Assembly: GCA_023622055.1 (NCBI GenBank)
Contig: JAMNZY010000105.1
Coordinates: forward strand, 1 to 35,761
Direction of reading: 5' to 3'
Origin: Bacillota bacterium
GTDB lineage: Bacteria; Bacillota; Thermosediminibacteria; Thermosediminibacterales; Tepidanaerobacteraceae
DNA: 35,761 nucleotides
The translations under genes and the position numbers were made by a program. This document shows positions 1-35,761 of this stretch, piece by piece. Within the stretch, counting starts at the first letter, position 1. Each line of letters begins with the position of its first letter. The notes beneath the pieces are model-generated. The model searched no databases. It worked only from the letters and a program-made list of their open reading frames with translations, and was not told where the DNA came from.

Positions 1-754
<754 letters not shown>

Positions 755-776
755 TGTAGATGTAGGTGAAAGGTAG

Positions 777-2852
777 ATGTCGGTTCCTCAAATCGTAATT
801 AAAAGGAGATTGGTTGTGCTCCTTTTATTTTCATTAATGCTTAGTTTTATATTAATGGGACGGGTTTTCTGGATTCAGTTTGTCTTGGGTGATGAACTGA
901 AAGACCGAGCCCTTAGCCAATGGACAAGTGACGTTCCCATAGAACCAAAGCGGGGGACCATATACGATAGAAACAAGAATCCCCTTGCCATTAGTGCAAC
1001 GGTAGATACAGTTGTGGCAAGTCCCCCTGATATTGAAGACATAGAGAAAACTGCCAGACTGCTGGCTGAAGCTTTGGACATGGATAAAGACAAGCTGGAA
1101 GAGACTTTAAAGACAGCTAAGGAACAAAAAAAAGGGGCAATATACATAAAGCGGAAGATAAGCGATGAAGAGTCAGAAGCAGTAAGAAATCTAAACTTAA
1201 AGGGCATATATTTTACTAAAGAAAATAAAAGGTTTTACCCTGAAAGGAACTTATGCTCTCATGTATTGGGCTTTACGGGTATAGACAGCCAAGGCCTTGA
1301 TGGAATAGAATTAATTTATGAAAAATATCTCAAAGGGACTCCGGGAAGAATCGTATCTGAAAAAGATGCTTTGAGCAGAAAGCTCCCTTTTGGCACTGAT
1401 AAATACATACCACCAGAAGATGGCTTGGATTTAATCCTAACTATTGATAAAATTATACAGCACATTGCGGAAAGAGAATTGGAAAAGGCTTTAGCCCAGC
1501 ACAATGCCAAAAGAGGTACGGTTATAGTCATGGATCCCAAAACAGGAGAAATACTTGCTTTAGCCAATAAACCTGATTATGACCCAAATAATTTCGGTCA
1601 GTACCCCCAGAAACTTTGGCGAAATGCTGCCGTATCAGATGTATATGAACCCGGCTCTACCTTTAAGATTGTAACAGCATCTGCGGCGCTGGAAGAAGGG
1701 GTTGCTAGACCGGAGGATAAGTTTTACGATCCTGGTTACGCTATTGTTTCAGGAGTTAGAATAGGCTGTTGGTATCATGGAGGTCATGGCAGCCAAACTT
1801 TTATTCAACTGCTGGAAAACTCCTGCAATCCAGGTTTTGTAGATTTGGGAATGAAGCTAGGCAAAGACAGAATGATGAAGTATATTAAAGGTTTCGGTTT
1901 TGGTGATAAAACTGGAGTGGACTTACCAGGAGAAGCTAGAGGCCTTCTCGACCCAACCAAAGTGGGGCCTGTTGAATTGGCCACAATATCTTTTGGTCAG
2001 GGAATTTCAGTGACACCTATTCAGCTAATCACAGCCCTTTCTACAATAGCCAATGACGGAAAATTAGTCCAACCTCATGTGGCAAAGGCAATTGTTGACA
2101 AAGACGGAAATACTATCCATGAGTTTTCTCCCGCTCCTTTGCGTCAGGTAGTGTCCTATGAAACGGCTCAAGAAATGAAGAAGATTTTAGAAAGCGTTGT
2201 GACCAACGGAACAGGTGGCAGGGGCAAGGTGGAAGGTTACAGAGTTGCAGGTAAGACCGGTACAGCTGAAAAATATGTGCCGGGAAAATACGTGGTTTCA
2301 TATATGGGATTTGCTCCTGTTGATGATCCTAAATTAGCCATCTTGGTAATCATAGATGAGCCCTCCGGCGGGTTAATCTACGGCGGCACCATAGCAGGGC
2401 CAGTTTTCCAGAAAATATTGGCTGATTCATTAAATTATCTGGGGATAGAACCTGAAATTGAGTTTATTGAAGAAAAAGAGTATATTATAGTTCCGGATTT
2501 GCGCAACCTGTACATTGAAGATGCTAGAAAGATATTATTGCAAAACGGCTTATCTGCCCGGGTAGAAGGGGAAGGGTATGTAGTAACAGAGCAGGTACCC
2601 ATGCCTGGTGCACAAGTTAATAAAAATACCACTGTACTGCTGAAAGTATCAGATTCAAAGACTAACAAAGATCCCGTGACCATTCCCGATTTAACAGGCC
2701 GAACTGTCAAGGAATCCACTGATATATTAAATGCTATTGGACTGAATATAGAAATAGTGGGAAGCGGTTATGCTGTCAATCAAAACCCACCACCAGATGT
2801 AGAAGTGGGTTTGGGAACTACAGTGAGAGTTGAGTTTTCCCAAAATCCATAA
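777..2852 (+). CDS. Class B penicillin-binding protein, SpoVD/PBP2 (FtsI) type, with two C-terminal PASTA domains
   Basis: N-terminal TM, 'PKRGTIYDRNKNPLA', SxxK 'GSTFKIV', SxN-like 'SCN', 'KTGTAEK'; two PASTA-like repeats from about residue 565 (VPDLRNLYIEDARKIL..., IPDLTGRTVKESTDIL...). Confidence 0.93.
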   Translation: MSVPQIVIKRRLVVLLLFSLMLSFILMGRVFWIQFVLGDELKDRALSQWTSDVPIEPKRGTIYDRNKNPLAISATVDTVVASPPDIEDIEKTARLLAEALDMDKDKLEETLKTAKEQKKGAIYIKRKISDEESEAVRNLNLKGIYFTKENKRFYPERNLCSHVLGFTGIDSQGLDGIELIYEKYLKGTPGRIVSEKDALSRKLPFGTDKYIPPEDGLDLILTIDKIIQHIAERELEKALAQHNAKRGTVIVMDPKTGEILALANKPDYDPNNFGQYPQKLWRNAAVSDVYEPGSTFKIVTASAALEEGVARPEDKFYDPGYAIVSGVRIGCWYHGGHGSQTFIQLLENSCNPGFVDLGMKLGKDRMMKYIKGFGFGDKTGVDLPGEARGLLDPTKVGPVELATISFGQGISVTPIQLITALSTIANDGKLVQPHVAKAIVDKDGNTIHEFSPAPLRQVVSYETAQEMKKILESVVTNGTGGRGKVEGYRVAGKTGTAEKYVPGKYVVSYMGFAPVDDPKLAILVIIDEPSGGLIYGGTIAGPVFQKILADSLNYLGIEPEIEFIEEKEYIIVPDLRNLYIEDARKILLQNGLSARVEGEGYVVTEQVPMPGAQVNKNTTVLLKVSDSKTNKDPVTIPDLTGRTVKESTDILNAIGLNIEIVGSGYAVNQNPPPDVEVGLGTTVRVEFSQNP

Positions 2853-2894
2853 GGTTAAATTAAACTATCAAATACATGTTTAAAGAGGGTTAAT

Positions 2895-4370
2895 ATGAAC
2901 ATTAGAGAACTGATAAAGATTTTGCCAGAAGTAATTTCTGTAGAAGGACCAACTAATTTAGAGATAAATTCTGTTACAGATGATTCCAGACAAATAAAAG
3001 AAGGGGCTCTGTTTGTTGCAGTGCTCGGTGAAAATTTCGATGGCCACCATTTTATACATGAAGTCATAAAGGCTGGAGCTAAAGCAGTAATTGGGGAAAA
3101 ACCAAAACCTTTATACATGGCAAAGGATATAACTTATATTAGGGTTAAAAATAGCCGAAAAGCTCTAGCTATTTCCGCAGCCTGGTTTTACGGTTTTCCT
3201 GGTGAAAAATTAAAGCTTATTGGAGTTACGGGGACCAGTGGCAAAACCACAACTACCTATCTTATCAGGGCAATGCTGAAAGAAGTTGGGGTTACCTCGG
3301 GTGTGATTGGCACCATCGGGAATATTATAAATGACCACAAACTGCCTACATCATTTACCACTCCCGACCCATTAAAATTAAACGAGCTATTTTCACAAAT
3401 GTTGGAGCAAAATATAGAATATGTGGTGATGGAGGTATCATCCCATTCCCTAAAACTTCACCGAGTAGAAGGGTTAAAATTTGAGGTAGGGGTCTTTACC
3501 AACCTGACTCAAGACCACTTAGACTTTCACAAAACCCTTGAGGACTATTTTTGGTCAAAGCAAAAACTTTTTCTGCAATCTAAGCGGGCTGCGATTAATA
3601 TTGATGACAAAAGCGGCAAGAGGCTGTTAAGTACCATTGATATTCCCTTACTTACTTATGGCATTGAAAATCCTGCTGACCTTATGGCCCAAGACATGCG
3701 TCAGACCAGTGAAGGAGTTTTTTACAATCTTGTCTACAAAGACAAAAAATATCCGGTTTTCTACGGAGTACCTGGTCGTTTTAGTGTCTACAATTCTCTT
3801 TCAGCTTTAGCGACAGGTATTATCCTAGGCTTTCCCATAGAGACTTTAATAACTGCTTTGAAAAAAGTAAAAGGAGTTCCAGGCAGGTTTGAGCTCATTA
3901 AAAATGATAAGGATATTACTGTTATTGTCGATTATGCTCACAAACCAGACAGCTTAAAAAACGTCCTATTGACAATTAAGGAATTCTGCAAAGGCAAAAT
4001 TATAACTGTTTTTGGCTGTGGCGGAAATAGAGACAAGGGGAAGAGACCTATCATGGGCCAAATAGCTTCAGAGCTATCTGATTATACGATTATTACCTCA
4101 GATAATCCGAGAAATGAGGATCCAGAGGCTATTATACGGGAGATTGAAAGGGGAGTAGTTGGCAAAAACTTTGTAAAAATCACTGACCGGAAAAAGGCTA
4201 TACAGCAAGGATTAAAGATGGCCCAAAAAGGAGATGTTGTCTTAATTGCTGGAAAAGGCCACGAGACTTATCAGATAATCGGCGATAAAAAAATACATTT
4301 TGATGATAAAGAGGTTGTAAAAGAGTTTTTTAATGGCGGAGGGCCCTCAGATGAAGACATTAAATATTAG
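2895..4370 (+). CDS. murE: UDP-MurNAc-tripeptide synthetase MurE, meso-DAP-adding type
   Basis: Mur ligase motif 'GVTGTSGKTTTTYLI' and 'TSDNPRNEDP' (DNPR signature of mDAP ligases). Confidence 0.95.
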   Translation: MNIRELIKILPEVISVEGPTNLEINSVTDDSRQIKEGALFVAVLGENFDGHHFIHEVIKAGAKAVIGEKPKPLYMAKDITYIRVKNSRKALAISAAWFYGFPGEKLKLIGVTGTSGKTTTTYLIRAMLKEVGVTSGVIGTIGNIINDHKLPTSFTTPDPLKLNELFSQMLEQNIEYVVMEVSSHSLKLHRVEGLKFEVGVFTNLTQDHLDFHKTLEDYFWSKQKLFLQSKRAAINIDDKSGKRLLSTIDIPLLTYGIENPADLMAQDMRQTSEGVFYNLVYKDKKYPVFYGVPGRFSVYNSLSALATGIILGFPIETLITALKKVKGVPGRFELIKNDKDITVIVDYAHKPDSLKNVLLTIKEFCKGKIITVFGCGGNRDKGKRPIMGQIASELSDYTIITSDNPRNEDPEAIIREIERGVVGKNFVKITDRKKAIQQGLKMAQKGDVVLIAGKGHETYQIIGDKKIHFDDKEVVKEFFNGGGPSDEDIKY

Positions 4371-5736
4371 GGAAGTCGTTGAGGCTGTTGGTGGGAAGTA
4401 TTTCTGTAGAGAATTTGATATATCGATAAAAGGCGTTTCTACGGATTCCAGGACAATAAAAAAAGATGACCTGTTTGTGCCTTTGGCAGGACCTAACTTT
4501 GACGGTCATGATTTCATAAGGAAGGCCGTTGAAAAAGGTGCTGGTGCTGCCCTTTGTGAACAAAGCAAAAAGATGAAAGTTGAAGGCTTACCTGTCGAGA
4601 AAATCATCTTTGTGGACAACACCCAGTTAGCACTGTTGAGCCTAGCTGCTTATTACAGAGCCCTTTTTGACATACCTTTTATTGCCGTAACAGGCAGTGT
4701 AGGCAAAACCACCACGAAAGAAATGATTGCAGAGATATTAAATACCAGATTTAATGTTTTAAAGACACCAGGGAATTTAAACAATGAAATAGGCTTACCT
4801 CTTACCCTTTTTCAATTGGATGATTGTCACGATATGGGCGTGGTAGAGCTGGGAATGAGTGGTCTGGGAGAAATTCAAAGACTGACAAATGTGGTAAAGC
4901 CCAAAGTGGCTGTTATAACAAATATAGGCGTTGCACATATAGAAAAGCTGGGAAACAAACAAAACATTGCACGGGCCAAGATGGAAATACTGGAGCCTCT
5001 TACAAAAAATGATATTGCGGTGCTTCATGCCGACAGTGTGGAATTATGGAACGAAAAAGACAAGATAATACCTAAAGCGGTATTCTTTGGCCGGGAGCGG
5101 GGCCATATCAGAGCAAAAAACTTAGTATCTGATGATACAGGAGTTCAGTTTGACATATACGGCTGTTACGGTGAGATAACATTTAAGATGACACTTCCGG
5201 GAATTCACAATGTAAATAATGCTTTGGCTGCCATTGCAGTAGGTTTTGAATTGGGCTTAACCAAAGAAGAAATACAATGGGGTTTGCAAAACTTAAAATT
5301 GCCAGAGATGCGGCTTCAACTAAAAAAATCCTTTTTTGGAGCTGAAATAATCGACGATGCATATAATGCCAATCCAGACTCCATGAAAGCTGCCCTGGAG
5401 CTCCTGTGTCAGAGAGGACAGGGGAAGAAAAAAGCTGCTGTGTTGGGGGACATGCTGGAGCTAGGCAATTTAGCCGAAGATGCCCACTTTAAAATCGGTG
5501 AATATGCGGCAAAGAGAGCGGACAAAATTATTGCCATAGGCAATTTTGCTGAAAGTATAAAAGCTGGAGCGCTGCGAGGGAAAATTGACAGCACCTGTAT
5601 CTATACATTCCCAACAGTAAAAGAGGCATCATTGGAAATACAAGACCTTGTAAAAGATTGTGATATAATTTTGGTGAAAGCTTCTCGTGGATTGAAGTTG
5701 GAACAAATAACGGAACTATTGGTCAGGAGGTCTTAA
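4351..5736 (+). CDS. murF: UDP-MurNAc-tripeptide-D-Ala-D-Ala ligase MurF
   Basis: Mur ligase motif 'AVTGSVGKTTTKEMI' and 'DDAYNANPDSM'. The track start is 4333, but ATG 4351 has the SD-like GGCGGAGGG upstream. Confidence 0.94.
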   Translation: MKTLNIREVVEAVGGKYFCREFDISIKGVSTDSRTIKKDDLFVPLAGPNFDGHDFIRKAVEKGAGAALCEQSKKMKVEGLPVEKIIFVDNTQLALLSLAAYYRALFDIPFIAVTGSVGKTTTKEMIAEILNTRFNVLKTPGNLNNEIGLPLTLFQLDDCHDMGVVELGMSGLGEIQRLTNVVKPKVAVITNIGVAHIEKLGNKQNIARAKMEILEPLTKNDIAVLHADSVELWNEKDKIIPKAVFFGRERGHIRAKNLVSDDTGVQFDIYGCYGEITFKMTLPGIHNVNNALAAIAVGFELGLTKEEIQWGLQNLKLPEMRLQLKKSFFGAEIIDDAYNANPDSMKAALELLCQRGQGKKKAAVLGDMLELGNLAEDAHFKIGEYAAKRADKIIAIGNFAESIKAGALRGKIDSTCIYTFPTVKEASLEIQDLVKDCDIILVKASRGLKLEQITELLVRRS

Positions 5737-5737
5737 A

Positions 5738-6703
5738 TTGGGTGTGGAATTTTTTACAGCTCTAGTCTCATTTATAATTACTGCTGTGCTGGGAATATTG
5801 TTAATACCAATACTAGAGAAACTCAAGTTTGGGCAAAGGGTAAGAAGTGATGGTCCTAAGCGCCATTTGTCAAAAACAGGGACTCCCACCATGGGTGGTA
5901 TTATTTTTATCCCCGCCATCGCCCTGGCAACTATGCTATTTTCAGGTATTAATATTGATACTGCGGCAGTTATTTTTTTTATGATTGGATTTGGCCTAAT
6001 AGGTTTTGCCGATGATTTTATAAAGATTATTAAAAAAAGGTCTTTAGGCCTTAGAGCCAACCAAAAACTGCTGTTTCAACTTATACTCTCAGCAGTCTTG
6101 ATAGTTTATGTGTTTTCAAACTATGCCAATCCCACGGAAATTTTAGTTCCCTTTTCAAATAGAAGGCTAGACCTAGGCCTATTTTACATTCCCTTTACCG
6201 TTATATTTATTATTTTGGGTACAGTTAACAGTGTAAATCTCACCGATGGCTTAGATGGCTTAGTCTCTGGTATCGTAGCCATAATAGGGTTTTTCTATAC
6301 AGCCCTTCTAATGGAAAGCAATTTAAATCTAGCCATCTTTAGCTGTGCCATAACTGGAGGCTGTTTAGGTTTTTTGATGTTTAATTATCATCCAGCGAAG
6401 GTTTTTATGGGAGATACTGGCTCCTTGGGCTTAGGAGGTGCTCTGGCGGCCATAACCGTTTTATCTCGCAGCCATCTTTTTCTGGCAATAGTTGGCATCA
6501 TTTTTATAATTGAAACCATTTCGGTTATTTTGCAGGTCATATCTTTTAGACTTACAGGAAAGAGAATATTTAAAATGAGTCCTATTCATCACCATTTTGA
6601 ATTGTGTGGTTGGAGCGAGCGGAAGGTAGTCCACGTTTTTTGGCTGATTACTTTTATTGCGGGGATCTTAGGACTCCTTACGTATAAGGGGGTAATTATG
6701 TAA
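5738..6703 (+). CDS. mraY: Phospho-MurNAc-pentapeptide-transferase MraY
   Basis: Multi-TM; 'GTPTMGG', 'NLTDGLDGL', 'MGDTGSLGLGG', 'SPIHHHFELCGW' motifs; TTG start. Confidence 0.97.
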   Translation: MGVEFFTALVSFIITAVLGILLIPILEKLKFGQRVRSDGPKRHLSKTGTPTMGGIIFIPAIALATMLFSGINIDTAAVIFFMIGFGLIGFADDFIKIIKKRSLGLRANQKLLFQLILSAVLIVYVFSNYANPTEILVPFSNRRLDLGLFYIPFTVIFIILGTVNSVNLTDGLDGLVSGIVAIIGFFYTALLMESNLNLAIFSCAITGGCLGFLMFNYHPAKVFMGDTGSLGLGGALAAITVLSRSHLFLAIVGIIFIIETISVILQVISFRLTGKRIFKMSPIHHHFELCGWSERKVVHVFWLITFIAGILGLLTYKGVIM

Positions 6704-6730
6704 TAATATAAAGAAAGGGGAAATCTGAAA

Positions 6731-8086
6731 GTGGAACTTAAGGGGAAAAATGTGCTGATATTAGGGTTGGCTCGCAGTGGTGTTGCTGCTGCTGTTGAGC
6801 TGGCAAATTTAGGGGCAAAAGTGACTGCCAGTGATTTAAAAACAAGAGATAATTTAAAGGATGCTGACAGATTAGAATTAATGGGTGTAAAGTTAGTCTT
6901 GGGAGAACATCCCCATACCCTTTTAAACGAATGTGATCTCATTGTGCTCAGTCCTGGTGTCCCCAGTGATTTAGAACTTTTATATGAAGCCAGAAAAAGA
7001 GATATACCAATTATCAGTGAATTGGAACTAGGGTTTTGGTTTGCAAAAGCCCCCATAATTGCAGTTACCGGCACAAACGGCAAAACCACGACTACCACTT
7101 TAATTGGTGAAATACTTAAAAATAATGGCAATAATATCACCTTAGCTGGTAATATCGGCATTCCTTTGATTAAAGAAGTTGAGAAAGCTGACAGCAAAGA
7201 TTATTTAGTCGTGGAAGTTAGCAGCTTTCAATTAGAAAATATAATGCATTTTAGGCCTAAAATAAGCGTAATATTAAATATCACAGAAGATCATTTAAAT
7301 CGTCACAAGACTTTTGAAAATTATATAGAAGCTAAAGCTAGGATCTTTGAAAACCAGACAGAAGAAGATTACACGGTACTGAACTATGATGACCCTATTG
7401 TTAAGTCTTTTGTCAATCGAATCAAATCAAAAATCTTTTTCTTCAGTCAAAAAGAGGAACTTCCCCGGGGTATATACGTTAAAAATGGTGTAATAGTAAT
7501 AAGAGAAAATGGAAAAATTTACCCACTGCTCAAGGCTGAGGAACTCGGGATAAAAGGCAGCCACAATTTAGAAAACGCATTGGCAGCAGCTTGTGTTGGA
7601 TGGATTTGCAAGGTTAATTTAAATAATATGGCGGAGACCCTCAAGGATTTTCACGGTGTAGAGCATCGCCTGGAGTTTGTTACAGAAATTAATAATGTTA
7701 AATTTTTTAACGATTCAAAAGCCACTAATCCCTATGCTGCTCAAAAATCTATAGAAGCTTTAAAGGAACCCATCGTACTTATTGCCGGTGGATATGATAA
7801 AAATAGCGATTATACAAATTTTGTAAAAACCTTTAATGGAAAGGTTAAAAAACTCATTCTAATTGGAGATACAGCTCCTATTATTGAAGAAACTGCAAAA
7901 GAGAATGGTTTTTTAGATATCCAAAAAGCAACTTCCTTGCAGCAAGCGGTAAAACTTGCCTATGATGCGGCAAAGCCTGGAGATGCTGTGCTTTTATCTC
8001 CTGCCTGTGCCAGCTGGGATATGTTTGAAAGTTTTGAGGAAAGGGGTCGGCTTTTCAAAGAAATGGTATATTCTTTGAAAGATTGA
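6731..8086 (+). CDS. murD: UDP-MurNAc-L-Ala-D-Glu ligase MurD
   Basis: 'GTNGKTTTTTLIGEIL', 'HRLEFV', 'NDSKATNPYAA' motifs; cluster position. Confidence 0.96.
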   Translation: MELKGKNVLILGLARSGVAAAVELANLGAKVTASDLKTRDNLKDADRLELMGVKLVLGEHPHTLLNECDLIVLSPGVPSDLELLYEARKRDIPIISELELGFWFAKAPIIAVTGTNGKTTTTTLIGEILKNNGNNITLAGNIGIPLIKEVEKADSKDYLVVEVSSFQLENIMHFRPKISVILNITEDHLNRHKTFENYIEAKARIFENQTEEDYTVLNYDDPIVKSFVNRIKSKIFFFSQKEELPRGIYVKNGVIVIRENGKIYPLLKAEELGIKGSHNLENALAAACVGWICKVNLNNMAETLKDFHGVEHRLEFVTEINNVKFFNDSKATNPYAAQKSIEALKEPIVLIAGGYDKNSDYTNFVKTFNGKVKKLILIGDTAPIIEETAKENGFLDIQKATSLQQAVKLAYDAAKPGDAVLLSPACASWDMFESFEERGRLFKEMVYSLKD

Positions 8087-8090
8087 AGGA

Positions 8091-9197
8091 GTGATTTATG
8101 TGTCCCGAAAGCCGCCGGATTTTGCTATACTCTTTACAGTATTAATCCTTGTGTGTTTCGGACTAATAATGGTATTTAGCTCCAGCAGTGTGAGAGCATA
8201 TTATTTTTACAATGACAGTTTTTACTTCTTTAAACGTCAATTAATTTGGGCTATGCTAGGTTTTATAGCAATGATATTTTTCATGAACTATGACTACTGG
8301 AAGATAAAAAAATACGAAAAACTGATAGTTTTTATTATGTTTTTATTGCTGGTGCTAGTGTTAATTCCAGGAATCGGAAAAAAGGTCAATGAAGCTCGCC
8401 GGTGGATTGGCGTAGGAGCTTTGACTATTCAACCTTCTGAAATTGCAAAACTTGGCATGATCATATATCTTTCATGCGGCTTAGAGCGGAAAGGGGAAAA
8501 GGTGCGTTCTTTTTTTGATGGCATCCTTCCTTTTTTGTTGGTTATGGGAGTAATTTGTGGCTTAATTTTAAAAGAACCCCATCTCAGCGCAACTGTTCTC
8601 ATTGGAATGACAACCTTCATCATGCTTTTCGTAGGTGGAGCCAAGATAACTCACATGATTGGTTTGGGAGCTTGTGGGTCAGTCCTTGCAGTGATGCTTG
8701 CCATCAGCAAACCTTATAGGCTAAAGCGAATACTTTCGTTTTTAGACCCATGGAAAAACCCCAGTGAAGAGGGGTACCATATCATTCAGTCTCTGTACGC
8801 ATTGGGTTCAGGTGGCCTAATTGGCGTAGGCATCGGGCAGAGCAGACAAAAATTTTTTTATCTCCCTGAGCCCCAAACAGATTTTATATTTTCAGTTATT
8901 GGAGAAGAGTTAGGATTTATAGGAGCAGCTTTTGTAATCATAGCTTTTATGTTTTTTATTTGGAGAGGATACAGGACGGCTATGGCGGCTCCAGACGTAT
9001 TTGGGAAACTTATGGCTACAGGTATAACCACCCTTATAGCTTTACAATTTTTAATAAATGTGGCGGTGGTAACGGCATCAGTGCCAGTTACCGGGATGCC
9101 ACTGCCTTTCATAAGTTATGGCGGCTCTTCACTGACTATAACAATGAGTCAGATTGGTATTTTGTTGAACATCTCAAGATATGCGGAGGTTAAGTGA
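8091..9197 (+). CDS. ftsW: SEDS glycosyltransferase FtsW/SpoVE
   Basis: 'MVFSSSSVRAYY', 'GARRWI.vG...IQPSEIAK', 'PFISYGGSS' motifs; between murD and murG. FtsW and SpoVE cannot be distinguished here. Confidence 0.9.
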   Translation: MIYVSRKPPDFAILFTVLILVCFGLIMVFSSSSVRAYYFYNDSFYFFKRQLIWAMLGFIAMIFFMNYDYWKIKKYEKLIVFIMFLLLVLVLIPGIGKKVNEARRWIGVGALTIQPSEIAKLGMIIYLSCGLERKGEKVRSFFDGILPFLLVMGVICGLILKEPHLSATVLIGMTTFIMLFVGGAKITHMIGLGACGSVLAVMLAISKPYRLKRILSFLDPWKNPSEEGYHIIQSLYALGSGGLIGVGIGQSRQKFFYLPEPQTDFIFSVIGEELGFIGAAFVIIAFMFFIWRGYRTAMAAPDVFGKLMATGITTLIALQFLINVAVVTASVPVTGMPLPFISYGGSSLTITMSQIGILLNISRYAEVK

Positions 9198-9198
9198 A

Positions 9199-10314
9199 AT
9201 GTCCCCACAAAAAATTATTTTAGCCGGTGGTGGGACCGGTGGGCATATATATCCAGCAATAGCCATTGCAGAAGGCTTAAAAAAAACTTTTCCCGATTAT
9301 GAAGTACTCTTTGTAGGAACAGACAGGGGTCTTGAAAAAGAATTAGTTAAAAAGGCAGGCTTTCCTTTAAAGACTATAAGGGTAAAAGGCTTTCGACGTA
9401 AACTGTCCTTAGATACTCTTATATCAATTAAAGAATTAGTCCATGGTGCTATTGATTCCTTTAGCCTAATAAAAAAGGAAAAACCCGATATAGTTATTGG
9501 GACGGGAGGTTATGTGGCAGGTCCTGTCCTGTTTTTTGCCTCCATTATGGGAATCCCTACTGCTGTCCACGAGCAAAATGTCACTCCTGGTGTTACAAAT
9601 AAAATACTGTCTCGCTTTGTAGACAAAATATTTATAAGCTTCTCCGATTCTATCAAATACTTTCCAAAAGAAAAGACCTTTCTCGTAGGAAATCCGGTAA
9701 GAAGTGAAATATCAAAAGGCAACCGCCATACTGCCCTCAAAAAGTTTGGCCTCTCTTCTGACATTCCTGTGGTTTTGAGCTTTGGTGGCAGTCAGGGGGC
9801 AGCCCGAATAAATGATGCCATCTGCCATATGATAGAAGTCATAAAGGATACTAGAAAATTTCAGTTGATACACATAACAGGTAAAAATCACTATGATAAT
9901 ATAAAAAATGCTCTGGCAAATAAAGGAATAACCCTAGATAGGTTAGGACATATTATTGTAAGGCCATATATTTATGAGATGCAAGATGCCTATGCGGCAG
10001 CTGATCTAGTTATTTCTCGAGCTGGAGCTCTCACCATATCTGAACTCAGCGTCTGCGGAAAACCTGCAATTTTAATACCCCTTCCCACAGCAGCCAATAA
10101 TCATCAAGAATACAATGCCAGATACATGGAAAACGAGGGTGCTGCTGTAGTCTTGCATGAGGATAAACTATCAGGGGAAAGTCTTATCAGAACCATAGAA
10201 GATATAATTTTTGATGAGAATCGTTTACATAAGATGTCCATGGCCAGCAAAAATTTAGCGATGGAAGATGCTGTTGAAAAAATTCTGGCGGAAGTACTGA
10301 AACTGGTAAAGTAA
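9199..10314 (+). CDS. murG: UDP-GlcNAc transferase MurG
   Basis: 'LAGGGTGGHIYPAIAIAE' and 'SFGGSQGAARIND'. Start placed at ATG 9199 (track 9181) with SD GCGGAGG overlapping the ftsW end. Confidence 0.96.
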   Translation: MSPQKIILAGGGTGGHIYPAIAIAEGLKKTFPDYEVLFVGTDRGLEKELVKKAGFPLKTIRVKGFRRKLSLDTLISIKELVHGAIDSFSLIKKEKPDIVIGTGGYVAGPVLFFASIMGIPTAVHEQNVTPGVTNKILSRFVDKIFISFSDSIKYFPKEKTFLVGNPVRSEISKGNRHTALKKFGLSSDIPVVLSFGGSQGAARINDAICHMIEVIKDTRKFQLIHITGKNHYDNIKNALANKGITLDRLGHIIVRPYIYEMQDAYAAADLVISRAGALTISELSVCGKPAILIPLPTAANNHQEYNARYMENEGAAVVLHEDKLSGESLIRTIEDIIFDENRLHKMSMASKNLAMEDAVEKILAEVLKLVK

Positions 10315-10344
10315 GTGAAATATTTACTTAGGGTTTACATTGTG

Positions 10345-10373
10345 TTAATATGAATTTGTACAAGCATTATAAT
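10345..10373 (+). promoter_or_regulatory. Candidate sigma-A promoter upstream of murC
   Basis: TTAATA (10345-10350), 17-nt spacer, TATAAT (10368-10373) in the only long intergenic gap of the mur block. Confidence 0.5.
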
Positions 10374-10446
10374 AGTAACACCTTTGATTATTTTGCATAA
10401 TATATTATATACATCATTGTTTAGTCTCATGGAAGGAGCGAATACT

Positions 10447-11853
10447 TTGACAGGGAATGTTAATCGAATTCATTTTATCGGAATCGGCGGTTCAGGCATG
10501 AGCGGTATAGCAAAAATATTGATGAATATGGGATATACTATTTCAGGTTCTGATTTAAAAGTTTCAGAAGCTTTGATTCGACTAAAAGACGCAGGTGCTA
10601 AGGTCTTTATCGGCCATCATGTTTCAAATGTCAAAGGAGCAGATTTAGTAGTTGTGTCTTCTGCTATCCCAAAAACTAACCCGGAGTACGTTGAAGCTAT
10701 AAAATTAAATATTCCGGTTGTGCACAGGGCTGACATGCTTAGTTTGCTGATGAAGTCCAAGAAAGGGATTGCTGTATCTGGCGCCCATGGCAAAACAACG
10801 ACAACTTCAATGATATCCCTGATCATGGAGAAAAATGGATTCGATCCCACTGTCATAATCGGCGGTGAATTGAATGATATTGGGGGCAATGCCACTTTGG
10901 GAAATGGGGAATTTCTTGTAGCGGAAGCAGACGAAAGTGACGGCTCCTTCATGAAACTAAAACCTTATATTGCCGTAGTGACAAATATTGAAAATGACCA
11001 TATGGATTATTATAAAAATATGGAAAATATGAAAAAGGCTTTTAAGACATTTATAAACAATGTTAAACAAGACGGCTTCATTGTTTTGGGAAATGACAAT
11101 GAATATGTCCGTGAGATGATAAAAGATATAGATAAAGAGTATTATACCTTCGGAATAAATCATAATTCGGATTTTAAGCCTAAAAATATAAGAATGGAAG
11201 GTTTTTTAACCCGTTTTGATATATATTTTAGAGATAAATTTTTAGGGGAATATGAGCTAAATGTTCCTGGCCTGCACAATGTTTTTAATGCTACCGCAGC
11301 TGTTGCGGTGGGAAATCGCCTGGGAATAAGCACAGATGGCATGAGAGAAGCCATTAAGACTTTTCAAGGGGTTCAACGTCGGTTTCAAGTAGTAGGGGAT
11401 ATAGAGGGAATAAAAATAATTGACGACTATGCCCATCACCCTACTGAGATAAAAGCTACACTAAAAGCCGCCAGAACCTGTAAACCGAGAAAAATTTATG
11501 CCATCTTTCAACCTCATAGATACACGAGAACTCAAAACCTGGTAAAAGAATTCGGTTCAGCTTTTGGTGATGCAGATGAGATAATCTTAACAGATATTTA
11601 CAGTGCAGGGGAAAAGCCTATTAATGGAGTATCCTCTGAACTTATAGCTGAATCATTAAAGGATAACGGGAAAAAAGTGGTGCTAATTAAGAAAAAAGAG
11701 GATATCCCAGATTATATCATCGATAAAGTAGCGCCAGGAGATTACATTTTGACTATTGGTGCAGGAGATATAAGTGATACAGCCTATAGCATAGTTTACA
11801 AACTAAAATCTTTCCCCAAGGAGGTAATTGGCAATATTCCGGAGGTGAATTAA
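10447..11853 (+). CDS. murC: UDP-MurNAc-L-alanine ligase MurC
   Basis: 'HFIGIGGSGMSGIA', 'GAHGKTTTTSMI', 'DDYAHHPTEI' motifs. Start likely TTG 10447 (track 10384) after SD GGAAGGAG. Confidence 0.95.
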   Translation: MTGNVNRIHFIGIGGSGMSGIAKILMNMGYTISGSDLKVSEALIRLKDAGAKVFIGHHVSNVKGADLVVVSSAIPKTNPEYVEAIKLNIPVVHRADMLSLLMKSKKGIAVSGAHGKTTTTSMISLIMEKNGFDPTVIIGGELNDIGGNATLGNGEFLVAEADESDGSFMKLKPYIAVVTNIENDHMDYYKNMENMKKAFKTFINNVKQDGFIVLGNDNEYVREMIKDIDKEYYTFGINHNSDFKPKNIRMEGFLTRFDIYFRDKFLGEYELNVPGLHNVFNATAAVAVGNRLGISTDGMREAIKTFQGVQRRFQVVGDIEGIKIIDDYAHHPTEIKATLKAARTCKPRKIYAIFQPHRYTRTQNLVKEFGSAFGDADEIILTDIYSAGEKPINGVSSELIAESLKDNGKKVVLIKKKEDIPDYIIDKVAPGDYILTIGAGDISDTAYSIVYKLKSFPKEVIGNIPEVN

Positions 11854-11859
11854 GCGGGG

Positions 11860-13122
11860 ATGTATATTATTCAAGGAGGAGAGGCTCTTTCTGGGAAAAT
11901 AAGGGTACAGGGTTCTAAAAATTCCAGCCTTCCAATTTTAGCTGCAACTATACTAAATGGTAAAAAAAACACAATCTGCCATGTGCCGAAAATCAAGGAT
12001 ATAGAAGTCATGAACCAGATACTATCACACTTAGGTGCAAATATAGCTGTAAAGGATAATGTCCTTGAAATAGACTCTAAAAATGTAAACAAGTTTGATG
12101 TACCTGAGCACTTGATGAGAAAGATGCGCTCATCTATTGTGCTGATGGGAGCCTTGCTTGGCAGATTCGGAAGAGCTAAAGTATCATATCCGGGCGGTTG
12201 CGAAATAGGTCCAAGACCAATTGATTTACATTTGAAAGGCCTTTCTTTAATGGGTGTAGATTTTAGCGGGGGACATGGTTTTCTCAATGCAAAGACCGAT
12301 GGATTAAAAGGAGCTGACATACACCTGGACTTTCCAAGTGTAGGTGCCACCGAAAATTTAATGCTGGCTGCAGTCCTTGCAGAAGGAACTACTATAATTA
12401 GAAATGTGGCAAAAGAACCTGAAATAGTTGATTTGCAAAACTTTTTAAACAGAATGGGTGCTCATGTAAAAGGAGCGGGTACAGATACAATAAAGATTGA
12501 AGGCTGCCGAATAGAAGACTTAAAACCCGTCAATAACTACACCATAATACCAGACAGAATAGTTGCGGGGACATACCTGGCAGCAGCAGCAATTACAAGG
12601 GGTCGCATTCAGCTTACCAACGTTATTTCCGAACATTTAGAGCCCATCCTTGCCAAATTAAGAGAAACTGGGTGTGTGATAAACAGTAGGAATGGTGAAA
12701 TTGAATTATATGTTGACAGACCCCTAGTTTCATTGGACAGTATCAGAACACTGCCATATCCTGGTTTTCCCACAGATATGCAAGCACCCATGATGGCCTT
12801 TCTGGCCACGGTTGAAGGGACTTCTATACTCACAGAGACAATTTTTGAAAGTAGATTTAAACATGCTCAAGAACTAAGGAGAATGGGTGCCGATATTACC
12901 ATAAATGGCAATACGGCTATAATAAAAGGAGTTAAGCAACTTTCCGGTGCAATAGTTGAAGCTAAGGATCTAAGGGCGGGTGCCGCTCTGATTTTAGCTG
13001 CTCTAGCTGCTAAAGGAGAAACCATTGTAGAAGGGGCCTCCTATGTAGAACGAGGATATGAAAATATAGAAGGAAACCTGGCAGCTCTGGGGGCTAAAAT
13101 TGTCAAAAAAGACAAAATATAA
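11860..13122 (+). CDS. murA: UDP-GlcNAc 1-carboxyvinyltransferase MurA
   Basis: 'VQGSKNSSLPILAA' and active-site Cys motif 'YPGGCEIGPRPIDLHL'. Confidence 0.95.
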   Translation: MYIIQGGEALSGKIRVQGSKNSSLPILAATILNGKKNTICHVPKIKDIEVMNQILSHLGANIAVKDNVLEIDSKNVNKFDVPEHLMRKMRSSIVLMGALLGRFGRAKVSYPGGCEIGPRPIDLHLKGLSLMGVDFSGGHGFLNAKTDGLKGADIHLDFPSVGATENLMLAAVLAEGTTIIRNVAKEPEIVDLQNFLNRMGAHVKGAGTDTIKIEGCRIEDLKPVNNYTIIPDRIVAGTYLAAAAITRGRIQLTNVISEHLEPILAKLRETGCVINSRNGEIELYVDRPLVSLDSIRTLPYPGFPTDMQAPMMAFLATVEGTSILTETIFESRFKHAQELRRMGADITINGNTAIIKGVKQLSGAIVEAKDLRAGAALILAALAAKGETIVEGASYVERGYENIEGNLAALGAKIVKKDKI

Positions 13123-13148
13123 TATAAATATTTCAAAAAGACATTTAT

Positions 13149-13181
13149 TTACTGTAATTTTTTGCAGTAATGTTATTTTTA
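13149..13181 (+). terminator. Weak hairpin plus T-rich segment between murA and ftsQ (possible attenuator)
   Basis: TTACTG / CAGTAA arms (13149-13154, 13165-13170) followed by TGTTATTTTTA; AT-rich and weak. Confidence 0.3.
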
Positions 13182-13205
13182 CTAAAAAAAAGGACAAGTG
13201 GTTGT

Positions 13206-14012
13206 ATGGATAGAAGGAATCAAGCTAGATATTATAATTATGGCAATAGAAGAAAAAGGAAGATTAACTATAAAAGACTATTGTTGTCACTAGCTTTTTT
13301 ATGTATAATAACATTGATGCCAATGGTTTGCAGCTCTTTTTTTGCGATAAAAAACATACAAATTCTCGGAAATGAGACTATACCCACTGAGGAGATTTTA
13401 GCAGCCGTTGATAATTATTATGGTATGAACTTACTTTCAATAAAAGAAAAACAAATTATAGATGCCTTGCAGGCTACAATACCAATAAAGGATGTAAATG
13501 TTCACTATAAACTCCCAGATACTCTGTTGTTGGAAGTGGAAGAAAGAGAAATTGCAGCTGCTTTAAATTATTTAAGTAGTTTTGCTTTAATAGATACCCA
13601 AGGCATTACTGTTAAATTCGTATCAAGGCTTGAAACCTATGAAATACCAGTTATTACTGGTTTAAAAGTAATTGATGCTAAGATCGCAAAAAAGCCAGTA
13701 TTTGAAGGGGATTCCGCCCATTTTGAAGTCTTGCTAAAATTAATAGAGACTGCAAAACCAATATTACACGAGCTTTCAGAAATCAACCTGGTTATCGATG
13801 GCAACAATGAACCATCTTTTTATTTATATACGCTAGATGGCTACCAGGTTTTTTTAGGAAAATGGGATGATAAAAAAATAACAACTATGCAGGAACTGTT
13901 GGCAGATCTTAGAGATAGAAATATAGGCAAAGGCTTGCTGGATATAAGTCACAATACACCAATTTTCAAACCGTTTTCAAACAGTGACAGTCGGAGAGGA
14001 GGTAAGCAATGA
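13206..14012 (+). CDS. ftsQ: Cell division protein FtsQ/DivIB (POTRA domain)
   Basis: Basic N-terminus, one TM, then POTRA-like 'FFAIKNIQILGNETIPTEEILAAV'; located between murA and DUF881/ftsA. Start inferred as ATG 13206 (track 13170). Confidence 0.88.
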   Translation: MDRRNQARYYNYGNRRKRKINYKRLLLSLAFLCIITLMPMVCSSFFAIKNIQILGNETIPTEEILAAVDNYYGMNLLSIKEKQIIDALQATIPIKDVNVHYKLPDTLLLEVEEREIAAALNYLSSFALIDTQGITVKFVSRLETYEIPVITGLKVIDAKIAKKPVFEGDSAHFEVLLKLIETAKPILHELSEINLVIDGNNEPSFYLYTLDGYQVFLGKWDDKKITTMQELLADLRDRNIGKGLLDISHNTPIFKPFSNSDSRRGGKQ

Positions 14013-14737
14013 AGGAAAATACAAAAGCGCACTTTATGATAGCAATTATCAGCTTTTTATTGGGCTTAATGCTTGTTGCTCAATTTAGGAGTGTGCAGAC
14101 AGATGGAAATGTAACTTCCATTCAGAGAGCTCAGGAGCTTTCCACACAGTTAAAGACAGTTACCGAAGAACGGGATATGTATAAAAGGGAATTAGTGGAG
14201 CTTCGAAATAGAATAACTGAATACGAAAATGCTGCTTCTGAAATAAGCAGTTTTACTGAAGCTATGAAAAAGGAATTAGAAAAAGTACGAATGCATGCGG
14301 GATTAATAGCAGGCACCGGTCAAGGTGTAGTTATTACACTAGATGACAGCATCCTACCAAGGCAACCGGGAGAAGATCCAAATCTGTTCCTAATTCACGA
14401 TGAAGACCTGTTGAAAGTAATAAATGAACTATTTGCTGCCGGGGCTGAGGCAGTGTCAGTAAACGGGCAGAGAATAATAACAACAAGTGAAATAAGATGT
14501 GTAGGGCCTACCATCATTATTAATTCAGTCAAACTTGCACCTCCATTTGTTATCCATGCGGTGGGAGACCCTGAAATCTTAGAAACAGCACTGAAAATGC
14601 GCGGTGGAGTTATAGAATCTCTACAAGTCTTTGGGATTCAGGTAAGTATAAAAAAGCAGGATAAAATCGAGATTCCCGCTTATACCGGCCCCATTCAATT
14701 TAAGTATTTAAAACCTGTTAAGGCAGGTGAAAAATAA
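14009..14737 (+). CDS. DUF881 family protein
   Basis: N-terminal TM plus coiled coil, then 'GLIAGTGQGVVITLDDS', 'DLLKVINELFAAGAEAVSVNGQRI', 'PPFVIHAVGDP', typical of DUF881 proteins of Gram-positive dcw clusters. Confidence 0.88.
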   Translation: MKENTKAHFMIAIISFLLGLMLVAQFRSVQTDGNVTSIQRAQELSTQLKTVTEERDMYKRELVELRNRITEYENAASEISSFTEAMKKELEKVRMHAGLIAGTGQGVVITLDDSILPRQPGEDPNLFLIHDEDLLKVINELFAAGAEAVSVNGQRIITTSEIRCVGPTIIINSVKLAPPFVIHAVGDPEILETALKMRGGVIESLQVFGIQVSIKKQDKIEIPAYTGPIQFKYLKPVKAGEK

Positions 14738-14738
14738 T

Positions 14739-15092
14739 ATGTTATATGTCCTCATAGGGCTTCTTTTAGGTTTGTTGATAGGTTTTTATTCCCCTATTAC
14801 AGTGCCTACCATTTATGCCCCATATGTATCCATCTCAATTTTGGCTGCCCTCGATTCGGTTTTTGGCGGTATCAAAGCCTTAGAAGAAGATAGTTTCGAT
14901 ATTAATATTTTTATAACAGGTTTTTTTAGCAACGCATTAATGGCAGGGCTGTTAGCGTATTTTGGAGATAGATTGGGAATACAGCTCTACCTTGCCGCCA
15001 TTTTTGCTTTTGGTGTAAGGATATTCCAAAATCTTGCCATAATACGCCGAAGTATAGTGAAGAGGTTATTTTTAAAAAATAATAAAAAATAA
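14739..15092 (+). CDS. sbp: Small basic family protein (Sbp, DUF1290)
   Basis: ~117 aa, three TM segments, 'PYVSISILAALDSVFGGIKA'; between DUF881 and ftsA. ATG 14739 preferred over track start 14727. Confidence 0.85.
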   Translation: MLYVLIGLLLGLLIGFYSPITVPTIYAPYVSISILAALDSVFGGIKALEEDSFDINIFITGFFSNALMAGLLAYFGDRLGIQLYLAAIFAFGVRIFQNLAIIRRSIVKRLFLKNNKK

Positions 15093-15167
15093 AAAGGAAA
15101 ATCCAATTCACATGTTGAATTTTAATATGTAAAGCGACCTGCCCAACAGGCAAGGGGAGGTGTAAGT

Positions 15168-16385
15168 TTGGGAAAAGGCAACATTATAGCCAGTTTAGAT
15201 ATAGGAACATCAAAAATTTGTTGCATGGTTGGAGAAATAACTCCTTCAGGAAATATAGACGTATTGGGATATGGAATATCTCAAGCAGCAGGAATTAAAA
15301 AAGGTGCTGTTATAAACATAGATTTAGTGGTTCATAGTATAAGAGAAGCAGTTGAGCTGGCCCAACAAATGTCAAATACCAAAATCACCCATGTAGTTAT
15401 AGGGTTGTCGGGAGGCAATATTACACTGCTTAATAATCGTGGAGTTGTTGCCATTCCCAGAAACGACAGAGAGATAAGTCCCCAAGATGTGGAAAGAGTA
15501 ATACAGGCTGCCAAAATAATGGCAATACCCTATGACAGGGAAATTATAGATGTTATACCTAGAGAGTTTATCGTTGACGGCTGCGATGGCATTAAAGATC
15601 CTGTAGGGATGTTGGGAACAAGGCTTGAGGTTTCAGCATGTATAGTAGTAGGCCTGCTGACGGCAATACAAAATATTGCCCGCTGTGTGCAAAAAGCGGG
15701 CTTATCTGTAGAATCCATGATTTTAAAACCCCTAGCTGCAGCGGAAATGTTTTTGACGGATGATGAAATGAATATGGGAGTGGCATTGGTAGATGTAGGA
15801 GCTGGAACTACTGAAATAGCTGTGTTTCAAGAGGGATGCATTAGTGCTTATGATATGATTCCCATAGGGGGAAATTTAATTACAAATGACATAGCTATTG
15901 GTCTCAGGCTCCCATATGCGCAAGCAGAAGAAGTCAAATGCAGATATGCTTGTGCTTTATCGAGCCTTGCCTATGATAAGCCAGATATAGAAATACAGAG
16001 TTTAGGAGATGCTGTGCCTAGAAAAATTTCCCAGAAGGATTTAGCAGCAATTGTTGAACCCCGTGTTCAAGAAATTTTGTCTTATATTGTCAATAGTATT
16101 GCGGGGTTTAATTTAAAGACCATGTTGCCTGCCGGCATAGTTTTTACCGGCGGTGGTCTTGTACATATTAAAGGATTTCTTGAAATGTCTAAAGGGTTAT
16201 TCGAATTTCCCGTGAGAATAGGAATTACAGATTCATATGGTGAGGATCAGACATTTACGGTAGCTTTGGGTCTTCTACATTACGTTATTAAACATAAGGC
16301 TTTTAATTTAAATTCTACCATGAAAGAAAGGTCGGCTTCCGGATTTTTAGAAAGGGCAAAGCGATTTTTGAGAGAGTATTTTTAA
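15168..16385 (+). CDS. ftsA: Cell division protein FtsA
   Basis: Actin-like fold motifs 'ASLDIGTSKICCMVGE', 'DVGAGTTEIAVF', 'IVFTGGGL'; C-terminal amphipathic helix 'FLERAKRFLREYF'; adjacent to ftsZ. Confidence 0.95.
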   Translation: MGKGNIIASLDIGTSKICCMVGEITPSGNIDVLGYGISQAAGIKKGAVINIDLVVHSIREAVELAQQMSNTKITHVVIGLSGGNITLLNNRGVVAIPRNDREISPQDVERVIQAAKIMAIPYDREIIDVIPREFIVDGCDGIKDPVGMLGTRLEVSACIVVGLLTAIQNIARCVQKAGLSVESMILKPLAAAEMFLTDDEMNMGVALVDVGAGTTEIAVFQEGCISAYDMIPIGGNLITNDIAIGLRLPYAQAEEVKCRYACALSSLAYDKPDIEIQSLGDAVPRKISQKDLAAIVEPRVQEILSYIVNSIAGFNLKTMLPAGIVFTGGGLVHIKGFLEMSKGLFEFPVRIGITDSYGEDQTFTVALGLLHYVIKHKAFNLNSTMKERSASGFLERAKRFLREYF

Positions 16386-16403
16386 CATTTGGGAGGTATT
16401 GAC

Positions 16404-17456
16404 GTGCTTGATTTTGATGTAGAATTAGAACAATTCGCTAATATCAAGGTCGTAGGAATCGGCGGCGGTGGCAATAACGCAATAAATAGAATGATAGATG
16501 CAGGCCTGAAAGGAGTAGAGTTTATTGCGGTTAATACTGATGCCCAGGCTCTTTATTTATCCAAAGCCGATAAAAAAATACAAATAGGCGAAAAGCTCAC
16601 TAAAGGCCTTGGTGCAGGCGCCAATCCTGAAATAGGCAAAAAAGCAGCTGAAGAAAGCAGAGACCTAGTCGAAGAAACCCTTAAAGGGGCGGATATGATT
16701 TTTATTACAGCAGGAATGGGCGGGGGCACCGGTACTGGTGCAGCACCAGTAGTAGCTGAAATATCCAAGAGTCTTGGAATATTAACAGTAGGTGTTGTGA
16801 CAAAGCCTTTTACTTTTGAAGGAAAAAGGCGTCAGACCAATGCGGAAATGGGCATAAATGAAATAAAAAACAATGTGGATACTTTGATTACCATTCCAAA
16901 TGATAGATTGCTGTCCATAGCAGAAAAGAAAACTTCTATTATCGACGCTTTTAAAATGGCGGATGACGTATTAAGACAAGGTGTTCAAGGAATTTCAGAT
17001 CTAATTGCTGTCCCTGGTTTAATTAACTTAGATTTTGCAGATGTCAGGACCATAATGTTAGATACAGGGCTGGCACATATGGGAATAGGCAGGGGCTCTG
17101 GTGAAAATAGAGCCACTGAAGCAGCAAAACAGGCTGTATCAAGTCCCCTACTTGAAACTTCAATAGAAGGGGCAAAAGGCATACTGTTAAATATTACTGG
17201 GGGCGCAAACCTAGGTCTGCTTGAAGTCAATGAGGCAGCAGAGCTCATTTCGTCGGTTGCCGACCCTGAAGCCAACATAATTTTTGGTGCAGTAATCGAT
17301 GAAAGTCTGCAAGATGAGATTAGAATTACAGTAATAGCTACAGGCTTTGACAAACCCAGAGAAAAATCTTTGGATATAGAAGAATTCGAGGTAGGAAGTT
17401 TTATGGATGAAGACCTTGATATACCAGCGTTTTTAAGGAGAAATAGAAAGCGATAA
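16404..17456 (+). CDS. ftsZ: Cell division protein FtsZ
   Basis: Tubulin signature '[12 protein letters not shown]', C-terminal peptide '[10 protein letters not shown]'. Start likely GTG 16404 after SD GGGAGGT (track 16389). Confidence 0.97.
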
Positions 17457-17488
17457 GAGCACAAAAAAATGTGCTCTTTATTTTTTTC
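17455..17488 (+). terminator. Rho-independent terminator of ftsZ
   Basis: AAGAGCACA / TGTGCTCTT 9-bp stem, A6 loop, T-rich tail; the stem begins inside the ftsZ stop codon. Confidence 0.88.
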
Positions 17489-17500
17489 TAAAGGCAAGAA

Positions 17501-17533
17501 CTGACATTTTTTTGATTCTTTTAATGTTAAAAT
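17501..17533 (+). promoter_or_regulatory. Candidate spoIIG-type promoter with extended spacer
   Basis: CTGACA (17501-17506), 21-nt spacer, TAAAAT (17528-17533) upstream of spoIIGA. B. subtilis spoIIG is known for an over-long (22-bp) spacer with Spo0A activation. Confidence 0.4.
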
Positions 17534-17599
17534 AATCATAATGGACAAGAACAACGAATATAGATTTTTTATAGACTGGACTTTTTAAGAGGAGGGCAT

Positions 17600-18502
17600 A
17601 TGGTTTTATATTTTGATGTAGTGCTATTAATAAATCTTTTGATGAATTACATGATACTATATTTTGTTGCATTGGTTTTAAACTTAAATAAAACATTTTC
17701 CAGGATGATTCTTGGAGCAATACTTGGATGTTTGTTTTTGCTAAGTGTTGTTTCAGAAAAATTTGCAGCACTACAATCTTTTCCTGTGAAAGTAGCAATC
17801 TCAGCAGTCATGATTTTAGTTACCTTTCAGCCTAAAAGCTTCAGAGATTTTTTAAAGGTCCTCAGCTTTTTTTATCTGATATCTTTTATGACGGGCGGTG
17901 GTGTCTTAGCATTTTTTTATTTACTTAATCTCAGACAAAATCCAATAACCGATGCTCTCATATTTAATAATATTTCAGTTCCATGGTGGATATTACTTGT
18001 TTCAGCCCTTACACTGTTTTTATTTTTAAAACATCTATGGCCACTATTGTACAATATATTATCCAAGGATACATTTTTGGCTCTTACCACAATAGTAATC
18101 GAGGATAAACCCATAGAAATTAAAGGCCTCATCGACACAGGTAATGATCTTTTTGACCCTGTATCCAACTACCCTGTCATAATTGTAGAATTAGATGCCA
18201 TAAAAGACGTTTTCAGCAAAGATTTGCAAGCAATCCTTGAAAAAGGTCCAGAAGAGAACCTTGCGACCTTGGGAGAAATTTTAGGGAATTCAAACTTGGC
18301 CAATAGGTTTAGAATAATTCCCTACGAAAGTATCGGCAAACGAAAAGGCTTAATGATAGGATTTAAACCAGATATAGTCAAAATACAGCACAATGATAAA
18401 ATCAAAACAACAAAAGAAGCAGTTATAGGAATATATCAGAGGGTCCTTTCACCTGAGGGAACTTATAGGGCTCTCTTGAATCCCGTCCTTTTAAATGAAT
18501 GA
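17600..18502 (+). CDS. spoIIGA: Pro-sigma-E processing aspartic protease SpoIIGA
   Basis: Five-TM N-terminus and aspartic protease motif 'IEIKGLIDTGNDLFDP'; immediately upstream of sigE. Confidence 0.94.
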   Translation: MVLYFDVVLLINLLMNYMILYFVALVLNLNKTFSRMILGAILGCLFLLSVVSEKFAALQSFPVKVAISAVMILVTFQPKSFRDFLKVLSFFYLISFMTGGGVLAFFYLLNLRQNPITDALIFNNISVPWWILLVSALTLFLFLKHLWPLLYNILSKDTFLALTTIVIEDKPIEIKGLIDTGNDLFDPVSNYPVIIVELDAIKDVFSKDLQAILEKGPEENLATLGEILGNSNLANRFRIIPYESIGKRKGLMIGFKPDIVKIQHNDKIKTTKEAVIGIYQRVLSPEGTYRALLNPVLLNE

Positions 18503-18531
18503 AAAAATTCATTAGGGGGAAGGAATAGTAA

Positions 18532-19251
18532 ATGCTAAAGTTTAAAAAAATAAAATTAGCAATTATAAAGTTGTTAAAACAACTGGGCATATTAAAAAAG
18601 TCCGTAATTTACTACATCAGCGGCAGTGAAGCATTGCCACCTCCGCTTACTGTTGATGAAGAAATATTCTACTTGCACAAACTGGAAAAGGGAGATTCAG
18701 GTGTAAAAAGTGTTTTAATTGAACGCAACCTTAGATTAGTTGTTTATATTGCTCGCAAGTTTGAAAATACAGGAGTAGGTATTGAAGATTTAGTATCTAT
18801 TGGAACTATTGGCCTTATAAAAGCCATTAATACTTTTGATCCTAATAAAAAAATAAAGCTTGCTACATATGCTTCCAAATGCATCGAAAACGAAATATTA
18901 ATGTACTTGAGGCGGAATAATAAAACTAGAGTAGAAGTGTCTTTTGATGAACCTCTAAACATCGATTGGGACGGAAACGAACTATTATTGTCAGATATAT
19001 TAGGCACTGATAATGATATGATATACAAGTATATTGAGGATGAAGTAGATAGAGAGCTCCTTAAAGAAGCTATGAAGAGACTATCCCAACGGGAGCAGTG
19101 CATTATAAAACTTCGCTTTGGATTAAATGGAGGAGTTGAAAAAACACAAAAAGAGGTGGCAGACCTTTTAGGTATTTCACAATCATATATTTCCCGCCTT
19201 GAAAAGAAAATTATAAAGCGTCTTAAAAAAGAAATGGTTCGCATGATGTAA
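18532..19251 (+). CDS. sigE: Sporulation sigma factor sigma-E (pro-sigma-E)
   Basis: Hydrophobic/basic pro-sequence followed by '[14 protein letters not shown]' and sigma-70 regions 2 and 4 ('[38 protein letters not shown]'). Confidence 0.96.
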
Positions 19252-19266
19252 TTTAATAGAAAGCAT

Positions 19267-19296
19267 GTATAAAAACCTCTCCCTATGGCAAAACTT
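19267..19296 (+). promoter_or_regulatory. Candidate sigma-F-type promoter of sigG
   Basis: GTATA (19267-19271), 15-nt spacer, GGCAAAACTT (19287-19296), against GYATA-N15/16-GGNNANAHTR. Confidence 0.65.
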
Positions 19297-19329
19297 TAAA
19301 TGAAAACTTGGGAAGACAGGGGGAGGTTT
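19273..19329 (+). promoter_or_regulatory. SD-sequestering hairpin in the sigE-sigG intergenic region
   Basis: AAACCTCTCCCT (19273-19284) pairs with AGGGGGAGGTTT (19318-19329): 12 bp with one G.U; the right arm is the sigG SD. Confidence 0.75.
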
Positions 19330-19331
19330 CT

Positions 19332-20105
19332 TTGATTGTAAATAAAGTTGAAATATGTGGAGTAAATACATCTAAACTCCCAGTGCTTTCCAATGCCAAA
19401 ATGCGAGAACTTTTTTTACAAGTTAAAAAGGGAGACAAAGAAGCACGGGAAAAACTAATAAATGGCAATCTTAGGCTCGTATTGAGTGTAATCCAAAGGT
19501 TTAACAATAGAGGAGAATATGTAGATGACCTGTTTCAAGTAGGCTGCATAGGGCTTATGAAAGCTATAGATAACTTTGATTTAAGCCAAAATGTGAAGTT
19601 TTCAACATATGCTGTGCCTATGATAATAGGTGAAATTAGAAGATATCTTAGAGACAACAATCAAATTAGAGTTAGCAGATCTTTAAGAGATATTGCATAT
19701 AAAGCTCTTCAAGTGAGAGATAGTTTAATTACAAAAAATTCTAGAGAGCCATCTATAAGCGAGGTAGCTAAAGAAATGAATATGCCTAGTGAAGAGATAG
19801 TTTTCGCATTGGATGCTATTCAAGAACCCATTTCACTTTTTGAACCCATTTACCATGATGATGGAGATCCTATTTTTGTAATGGACCAAATTAGTGATGA
19901 AAAAAACAAGGATGACCAATGGCTCCAAGGTATTTCAATTAAAGAAGCAATGCAAAAATTAGGTGAAAGAGAGAAGAAGATTTTGAATTTGAGATTTTTT
20001 GAAGGAAAAACTCAAATGGAAGTTGCTCAAGAGATCGGTATATCACAAGCACAAGTTTCACGACTTGAAAAGGCAGCACTTAAACACATGAGAAAATATA
20101 TTTAA
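19332..20105 (+). CDS. sigG: Forespore sigma factor sigma-G
   Basis: 'NKVEICGVNTSKLPVLSN', 'NGNLRLVLSVIQRFNNRGEYVDDLFQVGCIGLMKAIDNFDLS' closely resemble sigma-G. Start inferred as TTG 19332 (track 19308). Confidence 0.96.
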   Translation: MIVNKVEICGVNTSKLPVLSNAKMRELFLQVKKGDKEAREKLINGNLRLVLSVIQRFNNRGEYVDDLFQVGCIGLMKAIDNFDLSQNVKFSTYAVPMIIGEIRRYLRDNNQIRVSRSLRDIAYKALQVRDSLITKNSREPSISEVAKEMNMPSEEIVFALDAIQEPISLFEPIYHDDGDPIFVMDQISDEKNKDDQWLQGISIKEAMQKLGEREKKILNLRFFEGKTQMEVAQEIGISQAQVSRLEKAALKHMRKYI

Positions 20106-20120
20106 TATGGAGATGATAAT

Positions 20121-20285
20121 ATGAAATTGTTTTTAAATAGATTTGCCGTATTTGTACTAGCATTGCTTTTGTTCATGAATTTCTACATTGCTCCCAAAAG
20201 CATAGTAGCATATAACACTAAAAATTTAACCTCCATGAATGTTGTAGCAAAAAATTATATTGTTAAAAGTGTCAGTGGAAACTAA
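20121..20285 (+). CDS. Small hydrophobic/secreted protein of unknown function, 54 aa (not in the ORF track)
   Basis: ATG 20121 preceded by GGAGATGATAAT; translates to MKLFLNRFAVFVLALLLFMNFYIAPKSIVAYNTKNLTSMNVVAKNYIVKSVSGN*. N-terminal signal/TM segment; 15 nt after sigG and its stop overlaps the terminator stem. Confidence 0.65.
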   Translation: MKLFLNRFAVFVLALLLFMNFYIAPKSIVAYNTKNLTSMNVVAKNYIVKSVSGN

Positions 20286-20309
20286 GGCCTAAAAGGGCCT
20301 TGTTTTTTT
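20284..20309 (+). terminator. Rho-independent terminator after sigG and the 54-aa ORF
   Basis: AAGGCCT-AAAA-GGGCCTT stem-loop followed by GTTTTTTT. Confidence 0.85.
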
Positions 20310-20316
20310 CACATTT

Positions 20317-20345
20317 TTAAGATTATGTGAATATAATACTATAAT
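20317..20345 (+). promoter_or_regulatory. Candidate sigma-A promoter upstream of ylmC/ymxH
   Basis: TTAAGA (20317-20322), 17-nt spacer, TATAAT (20340-20345). Confidence 0.55.
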
Positions 20346-20378
20346 AATGTTATTTTCGTTTAATCATGGAAGGGGGTT

Positions 20379-20642
20379 ATGACAATGATGAAGACTTCTG
20401 AATTGAGGCAAAGGGAAGTTATAAATATAGTCGATGGCAAGAGGCTGGGCTATGTGACGGATTTAGATATAGATTTGGAAAAGGGCATGATAAAATCCAT
20501 AATTATTCCTGGCCACAGTAAAATATTTAGCCTGTTTTCAAAATCTGGAGATTATGTAATTCCATGGGAGCAAATCAAGACAATCGGTTCTGATGTGATC
20601 CTTGTAGAATTACCAAACTATATGAGTTCCGGCAAAGTCTAA
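20379..20642 (+). CDS. YlmC/YmxH family PRC-barrel sporulation protein
   Basis: 'KTSELRQREVINIVDGKRLGYVTDLDIDLEKGMIKSIIIPG' PRC-barrel pattern; downstream of sigG. Confidence 0.88.
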   Translation: MTMMKTSELRQREVINIVDGKRLGYVTDLDIDLEKGMIKSIIIPGHSKIFSLFSKSGDYVIPWEQIKTIGSDVILVELPNYMSSGKV

Positions 20643-20707
20643 AGTTTTAACTTGCTTTATATTTGCCATAAAAAACAGTATAATGTTTATAACAAGGAGG
20701 TGGCAGT

Positions 20708-21163
20708 ATGAAGTGCCCTTTTTGCGGCAATATGGAAAGTAAGGTTATGGACTCAAGACCCACTGAAGAAGGGACAATTATTAGGAGACGCCGGGAATGC
20801 CCATCATGTAAAAAGAGATTTACCACGTACGAAAGGGTAGATGAACTGCCTTTAACCGTTATTAAAAAGAGTGGAATGCGGGAAGTTTTTGATACCCATA
20901 AAATAATAAATGGTTTACTTAAAGCTTGTGAGAAACGGCCTATTTCTATCGAAATGATTCAAAACATTGCTAATGACATAGAAAAAGAACTTAAAAACAA
21001 CATGGAACAGGAAGTGGAAAGTAAAAGAATCGGAGAAATGGTCATGGACAGACTCAAAGAAATAGATGAAGTGGCTTATGTAAGGTTTGCGTCAGTTTAT
21101 AGACAATTCAAGGATATTGATTCTTATATTGAAGAAATCAAAAGATTAAAACAGGATAGATAA
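20708..21163 (+). CDS. nrdR: Transcriptional repressor NrdR
   Basis: N-terminal Zn ribbon '[44 protein letters not shown]' plus ATP-cone; TATAAT -10 candidate at 20679. Confidence 0.96.
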
Positions 21164-21177
21164 TTTTTGGAGGAATC

Positions 21178-22908
21178 ATGTCTGCAAAAAAATATAATGA
21201 GAACATGCGCAAATTCTTATCCAGGGAAAAAAATTTTTTGCCCATAAAAATTAAAGGATCTGTACCCATAAATGTGGCATTAGTATATCCCAATACATAC
21301 CATATGGGAATGTCTAATCTGGGTTTCCATTCGATTTACTATCAGATAAATTCCAGAGACGATGCACTATGTCATAGAGCCTTTATGCCAAAAAGCACTG
21401 GAAATACAAATGATATTTATACTCTGGAAGGGGACAAACCTTTAAATGAATATGATATAGTGGGATTTTCAATTTCCTTTGAGTTAGACTATATCAATAT
21501 AATAAAAATCCTTGAATCTGCCCATATCTCTGTTTTTTCCCAAAATCGCAACAGACCATTGATAATGGCAGGAGGCCCTGCAGCTACTTTTAATCCTGAA
21601 CCTCTATCTCCCTTTGTAGATTTTTTTGTTATAGGTGAGGGAGAAGAGGTAATTCATGAAATATTAGAAGAGTATAAGAGATTTCAAAGTAGGGACAAGC
21701 AGGAGATTCTGGAAGCACTATCTCAAATAAAGGGCGTTTATGTCCCGGCTTTTTACAAAATAACATATGATAAACAGGGAAAGGTTTTGGATATTAAAAA
21801 CGATGACTTTGTTTCCAGCTCTGTTTCAAAGCGTTGGGTGAGAGACTTAAACAAATACAATACAGAATCTGTAATTTTAACACCATATACTGAATTTAAA
21901 GACATGTTTCTGATAGAAGTATCTAGGGGATGTGGAAGAAATTGTAGATTCTGCATGGCAGGATACTGTTATAGAGCGCCCCGCTACAGGACGTTAGATA
22001 AGGTTTTAGAGCGGGCAGAATTTGGCTCAAAGTACAAAGACAAAATAGGTCTTGTGGGAGCAGCAATATCAGATTATCCTTATATTGACCAGCTAGCTGA
22101 GAAACTGATAGAGATGAATATTAAATTTTCCGTGTCCTCTTTACGGGCAGATACCTTGAGAGAGCCCCTCATGAATGGTTTGGCCTTCAGTGGCCATAAG
22201 ACATTGACTATAGCACCGGAAGCAGGTTCAGAAAAGTTAAGGAAAGTGATAAATAAGGGGATAACCGATGAAGATGTAATAAACTCCGTTAAATTGGCAC
22301 ACAATTTTGGTGTCAATAACGTAAAATTGTACTACATCATTGGTTTGCCCGAGGAAACTGAAGATGACTTGAAGGAAATGGTACATTTTTTAACATTTTT
22401 AAAGGAATACATGAAAGGCATAGGCAATAAATTGGGCACAATGACTGTTAGTGTAAATCCCTTTATTCCCAAGCCATTTACGCCTTTTCAGTGGCTTGGA
22501 ATGGAACCTGTAAAATTGCTAAATGACAAAATTAACTTCCTTCAAAGCCGGCTGAGACCTATGGGAATCAAGGTGATTTTTGAAAGCCCTCGCCTTTCAG
22601 AAATTCAATCAGCCCTTGCTCGAGGGGATAGACATACAGGCCTTTTACTCTATGAGATTTATAAAAAAGGTGCCACCAACTCTGCTTATAAAAATGCTGA
22701 AATTGAAGGAAAAAATATAAGCTATTATGCTCACCGTCAATTAGACCACGATGACATTTTGCCATGGAGCCACATAGATATAGGATTAAAAAAAGAATAT
22801 TTTATCTCCGAATACAATAAGGCATTAGAAGGCAAACATACAGCAAGATGCACAGATGAAAAGTGCAGGACCTGTAAAATCTGCCAAAATAAAATAATCG
22901 AGGTGTGA
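21178..22908 (+). CDS. B12-binding-domain/radical SAM protein (TIGR03960-like)
   Basis: Radical SAM motif 'RGCGRNCRFCMAGYCYR' (CxxxCxxC), B12-binding-like N-terminal half, Cys-rich C-terminus 'CTDEKCRTCKICQ'. Confidence 0.85.
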   Translation: MSAKKYNENMRKFLSREKNFLPIKIKGSVPINVALVYPNTYHMGMSNLGFHSIYYQINSRDDALCHRAFMPKSTGNTNDIYTLEGDKPLNEYDIVGFSISFELDYINIIKILESAHISVFSQNRNRPLIMAGGPAATFNPEPLSPFVDFFVIGEGEEVIHEILEEYKRFQSRDKQEILEALSQIKGVYVPAFYKITYDKQGKVLDIKNDDFVSSSVSKRWVRDLNKYNTESVILTPYTEFKDMFLIEVSRGCGRNCRFCMAGYCYRAPRYRTLDKVLERAEFGSKYKDKIGLVGAAISDYPYIDQLAEKLIEMNIKFSVSSLRADTLREPLMNGLAFSGHKTLTIAPEAGSEKLRKVINKGITDEDVINSVKLAHNFGVNNVKLYYIIGLPEETEDDLKEMVHFLTFLKEYMKGIGNKLGTMTVSVNPFIPKPFTPFQWLGMEPVKLLNDKINFLQSRLRPMGIKVIFESPRLSEIQSALARGDRHTGLLLYEIYKKGATNSAYKNAEIEGKNISYYAHRQLDHDDILPWSHIDIGLKKEYFISEYNKALEGKHTARCTDEKCRTCKICQNKIIEV

Positions 22909-22911
22909 GCC

Positions 22912-23724
22912 TTGGCTTTCAAACTAAATTATAAAGGAACCATTGCTTATCTTACTATACCATCTTTTGAGGAAACTGGCCTCGTGAAACACGGTTTTTC
23001 TACCCGTTTAGGTGGAGTCAGCAGTCCACCGTACCATGAGTTAAATTTGGGTTTTAAAAAAGAAGATGACAGAAAAAACGTGCTAGAAAATTACAGGCTT
23101 TTCTGCGAAGCCCTGGATATTAATCAAGAAAATCTCGTAGCCTCAGATCAGGTCCATAAAGATAAAATTCATGTGGTAACTTTTGAAGATAGAGGAAAGG
23201 GTATATTTAAGGAATCAGATATAAAAAGTACAGATTCACTAATAACAAAAGACAGACAAGTAGCCTTAGTGACATATTATGCTGACTGTGTGCCGTTGTT
23301 TTTCTTGGATGTAAAAACTCCTGCCATAGGCCTTACTCATGCAGGATGGCGAGGCACTGTCAGCAAAATAGGCCAAAAGACAGTGCTTAAAATGATGAAA
23401 GAATTTGGCTCTATACCAAAAAATATATTAGTAGGCATAGGGCCATGCATAAAAATCTGCTGTTATGAAGTTGATGAGCCGGTTGTAGAAAATATAAAAA
23501 GAGCCTTTAGCTACTGGGATGAACTAATTCAGGAAAGGGGTAAGGGAAAGTGGATGCTGGACTTGGTCCTGGTCAATAAGAAACAATTGGAGGAAGTGGG
23601 AATAAGTCCAGAAAACATCACGGAAAGTGGTTTTTGCACATCCTGCAATAATGATTTATTTTTTTCATACAGAAAAGATAAGGGCCAAACAGGCAGTCTC
23701 GCTGCAGTTCTTCAATTGATATAG
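22912..23724 (+). CDS. pgeF: Multicopper/purine nucleoside oxidoreductase-like YfiH family protein PgeF (YlmD)
   Basis: 'HGFSTRLGGVS', 'ADCVPLFFLD', 'GLTHAGWRGTVSKI', 'GIGPCIKICCYEV' motifs; TTG start. Confidence 0.9.
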   Translation: MAFKLNYKGTIAYLTIPSFEETGLVKHGFSTRLGGVSSPPYHELNLGFKKEDDRKNVLENYRLFCEALDINQENLVASDQVHKDKIHVVTFEDRGKGIFKESDIKSTDSLITKDRQVALVTYYADCVPLFFLDVKTPAIGLTHAGWRGTVSKIGQKTVLKMMKEFGSIPKNILVGIGPCIKICCYEVDEPVVENIKRAFSYWDELIQERGKGKWMLDLVLVNKKQLEEVGISPENITESGFCTSCNNDLFFSYRKDKGQTGSLAAVLQLI

Positions 23725-23729
23725 GTAAA

Positions 23730-23760
23730 GTATATTTTTAAAAGCCTACGGGTAACATAA
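23730..23760 (+). promoter_or_regulatory. Candidate sigma-F-type promoter upstream of the DUF1614-like/spoIIP pair
   Basis: GTATA (23730-23734), N15, GGGTAACATA (23750-23759); one constrained mismatch to GGNNANAHTR. Confidence 0.4.
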
Positions 23761-23792
23761 AGACAGACATTTTCCTAGAAAGGAGAATAACA

Positions 23793-24488
23793 ATGCCCGT
23801 AGGTGTAATTCTATTGCTATTGATAGCAATTCTGATTTATTTCGGCCTACTACAAAGGGTATTAGATAGAATGCATATGACCGACAGTATGGCAATGATA
23901 TTTATTGGCCTTATGGTAGTCGGCAGCTTTTTGCCAAATATTCCCTTAGGAAGTCAAATGTCCATAAATATTGGCGGCGGTGTTATCCCTATTATTTTAG
24001 CTGTTTATCTTATACTTACTTCAGATTCCAATCAAGAGAAATTTAGAGCAATCCTGGCATCATTAATAACTGGTGTTGCAATTTTTGTAGCGGGCAAGCT
24101 ATTGCCTGCTGAACCGGGCACTATGATTATTGACCCAATTATAGCATTTGCAATTCTTGCAGGAATAGTAGCATATATTTTTGGCCGCTCCAGAAGAGGT
24201 GCCTTTATAGCAGGTATCCTAGGCATAGTCATAAGCGACTTAATTTCTGCGCTGGGTATAGCCGGAACACCTGTGGGAACAACAATAGGAGGAGCCGGGA
24301 TTTTAGATGCAGCTGTTATTTCAGGCGTTATTGCAGTTGGGCTGTGCGAAATAGTGGGGGAGACTGGAGAAAAACTTATGGGGGGAAGTTGGGCCAAGAA
24401 AAAATCAGAGGAGTCTTCACTGGCCAGCAGCTTAGTCAGGCAAAAAAATTCTCAAGAAGAAGGTGAAAACAGTGAAGAATCCCGATAG
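23793..24488 (+). CDS. Multi-TM membrane protein of unknown function, DUF1614-like
   Basis: ~7 hydrophobic segments; 'SINIGGGVIPIILAVYLILTS' and 'AFIAGILGIVISDLI' recall DUF1614; hydrophilic C-terminal tail; overlaps the spoIIP start. Confidence 0.65.
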   Translation: MPVGVILLLLIAILIYFGLLQRVLDRMHMTDSMAMIFIGLMVVGSFLPNIPLGSQMSINIGGGVIPIILAVYLILTSDSNQEKFRAILASLITGVAIFVAGKLLPAEPGTMIIDPIIAFAILAGIVAYIFGRSRRGAFIAGILGIVISDLISALGIAGTPVGTTIGGAGILDAAVISGVIAVGLCEIVGETGEKLMGGSWAKKKSEESSLASSLVRQKNSQEEGENSEESR

Positions 24489-25677
24489 AGGTAAAAAACT
24501 TGTAAGCGCAGCAATTGTTTTTGCCCTTATCCTTTGGTTTTTCTGTCCCACTGCTTTTGCTGAAGAGGAAAGAGAAAAAGGATATTATGTGGTTTACGAA
24601 GAAGGAACCAACAAAAAAATATTTTCCACAGCAAGAGTACTGCATGTAGGTGACCAGTATTTAAACGAAGAAAACAAATTATATGAAATTGTTAAAATCT
24701 CTGGAGACAAGGCTTATGCAAAATTTAAGGAAAAGGTAGATATCGAGGCAGCTTTAAATTATCCCGGTTCAGATAGTATGGCGGATATTTCTGGAGACAA
24801 CTCTATCTCATTAGAAGCTGCTAGTGCAAAGAAAGAGAAAGTGGTAGCTATTTACCATACTCACAGTGATGAGTCATATATCCCGACTGACGGCAAAGCT
24901 AGCATACCTCACAACGGAGGTATTTATAAAGTTGGTGCTGCCCTAAAGGCAGCATTAGAAGAAAAGGGTATAAAGGTAATCCAATCTAGACAATCCCATG
25001 ACCCTCATGATTCTATGGCCTACCAAAGGTCCCGTCGCACTGCTGCGGAACTTTTGAAAAGTGGCGCTGATGCTCTCATCGATATCCATCGTGATGCAGT
25101 ACCTGCAGAGGAATATTTAGGGAATGTGAACGGACAATCTCTTGCAAAGATTCAGCTGGTGGTAGGCCGTCAGAATCCTCAAATGGAGGCTACAGATAAT
25201 TTTGCCAAACAGCTAAAGGCTACTGCTGACAAAAAATATCCAGGTCTTGTAAAGGGAATTTTTTACGGTAAAGGTGCATACAATCAGGATTTATCTCCGA
25301 GAAACATACTAATTGAGGCGGGAACTTATACAAATTCGAGATTTAAGGCCCAAGATGGCGCCAATATGATGGCAGATGTTATTGCCACAACACTTTATGG
25401 TGAAGATTACGCAAAAGAGGCTGCTCCCAGTAAAGGCACAACTACAAAAATACCGGGAGAAGGGGGAGGCGCATCTAGAGCCCTACTGTGGATTTTAGGA
25501 ATATCAGCTTTAGGATTTGGAGCCTACATGTTAATTTCTACTGGTGGTATCAACGAACTTACTGCAAAAGTTAAGCGGTTTTCCAGCAGGGAATTTGCCA
25601 ATTTTCTAGGTGCAAAAATGTCGAAATCAGATGAAGATAAGAAGGAAAGTGACGACCGAGAAGAAAAAGACCATTGA
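24472..25677 (+). CDS. spoIIP: Stage II sporulation protein P (SpoIIP)
   Basis: SpoIIP/N-acetylmuramoyl-L-alanine amidase-like 'VVAIYHTHSDESYIPTDG', 'DALIDIHRDAVP', 'NILIEAGTYTNS'; N-terminal signal and an extra C-terminal TM. Start inferred as GTG 24472 (track 24463). Confidence 0.9.
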   Translation: MKNPDRGKKLVSAAIVFALILWFFCPTAFAEEEREKGYYVVYEEGTNKKIFSTARVLHVGDQYLNEENKLYEIVKISGDKAYAKFKEKVDIEAALNYPGSDSMADISGDNSISLEAASAKKEKVVAIYHTHSDESYIPTDGKASIPHNGGIYKVGAALKAALEEKGIKVIQSRQSHDPHDSMAYQRSRRTAAELLKSGADALIDIHRDAVPAEEYLGNVNGQSLAKIQLVVGRQNPQMEATDNFAKQLKATADKKYPGLVKGIFYGKGAYNQDLSPRNILIEAGTYTNSRFKAQDGANMMADVIATTLYGEDYAKEAAPSKGTTTKIPGEGGGASRALLWILGISALGFGAYMLISTGGINELTAKVKRFSSREFANFLGAKMSKSDEDKKESDDREEKDH

Positions 25678-25720
25678 GATGAAATTAGACTTTTAAGGTA
25701 AGCTAATTGGGGGAGTAAGT

Positions 25721-26161
25721 TTGAAAGTTATTTATTCTAGCTATTGGGGCAGCTACCTTGCCATGGTAGCTGCTTCCTTGCATATAGGCCGCATTAAAAC
25801 AAAAAAAGATTTCACCCTCCATTTGTTTAACAACGTAAAGGACCACGAACTGGGAGAGCTGATACCTGTTGGCAAAGATGATGAAGGGCGAGAAGTATTT
25901 GTAGTAGGCGCTAAAAAGTCAGGTACAATTCTAGAAAAAACTTTGAAGGGAGTAGCCGAAACCTATGGTTTTTCAGCTGACTCGGTTGTATTTATTGATC
26001 TCAATCATTTTTACAATAGCCTACTTGGACTGGGTGTTTTTCTTATTAGAAGATTAAACTTGGTTTCAATTGGTACAAGACTTGTAGTAAAAGGCATAGA
26101 TTATGTAAAGTTAAAAAAGGTAGTTGACAGTGTAAAATACAAACCTTGTATAAGAGAATAG
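25721..26161 (+). CDS. DUF3189 family protein (paralog 1, divergent N-terminal motif)
   Basis: 'KVIYSSYWGSYLAMVAASLHIGRI' aligns with the next ORF; TTG start with SD GGGGGAG. Confidence 0.7.
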   Translation: MKVIYSSYWGSYLAMVAASLHIGRIKTKKDFTLHLFNNVKDHELGELIPVGKDDEGREVFVVGAKKSGTILEKTLKGVAETYGFSADSVVFIDLNHFYNSLLGLGVFLIRRLNLVSIGTRLVVKGIDYVKLKKVVDSVKYKPCIRE

Positions 26162-26171
26162 AGGTAGGGAG

Positions 26172-26648
26172 ATGAAAATATTTTACTGTTGTTACGGCAG
26201 TGCACATTCATCGGTAGTTGCAGCATCAATTCACTTGGGACTGTTGCCTTCAAATCGGGTACCCACATTTAGAGAGTTTATAGTGTTGCCTCATTATGAT
26301 AAGACAGAGTCTTTTGAGATAGGAACACCCTTTTATATGGGGAAGGACGAATATAATTCTGAGATTTTTATATTGGGTATGGGAAGTGAGAGAAAATTAG
26401 TAAAAAGGGCCATATTGAGTTTTTTAACTCATGCAGGGATAAACACTCAGGATGTAATGATTATAGACACTTTAAAAAACGTGAACTTAATAACAAAAAT
26501 AGGAGGTTTTGCCTCAAGGAGATTGGGTTTAGTTACAATAGGGAGGCCACTTACCATATTGGGCATTCAGCAAAGATATAGAGATTTTGTTAAACTTGTG
26601 ATGCAAGTGAAAACTAAAGAACAAAATATGTTGACCCAACTTGACTAA
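26172..26648 (+). CDS. DUF3189 family protein (paralog 2, canonical-looking)
   Basis: 'MKIFYCCYGSAHSSVVAASIHLGLLP' typical of DUF3189; tandem with paralog 1. Confidence 0.8.
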   Translation: MKIFYCCYGSAHSSVVAASIHLGLLPSNRVPTFREFIVLPHYDKTESFEIGTPFYMGKDEYNSEIFILGMGSERKLVKRAILSFLTHAGINTQDVMIIDTLKNVNLITKIGGFASRRLGLVTIGRPLTILGIQQRYRDFVKLVMQVKTKEQNMLTQLD

Positions 26649-26658
26649 ACTGTGTTTT

Positions 26659-26686
26659 TTGACAATAATATTGGTGCAGGTAATAA
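26659..26686 (+). promoter_or_regulatory. Candidate sigma-A promoter upstream of der
   Basis: TTGACA (26659-26664), 16-nt spacer, TAATAA (26681-26686). Confidence 0.45.
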
Positions 26687-26738
26687 CCGCTAATTTTAAT
26701 CAGTGTTTTACTGATAAGATACAATGGGGGCTTGAAAA

Positions 26739-28058
26739 ATGAGTTTTATTGTAGCCATTGTTGGCAGGCCCAATGTAGGCAAGTCAACTCTTTTTAACAG
26801 AATAATGGGAAGAAGAATTTCCATAGTTCACGATAAACCAGGTGTAACTCGCGACAGGATATATGGAGAGACCGACTGGAATGGGAAACATTTTACACTA
26901 ATAGATACTGGAGGCATTGAGCCATCGTCTAGTGATATTATATTAAGGCAAATGAAACGACAGGCGGATTTTGCCATTGACACTGCAAATTTAATTTTGT
27001 TTATGGTTGATGCAAAAGAGGGTATGACCCATGCTGATTTAGATGTGGCTCAAATGTTGAGAAAAAGCGGTAAGCCGGTTATATTAGTTGTAAACAAAGT
27101 AGATAATTATAGTGAAACATATCATAATTACGAGTTTTATCAGTTAGGTTTTGGTGATCCTATATATATTTCGGCTGTCCATGGGTTGGCCATTGGTGAT
27201 TTGCTGGATAAAATAACCGATTATATAGAAAAACAAGGTGATAATCCAGAAGATGAGGATATTACCAAGGTGGCCATAATAGGCAGGCCCAATGTGGGAA
27301 AGTCATCCCTTATAAATGCCTTATTAGGTGAAGAAAGGGTTATTGTCAGCGATATTCCGGGCACTACTAGAGATGCCATTGATACATACTTTGAAATCGG
27401 CGGAAAAAAGATGCTTTTCATCGACACAGCAGGTCTTAGGAGAAAAAGTAAAATCAATGAAGATGTGGAGTACTACAGCAGTGTAAGGGCCATAGGAGCT
27501 ATTAATCGTGCCGATGTAGTGCTTATGGTATTGGATGCCACTGAAAAAATAACAGAGCAGGATAAGCGAATTGCAGGCATAGCCCATGAAGCTGGTAAAG
27601 CCACTATAATTGCCGTAAACAAATGGGATTTAGTAGAAAAAGACACATATACCGTCCAAGAATTTAATAACAGAATCAGAACCGAATTAGCTTTTATGCA
27701 GTATGCGCCAATTGTTTATGTATCAGCCAAGACAGGACAGAGAATTAATCGCATTTTTACACTAATTGATACTGTCATGGAAAATTACACCCTCAGAGTG
27801 AAGACAAGCACGCTAAACAATTTAATAAATGAGGCTACAGCCATATCTGAACCACCTACCATAAAGGGAAAAAAATTGAAGATATTTTATGCTGTACAGA
27901 CAAGCGTAAAACCACCTACTTTTGTCTTTTTTGTCAATGATACAAAACTATTTCATTTTTCATATGAGAGATATTTAGAAAATACTCTCCGCCAAGTATT
28001 TGGATTTGAAGGGACTCCCATAATAATAAAACCCCGACAAAAGAAAGGAAGCGACTAA
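26739..28058 (+). CDS. der: Ribosome biogenesis GTPase Der (EngA)
   Basis: Two GTPase domains ('GRPNVGKSTLFN', 'GRPNVGKSSLIN'; 'NKVD', 'NKWD') and C-terminal KH-like domain. Confidence 0.97.
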   Translation: MSFIVAIVGRPNVGKSTLFNRIMGRRISIVHDKPGVTRDRIYGETDWNGKHFTLIDTGGIEPSSSDIILRQMKRQADFAIDTANLILFMVDAKEGMTHADLDVAQMLRKSGKPVILVVNKVDNYSETYHNYEFYQLGFGDPIYISAVHGLAIGDLLDKITDYIEKQGDNPEDEDITKVAIIGRPNVGKSSLINALLGEERVIVSDIPGTTRDAIDTYFEIGGKKMLFIDTAGLRRKSKINEDVEYYSSVRAIGAINRADVVLMVLDATEKITEQDKRIAGIAHEAGKATIIAVNKWDLVEKDTYTVQEFNNRIRTELAFMQYAPIVYVSAKTGQRINRIFTLIDTVMENYTLRVKTSTLNNLINEATAISEPPTIKGKKLKIFYAVQTSVKPPTFVFFVNDTKLFHFSYERYLENTLRQVFGFEGTPIIIKPRQKKGSD

Positions 28059-28060
28059 TT

Positions 28061-29095
28061 GTGTTAAAAGTTGCAATTATTGGTGCTGGCAGCTGGGGCA
28101 CTGCTTTAGCACATGTAGCGGCAGAAAACAATAACAGCACATATCTGTGGGTTAGAAGACGAGAGTTGGCGGATGAGATAATTAAAACCAGAGAAAATAG
28201 ACCATACTTACCAGGTGTAAAGATTTCGCCAAAAATAAATATATCAACGGATCTGGAGGAAGTAGTATCTGAAGCTGATATTATAATAGTGGCAGTGCCA
28301 TCTCAAGCTGTGAGAACTATGGCAAGGAAAATCAGCAATTTTATAAAAGATGACGTTATTGTTACCAGTGCATCAAAAGGCATTGAACTAAACAGCTTAA
28401 AGCGCATGTCAGAAGTTTTGGCGGAAGAGCTTGAAAATGTTAAGACTCAAAACATTGTTGCCTTATCTGGCCCCAGTCATGCTGAAGAGGTAATTAAAAA
28501 TTTACCCACAGCTATTGTGGCAGCTTCTTCGGGAGAGCAGGCAGCTGAAAAGGTTCAAGATGTTCTTATCAACTGTAATTTTCGAGTCTATACAAATAGC
28601 GACGTTATAGGAGTGGAACTAGGAGGAGCTTTAAAGAATATAATTGCAATTTGTTCTGGGATTTCCGATGGACTAGGCCTAGGAGATAACACCAAGGCGG
28701 CATTGATGACCCGTGGCATAGTTGAAATTACCCGCCTTGGGGTAAAATTAGGGGCATCCCCTGCCACCTTTTCCGGTTTATCAGGAATTGGAGATTTAAT
28801 AGTCACATGTAGCAGCGATTTTAGTAGAAATCGAAGGGCAGGTATACAAATTGGTCAGGGGAAAACTGTAGAGGAAGTTATACAATCTACCAACATGGTA
28901 ATTGAAGGCATAAATACAACTAAAGCAACTTTTTTGCTGGCACAAAAGCACAAAATAGAAATGCCCATAACTGAACAAGCATACCTGGTTCTTTTTGAAG
29001 GAAAAGACCCAGAAGTGGCGGTAAAATCCTTGATGAGCCGAGTTGGCAAACATGAACACGAAGATATAATTACACAAAAATTTATTAATTATTAA
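28061..29095 (+). CDS. gpsA: Glycerol-3-phosphate dehydrogenase [NAD(P)+] GpsA
   Basis: 'IIGAGSWGTALAHV', 'SGPSHAEEV', 'GALKNIIAICSGISDGLGLGDNTKAAL'. Confidence 0.96.
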   Translation: MLKVAIIGAGSWGTALAHVAAENNNSTYLWVRRRELADEIIKTRENRPYLPGVKISPKINISTDLEEVVSEADIIIVAVPSQAVRTMARKISNFIKDDVIVTSASKGIELNSLKRMSEVLAEELENVKTQNIVALSGPSHAEEVIKNLPTAIVAASSGEQAAEKVQDVLINCNFRVYTNSDVIGVELGGALKNIIAICSGISDGLGLGDNTKAALMTRGIVEITRLGVKLGASPATFSGLSGIGDLIVTCSSDFSRNRRAGIQIGQGKTVEEVIQSTNMVIEGINTTKATFLLAQKHKIEMPITEQAYLVLFEGKDPEVAVKSLMSRVGKHEHEDIITQKFINY

Positions 29096-29096
29096 A

Positions 29097-29125
29097 AACG
29101 TGGAAACTCATTTCCACGTTTTTTT
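29097..29125 (+). terminator. Rho-independent terminator after gpsA
   Basis: AACGTGGAAA-CTCA-TTTCCACGTT 10-bp perfect stem followed by T5. Confidence 0.95.
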
Positions 29126-29277
29126 ACTTTTTAAGTAATAAAGATTTAGCCTTGTCATATATATATACTGTAGATTTAAGTCAACTACCCCTCCTCAGGA
29201 AATTCGGATAAGCTTAAGGCCAAAAACCAAAAATTTGTGTCTATGAAAGGGGGGGACTACAAAAGGGAGGGAAAGGG

Positions 29278-30756
29278 ATGGAAAAATTTAATCTATTTAA
29301 TGATATCATAGAAAGGACCGGAGGGGATATTTATATTGGTGTAGTAGGTCCTGTAAGAGCTGGTAAATCCACTTTTGTAAAAAAATTCATGGAGCTTATG
29401 GTAATACCTAACATAACCGACGCCAACTATCGCTCAAGAGCAAAAGATGAGCTGCCCCAGAGCGGTGCAGGCAGAACAATCACCACAGCAGAACCCAAAT
29501 TCATCCCCAGTGAAGCAGTAGAAATAACTTTTAAAGAAAATATTAAATTTAGAGTGAGATTAGTAGATAATGTAGGCTATACAGTAAGAGGTGCCTTGGG
29601 GTATGAGGATGAAAATGGGCCCAGGATGGTAAGTACACCTTGGTTTGAAGAAGAGATTCCTTTTCAAGAAGCTGCCGAAATTGGAACAAGAAAAGTCATA
29701 GAAGAACACTCTACCATAGGCCTAGTAGTAACTACTGATGGTTCAGTCACTGAAATTTCAAGAGAAAACTATGTAGAAGCTGAAGAAAGAATTATAGAAG
29801 AGCTAAAAGCCATAGGTAAACCCTTTGTTGTGGTACTAAATACTAGCCGCCCCTTTGATACAAAAGTAGCGGATATGCAGCAAGAGTTAGAAGCTAAATA
29901 TGATGTGCCGGTGCTTCCTTTTGACTGTCAGCAGCTGACCGTTGAAGACATATATAAGATATTGGAACAAGTTTTGTATGAATTTCCTATTATGGAAATT
30001 AATGTGCGGATGCCAGGGTGGATACAAGTACTTGAAAAAGACCATTGGTTGAGAAGGCAATTTGAAGATTCAGTAAAGGACACCATGAAGGATGTAAAGC
30101 GGTTAAGAGATATGGAGAAAACCGTTGATGCTTTAAGAACATATGAATTTGTAGAAAAGGTTGAAATTAGGGAAATGAATCTAGGTCTAGGCACTACAGA
30201 AATAATTATGGATGCGAAAAAAGATTTATTTTACAAAGTTTTAAGCGAAATATCGGAACTTGAGATAACATCAGAAAAAGACCTTTTGGAACTAATGGGT
30301 GAGCTGACCAAAGCTAAGAAAGCTTATGACAAGGTAGCACAAGCATTAGAAGATGTTCAAAAAACAGGTTATGGGATAGTGCCGCCTCAACTGGATGAAA
30401 TGACATTGGAAGAACCAGAGATTGTTCGCCAAGGGTCAAGGTTTGGGGTAAGGCTCAGGGCAATTGCCCCCTCAATTCACATGATAAAAACCAATATCCA
30501 GGCGGAAGTATCGCCTATAATCGGCACTGAAAAACAAAGTGAGGAATTAATAAAATATCTAATGAGTGAATTTGAAAGCGACCCATCAAAACTTTGGGAA
30601 ACAAATCTTTTTGGCAAATCATTAAATGATTTAGTAAGAGAGGGCATACAAAACAAATTGGCAAATATGCCAGAATCAGCTCAAGATAAGATTCAAGAGA
30701 CTTTGCAGCGCATTGTCAATGAAGGCAGTGGTGGCCTCATCTGCATAATACTGTAA
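29278..30756 (+). CDS. spoIVA: Stage IV sporulation protein A (SpoIVA, spore coat ATPase)
   Basis: 'MEKFNLFNDIIERTGGDIYIGVVGPVRAGKSTFVKKFMELMVIPNI' with Walker A, C-terminus 'GGLICIIL'; follows gpsA as is typical. Confidence 0.97.
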   Translation: MEKFNLFNDIIERTGGDIYIGVVGPVRAGKSTFVKKFMELMVIPNITDANYRSRAKDELPQSGAGRTITTAEPKFIPSEAVEITFKENIKFRVRLVDNVGYTVRGALGYEDENGPRMVSTPWFEEEIPFQEAAEIGTRKVIEEHSTIGLVVTTDGSVTEISRENYVEAEERIIEELKAIGKPFVVVLNTSRPFDTKVADMQQELEAKYDVPVLPFDCQQLTVEDIYKILEQVLYEFPIMEINVRMPGWIQVLEKDHWLRRQFEDSVKDTMKDVKRLRDMEKTVDALRTYEFVEKVEIREMNLGLGTTEIIMDAKKDLFYKVLSEISELEITSEKDLLELMGELTKAKKAYDKVAQALEDVQKTGYGIVPPQLDEMTLEEPEIVRQGSRFGVRLRAIAPSIHMIKTNIQAEVSPIIGTEKQSEELIKYLMSEFESDPSKLWETNLFGKSLNDLVREGIQNKLANMPESAQDKIQETLQRIVNEGSGGLICIIL

Positions 30757-30760
30757 AATG

Positions 30761-30812
30761 AAAATAAGTTAAGTTAAGGTGCTAGTCACCATTAGCTTAA
30801 CTTATTTTATTT
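30761..30812 (+). terminator. Rho-independent (possibly bidirectional) terminator after spoIVA
   Basis: AAAATAAGTTAAG (30761-30773) / CTTAACTTATTTT (30796-30808), 13-bp perfect arms with an inner GGTG-CTAGT-CACC hairpin. Confidence 0.85.
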
Positions 30813-30880
30813 TCAGCCCTAGATAATTTTAGTAGAAGGATTTTTATGCAAAAAATAGAACTTAATCTGTATTTCAGCAG

Positions 30881-30909
30881 TTGATACATGGGAGATTATA
30901 AATTATATT
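30881..30909 (+). promoter_or_regulatory. Candidate sigma-A promoter upstream of acyP
   Basis: TTGATA (30881-30886), 17-nt spacer, TATATT (30904-30909). Confidence 0.6.
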
Positions 30910-30958
30910 AATAGTAACAGAGATGCTCAAACGTGACTAGCGGTAGGGAGGTTTTTAA

Positions 30959-31234
30959 TTGAAAAAATCTGCTTACATCTACCTATATGGCATTGTCCAG
31001 GGCGTAGGCATGAGATATCAAGTATTCAGTAAGGCTACGAGTCTCGGCTTATTTGGGTATGTAAAGAACATGTCAGATGGAAGTGTTAAAATTGAAGTGG
31101 AAGGAGAGGAAACAGCTATATTATCCCTTGTGGATTTCATAAAAAAGGATGTAAGGTGGGCAAAGGTAGAAGATATTGAAATAGAATGGGAAGATTGTAA
31201 GAACAAATACAAAAGCTTTGAGATTTTAGGGTGA
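30959..31234 (+). CDS. acyP: Acylphosphatase
   Basis: 'YLYGIVQGVGMRYQVFSKATSLGLFGYVKNMSDGSVKIEVEGEE' motif; 91 aa; TTG start with SD GGGAGG. Confidence 0.93.
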   Translation: MKKSAYIYLYGIVQGVGMRYQVFSKATSLGLFGYVKNMSDGSVKIEVEGEETAILSLVDFIKKDVRWAKVEDIEIEWEDCKNKYKSFEILG

Positions 31235-31239
31235 AAAAA

Positions 31240-32568
31240 ATGAGTAATCAAACATCAATCTTCGATAAAGAGGAAAGAATATCAGGTCCCCTTGCTGACA
31301 GAATGAGGCCAAGAAACCTTGATGAGTTTGTAGGCCAAGAACACCTGTTAGGTGAAGGCAAGATACTTAGAAAGCTCATTGAAAGTGACAGCATTACTTC
31401 TATGATACTTTGGGGACCGCCTGGAGTAGGGAAAACAACCCTGGCAAGGATCATCGCTGAGAGAACCAATGCAAAATTTGAAAACTTCAGTGCTGTGCTT
31501 TCGGGAATTAAAGAGATAAGAGAAGTTATGAAACAGGCTGAGAGAAATCGGCTATACGGACAACGGACACTACTTTTTATCGATGAAATCCACAGATTTA
31601 ATAAATCACAGCAAGATGCTTTTTTGCCTTATGTGGAAAAAGGGGATATTATCCTAATTGGTGCTACCACAGAAAATCCTTCCTTTGAATTAAATTCTGC
31701 TCTCCTTTCACGGTCAAAGGTTTTTGTACTCAAACCATTAAAACCTGAGGATATTATAGTTTTGCTAAAAAAAGCCTTAAAAGACGAAAAACGCGGCCTT
31801 GGCGCCATTAAAATACATATTGCTAATGAAACTCTGGAAAAAATTTCTGTGTATGCCAATGGTGATGCCAGAGTGGCTCTTAACACATTGGAATTAGCGG
31901 TGCTTAGCACAAACCCTTCGTCAGATGGCGTAATTAGAATTACAGATGAGGTACTCAAAGAGGCTTTTCAGAAAAAGACCCTCATATACGACAAAAAAGG
32001 TGAGGAACATTACAACTTGATTTCTGCTTTTCACAAATCAATCCGAAACAGTGACTGCGATGCGGCTATATACTGGTTGGCCCGTATGCTGGAAGCAGGA
32101 GAAGACCCATTGTATATAGCAAGGCGCATGATTCGCATTGCTTCAGAGGATATTGGATTAGCTGATCCTAAAGCTATAGAACAAGCTGTTGCAGCCTTTC
32201 ACTCAGCTCATTTTATTGGTATGCCAGAGTGTAGTACAAGCTTGGCGCAAGCTGCAGTCTATCTGGCACTGTCACCTAAATCAAATGCCCTATACACAGC
32301 TTATCTTGAAGCAAAAAAAGACGCTTTAGAAACTATAGCTGAGCCTGTTCCGATGCATATAAGAAATGCTCCTACCAAGCTGATGAAAGAATTAGGCTAT
32401 GGTGAAGGGTATAAGTATGCCCATGATTTTGAGGACAAGGTGGCAGCTATGCAGTGCTTGCCTGATAACTTGTCTGGCAAGGAGTACTACCGTCCGACAA
32501 CTTCAGGTGAAGAAAAATTGTTTGGAAAGAGAAAAAGTCAAATTAAACAGCTGCAAAAGGATAAATAA
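31240..32568 (+). CDS. rarA: Replication-associated recombination protein RarA/MgsA (AAA+ ATPase)
   Basis: 'PLADRMRPRNLDEFVGQEHLLG', Walker A 'WGPPGVGKTTLAR', 'FIDEIHRFNKSQQDAFLPYVE'. Start ATG 31240 or GTG 31231. Confidence 0.95.
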   Translation: MSNQTSIFDKEERISGPLADRMRPRNLDEFVGQEHLLGEGKILRKLIESDSITSMILWGPPGVGKTTLARIIAERTNAKFENFSAVLSGIKEIREVMKQAERNRLYGQRTLLFIDEIHRFNKSQQDAFLPYVEKGDIILIGATTENPSFELNSALLSRSKVFVLKPLKPEDIIVLLKKALKDEKRGLGAIKIHIANETLEKISVYANGDARVALNTLELAVLSTNPSSDGVIRITDEVLKEAFQKKTLIYDKKGEEHYNLISAFHKSIRNSDCDAAIYWLARMLEAGEDPLYIARRMIRIASEDIGLADPKAIEQAVAAFHSAHFIGMPECSTSLAQAAVYLALSPKSNALYTAYLEAKKDALETIAEPVPMHIRNAPTKLMKELGYGEGYKYAHDFEDKVAAMQCLPDNLSGKEYYRPTTSGEEKLFGKRKSQIKQLQKDK

Positions 32569-32593
32569 AAATTATATTGTTTCGGAGGCAATC

Positions 32594-33643
32594 ATGATTG
32601 AAAAAATACGAGTATTAGTTGTAGATGATTCTGCATTTATGAGGAGATATATTTCTGACATAATAAACAAAGAGCCTGATATGGTTGTCATCGACTGGGC
32701 AGGAGACGGAGATACAGCCATAAAAAAAATAATATCATTAAATCCCGATGTGATAACATTAGATGTAGAGATGCCTGTAAAAAACGGCCTTGAAGTTTTG
32801 AAAGAAATTAAAGATATAACCAATGCAAAAATTATCATGTTAAGCGGTTTAACAACTGAAGGCTCTGCAACTACTGTTGAAGCTCTGAGTATAGGTGCCT
32901 TCGACTTTGTTGAAAAACCCAGCGGAGCGTCTCTAAATCGAATTTCAGCTATGAAAAGGGACTTACTTACTAAAATACGGCATGCTTATTATGCAAAAGT
33001 AAAAAAGGCAGTGAAAAAACCTGTTAGAAAAGAACAGGACACTATTAAAACACCAAAAAAAGCAACAGGGCAAATTGAAGCAGTGGTTTTAGGGGCGTCA
33101 ACTGGAGGACCTAAGGTCTTATATGATGTTATAACGAAGTTTCCACGGGACATAGGTGTGCCAATATTTGTGGTGCAGCATATGCCGTCAGGATTTACGA
33201 AAGCATTTGCAGATAGACTGGACAAACAAGCAAATCTCAAAGTTGTAGAGGGGCGACACGAAGAGGATATAAGGCCAGGAGTGGTATATATTGCACCTGG
33301 CGGATATCACATGATAGTTGGACAAGGTAAAATCTTGCTGGACACATCACCTCCTGTCCATGGAGTTAGACCAGCAGTTGACAAACTTTTTATTTCTGCT
33401 GCAAAAATATATAAGGAAAAAACTCTTGGATGCATTTTTACAGGTATGGGGAGAGATGGAGCTGAGGGAGTAAAGGCAATTAAAGCCAAAGGTGGCTTTA
33501 CCATTGCCCAGGATGAAGCGACCTCAGTTATATACGGTATGCCAAAAGCAGCTTTTGAAACAGGCTGTGTTGATATGGTGCTTCCTGACTATGAAATTGC
33601 CCAGGAAATAGTAAGACTGATTAAAACAAATAAACAAAACTAA
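32594..33643 (+). CDS. cheB: Chemotaxis response regulator/protein-glutamate methylesterase CheB
   Basis: Receiver domain ('VVDDSAFMRRYI', 'TLDVEMP', 'VEKPSG') plus methylesterase ('LGASTGGPKVL', 'VQHMPSGFT', 'FTGMGRDGAEG'). True start ATG 32594 with SD GGAGG (track 32399). Confidence 0.93.
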   Translation: MIEKIRVLVVDDSAFMRRYISDIINKEPDMVVIDWAGDGDTAIKKIISLNPDVITLDVEMPVKNGLEVLKEIKDITNAKIIMLSGLTTEGSATTVEALSIGAFDFVEKPSGASLNRISAMKRDLLTKIRHAYYAKVKKAVKKPVRKEQDTIKTPKKATGQIEAVVLGASTGGPKVLYDVITKFPRDIGVPIFVVQHMPSGFTKAFADRLDKQANLKVVEGRHEEDIRPGVVYIAPGGYHMIVGQGKILLDTSPPVHGVRPAVDKLFISAAKIYKEKTLGCIFTGMGRDGAEGVKAIKAKGGFTIAQDEATSVIYGMPKAAFETGCVDMVLPDYEIAQEIVRLIKTNKQN

Positions 33644-33663
33644 ATTTGTGAAAGGAAGACAGT

Positions 33664-34617
33664 ATGCTAACTGACGTAAAAGGGATTCAAGTGGGCCATG
33701 CCCAAAATTATGAGGCCGGCACAGGTTGTACAGTCATTTTATGCAAAGATGGTGCAGTAGCAGGAGTAGATGTGCGGGGAGGAGCTCCTGGAACCAGGGA
33801 AACAGATTTGCTGTCACCAGAGAATTTAATAGAAAAAGTCCACGCCATTTACTTAGGCGGTGGCAGTGCCTTTGGTTTAGACGGAGCATCAGGGGTTATG
33901 CATTTTTTAGAGGAAAACAAGATAGGCTTTGATGTGGGAGTGACTAAAGTACCTATAGTTCCTGCAGCTGTAATTTTTGATTTGAATGTGGGGGATTATC
34001 GAATAAGACCGGATTTTAAGATGGGATATGAAGCCTGCCTCAATGCTAAAAGTGTGGACAATGCCTCTGGAAACGTAGGTGCTGGGACGGGAGCTACTGT
34101 TGGCAAATACTTGGGCGACGAGTTTTCTATGAAGGGTGGCCTAGGCACATATTCCATTAGAATTGGAGATTTAGTAGTAGCTGCTTTGGTAGTTGTAAAT
34201 TGCCTAGGAGATGTGGTGGATCCTGCTACTGGCGAAATTTTAGCAGGAGCTTTAAACGAAGGGAAGACAGGATTTGCAAATACCATAGAGACAATAAAGA
34301 AAGGCTTTATGTCACAAAATATTTTTTCTGGCAATACTACTATTGGAGTAGTAGCGACAAATGCTCTCTTATCAAAGGCTCACGCAAAAAAGGTTGCATC
34401 AATGGCCCACAACGGCTATGCGAGAGCTATTAGGCCAGTTCATACAATGGCAGATGGAGACACAATATTTTGTCTTTCCTTAGGAGAGGTTAAAGCTGAT
34501 GTTTCTATTGTTGGGGTCTTAGCAGCTGAAGTAGTGGCAAAGGCGATAGTTAATGCTGTAAAAAGTGCTGAACCTCTATACGGCAAAATGGCATACAAAT
34601 CATTTGCCATCAGTTGA
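33664..34617 (+). CDS. P1 family peptidase (DmpA/NylC-like Ntn-hydrolase fold)
   Basis: 'DVRGGAPGTRETDLL', 'IYLGGGSAFGLDGASGVM', 'NTTIGVVATNALLSKA', 'ARAIRPVHTMADGDTIF'. Confidence 0.92.
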   Translation: MLTDVKGIQVGHAQNYEAGTGCTVILCKDGAVAGVDVRGGAPGTRETDLLSPENLIEKVHAIYLGGGSAFGLDGASGVMHFLEENKIGFDVGVTKVPIVPAAVIFDLNVGDYRIRPDFKMGYEACLNAKSVDNASGNVGAGTGATVGKYLGDEFSMKGGLGTYSIRIGDLVVAALVVVNCLGDVVDPATGEILAGALNEGKTGFANTIETIKKGFMSQNIFSGNTTIGVVATNALLSKAHAKKVASMAHNGYARAIRPVHTMADGDTIFCLSLGEVKADVSIVGVLAAEVVAKAIVNAVKSAEPLYGKMAYKSFAIS

Positions 34618-34649
34618 TATTATCGTGAGCAATAAAAAATGAAAAAATG

Positions 34650-34678
34650 TCACATTACCCCCTTTTGCTGCATAGAAT
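34650..34678 (+). promoter_or_regulatory. Candidate sigma-E-type promoter of yunB
   Basis: TCACATT (34650-34656), 14-nt spacer, CATAGAAT (34671-34678), against KMATATT-N14-CATACAHT. Confidence 0.6.
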
Positions 34679-34699
34679 AGACAGGAAGGGGGTTTTTTT
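34658..34699 (+). terminator. Terminator-like hairpin downstream of the P1 peptidase gene, whose right arm is the yunB SD
   Basis: CCCCCTT (34658-34664) / AAGGGGG (34686-34692) followed by T7 directly before ATG 34700. Confidence 0.55.
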
Positions 34700-35347
34700 A
34701 TGTTTAGAGTCCGGCGGCTTTTAAGGACTTTAAAGCCTATAACCCTTAGACGTTTTCTCTTTTTTCTTGTCATAATAATGTTTTACTTGATTTTTAATTA
34801 TGTTGAAAACAGTTTGACGCCAAATATAATGGCTATAGCTGAAGCTCAAGCGAAAAACATAGCTGTAGAGGCTATTAATAAAACAGTAAAAGAAAAAATA
34901 GCAAAAGATGTGCAGTATAAAGATTTAATTTCAATACATAAAGATACTAGTGGGCAGATAACATTAGTTCAAATAAATACAATAAAAATAAATCAATTGG
35001 AAGCTGATACAATATTAGAAGTGATAAATGTTTTACGTGAGGCAACAATGGAGGGTGTTTCACTGCCTATAGGAGCTGCCACAGGAAGCAAGCTGTTTTC
35101 AAGGTACGGCCCAAAGATTAAAGTGCCATTGATACCCGCCGGAACAGCCCAAGTAAATACAATTGAAGCTTTTGAAGAAGCCGGAATAAACCAAACTCGC
35201 CACAGAATTTTATTTCAAATTATAGCTGATATACGAATAGTGCTGCCTTATATAGATTCAGTAATAACTGTTAAAACAGATGTTCCGTTGGCGGAAACCA
35301 TAATAATAGGAGATGTCCCGGGAGCACTACTCAATTTTAGATATTAA
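34700..35347 (+). CDS. yunB: Sporulation protein YunB
   Basis: N-terminal TM, 'AEAQAKNIAVEAINKTV', 'LPIGAATGSKLFSRYGPKIKVPLIPAGTAQVNTIEAFEEAGINQTRHRI' as in YunB. Confidence 0.93.
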   Translation: MFRVRRLLRTLKPITLRRFLFFLVIIMFYLIFNYVENSLTPNIMAIAEAQAKNIAVEAINKTVKEKIAKDVQYKDLISIHKDTSGQITLVQINTIKINQLEADTILEVINVLREATMEGVSLPIGAATGSKLFSRYGPKIKVPLIPAGTAQVNTIEAFEEAGINQTRHRILFQIIADIRIVLPYIDSVITVKTDVPLAETIIIGDVPGALLNFRY

Positions 35348-35430
35348 TTTATATAACAAAGAAAAATGGTGAAATTAAAAGGATACACGAGAAGAAAGAA
35401 TTACACCTTGTGAGATTGGGAATGGGAAAA

Positions 35431-35459
35431 TTGAAGTTAAAATTGGCATGTGGTATATT
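35431..35459 (+). promoter_or_regulatory. rrn promoter candidate P1 (weakest)
   Basis: TTGAAG (35431-35436), 17-nt spacer, TATATT (35454-35459). Confidence 0.45.
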
Positions 35460-35497
35460 AATCAACGTCGGCTGATTCGCAAAAAATCGGCAAGCAG

Positions 35498-35526
35498 TTG
35501 ACACGGTGAAAACAATCTGGTATAAT
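35498..35526 (+). promoter_or_regulatory. rrn promoter P2 (perfect sigma-A consensus)
   Basis: TTGACA (35498-35503), 17-nt spacer, TATAAT (35521-35526). Confidence 0.9.
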
Positions 35527-35550
35527 TGCATACTGTCAGACGAAAAAGTC

Positions 35551-35579
35551 TTGACAACAAAAATAAAATGTTGTAGAAT
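35551..35579 (+). promoter_or_regulatory. rrn promoter P3 (near-consensus)
   Basis: TTGACA (35551-35556), 17-nt spacer, TAGAAT (35574-35579). Confidence 0.85.
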
Positions 35580-35599
35580 GAAAGTCCAATCTGATTAAG

Positions 35600-35620
35600 T
35601 GGTCTTTGAAAACTGAACAG
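35600..35620 (+). promoter_or_regulatory. rRNA leader boxA-like antitermination element
   Basis: TGGTCTTTGAAAACTGAACAG resembles the Firmicute rrn leader boxA core (TCTTTGAAAACTGAAC). Confidence 0.75.
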
Positions 35621-35706
35621 TGTTATGCCTGTAAGGTTAAGGCATATAAAGATTTTTGAAATAAAGCCATGATAATCAAACTCGAAGAGTTTTAGTTTTT
35701 TAGAAT

Positions 35707-35761
35707 TAACATGAGAGTTTGATCCTGGCTCAGGACGAACGCTGGCGGCGTGCCTAACACA
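35707..35761 (+). rRNA. rrs: 16S ribosomal RNA, 5' end (truncated by window edge)
   Basis: AGAGTTTGATCCTGGCTCAG (27F primer site) at 35714, followed by GACGAACGCTGGCGGCGTGCCTAACACA. 5' end estimated by offset from E. coli position 8. Confidence 0.97.

Follow-up and report, generated by a model that had tools for sequence, protein, structure and literature searches.

The 50 bases preceding the sporulation gene yunB in the window (the whole stretch of DNA analysed, 35,761 nt) contained a mother-cell-type promoter, a hairpin and the ribosome-binding site of the gene, all overlapping one another. We consider it rather probable, at about 0.7, that this element is a self-insulating promoter: RNA read through from the gene upstream would be stopped or would have its Shine–Dalgarno (SD) sequence hidden, while RNA initiated at the promoter of yunB itself would lack the left arm of the hairpin. 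RNA polymerase arriving from the upstream peptidase gene would copy both arms and the hairpin would form, leading either to termination at the tract of T residues or to burial of the yunB SD; vegetative read-through would yield no YunB. Initiation at the mother-cell promoter (about 34685) would produce a leader of ~15 nt without the left arm, leaving the ribosome site free. One stretch of ~50 bases would thus combine the stop signal of the neighbour with the promoter and the ribosome site of yunB.

The elements of the yunB region described in this paragraph are located on the forward strand. The yunB gene (34700–35347) encoded a sporulation protein of 215 aa (PF09560, E = 7.5e-30). A gap of 82 bases separated its ATG codon (34700) from the stop codon of a co-directional open reading frame (33664–34617), encoding a DmpA/P1-like peptidase of family S58 (PF03576, E = 2e-45); this gene is the likely source of read-through transcripts entering yunB. 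The -35 element TCACATT (34650–34656) was of the mother-cell type, with C at the position discriminating between sigma-E and sigma-K and with TCAC kept in the family. It was followed by a promoter spacer of 14 bases (34657–34670), containing the left arm of the hairpin, and by the -10 element CATAGAAT (34671–34678), located in the hairpin loop; its CATA was invariant in order-level alignments. The left arm, CCCCCTT (34658–34664), was extended by positions 34657, 34665 and 34668–34670. The right arm, CAGGAAGGGGGT (34682–34693), with the core AAGGGGG (34686–34692) as the partner of CCCCCTT, included the yunB SD GGAAGGGGG (34684–34692), conserved among relatives as GGAGGGG or GGAAGGGGG. Between the SD and the start codon, a T7 tract (34693–34699) formed a terminator-like tail; tracts of T5–T7 were found in most Tepidanaerobacteraceae and Thermosediminibacteraceae. 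The preliminary description of this DNA had placed CCCCCTT in the promoter spacer and had read AAGGGGG as the yunB SD, followed by T7 and ATG, in base-for-base agreement with our reading. From the promoter geometry, yunB transcription is expected to start at about 34685–34687.

The predicted fold was larger than the two 7-base arms described earlier. It comprised 9 pairs (34657–34665 with 34685–34693; A-CCCCC-UUU as the left strand), a 2-nt bulge and 3 inner CUG/CAG pairs (34668–34670 with 34682–34684). The loop, which holds the -10 element, was 11 nt long past the inner pairs and 21 nt between the main arms. The hairpin was moderately unusual, with an energy of -16.2 kcal/mol (z = -2.8 against shuffles), and the SD, forming one strand of this stable structure, was paired with a probability of 0.99. 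When only the left side was shuffled, the stem spanning the -10 element gave p = 0.005. Similar SD hairpins were found in 3 of 44 other genes with a co-directional neighbour at 30–150 bp (window and sampled loci), sigG among them. Direct reading agreed with the earlier count for the promoter: TCACATT-N14-CATAGAAT (34650–34678) matches KMATATT-N14-CATACAHT at 13 of 15 positions. The forward strand of the window contained five matches of this quality, where 2.6 would be expected; the match alone is at chance level, and its weight comes from conservation.

The assignment of this promoter to sigma-E, proposed in the preliminary description, was not supported as written. Sigma-E and sigma-K share a common -10 element, while their -35 elements differ by T versus C, read by Gln or Arg, respectively, in region 4.2 (PMC3789822). 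A -10 element CATAnnnT, about 14 bases from the -35 element, was present at yunB (CATAGAAT) and conserved, but it is shared by sigma-E and sigma-K promoters (PMC3789822). The CD3569 gene, the yabG homolog of Clostridioides difficile, is treated in the section of the same paper on the sigma-K regulon (PMC3789822). The discriminating -35 base of yunB in the window was C (ACA), not the T of sigma-E promoters (ATA); among 108 yunB orthologs, C was found in 70% and T in 7%. Known sigma-E genes of the same genomes carried T: ylbJ (GAATATT), yabP (ACATATT) and spoIID (TCATATT). The yabG promoter, TCACATC-N14-CATATTAT, was nearly identical to that of yunB and had the same C; yabG is a sigma-K gene in Bacillus subtilis. 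SigE of the window contained the motif ISQSY and SigK of the same genome (G000) contained ISRSY, i.e., the C at the discriminating position was accompanied by arginine at the matching residue of SigK. The dpaA gene was also considered as a sigma-K control, but its family had no member above the cut-off in these genomes. The yunB promoter is therefore of the mother-cell type, probably sigma-K-like or dual. Sigma-E or dual use at yunB is possible because C. difficile yunB (CD0782) was lower in a sigE mutant and was reported to be sigma-E-dependent (PMC3789822).

Conservation of the element was analyzed in 80 named loci and a further phylum-wide set, giving 172 distinct yunB upstream regions that were scored. 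Among named relatives, the genome of the window grouped with Tepidanaerobacter. Open frames of 100 codons or more were taken as neighbour genes, and start codons were picked by SD strength. Each region was scored by the energy of the stem enclosing the -10 element; this score replaced the expected number of pairs spanning the -10 element, which was too noisy. Shuffle and swap controls were included to allow for the influence of G+C content on these energies. Many contigs break near yunB because it is the last gene ahead of an apparent rRNA operon. In the window, two strong sigma-70 promoters, TTGACA-17-TATAAT and TTGACA-17-TAGAAT, were found at 35498–35761, with the apparent start of a 16S rRNA gene 3' of both, at the end of the window.

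The SD, the T tract and CATA were mostly kept in Tepidanaerobacteraceae and Thermosediminibacteraceae, as was a complementary left arm, while the sequence of the arms varied: CCCCCTT/AAGGGGG in the window, CCCCTCCT/AGGAGGGG in Thermosediminibacteraceae and AACCACCTCTTAATA/TATTAAGAGGTGGTT in locus L189. A MAFFT alignment of the arms across families was too gappy for pair counting, and covariation was therefore tested by arm swapping. Among orthologs with co-directional neighbours, exchanging the left arms between unlike sequences weakened the pairing by a mean of 4.7 kcal/mol (p = 8.6e-8, n = 47); with divergent neighbours, no significant difference was detected (p = 0.075, n = 57). The overlap of promoter, hairpin and SD described earlier for the window is thus conserved, and its two arms change together.

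The strength of the hairpin, whose right arm was usually the SD, depended on the direction of the neighbouring gene. The mean stem energy was -13.6 kcal/mol for co-directional neighbours at up to 150 bp (n = 70), -8.4 kcal/mol for co-directional neighbours further than 150 bp away (n = 28), and -6.2 kcal/mol for divergent neighbours (n = 74). The difference between the first and the last groups was highly significant (Mann–Whitney U test, p = 1.3e-12; p = 2e-6 in the second, separate test set alone). Phylogenetic regression (PGLS) on the YunB tree put the orientation effect at -6.5 ± 1.0 kcal/mol (p = 1.6e-9, with lambda fitted as 0.25); when strict Brownian motion was assumed, it was marginal (p = 0.04 for energy and 0.08 for z). 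Phylogenetically independent pairs numbered 12 only, with 4.4 for and 0.5 against (median p = 0.125). The co-directional neighbours were of at least six kinds: S58 peptidase, TyrRS, chemotaxis receptor, M24 peptidase, aminotransferase and gamma-glutamyltranspeptidase. Where a divergent neighbour was identified, it encoded a class A penicillin-binding protein or GluRS. Two members of the family (G006 and G010; loci L009 and L010) were exceptions, retaining the SD hairpin despite a divergent neighbour; their nearest upstream gene, divergent, encoded a penicillin-binding protein, and no tRNA was located in between. Inheritance or unseen transcription may account for this retention. According to the preliminary description, transcripts from the peptidase gene would be terminated or would have the SD blocked. 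The hairpin tracked the presumed incoming transcription as a read-through block would; both termination and SD blocking would fit the window.

The element could also be no more than an intrinsic terminator ending the peptidase gene, crowded against yunB by lack of space and having no role in blocking translation. Its GC-rich stem (9 + 3 pairs) is followed immediately by T7, and no other terminator-like hairpin was found in the 82-base gap between the two genes; a simple terminator scan misses the yunB hairpin itself because it does not allow loops of more than 8 nt. Co-directional neighbours with a terminator of their own were accompanied by weaker stems (-8.9 versus -13.6 kcal/mol, p = 1.4e-4), and the orientation effect was not significant in these orthologs. 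Within the 65 bases preceding yunB in L029 and L195, a T-tailed hairpin enclosed the -10 element in its loop but ended before the SD, which it did not use; judged by their sequences, these two loci are a pure terminator version, with the promoter inside a plain terminator. Both findings would also be in line with the self-insulating promoter. Nevertheless, over half of the hairpin cases lacked a T-rich tail, which argues against termination as the sole role, and the same design was found at yabP and sigG, both of which lie behind sporulation genes. We regard a plain terminator as unlikely.

The T-rich tail was found in 23 of 53 hairpin-bearing orthologs versus 9 of 57 divergent ones without the hairpin (p = 0.0017). 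Several observations speak against the self-insulating promoter: the two relatives with a hairpin despite a divergent neighbour, the marginal orientation effect under the Brownian model, the small number of independent pairs, T tails in fewer than half of the hairpin cases and in these nine without a hairpin, and a loop (11 or 21 nt) that is long for an intrinsic terminator, about 3–8 nt being usual. In the family of the window, the T5–T7 tract makes termination at this site likely. Since under half of the hairpin cases have a T-rich tail, some lineages may be able to block translation only.

A conditional switch, in which the hairpin is melted or bypassed (by temperature or ribosome traffic) and read-through also feeds yunB, would be consistent with the moderate stem energies and with the thermophily of several hosts, as suggested by organism names. 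However, no conserved sensor sequence was present, an Rfam search of the window returned no match, and the arms were free to vary, which makes such a switch very improbable. We give slightly less credit still to a DNA-level operator, that is, an inverted repeat overlapping the promoter and bound by a regulator of mother-cell genes. Such an operator would fit the near-perfect palindromes that surround the -10 element in L046, L189 and L209, but the arm sequences were wholly different between lineages, G–T pairs, which break a DNA palindrome, were common in the stems, and the repeat depended on the direction of the neighbouring gene. Accidental pairing of a pyrimidine-rich spacer with the adjacent purine-rich SD, which the chance-level promoter match and a C-run also following the yabG -35 element in the family might suggest, can practically be dismissed in view of the left-side shuffles, the swap and orientation tests, and the near absence of the hairpin in ylbJ and yqfC.

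The layout of the self-insulating promoter was also found at other sporulation genes. In the window, sigG (start at 19332) was located behind spoIIGA and sigE, and its upstream element (19267–19334, forward strand) included a promoter of the sigma-F/G type (GTATA-N15-GGCAAAACTT), a left arm CCTCTCCCT in the spacer, the -10 element in the loop, and an SD AGGGGGAGG serving as the right arm, followed by a TTG start codon. This hairpin was predicted in 19 of 19 related genomes. The yabP gene, with a sigma-E-type -35 element, had the same hairpin design in 15 of 18 relatives. At the yabP loci of Tepidanaerobacteraceae and Thermosediminibacteraceae (L301, L289, L297, L296 and others), the arms AAACCCTCCC...GGGAGGGTTT were found in the ~80 bases before the start codon, with a mother-cell-type -10 element in the loop, the SD as the right arm and often T residues after it. 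The control genes mostly lacked a hairpin (3 of 19 for ylbJ and 2 of 19 for yqfC), and spoIID was mixed (8 of 19, without a conserved arm). We also considered yabG as a further case; in the family of the window (L410–L424), a C6 run was located in the spacer just after TCACAT and the SD was a run of G5–G6, but the fold was mostly no better than shuffles, and yabG was not counted. Another SD hairpin, CCTTTT...AGGGGGAAGG (-15.7 kcal/mol), was observed upstream of 18532 in the window, at sigE, which lies 29 bases behind spoIIGA.

On balance, we lean slightly towards the view that the layout with the -10 element in the loop and the SD as the 3' arm, whether T-tailed or not, serves endospore-forming bacteria as a recurrent insulator. 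It would be gained or strengthened behind a gene reading towards it, lost or weak next to a divergent neighbour or one with a terminator of its own, and would serve the promoters of several sporulation sigma factors (yunB, yabP and sigG). If so, developmental genes would be insulated from housekeeping read-through by a terminator, a promoter and a ribosome site that overlap within ~50 bp, and the layout would track gene order through evolution. It would also provide a simple, testable rule for placing start sites and terminators when sporulating Firmicutes are annotated; a hairpin-embedded promoter would usually be dismissed there.

We failed to find in the open-access literature an earlier report of such an element for yunB or yabP. 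An ordinary intrinsic terminator has, like the yunB element, a GC-rich stem followed by T7; unlike it, the yunB element holds the -10 element of the next gene in its loop and uses the SD of that gene as its 3' arm. Within the genus, the elements of sigG and yabP share with yunB the left arm in the spacer, the -10 element in the loop and the SD as the right arm, while their promoter classes (sigma-F/G-type and with a sigma-E-type -35 element, respectively) are different.

In B. subtilis, a hairpin upstream of sigG (spoIIIG) was proposed to block translation of spoIIGA-sigE read-through RNA; transcripts starting at PsigG are unable to form it (Masuda 1988 and Sun 1991, as described in PMC5942855). 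Like this gene, yunB is a sporulation gene behind an earlier-expressed gene, with a hairpin predicted to be excluded from the RNA of its own promoter. The B. subtilis hairpin is described as having at least 20 pairs and is combined with a forespore promoter, whereas at yunB the promoter is a mother-cell one, the stem is shorter and is followed by a T7 tail, and a peptidase gene lies upstream. In phage T4, as described in PMC3014915 and PMC2988022, the SD or start codon of e, soc, 49 and I-TevI is hidden in long read-through transcripts of the early or middle period. The late promoters of e and I-TevI are placed within the sequence that specifies the 5' strand of the hairpin; late transcripts do not contain this strand and are translated. 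In contrast to yunB, these are phage genes with the late sigma factor gp55 and a block of translation only; the passages considered here report no terminator tail for the T4 hairpins. At yunB, a conserved -10 element lies in the loop, 3' of the left arm, and its transcript would lack the 5' strand; longer transcripts may enter from the co-directional S58 peptidase gene, 82 bases upstream and lacking a terminator of its own. The yunB element would work like the known device of sigG and T4; what is new is that it belongs to a mother-cell gene, often has a terminator tail and is tied to gene order. The mechanism of phage T4 and B. subtilis sigG would thereby be extended to conserved mother-cell genes.
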